In this document: in pieces, positions 1 through 64,000 of the stretch | Layout: every line of letters begins with the position of its first letter | How positions within the stretch are numbered: position 1 is the stretch's first letter | Origin: Blepharisma japonicum | Lineage: Eukaryota > Ciliophora > Heterotrichea > Heterotrichida > Blepharismidae | DNA: 64,000 nucleotides | NCBI GenBank assembly: GCA_949751835.1 | Contig: CATKHK010000029.1 | Location: 399,646 to 463,645, forward strand | Reading direction: 5' to 3' | The notes under the pieces: model-generated | Told to the model about the DNA's origin: nothing | The model's input: only the letters and a program-made list of their open reading frames with translations | Database searches by the model: none | Made by a program: the position numbers and the translations under genes

Positions 1-38
1 AGCGAAATTGCAAGGATGATGACTAGGAATTTCTTCAT
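1..38 (-). CDS. 5' end of a probable secreted protein (partial)
   Basis: Only the first twelve codons lie in the window, reading MKKFLVIILAIS: a basic start followed by a hydrophobic run, which is the form of a cleavable signal peptide or first membrane segment. The ATG complement is at 36-38 and lies 110 bases downstream of the eRF1 stop on the same strand. The family cannot be told from so little sequence. Confidence 0.45.
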   Translation of the reverse strand, partial: MKKFLVIILAIS

Positions 39-148
39 ATTAATTTTATTTTATATTTGATGATAACAATACATAACCTTACGTGTTCTGAAATACTAAA
101 TAAAATTTAAAATATTTGCCCCAAGAAACTTTAATTTAAATTTTGCCC

Positions 149-1456
149 TTACATGAAATCCTCATCCCAATCTTCTTCATCCCCGTTTTCCCCTAGCTGG
201 GCTACGTCCAGTTGATATCTTAAAAACGCTCCAATTCCATTAAATCCTCTAGCAAATTGGCTGCCTTCTTGGCTTTTATCAGTGACTAGTTCAAGTTCAG
301 AACCGAACTTCATATAATTTTCCACAATCCACTCAGCTAATGGTCCTTGCTCTACTATATCAACCTTCTCTCCTTTTTCATTAACTGTACTTATTTCTGC
401 TTCTTTCCCTTGCTCACAATATACAATGTCTTCTCTTCCTGATTCTGGGTGTCTCAGCAAAGTCCTTACAACACTTAAATTTTCATAGAGAATGACTTTT
501 TCGCATGATCCCATCAAAAGTGCCCTCATTGTATCTTCAACTCCATAGCAATACTTCTTAGTATCCTGGGCAATTTCTTCAAAAAATTGGCTGATTATAG
601 CTTTTTCTCTTATAAATTTCACATTATTCAATGTATCTGCTGACAACTCAATTGCCTGCTGGAAGCCATTTTGTCCTCCATATGCGATGTCCACAACTTT
701 TACCACTTTGGATTGAAGTCTTTCGTCAAACATGTCGCTCTGAGCTAACTCCTTTTTAAACTCAGCACTTCCAGCAAGGATTATCCCAACGACATTTATC
801 TTGTCTCCTGTAATAAATTGCACAACTGCCTGCTCTGCAACTTTCCTCAAATAGTTGTGCCTTGATTCCATTCGAAGTCTTGAAAAACGAAGTGCAGACT
901 GACCACCTCTTCTGTGCTTTTTTGGTAAGTCAACCGAAAATTGGTTAAGGATCACTTTGGTGTTTCCTTGTAAGGTGCCAAATAGGGTACCGTTTCCATC
1001 TATAATGATAAATCCATATTTATCTTCCATAACCAAAAGGTCTTTTAGCGGCTGGGTGTGAAACACGTTGTTGCAAATGTAAATTTTCGTATTAATTGGC
1101 CTAAATGGCTCAATATCAATTGTGACTTTTTTCTCGATGACGTCTTTTTCGTTGAGGATTTCTCCACAGTATATCACAAGACCATTTTTAGGCATTCGGT
1201 TATTGTAAAGCTTCAATCTTTCTCGGATTGAAGTTAAAGCACTAAGGATTGCTTGACGGACCACACGGGATTTTATTGAGGTTGCAGAGCCGCACTCCTC
1301 ATTGATCATGCGGCCTGTAAGGGATAATTGTTCGGTAGGTGGAATGATGAGAGAGATAAGGGAAGTTCCATGCCCTCGGCACTTGTCAAGATTTTGAATC
1401 AATCTTTTAATTTTTCACTGCTCGATGTTCTCGGCTACTCCTCGGGAATCATCCAT
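149..1456 (-). CDS. ETF1: Eukaryotic peptide chain release factor 1 (eRF1) with variant TASNIKS motif
   Basis: A 435-residue class-1 release factor that recognises stop codons in the ribosomal A site and triggers peptidyl-tRNA hydrolysis. Length matches the family (about 437). The GTS motif is near residue 32, the GGQ catalytic motif is at 184-186 and the YxCxxxF motif reads YICNNVF at 126-132. The TASNIKS motif is replaced by SATSIKS at 57-63 (positions 1268-1288), so the decoding Asn is Ser; the Glu two residues before the motif Gly is kept. The start at 1456 is chosen because the usual N-terminus (EQWKIKRLI) then appears, with its conserved Trp encoded by UGA at 1415-1417. The C-terminus is acidic, as usual. 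No introns. The factor must spare UGA in this organism, so the motif change is likely functional, though a paralogue with another motif could exist elsewhere. Confidence 0.95.
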
Positions 1457-2206
1457 TTTTATCTAAATTATCCTTTGGAATATGGATTTATCCAAAAAAG
1501 ATAAAAATTCAATAAATTCATATTTCAAATTGGTGATGTCTGATGCTTTCTGATTAATATTTAAAAATTTTGTAAACTAAAACATCACATTCTATTCTCA
1601 AGTTCTTTAAATTTTATTATAGATAGATCCAAAGAATTAAATCATACCTAAATAGCTTTTCAAATTTATTCAGCTCTAATTATGTATAATTTTATTTCCT
1701 ATTAATAGTTTTCCTATTAAAAGTTTAAGCTTTTTCATATTTGCTTAAATTTATGCATTTGCAGCCAAGTTGTAATTGTGAAGAAATATTAAATACTGAG
1801 AGCTATAAGTTAAGCGTTGATTTCTTTTTAATGTTGAATAATTAAAAATAGATAATTCTTATTTAAGAATTAAAAGATAAAGGATAAATTTCCATATTTA
1901 ATTAAAATTGGCTTGGATAATTTTAATAATAAAAAATTTATATGCTATGTGGAAATCTTACTTAAATCGTACGAGCATAATTTATTTAAACTAGATTGCA
2001 ATGACTTGATGAAGAAAAATTAATTATATTTAGTAAATTTATGGTTTATTTGGCTGTTTAATTAATTTTCTGATATAAAAAGAGTTAGAAACGACCATAT
2101 CTATATTAATTTATTGAAAAATTTCTAAATTAATTGTGTTTCAATACTTAAAATGGCAATTGAAACTATGCATAACTAATATAAAGTTTAGTATATAGCA
2201 TCTATC
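1457..2206. other. Non-coding spacer, nothing recognised
   Basis: AT-rich DNA between the eRF1 start and the end of the next minus-strand gene. Read on both strands with UGA as sense, no open frame with a plausible start, no tRNA-like fold and no repeat was seen. Confidence 0.5.
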
Positions 2207-2956
2207 CTATTCCATCAAGATTCCAAAATTTCCAGCAATTATAATTTTGGTATTTTTGTACTCCGATTTGTTTAGAAAGTTTCCTACAGCTCTTAAAGTG
2301 CTCTCATAAAATTTTTCTTTTATTTCAAGACCTTGAATTTCAGAGCATTGAAAGCTTGCAAACAAAATATATTCTGTTCAGCTAGATTTTTCTCTTAAAA
2401 GTCCTATAACTCCAAAAATCGCTGCATCAATAAAATGAAACCTCTGCATGAGTTCATATTTATTATCTTTTCAAGATATCATGCATCCATCTTCATCTCT
2501 ATTCCTATAAATTGATTGGTATCCCTGAATTAAAGAATATTGATCGCATCCATCTTGAATATGTTGAAAGGCAATTATATCTGGGTTTTCAGAATAAATT
2601 GATTCAAAAATAAATCTTTCTTTGGTTTCTTGCATTGTATTCTTTCTAGAATAATGCCCCTGTGGCGTAGTTATTGAAGATATATCGTAACTAAGAATTT
2701 TTGGGCCATTGTCAATTGGTTTTATTTTATTTTGAATAGATCTCTTGTTCTTAGATGGCTTTGATTCAGAACTTAGCCATAATTCAGATAAATTTTGAGT
2801 AATTTGATGATCTTGAATAGGAGCCTCAACTTTTTGAGGGATAGGAGCTGGCTTTGATGCTGTTTTTATTGTATAAGCACCATCTGTGACTACACCTGAA
2901 TTTTGGCTTCTTTTTATTGGTTTTCTTGATATGTTTGGAAGACAAATATCATCCAT
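2207..2956 (-). CDS. Degenerate endonuclease/exonuclease/phosphatase (EEP)-like protein
   Basis: 249 residues, joined through two in-frame UGA codons (2471-2473 and one near 2387). The N-terminal 80 residues are basic and low in complexity. The rest resembles the CCR4/nocturnin deadenylase type of EEP fold: ILSYDISS where the family has a 'M-S-Y-N' strand, then NPDIIAFQHIQ where it has 'PDIIALQEV', then RDEDGCMISWK ('REDGCAIFYK'), and near the end KIIIAGNFGIL ('ILCGDFN'). The metal-binding Glu of the 'LQE' motif is His and the catalytic Asp of 'GDFN' is Asn, and the protein stops just after that strand, so the C-terminal His motif is missing. I infer a non-catalytic remnant or pseudoenzyme. 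The EEP assignment rests on motif reading only. Confidence 0.6.
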
Positions 2957-3130
2957 TTTTGCTATTAAATATATACATTTCTATGTTTTATGCATTTTTT
3001 TCAAATTGTTTATTTAATTAGAAATTTATTGACTCATTTTCTTAAGGTGTAAAATTCAAGTTTGGGAGTTTATAAACTTTAATTAATTAGTATTAATGTT
3101 TGTAAATAATAAATAATTTCTAGTTTTATC

Positions 3131-4336
3131 CTACACAAATCCACAACATTTCTTTTTATTTCGTATTTTTATCTTTTCTTCTTTGATTTTTCTATTATTT
3201 TTCTTAGATGGTTTTTTGTTATCGATATCAGTTTTTTTGCCTGTGAAAGTATTTTTACTAGCAGTCACTTCTTGCATTGATATTAGTGACGCTCTATCCA
3301 CAACATCATTTTCTAAATCCACATTTCCTTCATCTTCATCTGTAGGATTTACAATTAGCTTAAGCTCTTCTTTCAAATCAGGACTTAAATTATGAGAAAT
3401 AAACAAGCTTTCCACTAGCAAACTGGGATTTTGGCTATCATCTTCTTCTTGCCAATACGCATTAACTCCATCATTTACTACAATTTTAGTAAGTAATTGA
3501 TCAAGATTAATGCTACTTCTGGCAATAGAATCAATTTTTTTACAGTCAGAACTAGCGTTTTCTATATCCTGAGGAGAGTTCTCATCAACTTCTTTAAGTC
3601 GTGAAATATTTGCCTCAGCTGATTCTATGCAGCTTATTAATCTTGTCAGCCTAGCCTCAGTCTCTCCTATATCCTCTTTAAGTGATTTCATATCCAAATA
3701 CACTTCTGCCTGCTCTTTCACTAAAGTAGGCATTTTTTCACAGATTTCTTGTGCTTCCATATCTTTAACAGTATATGTATAAGCCTTCATAACTCACGTA
3801 GAAAGTGCCACAATCTCATCAGGTATTCTACCATCACGAATCATAAGAGAAAGATTATGTTTTTTCTGAATCTGCAATATAAAATCAAGGCTTTCAGGCT
3901 CAAGGTTTTGAGGATCAAATGACTGCAAAGTTTCTTGGAAAGTCTCACAGTCTTTGATAACTCTCTAATTAGAAAATACTCGAAAAGTCGACCAAGTACC
4001 TGTGGAATAGCCAATCATTAAACAGATCGCAATGCTTAAATCTTGAAGAAGTGGCCATGGGTTTATGATTTCTAGAATTGAGCGAAGCTGAAACTTATTA
4101 AATGATTCTGCTATTAGGCTGGCTTCTTTTGCTGCAGCTCGACTTTCAGAAACAACAGCTGAATAATATTTTTCTTGCTCTTCTAAGATGAGATTGCATC
4201 GTTTGAATTGAGACTCAAGGGAACCTAACTCAGCTTTGTAGCTTCATAAAGAAAGTTTATTGGCTTCTATTCCGCGCTTGCATTCGTTGGTTAGAGACTG
4301 CTGCTCTTTGATCAGTTTTGAAATTAATTCTGACAT
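3131..4336 (-). CDS. Free-standing dynein stalk / microtubule-binding-domain protein
   Basis: 396 residues after removal of one 15-nt intron and reading two UGA as Trp. Residues about 1-100 form a coiled coil, then comes a globular part with dynein heavy-chain stalk-tip features: INPWPLLQDLSIAICLMIG matches the 'NPP..VK...E.IC.LLG' helix, followed by an aligned Trp, FQETLQSFDPQNL matches the 'F...L..FD..NI' helix, and ALSTWVMKAYTYT matches the 'AC..M..W..A...Y' helix that leads into the returning coiled coil (about 230-290). No AAA modules are present; the gene ends with a Lys-rich stretch and CGFV, a possible CaaX prenylation box. A microtubule- or membrane-linked role is inference. Start at 4336 is the first ATG of the open frame. 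Confidence 0.7.
3965..3979 (-). other. 15-nt intron in the dynein-stalk-like gene
   Basis: GTATTTTCTAATTAG on the minus strand. It contains an in-frame TAG; removing it joins STFR to RVIKDCETF inside the conserved stalk-tip region. Confidence 0.9.
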
Positions 4337-4816
4337 TGTATATAAATTTTCAAAAAGGCGGAAGTGAGGGTGCAATTATTAAGAAGTTTTTGAGGGATTT
4401 AATGTCAACACATTTATAGCATCTTTTAATTATTTATGATAATATTTTTCTATCTATGATTTGATTTAAATAAATAAATCCAGTAATAAAAGTGAGCTTA
4501 TGATTAAAGATTCTTATTTCAAAATGAGAAAAATTCTAAGAACTTCAAGCTTTAAATGAGATAAAGATCTTAATTTATACTCATTAAATGAAGTATCTCC
4601 ATAGAGAAGTTCTATTAATAGTTTATTTTAATCTCAAAATCTTTTTAAATTTGGATAAAACTATAAAAGAAGAAAATAGTTAATATGTTGGTAAGATTAT
4701 GATATAATCATAATCAATTTCAAAGCAAAGTATATAAGCTTAATGTTTTTTGATAATCTCGCTTGTGATAATCATAAATAAATTTTATTACTAATTTAAT
4801 AATCGTTTATTAAGCA
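4337..4816. other. Non-coding spacer between divergent genes
   Basis: 480 bases of AT-rich DNA upstream of both neighbouring genes, so it should hold both promoters. No specific motif could be recognised. Confidence 0.4.
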
Positions 4817-5785
4817 ATGTGCAATTGAATTCAGCTTACTATCGTATCAAGCTTATCATTTGCATTGAGTGATGGGATTTATGATTTTGTGGTAGGAAAA
4901 GAAAAGAAGGGAACTCTCAATTATGTACAAAATCTATTTGTTTCGGCATTTATATGTGCAATCACTGGAAATGGGTGTTTGTGATTGATATGAGATGCAG
5001 ATCAGGATGAAATGTCAAAAGCATTAAATATTTCTATTTTGGCAGGAATATTTTACTTTGCATCACATCTATTGCTACTAAAATCATTTGAAAGCACTCC
5101 AAGTACTGTTTTACTACCTTTGCTTCAGGCAGGCACTGTCTTTACATTATTTGGCTCTATAATTAAAAGCTGAATTGTAGGAGAAACTTGGCTTGAAAAT
5201 TATTGGCATCTCTTATCATATGTTTTATTATTAATAGGAGGACTTTTGCCTGCTACACAAGGGAATCTCCTTAGAGCTTTTTCTATAAAATTTTGAAAGC
5301 AGCCAAATGTGATTTACCCTATTTTTGCTGAAATTTTCTACTCATTTTATGATTTAGCTATTTCATCAATTGAAGTAAATAAAGAAAGCTCATTTGATAT
5401 GCAGCTATATATGACAGCGGTCACACGAACTGTTTTTATCATATGCTTTCTTATCTTTTTGCCACTTCGAAAAAAAGAGATGAGCGACGTAGTGAATCTA
5501 GGATATTCAATGGCCTTCTTATTTTCTGCAATTTCTGAAATTCTCACACAGCTTGCATTTTTTGTCTCTGCTGGGGCGTTCATGTGCTATTATCAAGTTA
5601 GCCTTGTTCACGCAGCTGAAGGTTCACTTATACAGTGCTTCAACTTGATTTTTTCTTTTTGCTTGAAATATTATTTTAATCTTGGAAAGTCGAACTCAAT
5701 ACAGGTGATATTTATTTAGAATATGGATATAAAAGCATTTTCATTTTTGCTAATTGTATTAGGTTTATATATCAGCACATTATAA
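4817..5785 (+). CDS. Multispan membrane protein, possibly a drug/metabolite-type transporter
   Basis: 317 residues with one 15-nt intron and five in-frame UGA codons. About eight to ten hydrophobic segments are spread over the whole length, with short polar loops and a C-terminal segment (KAFSFLLIVLGLYIST) that exists only if the intron is removed. The general plan (two similar halves, loops with Gly and Glu, small size) fits DMT/EamA-like carriers, but no family motif is conclusive. The ATG at 4817 follows an in-frame TAA. The gene ends 16 bases from the convergent LRR gene. Confidence 0.7.
5705..5719 (+). other. 15-nt intron
   Basis: GTGATATTTATTTAG, with a GTG rather than GTA start. Its in-frame TAG would truncate the protein before the last membrane segment; splicing joins SIQ to NMDIKAF. 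Confidence 0.85.
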
Positions 5786-5801
5786 GCTAATAATTAGTCT
5801 G

Positions 5802-6791
5802 CTATAAGTAAATCTCTGTAGACATGCTTGCAAGCGTGATTTCTTGGCGTTGCTGACTGACATCGCAGCCTAAAAGGCCAAGGCATTTTAAGTTCAGTGA
5901 TGAAAGGATCCTAATTATTGAGGCTGATCCTTCGCTGGTTATGTTGTTTCTATCTAAATAAAGATCAGTTAAAGAAGAAAGCCTTGAAAGATATTCACAG
6001 CTTTCTGATAAGCAGTGGTTGTCCAAGTCAGTCTGCTCGAAATTAAGAATTTGGACAGACTTGGGAAGGCTTGAGATAATAGCCGAAATTCCAGAAGAGA
6101 ACAACTTATTTTCTCCTATATTTAGGACCTTTAGCTTAGTGAGTTTGTAAATTTCAAATCCTATAAATGCTGCTCCTTTAGCTCCGATTTCTGCATTATG
6201 AATATCAAGGACTTCTAGCTTAGGAGTATATGAAAAAGTATTAGCCAATGCTCTTGCACCTTGATTTCCTAACCGATTTTGGCTCAAGTTTAATTCTTTT
6301 AAATTGATCAATGTTAACAAACTTGTCGAAATTAAAATAACACTTTCTGTTCCAATACCTATATCTTCGAGCACAAGTTTTTCAAGTTTTGTAAGCTTGC
6401 CCAAGCTTAAGCTGAATATATCAGCTGCCTTATCTCCCATTCTGTTCCTACTCAAATTCAACTCTTTTAAGCTAATCATATCCATCAAAGATGTAGCAAG
6501 AACTTCGCACGACCCTTCAAGCAGTTGACAATTATTCAAATTAAGCACACTTACATGTGAATAATATGGGAGTATTGCAGCCAAATACTTTCCGCATTCC
6601 TCTCCTAAACTTTTATCTGCCAGATCTATATTTGCCACTGAACTCATTTGTTCTTTGAATACTTTTTCAGCTAGCGCATGGACTTTGGGGTGCATATGAG
6701 GGATATGAACACTCTGCTCATTTAAAATTGGTGAACTATTCAAGCTTTCCTTAGATTTTGCAGCTTTAGGACTGCATTCACAGTTGCCCAT
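5802..6791 (-). CDS. Leucine-rich-repeat (RNI-type) protein with acylated N-terminus
   Basis: 329 residues. From about residue 55 onward there are at least seven repeats of roughly 28 residues with the ribonuclease-inhibitor pattern, for example LKELNLSRNRMGDKAA and LKELNLSQNRLGNQGA. The start MGNCECSP gives Gly2 for N-myristoylation and Cys4/Cys6 for palmitoylation, so the protein is probably membrane-attached; this is inferred from the motif. RNI-type LRR proteins usually act as binding scaffolds. No catalytic domain. No UGA codon is used. Stop TAG. Confidence 0.85.
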   Translation of the reverse strand: MGNCECSPKAAKSKESLNSSPILNEQSVHIPHMHPKVHALAEKVFKEQMSSVANIDLADKSLGEECGKYLAAILPYYSHVSVLNLNNCQLLEGSCEVLATSLMDMISLKELNLSRNRMGDKAADIFSLSLGKLTKLEKLVLEDIGIGTESVILISTSLLTLINLKELNLSQNRLGNQGARALANTFSYTPKLEVLDIHNAEIGAKGAAFIGFEIYKLTKLKVLNIGENKLFSSGISAIISSLPKSVQILNFEQTDLDNHCLSESCEYLSRLSSLTDLYLDRNNITSEGSASIIRILSSLNLKCLGLLGCDVSQQRQEITLASMSTEIYL

Positions 6792-6821
6792 TTCTTAATC
6801 CAATTATCAATAATAACTAAG

Positions 6822-7580
6822 ATGGCGAACCAATTTGGACTTCCTAAGAAACAAAACCCCTGGTATCAGTTTTGGCTTCCTCCAGAAGAGCCTCTGTATC
6901 CAGCCAGCAGCATGGGGCACTTAATAGCTCCTCTTGAGATCCAAAATTTCAAAGCAGAGTACAAAGGATTCCCAGATCAGACCTCGCCATTGACGGCAAG
7001 AATTAGCAATGCTTACGCCTCAGTAATCAGCATCGCAAATGGTACGATCCGGTCCGCAATGTTCAAGCTAACTATAATCAGAATTATTTTGGGTTTTTAT
7101 CTTTTATGGGCATCCATAGATATTTTGATCGGTTTAATCACTATAAATCCGATAACTTTCGTCTTAAATACCATATATGCCGTGCTCTGTATTTTGGGAA
7201 TGAGACTGGGTGCAGCTCAGTATGTTACGAGGATGGCTAAACATATGAATTTAATGAATAGAACGCTTGGATCTATTTCAGATGAACTGCTTAGAAATAC
7301 AGGTGTTAGAGTTGTAGCTGGAAACTCCTGCTATTGGCTGGATTTTTATGATACTAGCATGCAAGCACCAATAGGAATAAGTTCGGCTGGAATAAGCCCA
7401 TTCCAAGTAGCAGGATATCAGGTTGGACCACAATATCAACCTCAAACTCAATACGAAGCACCGCAACAACCATTGTTGATGCAACCACAACGTCAGCCTC
7501 AATCATTCGCTTTAAATCAAATTAATCCTCAAGGAAGTCTAAGCCAGCCTCTCCAAGAATACTCAAATCAGCCTCATTAA
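6822..7580 (+). CDS. Two-helix membrane protein with Gln/Pro-rich tail
   Basis: 252 residues, not recognised. The N-terminal 50 residues are Pro- and Trp-rich (KQNPWYQFWLPP). Two adjacent hydrophobic segments at about 86-105 and 109-127 look like a membrane hairpin, followed by a conserved-looking soluble stretch and, from about 195, a low-complexity tail rich in Gln and Pro with PQ and QPQ runs. All Trp codons are UGG. It is divergent from the LRR gene with only 30 bases between the two ATGs, so the two probably share a promoter region. Confidence 0.75.
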   Translation: MANQFGLPKKQNPWYQFWLPPEEPLYPASSMGHLIAPLEIQNFKAEYKGFPDQTSPLTARISNAYASVISIANGTIRSAMFKLTIIRIILGFYLLWASIDILIGLITINPITFVLNTIYAVLCILGMRLGAAQYVTRMAKHMNLMNRTLGSISDELLRNTGVRVVAGNSCYWLDFYDTSMQAPIGISSAGISPFQVAGYQVGPQYQPQTQYEAPQQPLLMQPQRQPQSFALNQINPQGSLSQPLQEYSNQPH

Positions 7581-7853
7581 TAACTGATATGATCAATTAT
7601 CTAATATAATTGAATTAATTAATATATAGAGCTATGCAATGATATTTCCTTATTTTTATTGCGGTAATATCAAAATAAATTTATAATTTTTAAAAGCAGT
7701 TATTTAAGCACTTCAGTTGTATTTTTGTTTTACTTTGCTAATTAATTTATAAGCTCATCACCATTTGACTCCAAATTAAATACTAATTTTTATTTTCACA
7801 GATTACTACAATATATGGTAATTAAATTTTTATTTTTTAATTTTGTAATTATT

Positions 7854-8198
7854 ATGAAACCAGAAATTTGGGAACTAACTCATAGGTTATGGGGGATAGA
7901 AATCAGCATTTATGATATGTGCATCATTGTTTTCAATTTTCTCATGGTAATTTTGGCAGCTTTGTGTTTTGCAATTGCGTATTGTGGGAAGAAAGAGAGC
8001 ATAAAAGGTAACTATCAAACAAATGGATATGTTAATATTGGAGATACTGGAAATTTGAAAGCGTTCAAAATAGGTGGACAAGCTGGGCTAGCAAAAAGAA
8101 AAAGCACGTTTAGAATACCTACAAATAAAAACATTAAAGAAGATATTTCATGCAGTGTTTGTGGGATTGGGCTGGTATTTGGTAGTCAGCTTGGATAG
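7854..8198 (+). CDS. Small single-pass membrane protein, unknown
   Basis: 114 residues from the ATG at 7854. A hydrophobic segment at about 22-45 (CIIVFNFLMVILAALCF) is followed by a basic cytosolic-type tail. No family recognised. An in-frame ATG at 7815 would add 13 hydrophobic residues but sits in a very AT-rich leader, so the later start is preferred. The gene stands alone between two spacers. Confidence 0.5.
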   Translation: MKPEIWELTHRLWGIEISIYDMCIIVFNFLMVILAALCFAIAYCGKKESIKGNYQTNGYVNIGDTGNLKAFKIGGQAGLAKRKSTFRIPTNKNIKEDISCSVCGIGLVFGSQLG

Positions 8199-8510
8199 GC
8201 TATAATCTATCATAATTTTTCTTAAATTCATAATGGAATTATTATATGAAATTTAAAGAATGTATATATATGGATTATTATGGAATTATTCAAATTTTAA
8301 ATTATTATTATTTGTTTATATTTATTACTTTTGTCATTAACTATTACTATAGATTAATTTTTCTAAATAATTGATTTCTAAAGTGAGCAAAATATATAAT
8401 AATTAGTAATCCTTCAAAGCTACTATATTTAAATATATTTATAAATATCAGTACTTATATAGTCCAACTCTTCTTAATGTTCATCGAATTAATAATATGA
8501 TTATTAATAA
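8199..8510. other. Non-coding spacer, nothing recognised
   Basis: 312 bases of more than usually AT-rich sequence between two plus-strand genes. No open frame or repeat seen. Confidence 0.4.
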
Positions 8511-9144
8511 ATGTCAGAATCTTTCAAGAATTTACTGGAAGATGCTTGAATCGAAGACTTACTGATGCAAAATGAAGATGAAGACTTTAGCGAGTAACTC
8601 ATATAGTAGAGAATTAATAGCAGATAGCATCAGCCGAGTGAATGAAGAAATTTTCAATTTAAATCTTGAGCATAATCAAATTAAGATGGATATATATGCT
8701 TTAAAAATAGAGAGGGCAAATATCAAGCGTACAATTGCAATTGATGAACAAACCAAACTCATTAAAAAGCACACTGAAAGGCATAAAAATGAGACTTATC
8801 AGAACTATTTAATAAATGAACTAATCAAATATAACAACATAGTGGAAGATTTGAAGTCAACAAAGGATTCAGCTTCAGTTGATAATCTACGCTTACGAAA
8901 CGATATTATATTAAAAGATATACAAATTGAAGAATTGACTTCTAGTTATGAATCAATTTCTGATGAATTAAAAGCGCTTGAATCTGCATTTTCACATAAA
9001 AAATCCTGTGAAAAACTGTCTAGTAGTACCATAATTTCATCTCAAACGCTCAAAAAAGACTCAAATCTCGACACATCGAAAATCCAAAATTTTTCATTTT
9101 TGCTTAATTTCACAACATCCTTATCAACTAATTCATCTAGATAA
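8511..9144 (+). CDS. Coiled-coil protein, unknown
   Basis: 205 residues after removal of a 16-nt intron; one UGA (EDAWIEDL). An acidic N-terminus leads into a long amphipathic helix (about 30-150) with Leu/Ile heptads and Lys/Glu between them, then a Ser/Thr-rich tail. No family recognised. The ATG at 8511 is chosen because it gives an acidic continuous exon 1 (MQNEDEDFSE) that joins the downstream frame only through the intron. Confidence 0.7.
8594..8609 (+). other. 16-nt intron
   Basis: GTAACTCATATAGTAG. Splicing joins DFSE to ELIADSI in frame. A 13-nt version ending at the earlier TAG keeps the same frame, but 16 nt matches the size of the other introns here. Confidence 0.75.
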
Positions 9145-9182
9145 ATACTAAAAATCTAATTAAAGTTGAAGATAAGTTTAGA

Positions 9183-11414
9183 TTATGGGATATAGTTATA
9201 GATCGACCTATCATTTTCATCCCTGGCTAAGAATTCTCTTTGAATTAAGCTTTCTATTTGGGTCTTAATCATCTGAGGCTGAGGTCTAAAGTGGTTCACT
9301 TGTCTGATTACTTCAGTTACTAATTCTTGATGCTTAATCACTCTTCTAGCCTTCGCAATTCTCACAATAACAGAGTCCAAGATGTTTTTTCTTTCTGCAG
9401 TAATAGCTATTTCATCTTCTTTAGCGCTTGATTCGGTCTTCTTGACTTTTTTCGGGATGTAGTTGACTCTTAAAGTTTGGGATTGGAAGTCTTCATTAAT
9501 TGTAATTAAATCATCGTCATCTAAGGTTTTACCTTTGCTTTCTTTATTTAATAACTTCATTTTGGGGTTGAAGAACATAATTAAGTGAGCTTTGAGAGTG
9601 TTATCGCTAAGCCTAGTTGCTTCTCTGAATTGCTGGACTGTATATCCATTTCCATGATTGAACATAAGAAGGATAGCTGCCTGATAAGGGTTGACGATGC
9701 AAGTGTAATTCTTCCTAGAGAACAAAGTACCCATTTCAAGAGTTCCAAACCCAAGAAGCCAAGTAAGGTTACGCCCTTGATGCTTGTTCATATAAAACTC
9801 AGTGAACTTTTTGGTGCAGCCTTGGATTTCTTGGGGCAAGGTGCAAGCTTCAGATGATTGTTCAGGCCAACAGCCACTTCTTAATACTTGCACTGATAAC
9901 TGAACGCCATCAGGCTGACCTTTATGACGTAGAGCCTTAAACTCATTCATAACAGTTTCAGACAATGCAATATCCTGATACATATTCGAAATCTTACTGA
10001 CAATATTATTGCCGCATTCCACCTTCAGCTTGGCTATCATGGTTTGTTCAGCATCATTACTTATACTTGTCCCATCAAGTAGCCTCTTAGCTAGATATCT
10101 TGTATAGTTTCTAATAAATACATCTCTATCGTGAAGACATACAAAAAGCTTAATCAATGCGTCAAGTCTTCTCTCAGTTTCTACTTCAGAGACTCCTTTA
10201 AGGCCTCTTCTCATTTCATTGTCGCAGTATGAAGCAATATAAGGAGCCGAAAAAGCGCACTTGTTCATAAAGTTCTGAAATGCCATATCTCTACATCTTT
10301 GGAACAGGGAATGGTTATCGAATGAATATTCTACCAATGTATCGATTTCGTTTTTGAACTGCAATAGTGCTTTTGTATATTCAATTGCGTCTTGTTGCAG
10401 CTGCTGATCTGATACAATCGCAGATCCTCTTTTTTCTATATAAGGTCCCATTTTCGATGTAATATGTTGTAGTGTATTTTCTGACCTTTTGAAGATTGCA
10501 AACATCATTTTCAGCTCATCTCTTTTATCATGCTGAAACATATCCACACATCCAGTTCCAGGCATTTCTGACAAGCTTTGGGCGTTTCTCACAATTACTT
10601 CTTCTACAATAATGCCTAAAAGTTTCGGCTTTGTTGTAGGCTCCAGATATCTATCAGCCCTTTCCTCTTCTTCTTCTAGCACTTTTTTTGCTTCTCTTAA
10701 ATATTCAGGACATGAGAGACTTGACATCCAGCCTGCTGATTTCGAGGCATAGTAAAGTTTGGTGTCTTCCAAAAATGGGCTTTCAAAAATCCTTTCATAA
10801 AGATCAAGCTTTGGGTTTCCTTTCCACAGCAGTCTGTCTCTATCGTCAGCTTTATCGTGAGTTTTGACAATTTCTGAGTCAGTCAAGCCCATCTGTGCAA
10901 AACAGACCAAACATTCTCTGACACGATTTCGGTCAATGGCAATACCTTCTCTTTCACTGTGGATTTGTAAGATAAGCGCAATTCTGATTTGTTCTGAGAT
11001 GACGTCGAATACGTCTGATTTGAAAATATTGAGCCCAGCTTGGAATAAGGGAACTGCTTGGGTGTTTTTTACGTGGTACCTGTCAAGGTACATGAAGATT
11101 TTTCTCATCCAATAGACCAGGATTTTGTGATTTTCCCATCTCCAAGCAAGCTTGGTCAGCAAGGCTTCTCCTTTTAAGTGAGAAAGCTCAGTCTTCACAA
11201 CCTTAACGGTATAGTCTTTAATTGTTTTGATATACTCATCGTAAAGCAATTTCCCATTGTCATCTTGGTCTGCCAGCTCAAGAACAAGCCCATAAGCTCT
11301 GACATAAGCGTCGTTTGTTTTATTGGCAAAAACACCTGTCTCCAAATAGGTGAATAAGTTTTTGACGAGATTTTCGTTGATTGATCTCATACCGTCTCTG
11401 ACAGCATTCGCCAT
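9183..11414 (-). CDS. Cullin (CUL1-like), scaffold of an SCF-type ubiquitin ligase
   Basis: 743 residues, uninterrupted. The N-terminal cullin repeats include LLYDEYIKTIKDY, WENHKILVYWMRKIFMYLDR and YYASKSAGWMSSLSCPEYL, all close to CUL1. The middle contains the RING-docking cullin-homology region (DRDVFIRNYTRYLAKRLL) and the C-terminus has the winged-helix neddylation motif VRIAKARRVIKHQEL, with the acceptor Lys near residue 688, ending NYIP. CUL1 holds a RING protein at its C-terminal domain and Skp1/F-box adaptors at its N-terminus. All seven Trp codons are UGG. CUL1 versus CUL3 was judged from the N-terminal half and is fairly but not fully certain. Confidence 0.93.
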   Translation of the reverse strand: MANAVRDGMRSINENLVKNLFTYLETGVFANKTNDAYVRAYGLVLELADQDDNGKLLYDEYIKTIKDYTVKVVKTELSHLKGEALLTKLAWRWENHKILVYWMRKIFMYLDRYHVKNTQAVPLFQAGLNIFKSDVFDVISEQIRIALILQIHSEREGIAIDRNRVRECLVCFAQMGLTDSEIVKTHDKADDRDRLLWKGNPKLDLYERIFESPFLEDTKLYYASKSAGWMSSLSCPEYLREAKKVLEEEEERADRYLEPTTKPKLLGIIVEEVIVRNAQSLSEMPGTGCVDMFQHDKRDELKMMFAIFKRSENTLQHITSKMGPYIEKRGSAIVSDQQLQQDAIEYTKALLQFKNEIDTLVEYSFDNHSLFQRCRDMAFQNFMNKCAFSAPYIASYCDNEMRRGLKGVSEVETERRLDALIKLFVCLHDRDVFIRNYTRYLAKRLLDGTSISNDAEQTMIAKLKVECGNNIVSKISNMYQDIALSETVMNEFKALRHKGQPDGVQLSVQVLRSGCWPEQSSEACTLPQEIQGCTKKFTEFYMNKHQGRNLTWLLGFGTLEMGTLFSRKNYTCIVNPYQAAILLMFNHGNGYTVQQFREATRLSDNTLKAHLIMFFNPKMKLLNKESKGKTLDDDDLITINEDFQSQTLRVNYIPKKVKKTESSAKEDEIAITAERKNILDSVIVRIAKARRVIKHQELVTEVIRQVNHFRPQPQMIKTQIESLIQREFLARDENDRSIYNYIP

Positions 11415-11566
11415 TGTGGTGTTTCTTAATATGAATTATAGATTCGCTAGGAATATAATGGTATGATTATGTAGATGAAAAATAATTTCGAGGGATAAGA
11501 ATTTAATAAAATTTCCAGTTTAATATATAAAAAGTAAAAATAATGCAAAACCAGATTTAATAAGAT

Positions 11567-13480
11567 TTATCCAATTGTATTAAGAAACGAATCTTGGTTC
11601 GAAAATATTGAATGAGACACAAACTTGTTTTTCGGAGATTTCATTGTGTCGATCTGCTTAAAAACTGTTGGTTGAAACGTGCACTCTTTAAGTTCTTCTT
11701 TTTCCTTCTGCATCTTCGCTTCTTGTATTTTCTGGTCCATCTTGCTTTTCTTTTCTGCAGCCAAATCATAAAGATTTCTGTGCATGCTTCCAATTGTTTT
11801 CGACTTCCCATCAATTTTCGGCGCAAACGTGCATTCCTCGTCTACTTCTTCTTTTTTCGGGACAACTATATTTTTCTCTTTTGCATGCACCAAGGGTTTA
11901 GCATAATTCCTATCAAGGAAATCCTTAAGCTTCAATTTCTTTTTTTCTTTGTGCTCTTCTTCAGGCACATATTTATTCCTTTTAATTTTATCACTGTACA
12001 GCTCATTTTTCTCTTTGTGGATCCCTCCGACAAGCTTTTGTGATTTTGAGTTAATTGCAGGCTTAAAAGAATGAGTTTCGTTGAAAATTTTTTCAAGCTT
12101 GGCTTCTCTGTTAGATATAAATTCTTTGCCTTTATTATATAAGGATTGGCCGATTGCTATGGACTCTGCAGCATTTACAGCTTTTTTTTTGGGATGGACA
12201 GTTTCCTCTTCTAGTGAACTTCTGAAACTTTGGTTCATTCTTTTGTTGGAATATCTAGGAGAAATTAGGTTCGTTTTGGCGCGATTTGCTTGTTTGGATG
12301 ATCTATTGGATTGATTCATTGATAAATCAGCTTCATTGCTGTGAATTATCATTGATTGCGAAATGATATCATCAAGGTTGTCATGGCTTATGGAGTTTTC
12401 ATCTCGGACTGACATGTAGCAAAAAGTATTTTCTTTTGAGTCAATAATTTCTTCTGCTTGCTCTGATGCGGGCTCTGGACTGCATTCTTCGTTTCTGACA
12501 GAGATAGAGTAGCTTTCACTTTTTCTTGGAATTTCTAGCATGCTCTCTGATTTTTGGATTCATTCTGCTTGATCTTTATTTAAGAGATTCATTTCTGTTG
12601 GATGATATTCATCTTGTTTTACTTCTGAGATTGAATCTTGCTGATACTCGCTTTTATTCAAATGTAGTTCGGTTGTAGGCATACTTGTTGCAGGATCTGG
12701 CTGGTTTTCTTCTTTGGAATATGCACCTTTAATTGATAATTCCAGTTGATTTTTATTTGTTGAATTTATTTCTGAAAAATCTTCTTGATGCTCGATTTCA
12801 TCTTCCAAAGCAAATTTTTCTTCAGACTGTTTTATGGCTGTATCTGCCTGACTAATTTCTTTTAAATCAATATTTTCTTCAATGGATGGCGTTATTAAAT
12901 CTTTATTCAATGAGCTTAGTTCAGCTCTATCTGTATTGAGAATATTTTTAATAATCGAATACGATGTTTCTTCTGGAGAAGCTGCGCTTATATTTGAATT
13001 AATTTGATTGATGTTTATTTCTGCTCCAGAAGAAGAATTATCATTTTTTTTCTCTTCGATTTCTTTACTTTCTTCACCCAAAACTTCTCTAGTATCTTGA
13101 CTTCTTTCATCTTCTCTCAAATTTCTCAGATCTTGATCTACTTCTTGTTTTGATAGACTACCTAATTTTTCATTTTGATCTTCTAAGCTCTCAATTTCTG
13201 GGTTTAACGGCACAATTTCTTCGATTTTTTTTATATCTTGCACAATCTCATCACTTTTTGATAAATTTCCTTCAATTTCTATTTCATTAGATACTTCGTC
13301 AGTTTTTTCTGGAATATTTGAGCATGTAGCAGGGTGATTAACTTCAGTTTGCAATTCATGGCTTAATTCTTCAGAGGGGCGAATATCGTTTGCAAAATTC
13401 TCACTATTTGCGGTTTCTTTAACTTCTTCATTTAGCAGATTGCCGGCTGAGTTTATTTCTTCAACTTCTGGATTAGACAT
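11567..13480 (-). CDS. Long acidic protein with basic coiled-coil and F-x-P motifs at the C-terminus
   Basis: 637 residues, joined through one UGA (12560-12562, QAEWIQKSE). Residues about 1-310 are a low-complexity Glu/Ser/Asn-rich region. The C-terminal third is Lys-rich and helical and carries three spaced motifs of the form F-x-P: HSFKPAI, CTFAPKI and CTFQPTV. Such motifs recur in ciliate cytoskeletal and ciliary proteins of unknown function, so a structural role is inferred only. No enzyme domain is seen. Confidence 0.7.
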
Positions 13481-13643
13481 ATGTATTTATTATTTTTACC
13501 AATTATAAATTATCAGCGCATAGCTATTGATAAAATCTCTTCATTTTTCTCTAATTGCATTAAGAATCACAAATTTATTTAATTTTTGATGCTTTATAGC
13601 TATTTTATATCTGTTTATACTATTTGAGTAATTTATTAGTATT

Positions 13644-14588
13644 TTAGCTTATTTTTAAGAAGTCTCCAGGATGTTCAAGTATTTCTTTCATTTTGCTGGC
13701 TGCTTTGGCTGCTCTATGTCCATCAATAAACCTATTATCAAAGGTAACTGTCATCGTTAATATTTTTTCTACTACAATTTGTCCATCAACAACAATAGCT
13801 TCATCTCTTGTGCTTGAAATTACCACTAGCATAACAATTCTTTCTACAGGTGGAAACGGCCCATAAATGGTTTCGACATTAAAAGTCCCCACATTAGTAA
13901 CAGTTGCACACCCAAATGGATGTCTTTTCAAGTTAAACATCGGTAAATCTAGCCCAATAGATCCTCCAAGCCATGAGAATGTTTCCATAATAATTGCTCC
14001 TATGCAAGTTGGGATCAATTTAAACGGAGCACTAACTTTATCATGTATTTTTCGTTCTTCTCCTTCTTTTCCTCTAATTGACCCAACCTTCTTTTGGGTT
14101 TCATCATAAATGGTGGCTAAATCTTTATGATCAATGTCTTTGAAACAGATAAATCCTAGATCTTTTCCTTCTTCAAGGGCAACAAGGCAGGACACATCAA
14201 TAGTATCAAATGGGACAAAATTTCCAAACATCAATTTTCCATTGAGCTCAGGGAAATGCTTTACAGCTTCTCCGACTGATCTGCATACAAGTTGGGTCAC
14301 AGTGACTTTTTTGCCAGTTTCTTTTGAAGCCTTTTCTAAGAATTCCAATGCGTTTGTGAATCTGACCTTGATTTGTGTATAAATTTCAGGGCCGCTTGGA
14401 TCTGACCAGGTTGAAATCATGATTTTCCTTCTAGGAGTGTTGAACCTTTCAGCATTTTTGCCAATAAAAATTCAGGAGATTGCAAAATAGCCAGCGACAC
14501 TGAGAATGTAAATTTTTAAGAACTCCCAGTCATATAAAAGGGCATAAGCTATACCTGTTAGAATCGCACATACAGCAAGGCCATTCAT
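13644..14588 (-). CDS. Membrane-anchored 2-oxoacid dehydrogenase acyltransferase-like protein
   Basis: 314 residues with one UGA. The N-terminal 45 residues form one or two membrane segments (VCAILTGIAYALLYDW and IYILSVAGYFAISW). The rest resembles the catalytic domain of E2 acyltransferases and chloramphenicol acetyltransferase: VTVTQLVCRSVGEAV, FPELNGKL, PFGCATVTNVGTF and a C-terminal FDNRFIDGHRAAK. In active E2 enzymes this last motif is D-H-R-x-x-D-G; here the catalytic His is Asn. There is no lipoyl or E1/E3-binding domain. Catalysis is therefore doubtful. The ATG at 14588 lies one base after the stop of the upstream transporter gene; a later start at 14420 (ISTWSD) would remove the membrane part but is less likely since the extension is fully open and hydrophobic. 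Confidence 0.8.
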
Positions 14589-14589
14589 T

Positions 14590-15720
14590 TTAATTATTAA
14601 CTAACTTTTTATACACAGGTGGAGATTTTGCTGATGGCTGGTACTCAGGAGCAAAATTCTCAAAGTTGCTTTGAAGCCTGCCTTCAATTTTTTCGTCTTG
14701 TCTTCTTAGGATTGACTTTTTCTCTTTCTTCTTACTGTATGTGGTAATTAATAACCCAGTAAGGACTATAACCAGCAGGATACAGGAAATCACGACTTCA
14801 ATTGCTGTGTATGATCCTGTTACTATGAAACTAGCTAGCTCAGTAAATATTGGCCTTACACTAGCATAAAGAGCAAGGATAGAAATTGATGATTTCCTTG
14901 CTGCCCATGCAAGAATCACATAGTTACATGTATAAGCCATAGATATCACAGTAACAGCTCCTACAATCTCTTTCAACCCATTAAGATCTTTTACTATGTC
15001 AATCGGTCTTGCCCAAAAGTATTCTTGTTGTGTATAAGTGATCATCATGCAAATAGTCCCAGTTCCAACAGCCCAAGTAGCTACAATAAGTGGTGATTGC
15101 TTTGATACCTTTAGTACATTTCTCCATATAACTAATCCTATGGCAAGTCCAAAGCTATGAGTCATAAGAGAAAATAGTCCACCTAGGGGTGTTGCATGTG
15201 TATAACTGGCAAAAATAATGATGCCAGCTACTCCAGATAAAGAAACGCCGACACCAAACATTTTAAGTTTTTTTCTTGACTCATACTTTAAGATCATACC
15301 AAGTCCTCCGACTAAGCTGGGAGTTAAAAGCATTCATGGAGCTGTTACTGCGGGTGATGTTAGCCTTAAGCCATTGCAAAAGAACAGCTGAGCTGCCCAG
15401 ACTAAAGTCAATCCAGATCCACATGACATCATAATGCCAGATCTGCCGCCTAAGAAGAAGTTTCTCCAACTTCTTATAGTAAATCCACATACAATTAAAG
15501 CTATTGTTGCTATTAAATCAACACTCATTTCAAAGAATAGCTAAATAAAGAATACTCAGCTTAGACCTACAGCTGCAAATGCTTGTTTCTTATAATTAAT
15601 CCAAATAGCGATGCAAAGCTAAGTGGAAATTACATTCATAAGGATAAAAACTGGATGTAGAATCATGCGGCGTGTTCTTAAATAGCCTTTAATTGATTGT
15701 TTCACTCCTGTGATGATCAT
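14590..15720 (-). CDS. Drug/metabolite-type (EamA-like) membrane transporter
   Basis: 366 residues with two 15-nt introns and two UGA codons. About ten hydrophobic segments: an N-terminal pair around PVFILMNLCIAIW, then a repeated five-helix plan containing GSGLTLVWAAQLFFCNGLRL and, in the second half, ALYASVRPIFTELASFI, followed by a basic 45-residue tail with KKKEKK. The second-half helices with R-P-I-x-T-E-L resemble the EamA/DMT fold; substrate unknown. It is the upstream gene of the acyltransferase-like gene on the same strand, with a single base between them. Confidence 0.8.
15541..15555 (-). other. 15-nt intron
   Basis: GTATTCTTTATTTAG on the minus strand. It holds an in-frame TAG; splicing joins VGLSW (UGA Trp) to LFFEMSVD. 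Confidence 0.9.
15619..15633 (-). other. 15-nt intron
   Basis: GTAATTTCCACTTAG on the minus strand. It holds an in-frame TAG; splicing joins VFILMN to LCIAIW and completes a membrane helix. Confidence 0.9.
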
Positions 15721-15857
15721 ATGGGAAATTTATTATAGCCATGTTAGCTGTAATTTTAGTTTTCTTATAAATTATCATTATAAAATATTCAGTTCCAAAG
15801 ACAGCAATTTCAAGCATTTCAATTTCATATAATATTACTTATAGTTCATTATATCAA

Positions 15858-16667
15858 TTAAAATATCAGCCTCGCCGCTGATTGATTTATTTCTCTAAAC
15901 CTCAAAGGACTTTTTGGAATTTTGGGAGTTGTTTTCGGCGTCATTTTCACTTTTTCTCCTGTTTTATTAAACCCTGACACTTTTTCTTCGAATTCTTTTT
16001 TATCTTTTTCCAAAGCTACTCTTTCTTCTTGCACTTTTTTATATGCATCTTCTAATATTTTTTGTTTTTGCGCAAGTGTAATTCTTACTTGCTCAATTTC
16101 TCGCTGTTCTTGTTCAAAATCAGTAGGTTCAGGACTGTTTATTTTATCAAGGCTTCCACATTTGCTCAAAATTTTATTTCGTGTTATTTCTATCGGTCTA
16201 TTGTAATCGCTGAACTTGCTTTGTGACTGCATAGAAATCCTTTGATGGACTGAAAGTTTATGCTTTTCCCTTCGAAGTTTTGACAACTCTTGCTCAACTT
16301 GTTCTTTTAGCTCATTTAAAGCTTCCCGCTCTCTAGCTAAAGCTTCTTCTTCCTCTTTTTCATGAAAATTTTCTTTTGGTTCTCGTTCACCATTTTGAAA
16401 AGGTATAGGACAGTCTTCAAAGTCAAAAGATTTATCGCTGCTTGATTCTTCGGTATGATTTGGGGTCATTCTAATTGCGAGCTCAGCTACTTTGGCTTGA
16501 TAGTTCCGCTTCTCTTGGTTAAGCTTTTCTACTTTTCGTTTATAACTTCGTTTGTAGTATTCTGCTTCTTCTTTTTCAAGCTCGAGTTCGTTGAGCTTTC
16601 TTAGGTACTCCGCTTTTAAGTCTGATGAATGCGATCTGGGTATTTGGGTGTTGGACAATAAGGCCAT
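15858..16667 (-). CDS. Coiled-coil protein, unknown
   Basis: 269 residues. Three long charged helices (about 20-65, 100-135 and 190-235) with heptad spacing and Glu/Lys richness, for example YLRKLNELELEKEEAEYYK. The C-terminus is basic and Pro/Thr-rich (KMTPKTTPKIPKSPLRF). No globular domain recognised. Likely a structural filament-type protein; this is inference from composition. Confidence 0.7.
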   Translation of the reverse strand: MALLSNTQIPRSHSSDLKAEYLRKLNELELEKEEAEYYKRSYKRKVEKLNQEKRNYQAKVAELAIRMTPNHTEESSSDKSFDFEDCPIPFQNGEREPKENFHEKEEEEALAREREALNELKEQVEQELSKLRREKHKLSVHQRISMQSQSKFSDYNRPIEITRNKILSKCGSLDKINSPEPTDFEQEQREIEQVRITLAQKQKILEDAYKKVQEERVALEKDKKEFEEKVSGFNKTGEKVKMTPKTTPKIPKSPLRFREINQSAARLIF

Positions 16668-17024
16668 TTAAATTTTACAAATAAAAGATTGATTTATTTA
16701 AACTCATCAATTTATTAGCACTACTTAAAATAATCTAATAAAAGTAAAACAAACAATTAAATCATTTTATTTAATGTAGATTATAGGAAAATTAATGAAT
16801 TTAGACATATATTTGATATATTGAAATTCACCAATATTTGACCGTTAATTATTATTTGTATTAAAATTAATCAAGTCTTACATATATTTTAATGTTGCCT
16901 AATTTAAAGTTTTTCACTAATTTAAAATATCTTAAAGTATAGTCGTTAAAATATAATAAGTGATCAGTAGCTAGAGCTTAAAAACATTTTTGTATATGTA
17001 ATAATGAGATAACTTCATAGAAAA
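16668..17024. other. Non-coding spacer between divergent genes
   Basis: 357 AT-rich bases that must contain the promoters of the coiled-coil gene on the minus strand and the DHHC gene on the plus strand. No motif recognised. Confidence 0.4.
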
Positions 17025-17618
17025 ATGGAAATTACAAGAAAAAACAATCCAAAGTATTCAAGAATTTCCAGAGCTGGAATTAAATATGCAAAAATTGCTA
17101 ATCTTCACTGCTTTTTATTTAACAAAAACGGAGTTCCTCTTCTTTGTGCTGGCCCAAATTGTACATTTTATATAGGATCTTTCGTTATAGGGCTCAATTT
17201 ATTTTTCATTATTATCGGACTGCTTTTCATATTCATAATCTGCCCTAGAGTAAGCCAAATAGACGTAATTATTGGTATAATTGTATTTACGTTTTTAGTT
17301 GTAAGCTACACAATGACTGCTTTAGCAAATCCTGGAATTTGCTATAACTTTAGCGGAGATCAAGATCTTGGGCATCATTTATCAGCTGAGAGATATTGTG
17401 AGCTATGCGAAATTGTCAAAAAATCCACCACTGTGCATTGTAATGAATGCGGAGTTTGTATAGAGGAGTATGATCATCATTGCCCATGAGCAAGTAAATG
17501 CGTTGGAAAGAAAAATAAATGATTCTTCTATGCACTTCTAATTGGATTGCTCTCTACTTTTGTTTTTATAATAGCGACTTTATCATTCAAACCCCGAGCC
17601 AGCACTAAAACTAATTAA
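17025..17618 (+). CDS. Short DHHC-type protein S-acyltransferase
   Basis: 197 residues with two UGA codons. Two membrane segments at about 47-70 and 78-100 precede a Cys-rich domain with the full zinc pattern: CELC, HCNEC, DHHC at 150-153 and CVGKKN. The Trp after DHHC-Pro, nearly invariant in the family, is UGA at 17487-17489. DHHC enzymes move palmitate from CoA to their active Cys and then to a substrate Cys. Only one further hydrophobic segment (FFYALLIGLLSTFVFII) follows and the protein ends soon after, so it has three rather than four segments and lacks the usual TTxE region. It may still act on acylated neighbours such as the MGNC- or MGCT-type proteins, but this is only a guess. Confidence 0.88.
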
Positions 17619-17680
17619 TAAGCAATAAATAAAATAAATTAAAATTATTTTCCTCTAATTCAACTTTCCAATATTTCCAC

Positions 17681-18256
17681 TTATTTTTTATTTTTCCAAT
17701 TTTTATTCTTCTTATTCCACTTATTTCCTTTCTTTTTGATTTTGTTTTCTTTTTTCTTTCTTTCTTCTTCCAGCTCAGACTTCACCATTTCGACAAGTGA
17801 TGATTTTTTCGGTGACAAATTTTCTTCTGATTTATAAGTTCCCTGCTCCAAGTTCCCCGCATCATAGAGCTCTTTGAACTGTAAAAACTGTGGAGAAGTA
17901 AAGAACTCAGTGTTTTGTGGAACGGTTGTTATAGGAACAGATTGAAATGATGCAAGCTCAGCTTCTAATATAAACTTTTCTCCTTTGGCATCAAAAAACG
18001 TAGAATTCATTTCATTAATAAATTCATTAATTACTGATGGGTCCAGCTGTAGAAAACATTTTGAGAGCTTGTCCTTTTTGATGATGCCTTGTTTAGAATT
18101 ACTATAAAATTTCAATCATTTTATTTTCTCACTAAATCTTTGAATAAGAATCCTAAACTCTGCTTCAGAAACAGGGATATTCCTGACTACAGCTTTGCAG
18201 TTGTTAGAAGAATACGTTTGGAGATCAGATCATCTGATTGAAATTTCTTGGTCCAT
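17681..18256 (-). CDS. Basic-tailed protein, unknown
   Basis: 191 residues joined through two UGA codons (SIRWSDLQ and IKWLKFY). The first half looks globular and mixed helix/strand; the C-terminal 45 residues are a Lys/Asn run (KKKGNKWNKKNKNWKNKK) that would suit nucleic-acid binding or nuclear targeting. Not recognised. It starts 26 bases after the stop of the upstream gene on the same strand. Confidence 0.65.
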
Positions 18257-18282
18257 TTATCTATTAAATATGAAAAATTTAT

Positions 18283-19785
18283 TTAATTACTTAATTTTTC
18301 TCTTATTATTCTAAATGCGTCAGGAATCTTTATTCCTGGATCTATCTCGAGCTTTGATTTTAAGTACTGTATAAGAGAATGCACTTCATGCATTAATCCA
18401 AAAATTGATTCAGTCTCGTTCGTCACATCGGTATTAAGGTTAAATAACTGTTTGAAATATGGCAATGTGTTACAAATTTGAACGATTTGGCAATTATTTA
18501 CATCTTCACTGATTTCTAAAGCTTTTATGATTTGAGATCTAAAAATTTTTAGCTGTGTTATAGCTAGCTTTAGCTGTTGAACCCCATTTCTTATTTGTTG
18601 AAGAAGCTGAAATGTGTCTGTCGGCGGCTTTTGATCACTTATTTCATCATAAAGTTCTTGCAATGAAGAATTCAGCCAAATGTTCTTTTTTGCACTTTCT
18701 TTGTATGTTAGAATACTGTTGACAAGATTATTCGTGTCAACTTCCAAAATTTCACATATTCCTTTAACTATTTCTTGGTCTGAAATCTTATTTTGTGATG
18801 CTTCGATGATTTTATTGTTTGTTTCTAGCAATTGGTCGATGCGCTCTTTTAGCCTATTATTCTCTTCAGTAAGCATTTTTATTGCTTTTTCAAGATTTTT
18901 GCTTTCTGGGTCTTCAAAATTAATTATCTGCGACTGCTCCTGCAATTTTTGAATTTCCTTTTGATATATTAATAATTGTTCTTCATATAAAATAATGATA
19001 CTCATGACTTTTACATCATCTGAAGATTTTGGATCAAAGTCCTTTTTCATCAGATTAATAAACACTTTTTCTTCATCGACAAGTTTGGCATCAGCCCACA
19101 TCTGAAGAGTTACTTTTGAGTTAGGAAAATTTTCATCTTCTTCACCTTTAATTATTGGTGATATAGATCTTGATCAGATATTGCTTCCAAAGCTACTGAA
19201 AACTCCTTGAGAATTATAAATCCTCTTTGAACCATACCCTTTGCATTGCTCTTCTAATATATCAATTATTATGCATAACATTCTATCAAAATCTCCATCA
19301 TTTATCTGATTATAGCCCAGCTTAGCAATCAATGAATTAATTTTCTGAAATAATTTTTGCTCAATGAAGCTTCTTTTCATTAATATATTTCCTTCGTCTA
19401 GATTAATTTTCTTGTGCAAAGTAGTAGCTGGACTTCTTATTTTAGGTGTTCCCTTACAAATATCATTAAGTTTGTCGAGCTGAATTTGAATTTCTTTTGA
19501 CTTTTTGAAAAAATCCCCAACTGAGTGTGCGAAATCGTCTGAAAGCCTAGGTGATTTCGTGTCACCTGGAAGTGGGTTTGATTTTCCTTTATGAAAGCCT
19601 TGCTTAAGGTTGATTTTAAAGGGTCCAGGCGTGTAATTTCCAGATGAAGGAATCCTTAAGCCAGTATCTAGTACTTTATGGTCTGACTCAACCCTTCTAT
19701 TATACCGAGAATTCTTTTTGGCTGTGTTCCTCACAGAATTCGGCTCAGGCGACTCAAATTTCAGATCTAACTGCGGAATATCCAT
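18283..19785 (-). CDS. Coiled-coil protein, paralogue of the gene at 45769-47175
   Basis: 500 residues, joined through one UGA (19174-19176, SNIWSRS). An unstructured N-terminus is followed by a helical module (SVGDFFKKSKEIQIQLDKL, then INSLIAKLGYNQINDGDFD), a coiled coil around residues 260-320, and a helical C-terminal half with ICEILEVDTNNLVNSIL. The protein at 45769-47175 has the same order of elements with related sequence, so the two look like distant paralogues. Function unknown. Confidence 0.75.
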
Positions 19786-19808
19786 AATTTTAAAGAAATT
19801 CTAATTTT

Positions 19809-21041
19809 TTACTTATGGTAGGCTAACATAGATTTTGCTAATTTTTCTGCCACAAACCTTAGCTTTCCTTCCTTCATCCTCCTAAAAGCTTCAATTACGT
19901 CGCTTTCAGTAATGCACTCCCTATCATCTCTCACACACAAAAAGCTTGCCTCATTTATAATTGATGCAATTTCGGCGCCATTGCAGTTATCTGTATTCTC
20001 TGCCATCATTTTCAAACAGTCTTCTGAGATCTCATTTTGTCTATTTGCTAGATTAAACTTTAAAATTTGCAGCCTAGTTTCATATTCAGGCAAGCTAACT
20101 TGTATTTTTCGATCAAATCTGCCTGGTCTTAATATTGCGTCATCTAGTATTGTATGCTTATTTGTAGCTGCTAGCACTACAATCTTATCACTCTGCACAA
20201 ACCCATCCATTTCTGATAAAAGCTGATTGACTGTGCTATGAAGTTCCATATTGGATTTGTCTGACATGGCTCCTCGTTGCAAAGCCAAACTGTCAACTTC
20301 GTCAATAAAAATAATGCAAGGAGAATTTTCTCTAGCTTGTGTAAATACGTCACGAACTCGCTTGGCACCAACACCTACGAATAGTTCTATATATTCTGAT
20401 CCTGATGTTTGTATGAAATTAACACCAGCTTCTGTAGCGACTGCTTTAGCAAGCATTGTTTTGCCAGTCCCGGGAGGACCGAATAAGAGAACTCCTCGAG
20501 GAAGAGTAGCCCCAACCTTGATGAATTTTTCTGGGTTTTTGAAAAATTGGATTATTTCTTGTAAGGATTGTTTAGCTTCTTGATTTCCTGCAATGTCTTT
20601 AAAAGAAATTCCTGTTTGATGCTCTAAAACTCTTTTAGGGGTTGGATTGCGGGTCAAAGTGTATAACATAATTGACGCTCCTAGTGCTGCAACAATTTGA
20701 GGGATAGCGGCGAGTGCAATTGATGGGCTCTTTGATGTGTATTCTACACTATTTCTTGTAGTTGCAGAGATTAGGTCTGCTTTAGGTATCGTAGCAGTAT
20801 TTGTGCTGAACCATTTGCCATCTGATGATTTAAATGAAATTGTATCTCCGTAATCAATTACTTCTTTCACGGTACCTGTGTTCAATGATGCCAAAAATGC
20901 TGTAAGACTCACATGAGAATTTACCGATTTTGACAGTTTTCGCAAGACCACAATAGAAGCTGTGACTGTCGCAATAATGATGATTTTCTTATAAACTTTG
21001 GGCTTTTTAAGATAATTCCATATACGATTCAGGGTTTCCAT
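19809..21041 (-). CDS. FtsH-like AAA ATPase lacking the protease domain
   Basis: 410 residues. Membrane segments at about 19-34 and 108-127 flank a small intermembrane-type domain, as in FtsH/AFG3/YME1. The AAA module is complete: Walker A GPPGTGKT at 188-195, the pore-loop region near SEYIELFVGVGAKRVRD, Walker B IIFIDE at 243-248 and the second region of homology with RPGRFDR at 305-311. The FtsH family continues into an M41 zinc-protease domain with HExxH, but here a TAA ends the gene after the AAA lid, and the next gene begins 23 bases upstream while 1.2 kb lies in one frame. It should hydrolyse ATP but not cut protein by itself. Organelle (mitochondrial inner membrane) location is inferred from the family. 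Confidence 0.9.
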   Translation of the reverse strand: METLNRIWNYLKKPKVYKKIIIIATVTASIVVLRKLSKSVNSHVSLTAFLASLNTGTVKEVIDYGDTISFKSSDGKWFSTNTATIPKADLISATTRNSVEYTSKSPSIALAAIPQIVAALGASIMLYTLTRNPTPKRVLEHQTGISFKDIAGNQEAKQSLQEIIQFFKNPEKFIKVGATLPRGVLLFGPPGTGKTMLAKAVATEAGVNFIQTSGSEYIELFVGVGAKRVRDVFTQARENSPCIIFIDEVDSLALQRGAMSDKSNMELHSTVNQLLSEMDGFVQSDKIVVLAATNKHTILDDAILRPGRFDRKIQVSLPEYETRLQILKFNLANRQNEISEDCLKMMAENTDNCNGAEIASIINEASFLCVRDDRECITESDVIEAFRRMKEGKLRFVAEKLAKSMLAYHK

Positions 21042-21220
21042 ATATTATTTACTATTAAATAGCTGCGTCTTTTGATTTTCATGAAGCATAAAAGATTCTT
21101 TATAGTCTTGATTTAAGGTCTTCTAACCTCTAAATAAGCCTCCTACCTTATTAATTAACATAAATTGCCATTAGAAATAAAGAAAAATAAAGCAAACTAT
21201 TTTTTATGATACTATATTCA

Positions 21221-22156
21221 CTAGAATGCTGGAGTAGACGGAGTCGCTCTTAAATATCCTTTATATTCTAAAATCATCTTTATTCGCTCTTTCAGCGCAC
21301 TAAGCTGTCCATTTATATCATTCCCTGCTTCAAAGCCTCTTGAGCTTTCAAAGCCAGAGCCAACTCTTTTGAGAGAGCTATGGCTTTGGGTGTGCTTTAG
21401 CTTCTTCTGTGTTAAAGTTATAATCCCTGGCGCAGCATAATAGGGGCTTTTTAGCATAAGCTTACTATTAAGTTCTCTATGAGGTGTAGTTCTCATCTTG
21501 GACCTGAACAGTGCGGGGTCTTCTTTAGGCTTATCCAGTTTAATTGACGTCCCAAATTGGAAAATTGGCTTCATTGAGAATAACGCTTTCATTGCGTCCG
21601 AAATTTTTAGTAACTGCATTATGTCACAATTGTCATGCAATTCATAATTTAATCTTTCAAATAAGCTTTCACAGCTTTCCAACATCTGTTTTAAATTTTC
21701 CGATTCTTGTTCAGACTGCGATAATATTCGTTCTAGCTGAAGAATTTCTTTTTCTTCGTTTTCAAGTCTATTGGAAACACTGTGTAGATTTTCAATTTCT
21801 TTCATAAGATAATTAATTCCCTCCTTAAGATCATTTTTATCTTGCGTCATAGTTTTGATATCTTTTGAATTTTCATTCAGAAGTCTTATAGTTTCTGTGC
21901 TTTTAACCGTATTCAATTTTCTTGGGGATCTTTTTACTTTAATACTTGGTTTCCGTTTTACAAGAGGCTCTGATAGCCTTGGCTTTGGCTCTGAATCATC
22001 TTTTGATGTTTTGCTTGTGAGCGGTAGTCTTGATATTTTCGTTACTGCATGAATATTTCCGATATTGTTCTCATTTGTTTCTTTCATAGGGCTTGTGCCA
22101 AGAGAAAGAAAAAATTTTGGAGAGTTTTGTTTCATCATATTAATTTTTTTAATCAA
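21221..22156 (-). CDS. Coiled-coil protein, unknown
   Basis: 311 residues. Basic, Ser/Thr/Pro-rich N-terminus (RLPLTSKTSKDDSEPK), a coiled coil at about 90-175 (LKEGINYLMKEIENLHS), then a mixed tail. No domain recognised. The first ATG is at 22156; two more in-frame ATGs follow within six codons (MIKKINMMK), so the true start could be slightly later. It is divergent from the RCK kinase gene, 86 bases apart. Confidence 0.7.
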   Translation of the reverse strand: MIKKINMMKQNSPKFFLSLGTSPMKETNENNIGNIHAVTKISRLPLTSKTSKDDSEPKPRLSEPLVKRKPSIKVKRSPRKLNTVKSTETIRLLNENSKDIKTMTQDKNDLKEGINYLMKEIENLHSVSNRLENEEKEILQLERILSQSEQESENLKQMLESCESLFERLNYELHDNCDIMQLLKISDAMKALFSMKPIFQFGTSIKLDKPKEDPALFRSKMRTTPHRELNSKLMLKSPYYAAPGIITLTQKKLKHTQSHSSLKRVGSGFESSRGFEAGNDINGQLSALKERIKMILEYKGYLRATPSTPAF

Positions 22157-22242
22157 AAAATCATTTAAAACGTCAGCACTCTTCTATGAAAAACCAAAAG
22201 CTTAGACTGATGCTTTCACATGAAGATTATTAGAATTAAAAC

Positions 22243-23292
22243 ATGGACAGATATAAAGTTATCAAAACTATTGGAGACGGAACATATGGAAGCGTGTCTA
22301 AAGCAGTTCATAGAAATACAGGTGACGTTGTGGCAATAAAACAGATGAAAAAAAGCGTGAGAGGATGAAATGAATGCATCAACATGAGAGAAGTGCGGGC
22401 ATTACTTCATATCAATCATCCGAATATAGTCAAAATGCTCGAAGTTATTAAAGAAAATAATTATCTTGCATTGGTGTTTGAGTTTTTAGACGAAGATGTA
22501 TATCATCATATAAAGGACAGAACAAAATTACTAAGTGAAACTCACATTAGAAACATTATTTTTCAAACTTTGCAGGGCTTAGCTTATATGCACAGCAAAG
22601 GTCTATTTCATCGTGATTTAAAACCTGAAAACTTGCTCATCAAGGCTGGAACTGTAAAAATTGCAGACTTCGGACTTGTAAGGGACATGAGGCAAAAGCC
22701 ACCCTTTACTGAGTATGTCTCAACTCGATGGTATCGAGCACCAGAAGTCCTTCTTCGCTCACAAAACTACGGTCCTGCAATCGATATGTTTGCTTTAGGT
22801 GCGTTGATGGCTGAGCTCTACACTTTTAAGCCTTTATTTCCAGGGAGCAGTGAAGCAGATATGCTACAAAAAATCTGTAAAATAATGGGCACCCCAAGAA
22901 ATTGGCCACAAGGTCAATCTTTGGCTTCTCAGATTGGCTATCGATTCCCCAATGAAATAGGAATTCCTTTGCAAAGCCTAGTACCCAATGCATCCGAATT
23001 TGCAATTGATTTAATGAAAGCTATGCTAAATTATAACCCTGAAGCAAGGCCGACTGCTGTAGATGCATTAAGGCATCCTTATTTCTCTACATCACTATCT
23101 ATCCCAAGAAATCCACAAAATCAAGATGCTGTCCCTCAGCCACCTTCAACGAATAGACCTAATGAACTAGCTAAATTCTCAAGACCTGATAAAGAAGCAC
23201 AGAAAGGCAAGCCTAAAGGAGAAGTGAGATCAAGTGTGTATGAAAGGATGAAAAAAGCAAAATATGTCCCTGGAGTAGTTTGTAAATGATAA
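22243..23292 (+). CDS. RCK-family (MAK/ICK/MOK-type) protein kinase
   Basis: 349 residues with two UGA codons. Gly loop IGDGTYGSV, catalytic Lys in VAIKQMKK, HRDLKPENLL, DFG in IADFGLVRD, and the activation loop with TEY before VSTRWYRAPE, which marks the RCK branch near MAPK and CDK. The Trp in RGWNEC (UGA at 22366-22368) is characteristic of this branch. Known RCK kinases limit cilium length and control intraflagellar transport, so a ciliary role is likely. The C-terminal tail after about 285 is Pro/Lys-rich and short. The gene ends ...CKW-stop with UGA immediately before UAA. Confidence 0.93.
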
Positions 23293-23503
23293 ACGAATTA
23301 GAGTTAAATAATAAATTGAAAAACATTATCGAGAAACAATATAATTGAAATAAAGAATATCTGTTTATAATAGCCTAAAAGGAAGAAACCAACTGAGATA
23401 TTTCTAATAATCTTCTTATTAAACTAAGAGTTTAGTATCTTTTGAATTATCCGTTTATATTTCAGTATGGAAAAATTTCAGTTTTTATTTTAGAAATTAA
23501 AAA

Positions 23504-24640
23504 ATGAGTGATTATTCAGCCCAATTCGAAGAAGAGGACCGAAACCCAAACGAAGATTTTACTCAAGAAATCCAATCCCCTCAAAATATGCAAAATTCTA
23601 TAGACTTCTCTAAAAGTCCAAGCCAATCCAAATCCAAGCCGATTTTATCTAAACTAAAAGATGAATCCACCACAATTGTTGCTGACGATCCTGTAACTTT
23701 GCAATCTCTTCGTCGAGAAAACACCAAACTTCGAGCTGAATTAAAAGATTTAAACCAAAGACTCAACACTTTCATAGAATTAGCTGAATTCAATAAAAAA
23801 CAAAAGCCTGTTATAATCAACGACGAAGCTTTACAAATTGAGCTTGATAGTGCTAAAAAGAAATTAGTTCTTTATGAGTAAACCCCATATAGAAATGAAA
23901 GCAAAAACCTATTAGATCGAGTTATCCAGATTTCTGATTCTGAATATGAGGTCAGGCTTAAAGACTGAATTAGCGAATACGAAGGTATCCTACAGTCAAA
24001 AGATATGCAGATGAGAATTAATGAGCTTAAACAATATAAAAGAGATAAAGCACTTAACAACATTACTGAAACTGGCGAAACTTCTCAGCTGAGGCAAGAG
24101 TTTGCACATCTCAGCTCAGAAATTGAAGTAGTCAGAATCAAGCTGCAAAAAGTTGAAGAAAAGCAAGCGTTTACCGACAAAAGATATAAAGAAATCACCG
24201 ATTTAATTGAACAACTTAATGATGAGCAGAAAACTCTTTTACAGCATCCTTATGTCAAAGATGCTGAAAAATTAGAAAATGAGCAAGCTGATAAGGAAAA
24301 ACACAAAAGTTTATGGAAAAAGTACTGTGTGAGGGATAGGGAATATAAAACAAAAATCAGAGACCTAAGCCAAAAAATAAGTGAGCTAGAAGAAGCTATT
24401 GAGAAAATTGACAAAAAAGAAATAAAAATTAAAAGCGATATACAAGAAAAAGATCTCTTTTTGAAAAAGTTCCAAAATGATATTGGAAATATGAAAGAAT
24501 TTGTCATGAAGTCTATTTCAGGCAATGCTTTCAGATCTAACATAGGAGCCTCTGTTAAGGATTTGCGGGAATTTTACCTTGGTCCTACTAGCACAAAGAG
24601 TGCTACGATCACCCCTAAGCCTAAACTTCGAATCAGGTAG
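23504..24640 (+). CDS. Long coiled-coil protein, unknown
   Basis: 373 residues with one 15-nt intron and one UGA (LKDWISEYE). After an acidic, Ser-rich N-terminus of about 65 residues almost the whole protein is coiled coil with Leu heptads (TLQSLRRENTKLRAELKDL, ...). The final 40 residues are basic (SATITPKPKLRIR). No domain recognised; probably cytoskeletal or ciliary by composition. Confidence 0.8.
23878..23892 (+). other. 15-nt intron
   Basis: GTAAACCCCATATAG. It begins inside a codon and creates an in-frame TAA; splicing restores LVLYENESKNLL in frame. Confidence 0.9.
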
Positions 24641-24755
24641 CTAATTTTAAATTCTTATTAGATATAATGAATTTCTTTGTTTTCTATCATAAAACTGCTG
24701 ATTTTGTTTAGAAAATAAAGGCTTTTTATGGTTGAAGCATATGTTTAAGTGTTAG

Positions 24756-24920
24756 TTATCTATACTTCTTGAAGCCAACGTGTGGAGCAATTTCTCTGAT
24801 GCAACGTCTGCAGACAAAGAGTTCGTATTTTCTGATTAACCCATTGCGTCCTGCGCAAACTCGGCAACTTCTTGATCCTTTGCTGTTGTTTTTAGGATGT
24901 GAGTTCCAAAGGTTTGTCAT
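24756..24920 (-). CDS. RPS29: 40S ribosomal protein S29 (uS14)
   Basis: 54 residues, the family's usual size. It begins MTNLWNSHPKNNSKGSRSCR and has the zinc site C-x2-C ... C-x2-C (CRVC and CRRC) with the core GLIRKYELFVCRRC and end GFKKYR typical of S29. It binds one zinc and sits in the head of the small subunit near the mRNA path. The single Trp is UGG. No intron. Confidence 0.96.
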   Translation of the reverse strand: MTNLWNSHPKNNSKGSRSCRVCAGRNGLIRKYELFVCRRCIREIAPHVGFKKYR

Positions 24921-25180
24921 TGGTTAATTATTACCATATTTCTAGCCGAACACTTTTAAGTAAATGAAGTTTTTGAGGTAAGAAAAGATTTCAGATTTAT
25001 ATACTATTTATGGTCTTTTCTGGTACGAAAAGGCTTTTTATGGTGATTAGAAATATTTTTATTATCTTTATATTAAAATTTATAATTTATAAACTGATTA
25101 ATGGCATTTCTATGAGTTTAATGAACGCTGGAATTTAAATCTTAATTATTGAAAGAAATCTTGAAGTAATGAATAGAATA

Positions 25181-27403
25181 TTATTTACTAACCTTATTTT
25201 TCCTTGAGGTTAATAACAAAGGACTCCCTCTTCTTAACCTGTCTAATTGCGATCCAGATCTTAATGGAGATTTTGGCATTTCAATTTTCCCAACAACACT
25301 TTTTCTTTCCATCCTATTTCTTCCAGCAAGTGGCGAAGTTGATGAGTAAATCCTTGGATTTGATGCATTTTTAAGCCTTTGGGCCATTGTATATGCAACT
25401 CTTGCTTTATTTGTCAAGTCATCAACAGCTTTCTTTTTAAGCTCTTCAGCTTCTTTTATTTCTTGGATTTCTTGGGAATCTTCGTATTTTTTCTTCTCTC
25501 TTTCTCTATTGACATATTTTTGTGAGCTCAATTTTTTGTAATATCCGATAGACATAATATTCATCTGAGAATTAATTGCAATGTCTTGAATAGTTTTGCT
25601 TGGGTCTTCAGCTAAATATTCTAATATATTGCTTATTTTTTTGCTTAAATCTATGTCTTCTTCTAATAGAGTTTTTCTAAATTTTGGCAAGCTTTGAGCA
25701 AGTTTTATTTTGACTGACTTGATTGGGTCTTTTTCTAATGATAAAATTGGTTGAAGGAAGTATTTTTTGAAGAAAAAATTCGAGCATGATTTATATATAC
25801 CAAGGGAGAGCTCGATAAAGATTAATCTGTCAGTAGATTTTGGTGAATTGCATAATGTTTGGATACAAGTTTGGCAAAGTTCATTCTTCTTGTCTTTATA
25901 ATATGTAAGTTTTATAATTTCTGCTGCAATTTCAGCTGCTTTATGTTTTACATTTCAAGCTCCAGTCTTCATAAAATTTATCATGATTGGGAAAATTTCG
26001 ACTATAAATTCGCTTACTTTGAAAAACTTCAGCACTTTTATAAGTGAATTTAATAGCATCATTTGAAACCTAGAGTTTTTAACTTTTGCTAAAAATCCAC
26101 ACATTTCTTCGTATACTTTATGCTTTATTTCATCGCTATGCATAAAAGATAGGACAACATCTAAGTTTACCAATAATTTTCATTTCACACTATCTAGAAG
26201 TAAGTAGAATAAGCTTTCTTCTAATTGCAATGATTTTTCTCCTAGTATTTTTGCAATTTCATGAAGACTCATCGCCATAATACTCCTGGTATCATCATCA
26301 GGATCCATACAGAGTTTGCTGTGAATTCCATCTAGTTCAAAATTGAACTCCTGAGGGCCAAGAGTCATTAAAACTCCTGGGAAATTTATAGCAGCAAGTC
26401 TTTTAAACTCATCTTCGTCGCTACACATTGTTCTATAGAACCTAAAAGCATTTCTTTTGAAATCCTCTTCTTGCAGCTCTCCTTCAAGCTTTACTATCAT
26501 CTGTCCAAATCTTTTTGCTAATTCTCTTTTTACAGCCCTGCTGCTTGGTTGAGTTAATTCTCTTTGCAATATTGGTAAAACATTATTTATAGTAAAATCA
26601 AATGGTAGCATATCCACAATTTCTATTAAAAGTCCCATGGCTTCACTTCTCACAGTTGGCTCTTCGTCATCAGCTAATTTAGCTATTTCTTCAAAAATTA
26701 AGTTTTCTGTTTTTTCTTCTCCAAGAGCTCTACAGATTTTATGCAAATTTTTAGCCATGGATTCTCTTATTTCGTGGCTTGGGTCTTGGGCTAATAAAAA
26801 CACTCTTTTTAGCAAATCGTCTGTTATATAATTCTCGGATTTTTCAGCTAAAAATCCTATCATACTTGTGATTGATTTTCTTAAGCCTTCTGGTTGTGAG
26901 TATTCAGAAAATTCAATGAAGGCTGGGATAAATAAACGAGTTACCAGATCTGAGGAGGCTTTTTTTATGATTTCTTCAAAAACAGGGACTCATGTTTCGT
27001 GGATTTTGGAAGACCATAGGCTGAGAACGGATATACAAATTTCAGAAATTATTGAGATATTCTGTACTGGGTAAGACTCATTTTCAATTGCCAGCCTTAA
27101 GCTTTTACCTGCTTCAGCTTGCATATCTTCTGCTCATGAGAGTATTTCACTCTATATAACGTGTACATTTATGATTTCAATTAATTTCTCGTTCATAGAC
27201 TCAGTTAATATTTTGTGAAGATTGCTTAATATTGACAATTTTTGAGATGGAAAGCCTTTATTTAATATGGTTATCGCTCTTCGAACTTCTGTTAAATTTT
27301 CCTCAGTGCTCCATTTAGAAATTTCTTCTTCTGACCTAATGGAGGTAGGAGATTCTATGGTTTCGATGGGATCATTATCAAGTCATTCGAAATTGAAATC
27401 CAT
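25181..27403 (-). CDS. HEAT-repeat protein, PP4 regulatory subunit 1 / PP2A A-subunit-like
   Basis: 735 residues, assembled from four fragments through five UGA codons and one 15-nt intron. Helical HEAT repeats run from about residue 90 to 610, for example DPSHEIRESMAKNLHKIC, DDEEPTVRSEAMGLLIEIV and DPIKSVKIKLAQSLPKF, with the D-P/E-x-x-x-V-R spacing of PP2A-A and PPP4R1. Such proteins act as scaffolds for a phosphatase catalytic subunit. The C-terminal 110 residues are basic, Ser-rich and probably disordered. The closer family (PPP4R1 versus PP2A-A) is uncertain. Confidence 0.8.
27152..27166 (-). other. 15-nt intron
   Basis: GTACACGTTATATAG on the minus strand. Its TAG is in frame; removal joins IEIIN to SEILSW. 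Confidence 0.88.
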
Positions 27404-28235
27404 ATTTGTTCTAAAATGAGCGAATTTCTTTGTTAAGGATGGAAAAGAAATAAGATTGATAAAAGCATAGAAATGCTGATAATATTAGATTAAATTAAGT
27501 TACATAAACTTATTCGGCTCTAAAATACTACTAAAATGCTAAAAATTTGCCTGTATAGCTAGCAGCCGATTCAAATATTTTTTGAGATATCTATCAGAGC
27601 AATATCTTAATTACCAAATATATTAATGTCTTTAATTTAATTTAAAAGATATCTCCTTACTTGGATTATTATTAATTCTTCTTATTATCAGACAAATCTC
27701 TTTGCTTGATAAAGCTAAACGAAAGATGCAGGGATTTTTTAATTCTTTGGCATCTACTCTATTTGCTCTAAGAATTATATTTTTTACCTAATTTCAATTG
27801 AATATTTGATAATTAATATTCCTGTGCCTAAGTGAATAGTTTTCATATATCTCGCGATGTATAAATACTACTTTTGGAATGATATTTTAGTTTTATTCTG
27901 CATCATTTTATTTCAGCTAAGGTTCTTTTTCCTTTCAGCCTTTTAAGGTATCAACAACTTTATTTTTCTAATTTTACATTTAATAACTCAAAATTTTATT
28001 TAGAGATACCATAAAGGCTAGCTAAAAAGCAAACAAGGGACAGATAAATTTAAAAGCTTAATAAATATATCACGTATAATAAGCGAAAATGCAAATAAAG
28101 CAAATATGTGATAAAAATTTATTATAATTATTGAAACTTTACAGCACAAATTCCTAAATGGAAGTGAAAAATTTTCAAAAGAATGACTACTTAAACTGAT
28201 AAATAACTCTTATTTGAGGAAAGAAATTATTATGC
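27404..28235. other. Non-coding spacer, nothing recognised
   Basis: 832 bases between the HEAT gene start and the S24 stop, both on the minus strand. Very AT-rich, many stops in all frames even with UGA as sense. No RNA gene could be recognised by eye. Confidence 0.4.
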
Positions 28236-28634
28236 TTACTTCTTTTTCTTGCCAACGCCGACGGTAGCTTTTGCTTTTCCTCTGACCTTCTTTCTCTTAT
28301 TTTTCAATTCTTTCTTTTGTTTTCTGGAGCCAGTTCTAGCTGGGAGTAATCCTAGTCTTCTCAATCTGTATTTTGGTTCAAATTTGGCTAGGAAATCCTT
28401 ATTATCGTAGATCAATGCGAATCCTGTGGATCTTGAGCCTCCAAAAGCAGTTTGTAATCCATAAACAATAATCTGTTCAGGCTTTGCCTTGTAGGTTTTT
28501 GCAAGTCTTTCCTTTATTTTTTCAACAGATACTCCTCCGAGTTCAGGATGGATTATATCAACAACCATTTGAAGTCTGTGAAGAAGTTTATTCGTCATGA
28601 TCTTCCTGGTGCGAAGCGTATATCCTCCGTCCAT
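28236..28634 (-). CDS. RPS24: 40S ribosomal protein S24 (eS24)
   Basis: 132 residues, as expected. Shows TLRTRKIMTNKLLHRLQMV, the family signature around FGGSRSTGFALIYD, and a basic C-terminal tail (KKELKNKRKKVRGKAKA). No Trp, no intron. Small-subunit structural protein. Confidence 0.97.
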   Translation of the reverse strand: MDGGYTLRTRKIMTNKLLHRLQMVVDIIHPELGGVSVEKIKERLAKTYKAKPEQIIVYGLQTAFGGSRSTGFALIYDNKDFLAKFEPKYRLRRLGLLPARTGSRKQKKELKNKRKKVRGKAKATVGVGKKKK

Positions 28635-29839
28635 TTTATTGTATTAACCCATTAAGTTGAATTGATAAAGACTTAGGGAAATTATGGATTTGCTGAAGAG
28701 GATTTGAAGAAGAATGATAGAGGGTAGTGATTGAGAGTAAAAAAGATAAGAAAAATTGATAAATTTATGGAAGGAAAATAATTATGATTATTGAATAGAA
28801 ATAAATGTGGAGCTTCCACAAAAAGTTTTAATTGAAAACCTTTGAGATATATTTGCTAATTAAATATTGAAAGAATATGCATTATTACATTTGCTTATGA
28901 GGATTTTTGCAATCTCTTTGCTGTATGTGGAGTACTTATATCATGCTGTAAATAATAGCATCTAGGAGAAATTTATTATATTTGAATAGTATTGAAAGCA
29001 GTTACTCTTAATAAATTGCCCATTCTTTTGAATTAAATGTTCTTTGCAATATATTAAAAAAAAAATTTGTATATCTGAGTTCAATTTTTTGGCGAAAGGG
29101 TCTTTGGCCTTGATATTTTGACAGCAGAATATAGATTATAATGAAACTATAACCTGACTCTGCTCCCTCCTTTAAGAGCAACAAATTTCTTTATTTCCCA
29201 AAAAAGTGAGATTTTTTCAATGGTTGTACTTACTCTTAAAAGGGGATGGCTAGCAAAGATGTAGGACATATCATAAAAAATTCATCTTTTAAGCAGCAAC
29301 ACCTTTTCTACTCTTTTTGCTGATGATGCTTTAAATGTGCTCTCATCTGCCACAATACTTTAACGACTTTTTTACGATAAAGACAAAAATATGCAAGCAG
29401 TATAAATCATTGAATAAACAAAATATTACGATGCTACTTGCTTTATCATTTTTTGAATGATTGATTAAATTTTAAGATTGGAGACTTATGATTTGACTTC
29501 TCAAAATTAATTTAAAGCAAAAGCGCTATATTAGTAGCAGTGTGTCAAAATATCTCTAATATAGGCTGAATTTCTCTTTAGGAAAGCCTATTGCCAGGTA
29601 TAAATTTCAAATAATAATTTTAAGTATTAATATTTTTCTTGCATTTAATTCTAGAATTTCTATAGCAAAATAGCAATTTCTAATAAATAGTTGATTGCTA
29701 ATTTTCACAGATTATAAAAAATGCTTTCTGATATTAAACTAGCAAGCTATAAATATTGCTTAAAAATAATCAATCTAATATTTTACTGAATGCAATAAAT
29801 ATAGATTTATCATCGTCAACACGTCTTATCATAATAAAT
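28635..29839. other. Long spacer with a possible decayed coding stretch
   Basis: 1.2 kb between divergent genes. Most of it is AT-rich and featureless. The part from about 29080 to 29360 is richer in G/C and contains the minus-strand open stretch listed separately. No tRNA or known small RNA recognised. Confidence 0.4.
29147..29359 (-). pseudogene. Open minus-strand remnant, origin unknown
   Basis: About 70 codons open between an in-frame TAA and TAG when UGA is read as Trp, with protein-like composition (SIVADESTFKASSAKRVEK, then IFASHPLLRVSTTIEK). No ATG start, and neighbouring frames stop often. After the TAG the frame stays open for about 25 codons more. It may be a fragment of a decayed mobile element or gene, but no family could be recognised; chance is possible. 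Confidence 0.2.
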
Positions 29840-30550
29840 ATGTCTTCTAGCTTTTTCTCATACGAATCATACGACGCTCCCAATCTGTTTGAATTCAAAG
29901 ACCTCTCAGCATCTACAAAGAGAGTCCTCAGCAAGGTGTACTCAAATCTCGCTCTTCTTGCAGGAAGCTGCGCTCTTGGTGCTCTTGGAAACATTTTCAT
30001 GCGTATTGGTGGTCAATTCACAGGGCTTGCTTCAATTATTTGTCTCCTCTGTTTTATAAGTGCAGACCAAAAGAGCACATGGAGATTCCCTCTTCTTCTG
30101 TTATTTGGTTTTCTGGACGGTGTCAGTATTGGGCCACTTATTAACCTTGCTCTCCACATCGACCCTTCAATCCTGATCACAGCTCTTTTTGCGACTTTTG
30201 GGATCTTTGTAAGCTTCAGCTTAGCAGCTCTTAAATCAGACAAAAGAAGGTTTTTATACTTAGGCGGCATTCTGGGGACTTCAACCTTTTTCTTGATGAT
30301 TTGCTCTCTTTTAGGGATGATTGGACTGGCATCAAATTTCATGTTCAATGTTCAATTATATCTTGGCTTATTGGTGTTCTGTGGGTATGTGATTTATGAT
30401 ACTCAGCTGATTATTCATCAAATCGAGATGGGAAATAAAGACGATTTAGCTCACGCAATGCATTTGTTTGTGGACTTGGTGGCGATTTTTGTGAGGATTT
30501 TAATCATTTTGATGAAGAATGCGGATAAAGAGAAGAAAGAAAGAAAGTAA
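29840..30550 (+). CDS. TMBIM6: Bax inhibitor-1 (TMBIM6-like) membrane protein
   Basis: 236 residues, the size of BI-1. Seven hydrophobic segments; the family is clear from STKRVLSKVYSNLAL, the central GVSIGPLINLAL-x-DPSI stretch, RRFLYLGGIL and CGYVIYDTQLIIHQIE, where the Asp is the conserved pore-side residue, and the basic KEKKERK tail. BI-1 is an ER membrane protein that allows Ca2+ leak and dampens stress-induced death. The ATG at 29840 gives the usual short N-terminus; the frame is open further upstream but has no fitting sequence. Confidence 0.94.
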   Translation: MSSSFFSYESYDAPNLFEFKDLSASTKRVLSKVYSNLALLAGSCALGALGNIFMRIGGQFTGLASIICLLCFISADQKSTWRFPLLLLFGFLDGVSIGPLINLALHIDPSILITALFATFGIFVSFSLAALKSDKRRFLYLGGILGTSTFFLMICSLLGMIGLASNFMFNVQLYLGLLVFCGYVIYDTQLIIHQIEMGNKDDLAHAMHLFVDLVAIFVRILIILMKNADKEKKERK

Positions 30551-30670
30551 TAGGTAAATTCATATGTTAAAAATTGGATGAATTAAATATGATTGGCTAA
30601 TTATTATGCTTTTCAATGGTTTATTATTGAATTCCATTTTATTAACGCTATGTATTCGTTTATATAAAAA

Positions 30671-31499
30671 ATGATAAACATCTATATCTTTTCCATAGGA
30701 GCTGCTCTTATGGTTTCCTGTGGATTTGCAGGACCTTATTTATATAAGTCCTATAAAGATGATTTTGATGTAAATACATGAAGAACTTGGGTCAAACTAT
30801 TTTTATTTATTATCACTTTTGCAAGCGGAATTACATCAGGGTTGTATTCATGGATAAATCTTAAAAATTTATCAATTGCAACTGCAGCTCTGCTCATAAT
30901 TGTGCTGTTTTGGGATTTTTATTATATAATCTTTGGATTATCACTATCTTCTCTTGAATTAAATACAGACCAGTCTGATCCTTCAATGATTTCAGAGAAA
31001 CTTGTCTGCCTCTCACCATCCTCTCCTGAAACATATCAATCTTTTCTCTACATTTCGAGTCTTTTCTTTATATTGACTTCAGCTGTAAGTTATAGCTTAG
31101 ACACTTGCTTTGGATTTTTTCATAAGAAGGCTTCTCAGGTTTAAATTAATTGATGTAGAAGTTAGAATTCCTGAAGTTGATTCAAAATCAGTAAATGAGT
31201 CAAAAATCCAGCCCCTTGATAAGACTGATACAGATAATTTTGTGGTCCTGCCAATATCAACTCAAAATAGAAAAAATGAAAATGAAGATCTTTTCAAAAA
31301 GGTTAACCAAGATAAAAATGAAAGTCTCTTTAATGGTGTTTTAAGAAAGGACCCTAAAAATGAGCGGAAAAGCGAAGAATTTTTCCTGAAAGAAAAAGGC
31401 AACGAAAATAGCGGAAAATCAAATAATACTGGAGAAAAACAAACTTTAAGCCCTGGGAGAGGCAGGGGAAGAGGGAGGGGAAGAGGTCGTGGAGCTTAA
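30671..31499 (+). CDS. Four-helix membrane protein with Arg-Gly repeat tail
   Basis: 270 residues with one 16-nt intron and one UGA (DVNTWRTW). Four hydrophobic segments at about 2-22, 43-63, 70-93 and 118-136; the intron falls in the last one and changes the frame, so the tail is only reached after splicing. The cytosolic-type tail is charged and ends in six or seven RG dipeptides (GRGRGRGRGRGRGA). RG tracts usually bind RNA or are Arg-methylated, which is odd on a membrane protein. Not recognised. Confidence 0.75.
31085..31100 (+). other. 16-nt intron
   Basis: GTAAGTTATAGCTTAG. Unspliced, the frame stops at 31142-31144; spliced, FILTSA continues as TLALDFFIRR into a 130-codon open frame. 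Confidence 0.85.
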
Positions 31500-31565
31500 A
31501 TGCCAAATTAATTTTTTACGTGTAATGATTTTCATGTTGTTTTATGGAACAATTTTTTATAATAA

Positions 31566-32408
31566 TTAAATCGATAGAATTAAATTTCTAAAGACTGATC
31601 GTATTTTTTGTTCCAAATCTTCAAAAGTACCAATATTATCAATAGAGATATTGCTTTTTCTTATTTTAAGCTCAATTGGCCATTGGCATTTGATTTTTTG
31701 TATAGCTTCTTCTCTAGATATTGTGTCTCTACTCATTACTCTCTTTATCTGTATTTCTTCATCAGAAACATACACTGTTATTATTGGGAAACAAAACCAT
31801 GGCAAAATTTTTGTTTCAAAAAGAATAGGAGCATCTATCATTACATATGAGTATCCTTTTAACTTGTAATAGATAAGTTTTTTAAAGATCTCTATAAAAA
31901 TAGCAGGCTGAATAATCCGATCTAGCTTATTTCTTTGAGCTTTATTAGCGAATACAATTGCACCTAAAATTTTCCTATCAATGCATCCTTCAGAATCTAG
32001 AATTTTGGTCCCAAAAGCTTTGACAATATTTTTATAAGCCCGTCTACCTGGAATTACAACTTCTCTAGAAACCAAATCACAATCAATTATAGCAATTTCT
32101 CTAGAAAATGACGATTTTATTACTGAAGTCGCTGCACTTTTTCCGCTTCCTACCCCTCCAGTCAACCCTATCATTTGTAGAGTTCTTCCTATAATATTTC
32201 ACCCAATTGCTAAACAAACATACACTATTGAGGAATATTTTGTTGATATAAGCCTGCATTTGTAAAGATAAAACAGAGATAAAGGCCAAAATGAGTAGTA
32301 AATTGCTTTGTAAAGCCACCCAAATTTCGATTTAAGTTTGTTATGATTTAAACCAATAATGAAAGCAAGTGCAGAAACAGTGCTGCATATTAATGTCGTA
32401 GTTATCAT
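31566..32408 (-). CDS. Dephospho-CoA kinase with N-terminal membrane segment
   Basis: 280 residues, one UGA (AIGWNIIGR). Residues about 1-70 hold one or two hydrophobic segments, then the CoaE fold starts with the P-loop GLTGGVGSGKS, IIDCDLVSREV (substrate Asp), and YVMIDAPILFET. It phosphorylates dephospho-CoA in the last step of CoA synthesis. Monofunctional membrane-tethered forms are known (the DCAKD type), so the N-terminal extension is not unusual. The ATG at 32408 is divergent to the RCC1 gene start at 32520. Confidence 0.9.
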
Positions 32409-32519
32409 ATTTTGTTACAAATAATGAGCCATACTTATAAATATCATATCATAAATAAATTATAAAGAAAAGTTTTGACTTTTAATGCATTATAATTTAT
32501 TCGTTAATTAAATTGCCTA

Positions 32520-34919
32520 ATGGAGCAGCCCAAAAAAGCAAATCGAAGAATTCTATCTCATAAAGCTTCTGAAGTCTCCAAACCTTCATCTAGATCTCAT
32601 GCTAATTCTGAATTTATCCCTCGATATAAAGAAATAACTTCAGAAGAGATGGGAATTTCATTTTCCAAAGAAAAACTTTTACTAAGCGGCATTGGGAGCC
32701 CAGATCATTACATCATAACACTGGAATCAGAGCAATCACTAAACCTTTCAATAACCTCCCGCAATAAAATTCCAATAAGAATAATCCCTGACAAAATTTC
32801 TTTGTCCAAAAAAAGCAGAACTGCTGACATTATGGTTTTTTCAGACTTGAACTCAAATCTTGAAGTTGAAATTCTCCATATTCGAGATGAAACTAAAGAA
32901 TCTGTAACTAAAAAAGCTTTTATTTTAGGCACACAAGGCATCGAATTGCGAACTAATGGCTCTGATGAGCATTACCAGCTGTCTCACAAAAATTCTAGTG
33001 AGCGATTTCAACTGATGCTAGAAAGTGCATTGGAAGGAATAGAATTTGCCCCAAAAATTTCACAAACTTTAAGACCAACACCCGAGGTTGTGATGGATAA
33101 TTTTGAAATTTTATGTTTAAAGGGTGACGGTGATGAATGTTATCCTGATTATCCATTTTGGGTTGATATTGCTGCTGGAGATCTCCATGGATTAGCATGC
33201 ACTGAAGACGGAAGGCTATATTCATGAGGAACTGGGCCATTTGGACAGCTTGGTGTCCCCCCAGAAACTTTTGTAAATCTTCAAAAAGAAATTATCTCAG
33301 TTAATGTCAAAAAATTCTGGCTAAATAGATTGCAAGATGTAAAAATGCTCGACACTCAGCCGCCAAATTTAAAAGAATATTTAGAAAAAGACATAATCCC
33401 TTACATTCCAGTATCCCCAAAGCCTATTCATGTTAATTTTCCTAGTGTAGTTGACGCTGTAGCATGTGGCTGCTACCATTCAATAATTTTATCAGAAGGC
33501 CACGTCTACACTTTCGGTTTAGGCGAAGGCGGTAGGCTTGGCCTAGGCCACGAAAACAGTGTCCATACCCCTACTTTGGTATCCCTTTCCAAAAAATGTA
33601 TAAAAATAACTGCAGGCTATAATACTAGTTTTTTCTTATTAGAAAATAGAGAAGTTTGAAGCTGTGGAGATCATAGCCAAGGTGCTAATGGCCATGACGG
33701 GAATATTTTAATCCCCACCATAATACCTTTCATAAAAAATGCCCATCAGATTTCCAGTGCTCATACTCATAGTGGAATTGTAACCCTCGATGGCACTGCT
33801 ATTTTATTTGGCTGTAATTCTGATCATAAGCTAGGTGGGGAATCTCCTCATATATATGAAACTGTTGGTGGAGAAAAAATAAGAGGGGTTTACTGTGGAG
33901 GGAGACATACATGTATTTTAACTGAAAATTTGGATGTCTATGCATGGGGCTATAATACGTCAGGACAGCTGGGATTATCTAGCACAATGTTTCACACAAT
34001 GACTGATCCTGTAAAAGTAGAATATTTATCAGGAAGAGGAGTAGTCAAACTTGTATTAGGCTGGGAACATTCAATCGCGATTACTGTTGATGGGCTTTTG
34101 TATTGCTGGGGAAGTAATATGAAAGGACAATTAGCCATTGGCACTATGGCAAAGGAATTCAAAAGAGTTGGGCTTCCAAGATTAATTGATCACTTATTGG
34201 GGTGCCCTGTTACCTCTATTGCAGCAGGGAGATATACAAGTGTTTTTCTTACAGCTGAGTCACACCCAGAAAGACAAACAAATATGTTTAATCATTGAAA
34301 AAAAGCTCTGCTTTGTGAAGAAAGACACATGCAAGAGCTGGCAAATTATAGGTTTTCATTGCTAATTAGAGATTTAAAAAGAGACCAACTTGTAAAAAAA
34401 GTCCAAAGCGAAAGAGATAAAGAGTTTTCTAAGTCAGCAATATCAGAAAGAGAGCAGGCTTCAGTTTTCAAGCCTAAGAAGCCGAGAACTAATGAGAAAT
34501 ATCCTCCTGAAAGCTATTATAGCTTTTGGGATGAAGAATGCCACAATGTGGAGTCTTTTGAGGACAGAAAGGTTTATAAATTTCCCAATCCAAAATACTA
34601 TAAGCAAGAAAGAAAGCATGCTGTGACAGTATTTAATGGGCCGAAAAAGCAAAAAAATGAAAGACCTAAATCGAGTGATAATATTGATTTAAGGGATATT
34701 GTAGCTGTAGCAAGCAATGAAGGCGCACAGCTAGATCCAAGACTTATGGTTAGTAATAGAGATAACTCAGAAATCCCTCCTGAAAGGCCAGTTTACTATG
34801 AAAGAACTGAATATAAGCCTTTATATTCATATGGTCCAAGCTTGTTATATCCAAATCTCTTTTATCCATATGATTTAGTTCCAAATCCAATGATGCTGGC
34901 ACCTTCTAATGCTAAATAA
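32520..34919 (+). CDS. RCC1-repeat protein with long N- and C-terminal extensions
   Basis: 799 residues with three UGA codons, two of them on the Trp of RCC1 blades. Residues about 1-205 are non-repeat with some beta structure. RCC1-like blades occupy about 210-580: LYSWGTGPFGQLG, VYTFGLGEGGRLGLG, VWSCGDHSQGANG, VYAWGYNTSGQLGLS and LYCWGSNMKGQLAIG, each followed by the A-x-G-x-x-H-S/T element. The tail from about 590 is helical and then Tyr/Pro-rich. RCC1 propellers serve as exchange factors or binding platforms; the large internal loop between the first two blades suggests a regulator rather than RCC1 itself. Confidence 0.88.
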
Positions 34920-34962
34920 TTTTAACTTATTTTCTCCTAAATGAGAATAAATTATTAAAATC

Positions 34963-35769
34963 ATGAATCACTCCAAACTTAAGCCATCTCGATTAAACTA
35001 TCAAGAACGATGACAAAGAGGAGGAGTAAAGTATTTTGATAACCATAAAAATCTAAACTCTCCAGAATTCGCTCTTGCAGTTGATATAACTGCAACCACT
35101 TCTTTAACCCCCGAAGAGTCTACCTTTAAACCGCTGGAAAGGCTAAGTCACGGAATGATGAATGAAACAAAATCATCCATAAAAACAAGGAGAAACAAAG
35201 GTATTTTAGTTGTCAATGACGATTTACAGAAACTTAAAGATAAATTAAGGATGAAGGATATAGAGCTAGACTTATTAAAGCAAGAAGAAAAGAGATCCCA
35301 GTATACCCAGGAGCCTTTGATAAGAAATGATAGAAATTTTAATGAAATTGATAGAACTTTTGATAATGGTGTTGGAGGAAATCATAAAAAGCTATTTGAT
35401 GCAGACAGAAGCTTTGATTATTCATCGAATTCGAAAAAGAGCCCAGATATAAATAGAAGTTTTGAAAATATATCATATGACAGAAGAGCAAGAGACAATA
35501 GAAGCCTCTCACCAGTTCTATCAAATATGATTGGATATAATACTCCAACATATAAAAATCCAGTAGATTTGCTGTCATTAGCAAGGCATCCTGCATTCAA
35601 GCAGCCAATCTATACAAAAAACAAGCCAAAAGTCCATAGCTTAAACCCAATAACAGGCTATGTTGCTGAAAACATCTCAAGAGAGTCTCCAACAGTTAGA
35701 AGAGGAATGGCTGAGTACGGAAATAGTATTATAGGAAATGGTTCACCTATGAAAAATCAATTTGTATAA
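34963..35769 (+). CDS. Basic, largely disordered protein, unknown
   Basis: 268 residues with one UGA (QERWQRGG). A short predicted helix (LQKLKDKLRMKDIELDLLK) at about 88-106 is followed by repeats around 125-170 of the form D-x-x-R-S/T-F-D/E (IDRTFDN, ADRSFDY, INRSFEN). The rest is low in hydrophobics and rich in Asn, Ser, Arg. It follows the RCC1 gene by 43 bases. Not recognised. Confidence 0.7.
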
Positions 35770-35836
35770 ATTTTGTATTCTTGAGAGAAATTTGATGCTC
35801 AGAATTATTTTTTATTTTAGCTTAAGCAATTATAAA

Positions 35837-38167
35837 TTAATTATTTGTGCCTTCTCGTTGGAGATAAAATAAGACATATGCAGACGAAGTGACAATACTT
35901 TCGGGATTTGGGACTATACTAACTGAAGAATCATCAAAATTATATCATCTTTGATTATAGTGATTTTTAGCATAAGCAGTATAATGTCCTGATCCAGTAG
36001 ACCCAAAATGGTTGGAAATTGCATATAAATCATAAATCCCTGGATTTCTTATACAGTAATTTCGAAGGTCAAGACCTTCAACTGGGAATTCCACAAATTT
36101 GTCGATTTTTGAGTTGTAAAAGCCATTATGTTTAAATCTCTTCAAATGGACTATCAAAATCTTCGGAAGTTTGAAAACTTCCATTTTTTTGATCCCTTGG
36201 ACATGTGTTCGACAATTTTTGCAATAAATTGAGTTCATTTCGTCTAACTGCTCAGGATTTTCAAAGTAGCGAAAACAATCGTAAATATTTACATTGTCTT
36301 TTGCATTAATGTTATTTATTGTAGCTGGTCTATAAAGTTTGCTGTCTTTTAGTTTTTCATTTTTTGATTCAAGATATGTTAGAATGTCATTGTAAATATT
36401 TACATTTATATTTCTTACTTCATATAAAGCAAGTTTAAAATGAATCACATTGATTTTCTGGCTATTATCAATGACCATTTGGACTTTTGCATTCAAAAAT
36501 GTAGCTAAAGATAAGAAATCTTCAGAAATTCCCAAATAATTAGCTGCAATTTTCTTTATTTCCAAGCCTGTGCTTTTTTTATAAGTTTTAATTTTCAGCT
36601 TCAAATATTCACCTTGCTCATCAAATGGCAAAAAATAAACATCAGTCCACACTAATTCTTTATTAGGAATCGGTAAAGCTAGCATTAAAAAAGGATCAAA
36701 TGCCAATGAAATATTTTTACAATCAGGGCATATCACTTCTGATCTGAATTGTCCGTGCATTAAATCGACAATCCTGCTTTGATTTCTCGCCAAATGAGAA
36801 TTTCAGTAGATTTCAGAAATCTCATCTTCACTTAGTCCATCTGTTTTGAATTCTTCAATATATGGCTTACGCTTTACTTTATTTAAATCTTCATGGAGAC
36901 CATCTAGAAGCATACTTAGCATTTCTTGTGAATCATGCTGATGATATCCTGAAAATTGGGTTTTATATTGGCTAAAGATTTTTTTGAAATTCCAAGGAGA
37001 AATGATTTTTGAAGAGTCACTTCATATTTCTTTGACTAAGTTAGCATACTCTCTTACTAATTTTCCTCCACTTCCTAAAGAGTTTTTCTCATTAATATCT
37101 TTTATGTATTTTCCTGTTATAAAATACTCTGTAAGCTCATAAGTGTTTGAGAGACACTGCAATCCTGAATTCATAAAACAAGTATTTCCTAAGTTTTGAA
37201 GGCCTACCAGCCCACTTGAGGATAAAACAGCCTTACCATTTGAGTTTGCATGATTATTGTTATGATTATTAGTGGTAACATTGCCATTAGGAAGGCAAGA
37301 AAGACTGCAATAGAATTCAAAATTTTTTTGGTAATATGAATTATCAGCTATTGGGGTATTGCATGCTTTGCATAATTTTATGTTTGTTTTCTCCATCTCC
37401 AAAAACCACTCATCCAGCGTCTGCTTTATTTCAGCAACAATCAAATCATTATCAGCAATTTGAGCATCTTCTAAGCTGCAATCTCTAAATAGTTTCCCAG
37501 GCACTCTATTTCCTGTTTTCTTAATTTTTTCTTTAAATTCGTTATGATTGATATTAGCATCAATTTGTCAGACTCTTATATTTCTTATATCTAAATTATT
37601 GACTGTTTTTTCATTATATAAGTCTCTTACCTTCCTTATTAAATCTGAGGTTTTTGCATAATGGGAAATATAAAATGTTACAGGATTTTCTAATAAAAAG
37701 TCTCTTCTTCTTATAATAAAAAGCACTTGAAGAGGCTTGAATGTGATTTCTACTTTAGTTTCGTTTTTATTAGAATTTATGCTAGTCCTTATAATCTCTG
37801 ATCCTTTTTGTATACCAAAATTAAGCTTGAAATATTTCCATACCCTTGGAGGTACAATTTCATATTCTAAGCCTAGTGTGAGTCCTGGTTTCAAGATAGT
37901 TTCAGCAGAAAGAGTTCAAATATTATGTGCTGGCATAGATATAATATCAGTGTTATCAACTTTTCCTATTGAGAATCCATTGGTTTCTTTGTTATTTCTA
38001 TATAAGCTTTTTCATTTTTCAAGCCAACTTGTGCTTATGACATACCAAATTGATCCAGTGACAGGCATTCCGTTAGGGGTTCGTTTAATACCTTCTTCTT
38101 CAATCAAGGTCCTATCTATGATTTTTAAAATTTGTTCTTGTAAAGGGATGCCAGCATTATTGTTCAT
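35837..38167 (-). CDS. Ubiquitin-specific protease of the USP4/USP11/USP15 type
   Basis: 776 residues in one frame with six UGA codons, no intron. Order of domains: DUSP domain at about 10-130 ([15 protein letters not shown]), ubiquitin-like domain about 140-215, a small Cys cluster (CKAC and CSLSC, about 266-291), then the catalytic domain with the Cys box [12 protein letters not shown] (Cys near residue 330), [13 protein letters not shown] and CKNCR zinc cysteines, and the His box [11 protein letters not shown] (His near 728), followed by WYNFDD and the end YVLFYLQR. All catalytic elements are present, so it should cleave ubiquitin chains. The extra Cys cluster between Ubl and catalytic box is not standard in USP15. 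Confidence 0.94.
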
Positions 38168-39408
38168 CGCTCGTTATATTAAACTTTTGTAAAAAATGTC
38201 TCTAGAATCTGTGTAATGTTGTATTTTTTACTAATTGTTTTAGTCTAATATATATAAAAATAAATGAAATTTTTAATTGTATATATCAAACCAGCAAGAA
38301 GGGTCTTTAGGACCTATAAGATTTTATTATAGAGATATGATGAAGAGAATAAGAAAGATCTTCAACACAGTATAAGCAGCCAATTGACTTAGTCTAGTTT
38401 AGAACTGATTTTATAAGATGACAGAAAGCATGAAAAGGGCTAAATTTTAAAAATTCATCAGCCAGTATTATAGTCTTTGCATTATGCTAAACATTTTAAC
38501 ACTGATTTTTTTTGATATCCCAGGCTCTCAACATTGCTTGCAACTGAAATAAATGCAATCAAGTCACTGTAAACTCTAAGTGGAAGGTTAAGACCATTAA
38601 AATATGGGTTCATTTGTGCAAAATATTTCTATTGAGAGTTTTTTATTGTTTTTAGTAAAATTATTTTAATTTATGCTCAGTATATTTATCAAAAATTTTA
38701 TAGAACTTTTTAAAAGATGCAAAAGAAAAGACTTTGATTTTACTTACTCAAACACTTTTCTAGACTACTCAAGTCTATAAAAGATTTTATAAAATTAAAT
38801 TAGATATATCATTGGCACTTAGTAAGTGCACTAAATAGCACCTTTAGCAACGCTCATTTCCAATAAATTTAAGATGTTAAAATTTAGATAGGATTGAAAA
38901 TAAATTTAGTATGACTTATTAATAAAGTATAAATTCTAAACGAAAATCAATTTGTCATAAGAGATAACAATATCTTTATAATTTTTAGGTTTATCGTTTA
39001 ATACAGTAGTTTATTTAGAATTTCATCAAATAAGAAATTTTCTGGATTTGGGAGTGAAGTAAGCAGATTATTTAAAAGATATAAATACAAAATTGGATTT
39101 GTACTCAAACAAGATAATTCTCAAGACATTGAATGAGAAAATTTTATGGAAAATCAAGCGGATTATAGAGATAAGGCCATGAAATCGATTATTAACCTTT
39201 TGGAAATAGATCAATTAGTCAATAAAGTTGATAAAATAGGGCACCCCTTTTAATTTAATTACCACTGCAAGCCAAAGATTTGTTTGGATACAACTTTTAT
39301 ATAGATATTAGAAAATATTAACCAACTAATAAGTTTCTGTGCTATTTTTCTCATAATTTTTAATACTCTCAAGTATATCCAAAAATCTATTCATTTCTTA
39401 TAATTAAT
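38168..39408. other. Long spacer with a coding remnant near its end
   Basis: 1.24 kb upstream of both the USP gene (minus) and the AP endonuclease gene (plus). AT-rich, no complete gene found on either strand with UGA as sense. The only notable element is the plus-strand open stretch at 39002-39253. Confidence 0.4.
39002..39253 (+). pseudogene. Open plus-strand remnant, origin unknown
   Basis: 83 sense codons between an in-frame TAA and TAA, with one UGA-Trp (DIEWENFMENQ). The composition is protein-like (SRLFKRYKYKIGFVLKQD, MKSIINLLEIDQLVNKVDK) and it ends IGHPF. There is no ATG before codon 49 and no 15-nt intron that would join it to an upstream frame. It looks like the 3' end of a lost gene. 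Family not recognised. Confidence 0.3.
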
Positions 39409-40347
39409 ATGAAAGAAAAGAAGCCAGCAAAAAGGAAAGCAGCGGACAGTGAAGAAGAAGAAAAAAAGCCTACAAAATTGCCTAAAACCACTAAGCAAAC
39501 AACTCTAGTTGCAGAAGATGCCAAGCTTCAAACAAGTAGCACAGGGCAATTTTCGCGCCCTGAAATTCATATAGTCTCTTGGAACATCAATGGAATCCGC
39601 GCATGCATAAAAAGACCAAACCTCAATGAGCTTGCGAGCCGCGATAATATTGATGTCCTTTGCTTCAATGAAACTAAACTTCAAGATTCCAATATTCCAG
39701 AATTCCGCCGAACATTTTCATCGTTTCCTTTCCAATACTGGTCCTGCAGTAGAGCTAAAAAAGGTTATTCAGGGACAGCAATTTTGAGTAAAACTGAGCC
39801 AATTAGTATTGAATATGGAATTGGTAGCCGCAAGCATGATGATGAAGGCAGGGTTATAACAGCTGAATTTGACACCTTTTTTGTAATTTCCACTTATATC
39901 CCAAATGCTGGACAAAAATTAGAGAGACTTAAATATAGAACTGAAGAATGGGATGTTGATTTCAGAGATTATATGAAAAGGCTAGAAAATAGAGGAAAAA
40001 GCGTGGTTTGGCTTGGCGACTTAAATGTCGTGCATCAGGATATTGATATTTATGATATGAAAGGGAAAGATAAATGTGCAGGATGCACAAAGCAAGAAAG
40101 AGAGCAGTTTACAGTTACGCTTGGACAAGGATTTGTAGATTCTTTTAGAAATCTGCACCCTGGAGAAAGAAAATATTCATGGTATAGCGCAAAAAATGTG
40201 AGAGCAAAAAGTGAAAATATGGGATGGAGGCTGGATTATATTGTGGTCAGCCAAGGGCTAATGCCAAGAGTAAGGGACAGCTTGATTCATGACGATATTC
40301 CTGGCAGTGACCATCACCCTGTCGAGCTGGTTTTAACTAATAATTAA
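39409..40347 (+). CDS. APEX1: AP endonuclease of the ExoIII/APE1 type
   Basis: 312 residues. A basic, Lys-rich N-terminal leader of about 50 residues (as in APE1, nuclear) precedes a full EEP nuclease domain: SWNINGIRACI, CFNETKLQD (metal Glu), YSGTAIL, STYIPNAGQ, WLGDLNVVHQDID (catalytic Asp/Asn) and GSDHHPVEL (catalytic Asp-His). It cuts DNA 5' to abasic sites in base-excision repair. All six Trp codons are UGG. No intron. Confidence 0.96.
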   Translation: MKEKKPAKRKAADSEEEEKKPTKLPKTTKQTTLVAEDAKLQTSSTGQFSRPEIHIVSWNINGIRACIKRPNLNELASRDNIDVLCFNETKLQDSNIPEFRRTFSSFPFQYWSCSRAKKGYSGTAILSKTEPISIEYGIGSRKHDDEGRVITAEFDTFFVISTYIPNAGQKLERLKYRTEEWDVDFRDYMKRLENRGKSVVWLGDLNVVHQDIDIYDMKGKDKCAGCTKQEREQFTVTLGQGFVDSFRNLHPGERKYSWYSAKNVRAKSENMGWRLDYIVVSQGLMPRVRDSLIHDDIPGSDHHPVELVLTNN

Positions 40348-40364
40348 GCTTCTTTTATTTATAA

Positions 40365-40907
40365 TTAGTTAATTAAAGAAATAATTTCACATAGACAATT
40401 ATCAATTTCATTTTGAATATCTTCAAAGCTCTCAGCGAGATCTGTGAATGAATTTTTTAAATTAATTGGTTTTCTGCATATTGGGCATGTATTTTGACGT
40501 TTTTCTCATTCATAAATATCCCTATGACAGAAAGTATGATGGCAGGGTAAAATTGTATCAGCAAGCCTTTCTAAGCAAATAGAACATTCATTTTCATTCA
40601 GCATTGTGGTTGGGCTTAAAGATGAAGCAATCTTCATGTGCATTAGCAATTCATAAATCCTATTAGTATTGCTAATTGACAATTTCTTTTTAAGTGATCT
40701 GCGTGGATCTGATTCTTCACCTATTTCATAAACAGAAATCCGAATAAAGCCTTTTAACTTTCAAAAAACAGGAAGATACTCATTTATTTTCTTGGTTTCT
40801 ATATGAAAAAATAAAATTTTGCCAGAATATTTGGTAAATTCTTTGGATTGAGTATATTCATTAATACTGCTCAATCTCTCTTTAAAATTCTGATAAGAAT
40901 TCCCCAT
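40365..40907 (-). CDS. RING finger protein, RNF141-like
   Basis: 180 residues with two UGA codons, which hide it from standard-code ORF finding. It begins MGNSYQ, a myristoylation signal as in RNF141 (MGQQ). The middle (KILFFHIE ... VFWKLKGFIRISVYEI) matches the region before the RING in RNF141. The RING reads CSIC, then LPCHHTFC, then DIYEW and CPIC; the Trp is UGA. The Cys expected three residues before the I-x-x-W stretch is Asp (HRDIYEW instead of xxCIxxW), a substitution tolerated in some RINGs. Likely an E3 ubiquitin ligase. It is convergent with the AP endonuclease, 17 bases apart. Confidence 0.85.
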
Positions 40908-41229
40908 TTATTGGATCATTATTAAAAATAATCTAAATAATTATAGTTAGACATTATTCTAGTAAAGGTTATTGATAGTGCTTAACTAAGTAATAATAAG
41001 GAGCCTAAAAGAATGCTTCATTCACATTATTAAGAAAAAGTAATTTTACAGAAGTCTCCTTAAATTACTAATATCATATTTCTTTTACAAACTCTTTGAA
41101 AATTTTATTAGATTTTCTCTCTCGCTAATTATATAATAGCTCCGCTTTTCAAGTTAGCAAATAATCCAATATTTTCCATAGAAATTTAATATTACTCAGC
41201 ATTAATGTATTTCACTAAAATATTTATTT
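40908..41229. other. Non-coding spacer between divergent genes
   Basis: 322 AT-rich bases that carry the promoters of the RING gene and the coiled-coil gene at 41230. Nothing specific recognised. Confidence 0.4.
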
Positions 41230-42039
41230 ATGGAAGAGTCAATTGAAGCAACGTTAAATCAAAAAGGCCAAGAGCTCCAAAAAGCGCTTGAAGAATTACG
41301 CAAAAAAGAATTCGAGTTCGCAGTAAGCGAACTTCGTTCTACACTTCCTCAGCAAGGCCGTTGTGTAATATGTACTCTAAAACTCCCATGCAAGCATTTT
41401 TCTTCTATTGAAACAATGCCAGCTCTTCCATCCCCAACTAAGCCTCAGTTCTCTCTGCAGCAGTTTTCGGAAGGTCTCGATGTTTCAGCACTAAACGTTA
41501 CTCTGCCAAATATTGAACAAAATAATAAAAGCTTTACAATTCGTTTTAGAGGTCGGGGAACAAAATTTACATCCCCAGATGCTCCTAGGCATTCTTCGCT
41601 TCCAAATACACAGAAACTGAAGCTTTTAGAAAAAATTGAAGCGTATAAAGAAGAAAAACTAAGAAAAGAAATTGAAAGTATCCAGAAAATTAAAGAACAA
41701 CAAGAAAAAATTAAAAAAGAACAGGAAATTTCTGAATTAAAAAGACTAAAGCATTTAGAAAAAATTAAAGGAAAATTAGGGAAATATAAAGAAGAAGCTA
41801 AGTTAAAAGAAGAACAGGCAAAATTAGAAGAGCAGGGACAAAGTATAAGAAAAAAGAAAGAAGAAGAAAAAAAGCAAAAATATTTAGAAATGCAAAAAAA
41901 GAAGCTAGAAGAGTATTATGAAAAGAAAAGGACTATGGAAAAAATAGATAAACAAAGGCTAGACGACTTAGAAGATGAAGTTATTAAAAGGGGGAAAAAG
42001 TGAGAAAATAAAAAATTGTATAAGAATGTTTTAAATTAA
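41230..42039 (+). CDS. Coiled-coil protein with CxxC-x-CxxF-like N-terminal motif
   Basis: 269 residues. After a short helix comes RCVICTLKLPCKHF, which may bind a metal, then a Pro/Ser-rich linker, and from about 135 a long Lys/Glu helix. Under the standard code it would stop at 42001-42003; with UGA as Trp it continues KKWENKKLYKNVLN and stops at TAA 42037-42039. That stop overlaps the stop of the convergent gene on the other strand. Not recognised. Confidence 0.75.
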
Positions 42040-43142
42040 AATAATTCACATTTACAACGTTTCTCAGCAGTGATTTCAGTGGACATTTCTTCGATTCTCT
42101 TTTCTTCATTGAATTCCCTTTCTCTTTCTCTTTCTCTCTCTCTGTCGAGTTTCATTTGTAAAATTCTTCTTTCTTCTTCAAGTTCTCTGACTTTTTTCTT
42201 TTCAGCTCCTAAGAGCTCTTCTAATTCTTCAGTATCTTGCTGTTGCTCAATAAATTCTCTTAATTTTACATTTTCTTCATGCTCATTAGTTATTTGCAAC
42301 CTTAAGACTTCTAAAGCATCAATAAGATCTTTATTATGGCATTCTTGCTCAGCTTGCAACTCTCTTATTTGCTCTTTTAAAATTTCATTTTCAGTTGAAT
42401 AATCTTTAATTGAGTTATTTGAGTATTCTTGAAGCTGTGCTTTAAGCTCTTTTAATTGGTTCATATATTCATTATTTTCTTTATTTTTTTCAGCTAGTTC
42501 TTTTTCAAGTTTAAAAAGTCTGCTTTTTAACTGACTTTTTTCATCGTTCATAATTATAATTTTTTCGTTTAATTCTTCAATTTCTTTTTCAGCATTTTGA
42601 ATTAAATCTACCTGCTGTGAATTTCTTTCTAAGGTTTTATCAATACTATTTCCCATATTTTCCCATTGGATTCCCATTTCTTTTATTTTTTCTTTAAGCT
42701 CATGAATTTCTTTATCTTTCTTATCGCAGTTATTTTCGGCTTCAATTATTTTTTCTTTATTTTGATTAATATTGATTTGCTCTATTTCAAGTTTTTCTTC
42801 AAGAATTTTAATTTTCCTTTTTAATTGCTCTATTGTAGTGTGATCTTCGGGCTCTTTTTCATTTGAATGAGTTTGCTTAGGGTAACAATTATCGCAGCAT
42901 CTTTGATCATGAATACGATTTTTTGAGCAATTAAAGCAGACACCTCGATAACAAAACTTGCATAAATATTTTCGAGAATGCGCTAAAGAGCCTTTGCCGA
43001 ATTTAACGTTGCAAATTATGCAGTTTTTGTCTTTTTTATAAGCGGTTTGATCAATTGAAGGGTCAATGATGTCTACGGACTCACCAGTTGTGCTGAGCTG
43101 CTCTTCAGATTGTGTGTTTTCAGTCTCAAGTTGATCCTCCAT
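42036..43142 (-). CDS. FYVE/RING-related zinc finger plus long coiled coil, possible CaaX end
   Basis: 368 residues. Residues about 40-90 hold four Cys pairs: CIIC, CKFC, CFNC and CCDNC, with spacing like a FYVE or FYVE-related finger but without the R-R-H-H-C basic patch, so phosphoinositide binding is doubtful. From about 100 to 350 the protein is continuous coiled coil with a pure Arg-Glu run (REREREREF) encoded by an (AGAGAA)-like repeat at 42113-42152. It ends CKCELF; CELF could be a CaaX prenylation box. A membrane-tethering factor is a reasonable guess. Confidence 0.75.
   Translation of the reverse strand: MEDQLETENTQSEEQLSTTGESVDIIDPSIDQTAYKKDKNCIICNVKFGKGSLAHSRKYLCKFCYRGVCFNCSKNRIHDQRCCDNCYPKQTHSNEKEPEDHTTIEQLKRKIKILEEKLEIEQININQNKEKIIEAENNCDKKDKEIHELKEKIKEMGIQWENMGNSIDKTLERNSQQVDLIQNAEKEIEELNEKIIIMNDEKSQLKSRLFKLEKELAEKNKENNEYMNQLKELKAQLQEYSNNSIKDYSTENEILKEQIRELQAEQECHNKDLIDALEVLRLQITNEHEENVKLREFIEQQQDTEELEELLGAEKKKVRELEEERRILQMKLDREREREREREFNEEKRIEEMSTEITAEKRCKCELF
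42113..42152. repeat. Simple (TTTCTC)-type tract inside a gene
   Basis: A pyrimidine tract of TTTCTC/TCTC units on the plus strand that encodes the Arg-Glu run of the coiled-coil protein on the minus strand. Such tracts vary in length by slippage. Confidence 0.8.
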
Positions 43143-43441
43143 ATTTTATTAATTTGGCATTATTTCGCCTCAAAGTTCGAGAGGTTTTAAATTTTTATGT
43201 CAAAGAGAATTACTCACTAATTTTATAAAAAAAGTAATTATATTTAAATATCCTGCTTTTAAATAATTTTCTCCATTAATCTTTGAAATTAAACTTCCTG
43301 ATTTTTTAATTTTCATAATTATAAAATTAATCATAAATTTAATTTATTAAGACTTTATAGAAAAATACAAATATTGTTATGATAAAGATATCTAAATTAA
43401 TTATATACACAAAAAATTTAATTTTACGTAATATTGTAAAA

Positions 43442-44674
43442 ATGGGCTGTACAGCATCAAGAACAAAAATGAGAGTGGCAGCAGTTAAAACACAAACTCC
43501 TCAAGAGCGTGCTGTGATGGAAAAGATTGAGCAGCTTGCAAATCAGAATACAGAGCTTGTTTCCCCTCAAGAACTAGAATTAATTCGCCAGACGTTTTTT
43601 AGTTTGCAAGAGATTGATGAAACACGCAGAAATAAGTGACTCGAGGCAATACAAGATGATATTCTTTCTCCTCTTTATTTCTCAGTCCAAGGAGAGCTTA
43701 AATATTCAAATGCGCATCCATTTGTTCCTATTCACGAAAAAGTCGAAGAAGTAGGGATAAAAGATTTTCCTACTTTAGGAAAAACAAAAGAAGAATTGCG
43801 TGAATATGCGCTGTATATTTATAATGATTTCATATCTGCATTTAATATTGATATTTTGAAAATTCAGAGACTCATTTTTGCAATTTCAGAAAATTATCAA
43901 AACAACCCATTTCACAATTTTCACCATGGGTTTTGTGTGACACAAGTAAATTTTATTTAGATGCTCTATGCAATTGGTGTAAAAACCAATAAGTATGCAG
44001 ATTTTTTAGAAAGCAAGGATCATCTTGCTTTGCTGGTCTCTGCCATCGGACATGATTTAAATCATCCAGGAGTTACAAATGCTTTTATGATAAATTCTCG
44101 GCATAGTCTGGCAATTCGATATAATGACACATCAGTCCTGGAAAATTACCATGCTGCAACTCTTATTAATTTTCTCGAATTGTCTGGCTGTGATATATTC
44201 TCTGGATTTTCTCCAGCGGAAAAAGTTTATATGAGAAAACAAATAATTCCAGCTATTTTAGCAACAGATATGGCAAAGCATGGACAAGTCATGGAAACTT
44301 TTAGAAATTCTATGGAGCATTACAACAAAGAAAACACAGACCACAAGCAAGCATTTATTGGTATGGCACTTCATTGTGCAGATGTAGGAAACCCAACACT
44401 AAGGTTTGATTTTGCGACTGTATGGTCATTGAGGGTCATAAAAGAATTTAATCAGCAAGTTTGACAAGAAGAACAGAGAGGGATTCCTGTATCAGAATTT
44501 TTGAGAATTGGTAACGACATCAAAAAAATCAAACAAAATCAGGTGGGATTTATTGACATCTTTATCCTGCCACTTTGGAGACTGTTTTACAGTTTTGTGC
44601 CACAAGCAGTGGATTATGTGGAAGCTATAGAAAACAATAGACGCCAGTGGGAATTATTAGAAAAGCTTGAATAA
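43442..44674 (+). CDS. 3',5'-cyclic nucleotide phosphodiesterase, acylated N-terminus
   Basis: 405 residues with one 15-nt intron and two UGA codons. Starts MGCTAS: Gly2 and Cys3 suit myristoylation and palmitoylation. The class I PDE catalytic domain is complete: YQNNPFHNFHHGF, GHDLNHPGVTN (metal His/Asp), HCADVGNP (metal Asp) and NQVGFIDIFILPLW with the purine-clamp Gln. It hydrolyses cAMP and/or cGMP; specificity cannot be read. An in-frame ATG at 43379 would add 21 hydrophobic residues but destroy the acylation signal, so 43442 is preferred. No GAF or other regulatory domain. Confidence 0.94.
43946..43960 (+). other. 15-nt intron
   Basis: GTAAATTTTATTTAG, with an in-frame TAG. Splicing joins GFCVTQ to MLYAIG, the expected continuation of the PDE helix after the HNFHHGF motif. 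Confidence 0.93.
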
Positions 44675-44829
44675 TACATTTTATAAATAAAAAATTTAAT
44701 AAACATATTCATTAATGCCAACAATACATTTATATGAAAAGAAATTCTAATAATTTTTCATCATGTTTTCCTTAATGATAACAAATATTATTTTATGAAG
44801 TAATAAATTGTTACACTAAATATAAATAA

Positions 44830-45765
44830 ATGAACTCTAGAGGAAACAGTCGAAGTTTGAACAGCGAAGATGTACCTAAAACTTATTCTATTTGGCCGTT
44901 TGCACCAGTGTATTTACTATATAGAGATGAAGCGAAGAGAGGAGGAACTGCTCCAGGGCCTTGTGTAAGCTCACTTTCATGCTATCCTCAAAAAATGCCA
45001 GTTAGCTCACAAAAGTATTCTGTCAATTCTATGAATTCGCTGCAAGGAGTACCTTTTTCTCATGAAAATAATAAGATTTCTATAAGAGGATCTGGGTGGA
45101 ATTCTTCAATGGCAGGTCCTATAAAGGCAAGCTCGCTTTTAATACCAGATGATAAGCCAAGAACTGCAAAGCATGCAGAAGTTATCAAGCGTCCAGTGAC
45201 TTTCGGCTTCAAAATTTCAGGGCTAGAAAAGATCAGTGAAACTCCAGCTTCTAGAGAGGCAGATCAAAGAAAATTAAGACCTTTATCTCAGCATAAAGAT
45301 CCTCCAAAAGCTTTAGGTTTATATTTACCTCCAGGTACTTGTACACCTCCGGACACACATTCACTTATGTCAGACAAATGCTGAAATTCGAGATCAAAAA
45401 GAGGCGAATCCCGAAGCGATCAGCATAATATAGAAAAAAGGATTGAGCCTCCCATGACTGCTTTGCCAATTTGTGAAGAGCATGAAAGACCGAAAACTCA
45501 AGGAAGACCAAGAACAAAAATAAGAAATAAAGGACCTATGAAAAGTCCCGCATTTGATGATAATATGTTTAAAAGGCCTGCTAGCGGTAAGTTATACGAT
45601 GTACCTATAATTATCAATAGAGACGAAAAAATAAGTAGAAGGGTTTTAAGTGCAAATTTAACAGCTGGAAGATCACCTAATATGAGGCCACCAACATCAT
45701 TTAAGCCTACACCGCAGTTTCAATCATCGCTGGATTCAGGATTTTTAAACTTATTCAATATGTAA
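44830..45765 (+). CDS. Basic disordered protein, unknown
   Basis: 311 residues joined through one UGA (45382-45384, DKCWNSRSK). Low in hydrophobic residues, rich in Pro, Ser, Arg; short motifs such as IWPFAPVYLLYRDEAKRGG near the N-terminus stand out as possibly folded. No family recognised. Its stop lies three bases from the stop of the convergent gene. Confidence 0.68.
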
Positions 45766-45768
45766 TAA

Positions 45769-47175
45769 TTATATTGTCTTTATTATTGCTTTTAAATTAT
45801 GAAGGACTTCGTTCATTGAAACGTCTTCTTCTAATCTTAAAGCTATTTTAGACATCTTCAAAAAAGATTCAATTTCGCGTACAAAAATAAAAATCTGATC
45901 GATTTTGGCTAAAATCATTGGCTTCTCTTCAGGAATTTCATATAAATGGCAAAAATGCTGCACAATTTGCTCTTCAAAAGTAAATTCTCTTCTAGCGCTT
46001 TTTGGGGTATTTCTGCTTATGTCTTCTAAGGGGTTCATTTTTCTTGATGTAGATTGGGCATTTGTTCTTGCTTCATCTATAGGACTTTTATTTCTAATAT
46101 GGTTTTCTTTTACTCTTCTCAGTTGATCAAGCTCTGAGAACACTTTTTTTAACTTCGGGATTACGTCATCCATTCTTTGGCTACAAATTGATTTATTTTT
46201 TTCTTCTTTGAGATCTGGGAAGACGATAATGCAAACTTCTCTAATAAATTTTTCTAAGTGAGGAACAGCCCTCAAAACTTTTTCAAGCTTTACAACAGCT
46301 CTTACTATATGCTTAGAATCTTTTAAGGTCAGGATTTTACAAATTTCACTTATGATGGTACTATTTTCATCAACTTTTTTCGATAAATTTTCATTTATAT
46401 TTTCAGATTTTGATAATTCTTGCTGTAATTTGTGAAAATCATGCTTTAGTTCATTATACTCATCTTCCAAGTCTTGATATTTATCATTTGACTTTACATT
46501 TCTTAAATTCTCTTCTAATTGCTGAATTAGCTGATTAAGCTCTCTGGTCTTATTTTCATAACTTAAAATTAATTCGAATGTTTTTATATCAGTCGGATTT
46601 TTTGGACTGGAATTTCTCCCATAAAATTTTTTAAAAATAATTTCTGTACCATCGTTTTCATCAATATTTTTCTTATCAAAACACATTAAAACGTCATTTA
46701 AAGTGCGTAATAAGTTTTGTACATTTATAGTCTGCTCTAAAGGCTGAAAATTAAGTTTTACCAAAATTTCATTGATATTATTTATCATTTTTTGATTTGG
46801 ATCTTTTATTTCAATACTTTCAGGTTTTTTCAACAATAAATTTTTTAGTTCAGAAGTATTTTTTAAAAAATCATCAGCAGATTTTAACACTCTCATATCT
46901 TCACTTTTTAATGGTTCTTCTAAATCGCTAAATATTCTTCTTTTTCCTGAATATCCATGAGATCCATACAGCTCTCTATTATCCAATATTAATTCTTCAT
47001 TATTTCTTTCTTGAGCTTCATCAATCTCATCCTGAAAAATAATCGAATTTTCTTTATGAAAGCTTTCTTGTGAGTATTCATATTCATCTTTATCAATATC
47101 CCACTCAGTTCAATTTCTATCTCGACTTTCATCAGTCGCAATAGCAGTGCTGCCTTTAATTGGGGTTTTTGACAT
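45769..47175 (-). CDS. Coiled-coil protein, paralogue of the gene at 18283-19785
   Basis: 468 residues with one UGA (DRNWTEWD). The start at 47175 (MSKTPIKGST) is the first ATG of the open frame. Acidic N-terminus, a helical module (SADDFLKNTSELKNLLLK, then INEILVKLNFQPLEQTINV), a coiled coil around 200-270, and a second helical module with ISEICKILTLKDSKHIV and FCHLYEIPEEKPMIL. Same element order as the protein encoded at 18283-19785. Function unknown. Confidence 0.75.
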
Positions 47176-47203
47176 TTTGAATTTATTTTCGAATTTATTT
47201 ATA

Positions 47204-48130
47204 TTATTCAAAAGTTATTTCGAACAAACTTTTGCCAGCTTTGAAGACCATGGCATTATAAATTTCAAAATCTTCTTCCACAAATAGCCAAGTCCCATTT
47301 GTTGACTTTTTATTGCCATCTCCATCTTCTAATACCCATCCTCGATCTGGGAAATATTGGACATTACATTGATATCTTGACATACTGTTATCTTCAAATC
47401 GAATCCTACAATCTACCATTCTTCCAATCAAAATTTTTCCTTCAGCATCCGTGAAGGTGATCACTTCATTTTGTTTTGGACCTTCTAAAAATTTTAAACT
47501 TATTTTGCTATTTAGAACTTACTTTGGCATGTTTGGAACAAATTGAGTTGCCATGTGTGAATCGCCGAATGAAATAATATAACTGTCTCGTAGTACTAAT
47601 GGAGCGTCAATTCTTACAAACGTCCCTGTTCCTTCACCTAAGTCTGATATAAAATATTTTCCTTTATTTGGTATAAATTTAATGACTAAATGCTTTTTTC
47701 CCATACCTTTATCTAGTTCATCGACTACAAAGTCGTTTATAACTTCATCACCATCCATCGCAGCAGCTCCTATATAGGTGCACAAATCGCTCTTATTCCT
47801 TCTAGAATTAATCATCCCAGCTGCATTTATGTGTAGTGCGGTACCAGGCTCAATAACAGTGCTATCTACCACTGTTATTTTTATTTTTGGATATTCAGAA
47901 ATTTCTTTTTCTGTCAATGGGGTCATATAAAGGCTTAAATTGCTCTCATCTACAGTCCCTTGAACTCCGCTTACTCCCTGCTCAAAATGATGAGAAAAGC
48001 GTGAATGAGAAACGTTCGAGTTAGTCTCAAGCTGCATGACTCTAGGAAGTTGGCTGTCACTTTCAACTTCGTTGGAATCTTGGCAACACCACTAGATGAA
48101 GAATACTCGTAATAATAACTTGAATTTCAT
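47204..48130 (-). CDS. Double FHA-domain protein
   Basis: 298 residues with two 15-nt introns. A basic leader MKFKLLLRWCC is followed by an acidic stretch. A first FHA-like domain lies at about 85-190 (GKKHLVIKFIPNKGKYFISD, then GTGTFVRID) and a second at about 200-295 with the typical IGRMVDCRI, MSRYQC and NGTWLFVE elements. FHA domains bind phosphothreonine peptides. In the second domain the S-R-x-H motif is S-R-Y-Q, a change at a contact position. The CC near the N-terminus could be palmitoylated. Confidence 0.8.
47508..47522 (-). other. 15-nt intron between the two FHA domains
   Basis: GTAAGTTCTAAATAG on the minus strand. It interrupts a codon and introduces a TAA; splicing joins FVPNMPN to KISLKFLEG. 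Confidence 0.88.
48092..48106 (-). other. 15-nt intron near the 5' end of the FHA gene
   Basis: GTATTCTTCATCTAG on the minus strand. It contains an in-frame TAG; splicing joins MKFKLLLR to WCCQDSNE. Confidence 0.82.
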
Positions 48131-48417
48131 TTTCTGAAAGTTTTTATCTTATGAATTTTACATAAAATGGAACATATGAGGTAAATGAAATTGGCATTAA
48201 CTAAACTTATTTTAAATGGAAAATTATAGGAAATAAATATAAAGGTTTATATAAGTATCATTATATGTTTTATTAATTTTTTCCTCACAGGCTATGTTTT
48301 TTTGGATGTTTTCTTTTATAACTCTATTAATATTGATTTTAGTTAAATTTATAAAAGCTTTCAATTTATTCGAAATGTGGAAAATTGATTATAATATTTA
48401 AACTTAAAATTATATCT

Positions 48418-50145
48418 TTACAAAAAAGAATAAGAATATTTCAGGAGTTTTCTTGTTCTGTAGCCCCTAAAAACTGTTTGAATATAAATAATAGCTTCAT
48501 GAATAGCTTTATAAAGCTTTCTTGTAATATAACTTCGATATTTTGCTTGGATTTTTATTATATTTGATTTAATTTTCAAATATTTTTTTCTTTGTAATCA
48601 TCCCTTAATATTCGCTTGAATTTTCACTATTTTTTCTTTTTCCTTTTCATATTTCGCCATAGAAATCATTTTTTTATTTATTTTTGGCTCTGGAGACTCC
48701 ATTTTAACCTTCATCGGCATCGGAGTTAAATCAAAATTTACCTTTTTTTCTTTATCTTTCTCAATAACTTTTACAATTCTAGTCTGCTTAATACCAATCG
48801 CATCTTTGTCTATATAAGTTTTAGTTTTTTGTTCTTGTTTTTCTATGAATTTTGAAATATGAAAATTCTTCATAGCTTGATATCTTTTTCAATTTTTTTG
48901 AATATTAATTGCAGAATTTTCAAGCCCATTTTCGTTTTCATTAGAAATTTCTACTGATTTTGATATTAATTTATTTTCAATCGAATTTCGTTTTTCAGGA
49001 GCTGGAGTGACACTTTTTCCAGGTCTTGTGTATGCAGGCTTCTTTTTACTACTTGGAGGGATTGGGGTTTTACTTGTATGATTTTCATGATGTATGCATG
49101 AGTGTTTTTTTATGTTTGGATTATTTATATAACGTGGCTGGACATATTTATAAGTGTTAGTTTTTATAGGAGATACTGAAATTGATGCAATTTTTTTAGG
49201 CTCGAAACTATTATTAAGCACATTCATAGGATCTTTTCTTTTTTTCATAAAAGTATTAAATCTTGGACGGGAAAAGGGCTGAGTTGACAAAAGGCCTACC
49301 GATTTTACTGTTGATTTTGTAGATGTAGCATTAGATGAAGGATGGCTGATTTTTATAGGATCATTTAAATGATCACTTAACCTTTTACTAAAAGCATTAG
49401 GTAGCTTTTGGTATACTAATTCAGAATCTCATCTATTTCTTGAATCAATTATATGGGATCCTGACACAGAGCTTAACGACTCAGCTTGACGTTTTCTTTG
49501 TGGAGAAACCCTTGAATATTCAATTGGTGACAAAATCCTTTCTTTTCCTCTTAAGTTACTTAATTGTGCATTTTCCAAACCAATTTTTAGTGTTTCTGTG
49601 AGATCATGGTCTTCTCCTAAATATTTTAAGGATAATCCATACCCTTTTCTATAAATATTCAACGCATTTTTCTTTTGATTTAAATATTCATATTCTGTCC
49701 CTACATTATGATATGCAATCATCAAGGTTTCTAATAAATTTTCATTCTTATCATGGCATGAGTTTAAAATATCCAAAGCTTCTATCGAAAATTCTAACGC
49801 TTTATCATGGTCTCCAAGTTGTGAATAAATTGCACAAATATTTAGATGAGTGCCAGCGATATTAATTGAGTCTGTAGGATAGTCCTTTTCAAGCTCCAAA
49901 GCATTTTTTAAATAAAGCAAAGCTTTATTTAGTTCTCCAGCACGCTTAAAAAAACAGCCTAAATTGTTCCAAGTTGTCCCCAAAAGTTTCATTGATTTTT
50001 GGTCTTCTTTTCCTAGTAGAATTCCTTCAGCTTTTTTAAGTAAATCATATGTTAAATTTAAGTTTCCTTCTCTCAAATAATTCATCGCTAACTTATTGAA
50101 ATTCATAGCTGACACTTCATCGTCAATTTTTACATCTGGCATCAT
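48418..50145 (-). CDS. TPR protein with C-terminal IQ motifs
   Basis: 575 residues joined through three UGA codons (RNRWDSEL, QKNWKRYQ, KGWLQRK). The N-terminal 200 residues hold about four to five tetratricopeptide repeats of the kinesin-light-chain type (TTWNNLGCFFKRAGELNKAL, GTHLNICAIYSQLGDHDKAL, IAYHNVGTEYEYLNQKKNAL). A disordered basic linker of about 200 residues follows, then four IQ motifs: INIQKNWKRYQAMK, KIQANIKGWLQRK, KIQAKYRSYITRK and YIQTVFRGYRTRK. IQ motifs bind calmodulin. TPR-IQ proteins of this kind occur in cilia and basal bodies; that role is inference. Confidence 0.85.
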
Positions 50146-50209
50146 TTTATGATTTTTGCATTAGAAACATATAGAAAGTCTAAGAAAATTAAGGAAGATA
50201 ACTGTTAAG

Positions 50210-50770
50210 TTAATGACTACGAGTAAGAGGTCTTGCAGCCACAAAAGTTGATCTGAGGGCTTTAGAAGGTGCTCTTACTGTTTCATGCAATAATGGGAAT
50301 CTGATCTTCGAGTTGTAAAATTGTCCTGTGGTTGAACGCTTAACTTGGTCATAGGTGTGTAAAACCTTGGTGTGGACAATGTGGATGGTTTCTGGTCTTG
50401 CTCTATGGCGGCCAGCCATATCCATGTAAAGTCTTCCTATTGCACCACATAATGAGGTTTCTCTGTATTCTTTGTACATGTTGGTGACTCCTGTTCTGGT
50501 TTCATATCTTAGGGTGATTCCGTAGGTTTTAGCGTGGAGGGTTCTTTTTTCTTTGATTTCTTTAACAGAAACGATTTCCCCATGGGATGGCTTGATTTTG
50601 TTCATTCGCTTGACAAAATACCAAAATCTTGATTTTGCTTTGACCTCATCACTTGCGAAGATTCTCATCCTGTAAATGGTAGGGTTCTCGTCCTTTTCTG
50701 ATGGGAGTCTTCGGCCAGCAATCACGTATTCTCTGATGTGCATTGCGAGTGTAGGGTCACTTTTCACCAT
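50210..50770 (-). CDS. RPL18A: 60S ribosomal protein L18a (eL20)
   Basis: 186 residues, close to the family length. Characteristic stretches: REYVIAGRRLPSEKDENP, RFWYFVKRMNKIKPSHGEI, GITLRYETRTGVTNMYKEYR and IHIVHTKVL. Trp is UGG. Structural protein of the large subunit. It starts about 326 bases from the PLAC8 gene and is 64 bases from the TPR-IQ gene. Confidence 0.97.
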   Translation of the reverse strand: MVKSDPTLAMHIREYVIAGRRLPSEKDENPTIYRMRIFASDEVKAKSRFWYFVKRMNKIKPSHGEIVSVKEIKEKRTLHAKTYGITLRYETRTGVTNMYKEYRETSLCGAIGRLYMDMAGRHRARPETIHIVHTKVLHTYDQVKRSTTGQFYNSKIRFPLLHETVRAPSKALRSTFVAARPLTRSH

Positions 50771-51096
50771 TGCTTATTATAAAATTGGCTTAGATATATA
50801 ATTTTTGAGAGGAAGTGGACTTATATTAGAAGATAGACAGATAATAAGTGAAAAGCGGATTGTTTTATATTTTAGTAGACGCTGAAACTATGTAATATCT
50901 TTATGCAACTATCTGTTATTGCATTTGCTTAGATAAACTTATTGAGTTTAAATTGACCTAAATATTAAGGAAAGTTATGATAGCCGCATAGATTCTCAAT
51001 GATTAACTTAATCCTTAAAATTTGCAATTCGAAATTTATTAGATAGAAGCTGTTAAAATTCTGTGAAAGTCATATTCAAAGATGACTCAAATTAAT
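50771..51096. other. Non-coding spacer, nothing recognised
   Basis: 326 bases of AT-rich DNA between the L18a start and the PLAC8 stop. No feature seen. Confidence 0.4.
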
Positions 51097-51486
51097 TTAA
51101 GCTTTAGGAGGCTGAGGTGGTGGAGCTTCGCTTGCATTGAATATTGACCTTGTCTCATCTTTAAATTTAAAAATCATCGTTTCTCTCCATTCTTGGTTTA
51201 CTGCACAACAAGCACAACAGCATGAGCAGCATAAATCTTGAACAAATCCGCCTTCTATGTTAAGTTTCTGTCTCAACTGGCTTCGGTTTATGGCTTGGCC
51301 TATACATCCTAAAAAGCATGCACATGCACAAGCTTGAAGGCCTGTGTGATCTATTAAACTATGCGATTTACATTGCATGCATGCGATACCGCATGGAACG
51401 CAGACTGAAAATAAGCACATTGCAGGATTTTTGCAGCATTGGAAAAGTAGAGCTTTTCAATTGTTTGTTGCAGGGCGAACTGCCAT
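51097..51486 (-). CDS. PLAC8-family Cys-rich membrane protein
   Basis: 129 residues, one UGA (TNNWKALLFQCC). The PLAC8 plan is visible: FQCCKNPAMCLFSVCVPCG near the N-terminus, a hydrophobic Cys-rich centre, LRQKLNIEGGFVQDLCCSCC, then CCAVNQEWRE. Members of this family sit in plasma membrane and act in metal export or cell-size control; the role here is open. The tail is Pro-rich. Confidence 0.85.
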
Positions 51487-51756
51487 TTTAGAAAATATTC
51501 TAAATTCAATAGGAGTTTTTAATAATTTTTAGGTTTTTAAAAATATATGAAATTTATTCATTATGTGGATTGAGCCAAAGCTAATGCATCAATTTGCTAT
51601 ATTTTTATTAAAAATTAATCATTAATGAAAACAAATTAACTCAATTTGCTAAATCTAATTTTATAGACAGCCAGAATCGACTAAAAATAATTGAGAAAAA
51701 ATATTAGATTAAAAATTAAGATAGCTGCCTTAATTTATAAGAAAGGTTTTATTATA

Positions 51757-53064
51757 TTAAATTTTACTGACAAAATCAAATTTTTTGGATTCAAGATCAA
51801 ATATAATAAGCTCTCTTTTGGAATTGATAAACCACAAATTATTATCATAATATGCTCCAAATGACCAAATGCATGAATTACTAACAGTGTTGTTTCCAAT
51901 CATTTTCCATTTCATTGGATTTAATTCTTCACTTTCATATATTTTTTGTGATGTTTCAATAATATAAGCTTTTCCATTTCCAACAAATCCTCTCTTGTAA
52001 ATATCACGTGCTAATTCTAAGCCTTGAATCTGTTTAAAATTGTTCTTTTTTATATCATATTTCAACAGAATATTGGAGCGCATGCTTGCCAATAATAAAA
52101 TATCACAAAAAATAAAGCTTGTGCTATATTGATAATCTCCACCAGGAAGAGAGCGGAGGGATTTTCAAGATTTTTTCTTTAAACAGAATTTCTCTGATAC
52201 GCCAGATACTCCTCCTAAGCAATAAATATGGTCATTATACAAAACTGAGCTTAAGTCGCAGTTGCTTTTACCTGTAGGCAGCTCCACTACATTTTTTCCC
52301 TTTTCAATTATGAATGTATTACCATTTACACTCTTATTTACTAAATTTCCATAACAGAATATGCTTCCATTTGAAAGGTAGCAGATTGATATGCCTTTTC
52401 ATGGTGTTTCTTTTATGTTTAAGACAGTCTTTATAAGTTTTTTATTAGCAAGATTGTACTCTTTAAGCTCCTTTGCAGTGTCTCCAAAGTAGAAAATGCT
52501 TTCTATATGGTTGTAATATCCACAGATTTCTTGAAATGGGCTGATATTTGTCAGTTTAAACGAATTGTTGATGATATCAAGTATGGCTTTAGTTTTAATT
52601 CAATCATTTTTTATTCTTCAAGTTATTGATCTATATTTTGCTTCAGCAGGTTTCAATCTTAAAATAAGTTGATAATCATTTACTTTAGGATAGGTTGGAA
52701 CCTCTTTCATATACAATGCTGCCTTGATTAGTTCATCAGCCTTTTTCTCAAGGTTGTTTAAGATTTTAAATGATTTGTTTTTATATTCTGCTAAGCAGCG
52801 AAATATTTTTCTATATTCTTCAATCAAGTATTTTTTACCGTTTTTAATATCTGTTTTAAGTTTGTGAACTTCATTTATTACTATCTGTCGAGTTTTTGGG
52901 TCAGGTGTGTGCCAAAGGTCTTGCAGCTTATGATGTGTATCTTGAAGACTTTGAAGGTGACTAAAGCAATGTCGTTCACAAAATAGCGTAGGCTCGTTTA
53001 AACACTCACAGAATCCTTGAGGCTTTAGAGCACAACTTCTATCAAAACACTTGATGGCTTCCAT
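51757..53064 (-). CDS. B-box/kelch protein, tandem family copy A (intact)
   Basis: 435 residues with four or more UGA codons. The N-terminal 45 residues form a B-box-like zinc finger (CFDRSC, GFCECL, LFCERHCFSHL, with a later His), then a coiled coil at about 60-125, a conserved EVPTYPKVNDYQLILRLKP linker and a kelch-type propeller from about 160 with blades such as HIYCLGGVSGVSEKF followed by the Trp in KKKSWKS. This is a TRIM-like order without a RING. All frames join without lesion. Copy A is nearly identical to copy C at the DNA level. Function unknown; B-box/coiled-coil/kelch proteins usually form multimers and bind partners with the propeller. Confidence 0.85.
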
Positions 53065-53234
53065 ATTAATTAATTCTATGGCTATTATGATATAATAAAT
53101 TCCCGCACCCTTTTAGCTAAGAATTCCATCTAATTTATTTACTAAAATTAGAGAGCATTGAAACTACATATATAAAAGCTATGAAAATTCTATCAATAAA
53201 TATTAGAATGGGTTTCTTTAGAAACATAATTTAT

Positions 53235-53965
53235 CTAAATTTTCAGTTCAAATTGAAGCTCCTTTGTTTGGAAATTGAATTTAATTAGCTCAGTCTCGGA
53301 ATTTATGAACCACAAACTATCATCTTGATATACTCCAAATGATCATATATAGGAGTTGCGTATAAAATTTCTTCCAATTTCTCTTCATATTGTTGGATCA
53401 AATTCTGCGCTTTCATAGATCTTTTGAGATGTTTCTATAATATAGGCCCTCGAGTTTCCAGTAAAAATTCTTTTATGAATGTTGCCAGCCAATGCTGGTT
53501 CTGACAGAGTTATAAATATATTTCTTTTAATGTCATACTTTAAAAGGATGGTACTATTCAAACTGGATAGCAACACAGTATCACCAAATATTGTGGATGT
53601 GCTATATTGGTAACTCCCTTTTGGAAGTTGGCAGCATGATTTCCAAATAATTTTCTTTAAACAGAATTTCTCTGAAACTCCTGAGATTCCTCCAAAAGAA
53701 TAAATATGATTAATACATAGTATTGAGCCTGAATCGCAACTTGCTTTTCCTTCTGGCAGCATGCTTATAGTTTTATCTTTTTCAATAATAAATGCAAGGC
53801 CTGAAGTCGAATTATTAACCCAATTTCCATATCAGAATATTCTGTTATTAGGAAGAGGGCACATAGAAATATTACTTTATATATTTTCTCTTAAATCAGA
53901 ATTATGTGACCGATATATCTTGTTAACAAAATTGAATTCTTTCAGCTCTGTAGATCATCTACTTA
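53235..53965 (-). pseudogene. B-box/kelch family copy B, 5'-truncated and stopped
   Basis: The last two thirds of a family member, very close to copy D. The B-box and coiled coil are missing: similarity to copy D breaks off near 53965. At 53877-53879 a TAA stands where copy D has the UGA Trp codon of ENIWSNIS, so the reading frame is closed. A Cys codon of FCYGN has become UGA (Trp). Downstream of the stop the frame is open to TAG at 53235, with an internal ATG, so a short product is conceivable but unlikely. Confidence 0.85.
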
Positions 53966-54570
53966 CTTAATTAGTTAATGGTGTTTTAAAGTGCCTAGTG
54001 CCACAGACCAAAAAATGGACCTTTGTTCAAACTAGTTAACGAACAAAACCATTGGAAATATTTTTAAATTTTGAAAACTATAAAATTTATATCTTATTTA
54101 CTTTAATTCATTTTTTATTTATAAATAGTAATTTCTGTATATTCAAAATACTATCATTTTAATTTCAATTGTTTTTTAATTTATTGTAAAATAATTATCT
54201 CAAGCTTCAATATCTAAATCTTTAAACTTCGCCTATCTAGAGTATAATTTAAATGAATAAAACTATAAAATTCATAATTTACTCTTGCATCTGTAGTGCT
54301 ATTTTGGTTGTAAAATCTGCAGCCACCACAAATTGACTGCATTGCTTATTTGCTTTCTTGCGATATGAGAATCAAAAAATGACAAAAAATTAATATTTTG
54401 GGCTAAAATTATTTTCTAGCAGTAGAATTCATATATCATGTGCAATTAATGCTGCCCAAAGGATAGTCGTACCCATTAGACATTTACCTAATAGCATTAT
54501 ATTAAGTTGTATAAAGATGAGAAAATAGTATTTTTTAAATAAAGCTAACTAAACGTTATTAATGATGCTT
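53966..54570. other. Spacer at the truncation point of copy B
   Basis: 605 bases between the broken end of copy B and the stop of the ion channel gene. It has no similarity to the corresponding part of copy D. Near 53975-54050 imperfect inverted words occur (TTAATGGTGTTTT and AAAACCATT), possibly remains of an insertion or deletion event. No gene seen. Confidence 0.4.
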
Positions 54571-57500
54571 CTATTTTTGCTTAATTTCTTCAAGCATTTC
54601 CATTATCCGATTCATTTTTGACTCCCAATCTTGTCTTAGAAATTCCATTTTACTTTCCATTTCAGACATTTTCGGATTTAAAGAATCAATTTTTTCTTCT
54701 AGTTTCTGCATTTTTTCATTTACATTTCCACCAATATTTTGGATTTTATCATTTAAACTGATTTGACTTTTTTCTGCATTTTCTCCGATATTTTTAAATT
54801 CTTCGTTCATATTTTTCTTCATATCCAAAATTACGTCTTTATATCCGTCAATTTTTGTTGAAATTTCTTTAATTTTTCCTTGCCATTTATCAGACACATT
54901 GCTGTCTTGAAAAATATCGCATCTCTGAAGATACATTAATTTTCCTTTTGAATTTAATTTTGCAAGCTCTGATCTTCTCCAAAACATAATCGATTCAAAC
55001 TCAATGACGAGTTGAAGCATTTCTTTAGAATTTAATTCATCAGCAATCATCTGAAATCTATCAAAAGTATCTCCTAGCGTTGATACTAATAAATTAAGCA
55101 TCATAACAACGTTAATTAGAGAAGCCAAGGTAAAACATGAATATTGGATGAAAGAAAAGCCATTATTCTCAAAATTGCCCATATTAAGCTCATAAGCCAT
55201 TACCCAAACGTCGCTGATAGAAAGACCACTATTAAGTGAGGCATAGAGAATTCCAAATGCAAGGGTGGAATACAGAAAAATGACTAAAAATGCAACAGAG
55301 TCACTAAGGGCCATCAAAATAAGCCTAACGTAAAATCTTGTAAAATCAAAAGCACGGAAATATGTCAAACCTCGGAAGAAATTGACTAAAACAACTGCAA
55401 ATGCTAAACCTTCAACATTTTCTTCATAAATTTCAAAGATTGCCCATGTAATAGAAAGCACCAAGCGTAGAAAGTCAATAAAATTTCATATTTCAGAGAC
55501 ATAATCTGCAGGCTCAGTAATAACTTGCAAAAGCTCATAAAGAGCTAAAATTCCGTTGAGAACAATAAAAGTGCTTAATACATATATGCTAGGATCAAAA
55601 ATATACCATATCATTGTGGCAAGATTAAGCCAATATATGATTGAAATAGTAATTATTGCTGGCCATAAGTAATCCCATTTTTCTCTTATAAGTGATTGTA
55701 CATACAAAGTTTGAAAAATTTCTGGATTATTGCATTCGTCCATTTTCTTAATAAGCAGCAAACTTTCATCAGACCCTGCTGTATAGTTATAACCTAATGG
55801 ACTTCCCCAAAATTGGACAAGGTTTGTATTTTGCTTTGAGGATTCCTTAGCATCGGTATTTTCTCCAGTAAAGGCACAGGCAAAAATTTTATAAATTGGA
55901 GAAAAAATGGTCATAGGCAGTTCTTCTGTAACTTCATAGAAGCCAATAAGGTCTTTATCAGCTCTTCTCCTGAATAAAACTTCTAAAAATGGGATTAAAG
56001 ATTGAGATTTAGAACTAAATAATAGTGGCACATCATCGCGCAATTGGTAAATGCAATGGAATAGTTTGTAATCATCTTCTAAATCAATAACATAATTAAG
56101 GATCTGATCGATACATCTTCTTGAGCTTTTAATTAGTGCATATGATAATGGGCTCATATTTTGTTGGTCTCTGAAAATTATAGCTCCATCCTTTAATGCT
56201 AATGAGAGCATGTCTACACTATCTGCTATGCACAGCAAATGCAAAAGATTATATCCAATAGGATATACAATTATATCAATGAATCTTTTATCCCATAGCT
56301 CTTTGGTTGGCTTTTTTATCCAATTAACAAATTTATGCCTAAAAATTTTATCATGCAAGCCTGGGATGAAATAAGCATAAGAGCCAAGTATGCTCTTGCA
56401 CAGATAATTTTCTATATAACGAAATGCAATGCTATCTGCACTTTGAGCAACAATGAATTTGGCATCACCACTAAATTTTGTTTTTTTCCAATTATCTTGA
56501 GGAAGCTGCAGTATTGCAATGAATTTTTTTTCTTCACAATTCCAGATCTTGACATATTTGTTTGAGTATAAAATAGCTATATATTTATTATCTCTTGATA
56601 AATCTATGCTTACTATGCTGTAGTTATCATAATTCTTTATAGTTTCAATTTCTTTCAGCTGTTGGAGATCCCACAGCTTGATTTCTTCTCCTTGATAAAA
56701 AATAAACAGCCTTTCGTCTTCACTTATTTCTAAAATGGGAATTGGACTTTGATGCTCCTCAATTGTGGCAATTTTTCGTTTTTCCGCTATGCTTCAAACA
56801 TCTATTGAATTATCCATAATAATCAATAACCTATTAACACTTTCAATCATTTTCCAAATTTTTTTGAACTTATCAATATGAAAGCTATGTATTATTTTTT
56901 GTTCCGATAAGCTCCAGAAGTCTATATTATTTATTGCATCAAGTGTAATAATGTCTTCATTATTGGTCTTATTGATTAGGAATTCTAAAATACCGTTTTT
57001 TTCTTTTTCTAAAGTCGCAATTATCGATTTTTTCTCAGTGTCAAAAATCTTTATTTTAAATTCTTTACTCCGAGACGTAATGAATTGTTTATCCCTGCTT
57101 ATTGAAAAATATCCACTAATTTGGAAATCATCCGGCTTGAATAGTGTGACTAATTTCATATCCTGAAAGAAGTATGCATGGATAGTGTTTTCATTATCAT
57201 CGCTAAAAGCAAAATATGTATCATCATAAGAAATTTCTATAATGGTGTGGTCTTTGTGAGAAGAAAAAACAAATTTTCCTTCAATAAAGCTTCATACTTT
57301 TATTTCATGGGAATCATTTAGTACTGCATATTTCCCATCCTTGGTCAAGTGTAAGCCATTTACATCTGATTTAAAACTGATAATACAATCTTTGTCGTCT
57401 TGTTTTTCTTTATTTATTGCATAAATTTTAATTTTTCCTTTTGGCAATATGCAGGCTAAGTAGTGATCTTGGCCAGTAACTATCATCTTGATGATTTTTG

Positions 57501-58671
57501 AGTCCGTTCCTTTAAGTACAGTTATAGGATCCATGCTCTTTAAGTCAAATATAACGATAGATCTATTTCTCTGCCCATAATACACTAAGTTGTTCTGGCT
57601 TGAGACAGCTAGAGATGTTACTCGATCTTTCAGCTCTGATAATTTTTTATTGTCAATGTCGTAAGTTATTACTTTACCATCCATTTCGCTATCTAATACT
57701 AATTGGGTTCCGCTGACGAACCCCAGAACGGTTGTTCCTAAAGAATTTGATTCTATTTTTCTGAATTCTTGTCTTGTGTTAGCATCTCATATAAATAATT
57801 CATTAAAAAGTGATCCAGTGGCAATATAGTTACTATCTTCTGAAATCGCAATATTAATTATATCATATTTATGGCCAAGCAGTTTAGCAAGAACCTGGCA
57901 ATCTTCAATATTCCAGATAATTATACTTTTGTCTTTATGGATTGTAACAAGAATTTTATTATTAGGAGAGACCTTCATAAAAGTTGTGCCTTCGGAATTA
58001 TTAGAAAAGTCTTCAAAATCAGTGCTTCCATCGAAAGATCATTTTCTAATAGTATCCTTTCTATGGGTTCCAGTAAAAAGAATTTTCCCAACAGTCGCTT
58101 CTAAGCAAAATACTTCATTTTCTCACTCAAGGACCCTTTCTTGAGTATATATTTCTAAATCCCAAATGATTATCGTTTTATCTCATGATGCTGATATAAG
58201 ATACTTTGCTTGGTAAACCTTAAGGCAGCTCACAAATTGGCTATGCCCTTTTAGAGTAATTTCTTTTTTGGCTTCTAAGTCATATATTTTAATAATTCCA
58301 TCAATTCTACCGACAATCAGCTTATTCTCATATGTAGCTATGCTTTCAATACCAGAGCCTGCAAACTCTATATGATAATGATGTCATTCTTCTTCATTAA
58401 TATACGACCCCATGTCGCTTGAGCTGTCAAATTCAAAAGATTCATGCTCAAATGATAGCTTTTCAATGCTTTTTTGAAGGTTATCTAAGGGATCGCTGGA
58501 ATATTCTTCAAGCTTTTGCTCCACAGTTTCTTTTTGAGACAGTAATGGCTCAACAAGAGACGAGGACTTTTCAACACTTTTTTGGAGGCTATCTAAAGGA
58601 TCGCTGGAATGTTCTTCTTGCTTTTGCTCAGCAGTTTCTTTCTTAGGCAGTAATGGCTCAATTATAGACAT
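54571..58671 (-). CDS. WD40-repeat ion channel (TRP/polycystin-type pore)
   Basis: 1366 residues in one frame with at least eight UGA codons and no intron. Residues 1-95 contain a duplicated acidic segment (SIIEPLLPKKE and SLVEPLLSQKE). About 100-760 are WD40-type beta-propeller repeats, e.g. LKGHSQFVSCLKVYQ with SASWDKTIIIWDLE and VSPNNKILVTIHKDKSIIIW, enough for two propellers. About 780-860 looks ankyrin-like (NLLHLLCIADSVDMLSLAL). About 990-1250 carries six hydrophobic segments with an ion-transport core (FFRGLTYFRAFDFTRFYVRL, then the selectivity-loop region MGNFENNGF and the S6 VVMMLNLLVSTLGDTFDRF). The C-terminal 100 residues are a coiled coil that may tetramerise the channel. Channels fused to WD40 propellers are, to my knowledge, common only in ciliates. 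The gene sits inside the B-box/kelch array. Confidence 0.88.
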
Positions 58672-58740
58672 TAAATTATTATAAAACCATTAAAATAATT
58701 AAGAAACGGATTATTTATTATTTGAAATCTCTTGTTCATA

Positions 58741-58952
58741 TATATGAAATCTGCGCATCATATGGATTGAGCTAATGTTAATATTTTAATTTGCTTTTTT
58801 CTATGAATAAATAATCATTAATATTAAACCATCTGCTATAATTTGTTACAATCTAGTTAGCTAGAATGGCTAGGAGAATAATTGAGAAAAGATATTAGGT
58901 TAAAAAGCAAGAGAACTACTAATTTTATAAGAAAGGTATTAGAATAATATGT
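58741..58952. repeat. Flanking direct repeat downstream of copy C
   Basis: The stretch before the copy C stop, around 58828-58936 (TAATTTGTTACAATCTAGTT and onward), recurs almost unchanged at about 63539-63656 before the copy F stop, and more weakly at 51540-51756 before copy A. The duplication unit therefore includes 3' flanking DNA. Confidence 0.8.
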
Positions 58953-60268
58953 ATTAAATTTTTCTGACAAAATCAAATTTTTTGGATTCAAGATCAAATA
59001 TAATAAGCTCTCTTTTTGAATTGATAAACCAAAAGTTATTATCGTAATACGCTCCAAATGACCAAATGCATGAATTACTAACAGTGTTGTTTCCAATCAT
59101 TTTCCATTTCATTGGATTTAATTCTTCACTTTCATATATATTTTGTGAAGTTTTGATTATATAGCTCTTCTATTTCCAGAAAATCCCCTTTTGTAAATAT
59201 CACGTGCTAATTCTAAGCCTTGAATCTGTTTAAAATTGTTTTTCTCTATATCATATTCCCAAAGAATATTGGAGCGCATACTTGTTAATAATAGAATATC
59301 ACAAAAAATAAAGCTTGTGTTATATTGATAATTTCCATCAGGAAGAGGACAAAGTGATTTTCAAAATCTCTTCTTCAAACAGAATTTCTCTGATACTCCA
59401 GATACTCCAGATACTCCTCCTATGCAATAAATATGGTCATTATACAAAACTGAGCTTAAGTCGCAGCTACTTTTACCTTTAGGCAGCTCCACTACATTTT
59501 TTCCCTTTTCAATTATGAATGTAGTACCATTTACACTCTTATTTACTAAATTTCCATAACAGAATATGCTTCCATTTGAAAGGTAGCAGATTGATATGCC
59601 TTTTCATGGTTTTTCTTTTATGTTTAAGGCAGTCTTTATAAGCTTTTATTAGCAAGATTTTACTCTTTAAGCTCCTTTGCAGTGTCTCCAAAGTAGAAAA
59701 TGCTTTCTATATGGTTGTAATATCCACAGATTTCTTGAAATGGGCTGATATTTGTCAGTTTAAACGAATTGTCGATGATATCAATTATAGCTTTAGTTTT
59801 AATTCAATCATTTTTTATCCTTCAAGTTATTGATCTATATTTTGCTTCAGAAGGTTTCAATCTTAAAATAAGTTGATAATCATTTACTTTAGGATAGGTT
59901 GGAACCTCTTTCACATAAAATGCTGCCTTGATTAGCTCATCAGCCTTATTCTCAAGGTTGTTTAAGATTTTAAATGATTTTTCTTTATATTCTACTAAGC
60001 AGCGAAATATTTTTCTATATTCTTCAATCAAGTATTTTTTACCGTTTTTAATATCTGTTTTAAGTTTGTGAGCTTCATTTATTACTATCTGTCGAGTTTT
60101 TGGATCAGGTGTGTGCCAAAGGTCTTGCAGTTTATGATGTGTATCTTGAAGACTTTGAAGGTGACTAAAGCAATGTCGTTCACAAAATAGTGTAGGCTCG
60201 TTTAAACACTCACAGAATCCTTGAGGCTTTAGAGCACAACTTTTATCAAAACACTTGATGGCTTCCAT
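58953..60268 (-). pseudogene. B-box/kelch family copy C, decayed
   Basis: Nearly identical to copy A but broken. The B-box and coiled-coil part (to about 59822) is open. Then TAA at 59660-59662 replaces a Tyr TAC of copy A, a one-base deletion follows near 59646, and a second one-base deletion lies near 59164 (one G missing in the codons for R-A-Y-I-I-E). There is also a nine-base in-frame duplication near 59400. At least three independent lesions make function unlikely. Confidence 0.88.
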
Positions 60269-61150
60269 ATTAATTAATTCTATGGCTATTAAGATATAAT
60301 AAATTCCCGCGCCCTTTTAGCTAAGAATTCCATCTAATTTATTAACTAAAATTAGAGAGTATTGAAACCATATATATAAAAGCTATGAAAATTCTATGAA
60401 TAAATTTCAGAATGGGTTTCTTTAGAAACATAATTTATCTAAATTTTCAGTTGAAATTTAAGCTCCTTTGTTTGGAAATTGAATTTAATTAGCTCAGTCT
60501 CAGAATTTATGAGCCACAAATTATTATCTTGATATACTCCAAATGAAAATATATAGAAGTTGCGTATAAAATTTCTTCCAATTTCTCTTCATATTGTTGG
60601 ATCAAATTCTGCGCTTTCATAAATCTTTTGAGATGTTTCTATAATATAGGCTCTTGAGTTTCAAGTAAAAATTCTTTTATGAATGTTACCAGCCAATGCA
60701 GGTTCTGGCAGGGTTATAAATATATTTCTTTTAATGTCATACTTTAAAAGGATGGTACTATTCAAGCTGGATAGCAGCACAGTATCACCAAATATTGTAG
60801 ATGTGCTATATTGGTAGTTCCCTTTTGGAAGTTGGCAGCATGATTTCCAAATATTTTTCTTTAAACAAAATTTCTCTGAAACTCCTGAGATTCCTCCAAA
60901 TGAATAAATATGGTTATTATATAGTATTGAGCCTGAATCACAGCCCGCTTTTCCTTCTGGCAGCATGTTTATAGTTTTATCTTTTTCAATAATAAATGCG
61001 AGGCCTGAAATCGAATTATTAACCCAATTTCCGTAGCAGAATATTCTGTTATTAGGAAGAGGGCACATAGAAATGTTACTTCATATATTTTCTCTTAAAT
61101 CCAAATTATGCGATCGATATATCTTTTTAACAAAATTGAATTCTTTTAGC
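58953..61150. repeat. Segmental duplication, block 2 (copy C and 3' part of D)
   Basis: Partner of block 51757-53965, see there. The ion channel gene lies between the two blocks. Confidence 0.85.
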
Positions 61151-61746
61151 TCTTTAGATCATCCACAAAAATAAAAAATGCTCTCAGAATAAGCATAATA
61201 ATGACAAATTTCTTTAAAGGGATTTATTCTAAATAGCTCAAATGATTCTTCAATAGAGTCTAATATGCTTTTTGTCTTGATTCAATCATTGGCTATTCTT
61301 CAAGTTCTTGCTCTATATCTTGCTTCAATAGGCTTTAATCTTAAAAGAAGCTGATAGTCTTTAACTTTGGGATAGGTTGGGACTTCCTTTATATATGAAG
61401 CTGCTTTAATAAACTGATTAGCCTTTTTCTCAAGGCTGGTCAAGATGGAAAATGATTGATTTTTATAGCAAACTAATGACTGAAATATGCTATTAAATTC
61501 TGAAATTAAATATTTTCTGCTATCCCTAATGTCTCTTTTTAATTTATTTGCCTCATTTATTATTGCTTTTCTGGTGTCATCATGTGGAAAGTGCCAAAGA
61601 TCCTGAAGTTCGTGGGGCTTTTCTTTAATATTTTGAAGATGATTATAACAATGTTTTTCACAAAATAACTCTGGATAGCCCAAACAATCGCAAAATCCTT
61701 GAGGCTTTAAAGCACACTCTGATATGAAACACTTTATAATATCCAT
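60439..61746 (-). CDS. B-box/kelch protein, tandem family copy D (intact)
   Basis: 435 residues. B-box-like finger (CFISEC, GFCDCL, LFCEKHCYNHL), coiled coil, EVPTYPKVKDYQLLLRLKP linker and kelch blades (HIYSFGGISGVSEKF, then IWKSCCQLPKG). The frame is open throughout with UGA as Trp. At 60661-60663 a Gly codon GGA conserved in the other copies has become UGA, which here gives Gly-to-Trp (RIFTWNSRA) and not a stop. The spacing of 171 bases to copy C equals the A-B spacing. Confidence 0.85.
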
Positions 61747-61933
61747 CTTGAAAATAACTTTGTGGATTCCATACTGCCATATTTTCCCGAATTTTCAAAG
61801 CCCTCTTATCTAAGACAATTATAATAAAAAAGTGGATCATTATTACATATTTTAAATAAGCTGTCATAAATAATGAAAATATCAAATATCATTTATAAAT
61901 TCTAATATTTATAAAAACTAATTTAGAGTTCAT

Positions 61934-63244
61934 TTAAACTTTCTTCACAAAATCCATTTTTTTTGATCCCAAGTCGAATTTAATTAAATCACACTCCCAA
62001 TTGATAAACCATAGATTACGGTTATAAAAAGCTCCAAAAGACCAAATTCATGCATTTTTAATTGAATTTTTCCCAATATTTCTTCAGCTCATTGGATTTA
62101 GCTCTCCGCTTTCATAAATATTTTGAGATGTTTCTATAACATAAACTCTAGAATTTCCAATAAATAACCTCTTATGAATATCTTTTGCTAAAATTAAGTT
62201 TGGAATTTTTATAAACGCATCTTTCTTAAAATTATATTTTCTCAATGCTGTGCAACGAAAACTAGTTAATAGCAATACATCACAAAAAATGATACTAGTG
62301 CTGAATTGATAGTTACCTTCTAGCAGTGGGCAACAAGATTTTCAAGAGTTTTTCTTAAAGCAAAATTTTTCTGACAAGCCACATACACCTCCAAAAGAAT
62401 AAATGTGATTATTATATAAAACTGAGCTTAAATCGCAATTTGGCCTTCCTGTAGACAACTTCTTAACATTTTTATCTTTATCTATAATAAAAGTGAAGCC
62501 GTTGTGAGTATTGTCTACAAAATTTCCATAAAAAAATAAATCACTGTTTGGTAAAACACATATTGATATATTATTTCATATACTTTCATGAATATTCAAT
62601 TTATGCTTGACAAGCCTATTTTCAGCAAGCATATACTCCCTTAGTTCTTTTACATGGTCACCACAGATATAAGAAATGCTTTCAGAATTAGTTTGGCAAC
62701 CTGAAATTTCTGCAAATGGGTTAATTTTAAATCAGTCAAAAGAAGCCCCAATGGAATCAATCATATTTTGAGTTTTCAACCAATGACTTGGAATCTCCCA
62801 TGCTCTTAGCCTATAGTTCACTTCATTTGGTTTTAATCTTAAAAGTAGTTGATAAGTAGTGACTTCAGGATAGGTTGGAACCTCTTTAATATATGATGCT
62901 GCTTTGATGTAACTATTGGCCTTTTTTTCGAGATCATTTAAAATGGCAAGTGATTGGTTTTGATACTCCTTCAAACAATGAAATACTTTTTTACACTCGC
63001 CAATTATAAACTTTCTGCTATTTTTGATGCTATGCTTTAGTTCATTGGCTTTATTAATTATTATTTGTCTTGTTTCTTCAGAAGGACAATATCAAAGGCT
63101 TTGAAATTTATGGGGATTTTCTTCTAATCTTTGAAGGTGGTCAAAACAATGTCTCTCACAAAATAGGGTTGGAGAGCCCAGGCAATCACAGAATCCCTGA
63201 GGCTTAAGAATGCAGCCTGAGAAAAAGCACTTGATTTTTTCCAT
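61934..63244 (-). CDS. B-box/kelch protein, tandem family copy E (intact)
   Basis: 436 residues, open through several UGA codons (SLWYCPSEE, ESIWNNIS, NSWKSCCP, MSWRNIG). It is the most divergent member: MEKIKCFFSGCILKPQGF with GFCDCL and LFCERHCFDHL for the B-box, a linker EVPTYPEVTTYQLLLRLKP and kelch blades HIYSFGGVCGLSEKF. This copy was found only by reading through UGA, since no long standard-code ORF covers its N-terminus. Confidence 0.85.
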
Positions 63245-63469
63245 ATTAATTTATTTTATCATTTTTCCCGAATTTTATTTCTCTGGGTTTAAGCACTAAA
63301 AATCATTTAAATAAATAATCTTGAGTCTCAGAATTTCAAATCAAATATAAACTATGATACCTAAAAAGAATAACTGGTTATAATTTAAACAAAAAAATTA
63401 TATATAAAGTATCATATCTTCATTTTTAATAATCTTTAATAGAATTAATAATAAAAATCCTGCCTTAAA

Positions 63470-63660
63470 AATAATAGAAAGACTCAACGTTAATCTTTTA
63501 ATTTGCTATATTTTTATGAATAAATAACTATTAATATTAAACCATCTGCTATAATTTGTTACAATCTAGTTAGCTAAAATGGCTAGGAGAATAATTGAGA
63601 AAAGATATTAGGATAAAAAGCAAGAGAACTACTAATTTTATAAGAAAGGTATTATGATTA
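63470..63660. repeat. Flanking direct repeat downstream of copy F
   Basis: Partner of the repeat at 58741-58952. The remaining part of the spacer (63245-63469), upstream of copy E, shows no recognised feature. Confidence 0.8.
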
Positions 63661-64000
63661 TTAAATTTTTCTGACAAAATCAAATTTTTTGGACCCAAGA
63701 TCAAATATAATAAGTTCACTTTTAGAATTGATAAACCAAAAATTCTTATCGTAATACGCTCCAAATGATCAAATGTACGAATTGCTAACCATGTTTTTTC
63801 CAATAATTTTCCAATTTATTTGATTTAATTCTTCACTTTCATATATATTATATGAAGTTTCAATAATATAGGCTCTTCTATTTCCAGCAAATCCCCTTTT
63901 GTAAAAATTTCGTGCTAATTCTAAGCCTTTAATCTGCTTAAAATTGTTTTTCTTTATATCATATTCCCAAAGAATATTGGAGCGCATACTTGTTAATAAT
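63661..64000 (-). CDS. B-box/kelch family copy F (3' part; continues past the window)
   Basis: The last 112 codons of another family member, running off the window end. The sequence (LLTSMRSNILWEYDIKKNN ... SKKFDFVRKI) is close to copies A and C and shows no lesion in the part seen. One UGA (SYIWSFG). Whether the whole gene is intact cannot be told. Confidence 0.8.

Follow-up and report, generated by a model that had tools for sequence, protein, structure and literature searches.

We suggest, with a probability of about 0.6, that the first gene of the window (the whole stretch of 64,000 nucleotides of Blepharisma japonicum DNA analysed here) encodes a constrained paralogue of eRF1 that likely releases at UAA and UAG and in which the reading of UGA is probably weakened, with the altered decoding motif SATSIKS making up at most one part of this effect. 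Of interest is an old and constrained second class of eRF1 carrying SATSIKS beside the known KSSNIKS kind in a ciliate that uses UGA for Trp. The eRF1 copies are named after their contigs, C29 (the window), C9 and C121, and likewise C4 for Pelota. The features of the window gene are as follows:

149..1456, minus strand: intact coding sequence of the eRF1 paralogue C29, 435 aa, ATG to TAA (translation, Pfam and PDB search)
149-151, minus strand: stop codon TAA of C29 (translation)
899..907, minus strand: GGQ catalytic motif, residues 184-186 (translation)
1061..1081, minus strand: YxCxxxF motif in the form YICNNVF, residues 126-132, with Ile126, Asn128 and Val130 in human numbering (alignment)
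1250..1252, minus strand: Ala (codon GCA) where human eRF1 has Ser70; C121 also has Ala and C9 has Ser (alignment)
1268..1288, minus strand: SATSIKS, residues 57-63, against human TASNIKS 58-64 (alignment)
1361..1369, minus strand: GTS loop, residues 30-32, with human Asn30 replaced by His (alignment)
1415..1417, minus strand: in-frame TGA, Trp14; C121 has TGG at this place and C9 TGA

The gene is one uninterrupted frame, and its product is not an eRF1 by chance, given that human eRF1 is its best solved relative in the PDB search (E 8.9e-169) and that three Pfam domains in the order N, M, C each score above their cut-offs (PF03463 80.5, PF03464 148.4 and PF03465 99.7 bits). Neither is it Pelota/Dom34: it is 24.0% identical to the Pelota of this genome versus 58.8% to human eRF1. 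Among the eRF1 decoding motifs, GTS and YxCxxxF are present and NIKS is replaced by SIKS. The reverse complement of 1268-1288 reads TCT GCA ACC TCA ATA AAA TCC, which gives SATSIKS and differs from human TASNIKS at three of the seven motif positions (T58S, S60T, N61S); Ser70Ala, Leu126Ile, Asp128Asn, Lys130Val and Asn30His are further differences from the human protein. An earlier description made from the letters alone, here called the sequence-only reading, had placed SATSIKS at 1268-1288 in an otherwise orthodox eRF1, with GTS, GGQ and YxCxxxF kept and the decoding motif changed at three of seven places including the Asn, and in all of this it was accurate. An AlphaFold model of the protein from a 3-sequence alignment had a mean pLDDT of 37.8 and was discarded. 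Long open frames near this gene, at 2210-2980, 3134-3964, 4814-5716 and 11570-13486 of the window, gave no Pfam match at E 0.001.

In the genome (45.2 Mb in 224 contigs) a search with PF03463 returned four matches, three eRF1 genes and a Pelota on C4 that is named by TIGR00111 over its cut-off, and the window protein as a query found three places, all of them eRF1 (C29, C9 and C121). SATSIKS is present in C29 and C9 and KSSNIKS in C121, and the proteins are 73.1% (C29-C9), 67.5% (C29-C121) and 61.3% (C9-C121) identical. TGA makes up none of three Trp codons in C121, one of three in C29 and two of three in C9. C121 carries KSSNIKS, YICDNKF and Ala70, exactly the motifs that have been published for three species of Blepharisma. 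One half of the sequence-only reading holds, in that an eRF1 with SATSIKS is real, and the other, that this protein is the eRF1 of the genome, is unsupported; another eRF1, C121, retains Asn61 within KSSNIKS, matches the published Blepharisma motifs, lacks TGA codons and scores highest of the three in codon usage (a weak index), which counts in part against that reading. Given three eRF1 genes of which C29 and C9 form an old clade, SATSIKS is neither the only decoding motif of the genome nor a product of recent decay. The C9 gene (C9:327547-328836; L004:1453-2748) has Ser70, Asn66 and Thr71, altered surroundings of GGQ (YRKGGQSSMRY) and two TGA codons.

Protein scans of viral_contigs and genome_contigs for relatives outside this genome yielded none that was confirmed. 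A DNA pattern for the GGQ region had one match in viral_contigs, a frame at the contig end (L080:3614-5182, minus strand, IMGVR_UViG_3300033048_000033) that begins with ~95 residues similar to the M domain, GGQ included, of aRF1/eRF1 (best 4af1, E 5e-20) and of which the remainder matches a phage portal protein from residue 337 of the portal on (7qog, E 3e-48). This is a fusion or an assembly chimera, the latter being suggested by the absence of the N-terminal half of the portal; having no N domain, the frame says nothing on the decoding motif.

Several lines of evidence show that C29 is old and under purifying selection. In all three eRF1 pairs the whole-gene pS is saturated (0.76-0.84) and pN is far lower (0.14-0.24), and between C29 and C9 dS is high yet finite in two domains (M 2.34, C 1.86), with dN/dS of 0.058 and 0.109, respectively. 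The motif codons of C29 and C9 are unlike at four of seven places and the peptide is identical. On this basis we rejected the idea that C29 is a recently decayed gene or pseudogene (pN far below pS; different motif codons for the same peptide) and the idea that it is a recent copy or an allele (saturated whole-gene synonymous sites, a shared neighbour gene). We also discarded an excess conservation of SATSIKS between the two copies because their N domains are 77.3% identical, which makes seven identical residues unremarkable.

A quartet that included human eRF1 joined C29 to C9 in 100% of 200 bootstraps, and the alignment columns for this grouping and its alternatives stood at 26 to 8 to 4 (three domains summed), which places C29 and C9 in an old clade that split long ago from the KSSNIKS eRF1 (C121). 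The branches measured 0.074 (C29), 0.297 (C9) and 0.192 (C121), and the stem leading to the SATSIKS pair 0.221; the paths from the node shared with C121 and human were 0.295 (C29), 0.192 (C121) and 0.518 (C9). By these lengths C29 is much slower than C9 within the pair, and C9 is the odd one, with a fast M domain in which it has 21 changes of its own versus 5 in C29 with C121 as outgroup. C29 is not, taken as a whole, the best conserved of the three copies, as it is somewhat more changed than C121 when counted from human eRF1 (50 versus 34 unique changes in a Tajima test, chi-square 3.05, not significant). When human eRF1 serves as outgroup, the changes in the N domain are evenly split (C29 12 to C121 11, C9 14 to C121 14, C9 8 to C29 8) and show no faster change of this domain; with C121 as outgroup they are 15 for C9 to 5 for C29. 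A convergent neighbour gene lies downstream of both SATSIKS genes (C29:396174-397329 and C9:328943-330131, 54% identical) and was not found within the 9 kb examined around C121. Given this common neighbour, the two SATSIKS genes probably go back to the duplication of a segment that held two genes or more.

For expression, which we infer from codon usage, the score was built on six reference genes and is a weak index (leave-one-out values from -0.115 to 0.229; the expression level of L091, an EF-G, is unsure). Of 29 background genes, C121 outranks all by this score, C29 outranks 28 and C9 outranks 17, and the value for C29 (-0.017) is close to that for the eRF3 gene (-0.014). One eRF3 (C44, L082) and one HBS1 (C8, L081), named by their best solved relatives, were found among the 9 of 77 GTPase matches inspected for this purpose, to which L091 was later added as a tenth, and there may be a further eRF3. 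Two near-identical and presumably organellar EF-Tu genes (C7:401914, over the NCBIfam cut-off, and C54:183506) have no Trp codon.

The claim that UGA encodes Trp in this genome is supported. In 42 non-overlapping window frames of more than 150 aa, C29 included, there are 78 TGA versus 102 TGG codons, although the ends of these frames may include some non-coding codons. The 30 window frames longer than 250 aa use TAA as their stop in 22 cases and TAG in 8, the only two codons that can end a frame when TGA is read through. An RF2-like self-regulating stop at the TGA of codon 14 of C29 is disfavoured, TGA being 78 of the 180 Trp codons in the window frames; that C29 and C9 share this TGA is unremarkable because descent predicts it in two sister genes. 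In the genome, 14 of 33 tubulin-domain matches have no TGA, including the 8 best-scoring ones. Of the remaining 25, 19 contain between one and three within the matched stretch. This suggests that strongly expressed genes avoid TGA, an idea that the pattern fits but does not test.

A search with one tRNA-Trp pattern gave 20 matches, 6 of them tRNA-Trp(CCA) genes and 14 in which ARAGORN recognised no tRNA; most of the latter are due to chance because a control pattern gave 19. No tRNA-Trp(UCA) was found with this one pattern, which a different variable-loop length or an intron would escape. The six tRNA-Trp(CCA) genes are identical, and an A27-C43 mismatch leaves them a 4-bp anticodon stem. They are located as follows:

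C6:207197, one gene
C14:525827, one gene
C47:94453, 97308 and 98109, three genes
C49:321360, one gene

In Blastocrithidia and Condylostoma, UGA is reportedly decoded by a tRNA-Trp(CCA) with a 4-bp stem, a form also reported from Blepharisma (PMC13092985). For B. stoltei, too, the use of UGA as a Trp codon has been reported (PMC9942806). The six genes thus also account for UGA as Trp.

E55, GTS, K63, R68, Y125 and C127 are the same in human eRF1 and the three Blepharisma copies. At the following positions (human numbering) the residues are, in the order human, C121, C29, C9:

Position 30: N, N, H, L
Position 58: T, K, S, S
Position 59: A, S, A, A
Position 60: S, S, T, T
Position 61: N, N, S, S
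Position 66: V, I, V, N
Position 70: S, A, A, S
Position 71: V, V, I, T
Position 124: L, L, I, I
Position 126: L, I, I, I
Position 128: D, D, N, D
Position 130: K, K, V, K

Ile126 and Ala70, both stated to raise UGA readthrough (PMC4695839), are present together in C29 and equally in C121; C9 has Ile126 but Ser70. As for Asn61, a simulation describes it as contacting the sugar of nucleotide one and as stabilising the codon but playing no part in discrimination (PMC5681627), changes at the motif Asn are reported to affect UAA and UAG (Frolova 2002, as cited in PMC12005148), and the yeast N58A change at the same position is reported to raise readthrough of TAG reporters (PMC12440015). N61S is no marker of UGA use, since it is shared by Paramecium, in which UGA is reported to be the sole stop. 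SATSIKS alone therefore predicts nothing firm on UGA, and the motif by itself leaves the changed code unexplained. In a full-text search of open-licence papers, the scope of which does not include figures, SATSIKS was absent.

Combining these data, we suggest that C29, one of three eRF1 paralogues and a member of the old SATSIKS clade with C9, is most likely still a GGQ-dependent peptide release factor that reads UAA and UAG. Its reading of UGA would be weakened mainly by Leu126Ile and Ser70Ala, both common to the KSSNIKS copy, and SATSIKS would modify the loop that lies at the first base of the codon. The three genes, their motifs, the constraint on their sequences and the tRNA genes are observed directly, and what we infer is the codon specificity, the expression and the competition. 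Of the sequence-only reading there remain a true eRF1 with a changed motif in a genome with UGA as Trp and two N-domain changes reported to weaken UGA reading; its claim that SATSIKS restricts the factor to UAA and UAG is unsupported, as N61S is found in the UGA-only Paramecium and changes of the Asn are tied to UAA and UAG. Because C29 is one of three eRF1s and its altered motif does not mark UGA use, the functional claim for SATSIKS is weakened; the sequence claim holds.

Other explanations share some of this evidence. That SATSIKS itself limits the factor to UAA and UAG, as a cause or a consequence of the reassignment of UGA to Trp, would be in line with the SIKS motif of Euplotes, in which UGA is also sense (PMC4695839), and with the identity of SATSIKS in C29 and C9 despite saturated whole-gene synonymous sites. 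Nevertheless, we consider it unlikely: Paramecium with N61S is reported to be UGA-only (PMC4695839), the simulation assigns Asn61 no part in discrimination (PMC5681627), RIKS is reported for Amoebophrya including species with the standard code (PMC12005148), and Asn61 is retained in the KSSNIKS copy of this very genome as well as in the printed sequences of three Blepharisma species. Alternatively, all three eRF1s could read UGA and be outcompeted by the 4-bp-stem tRNA-Trp, the N-domain changes being near-neutral for specificity. The six identical tRNA genes, the lack of a tRNA-Trp(UCA) match with the one pattern and a B. japonicum eRF1 reported through citing papers to recognise all three stops speak for such competition, which we nevertheless regard as doubtful given the reported effects of Ile126 and Ala70 in other eRF1s (PMC4695839) and given that TGA, as 78 of 180 window Trp codons, would impose a heavy load if the release factors read UGA well.

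A separate task of the SATSIKS pair, such as stage-specific termination, regulation of termination or readthrough, or surveillance, instead of codon choice would suit C9, with its fast evolution that is strongest in the M domain, its Ser70, Asn66 and Thr71, and its average codon usage. It suits C29 less well, with its short tip branch (0.074 vs 0.297 in C9), its codon-usage score near that of eRF3 and its intact GTS, YxCxxxF and GGQ, and we hold this idea only tentatively. The preferred reading is that C29 is probably a constrained UAA/UAG release factor with weakened UGA reading. A division of labour with a UAA/UAG-only factor, resembling the Euplotes pair, is possible. A speculative proposal is that two ancient Blepharisma classes share termination, one a KSSNIKS factor of broad specificity and the other a SATSIKS factor for UAA and UAG only, the latter arrived at independently of the Euplotes TAESIKS/TAVNIKS pair. 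If true, eRF1 duplication followed by N61S in one copy would be a repeated route in ciliates with UGA as sense, and C9, with Ser70 kept or regained, would represent a third specificity. It is disputed for Blepharisma how UGA is sense despite a reportedly three-stop eRF1. Because a constrained eRF1 class that differs in its decoding residues exists beside the first in this genome, testing a single protein may have captured only part of the release activity. Three natural proteins in one genome with one tRNA allow the effects of positions 58-61, 70 and 126 to be separated.

The eRF1 sequences printed for B. americanum, B. japonica and B. musculus have KSSNIKS, YICDNKF, Ala70 and Ile126 (PMC4695839 Table 2). 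C29 has Ile126 and Ala70 in common with them, in a genus that reads UGA as Trp, and differs from them in SATSIKS and YICNNVF, whereas C121 agrees in KSSNIKS, YICDNKF and Ala70. The sources on specificity conflict: the B. japonicum eRF1 reportedly recognises each of the three stops, UGA somewhat more weakly (Eliseev 2011, via citing papers), and Blepharisma is elsewhere stated to recognise only UAR (PMC4695839). The sequence printed for B. japonica nevertheless has Ile126 and Ala70, so the two residues do not necessarily do away with the reading of UGA.

Several ciliates, Euplotes, Paramecium and Tetrahymena among them, reportedly carry two eRF1 genes (PMC2613156, PMC3359775). Like Blepharisma, Euplotes has a SIKS and a NIKS kind in a ciliate with UGA as sense (eRF1a TAESIKS with N61S, eRF1b TAVNIKS; PMC4695839), and its Ile126 and Ala70 are both found in C29, with C9 having Ile126 but Ser70; the likeness is one of printed motifs only, residues 58 and 60 differ from those of C29, and UGA encodes Cys in Euplotes. 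Paramecium (EAASIKD) resembles C29 in N61S but is reported to be UGA-only, with Ser70, Phe126 and Asp64 and with its altered TASNIKS as part of the restriction (PMC4695839). Blastocrithidia resembles the genome of C29 in a change at position 70, a 4-bp-stem tRNA-Trp(CCA) and UGA as Trp, and differs in that the residue at 70 is Gly, UAA and UAG are reassigned as well, and the functional motifs are described as conserved (PMC12153298, PMC13092985).
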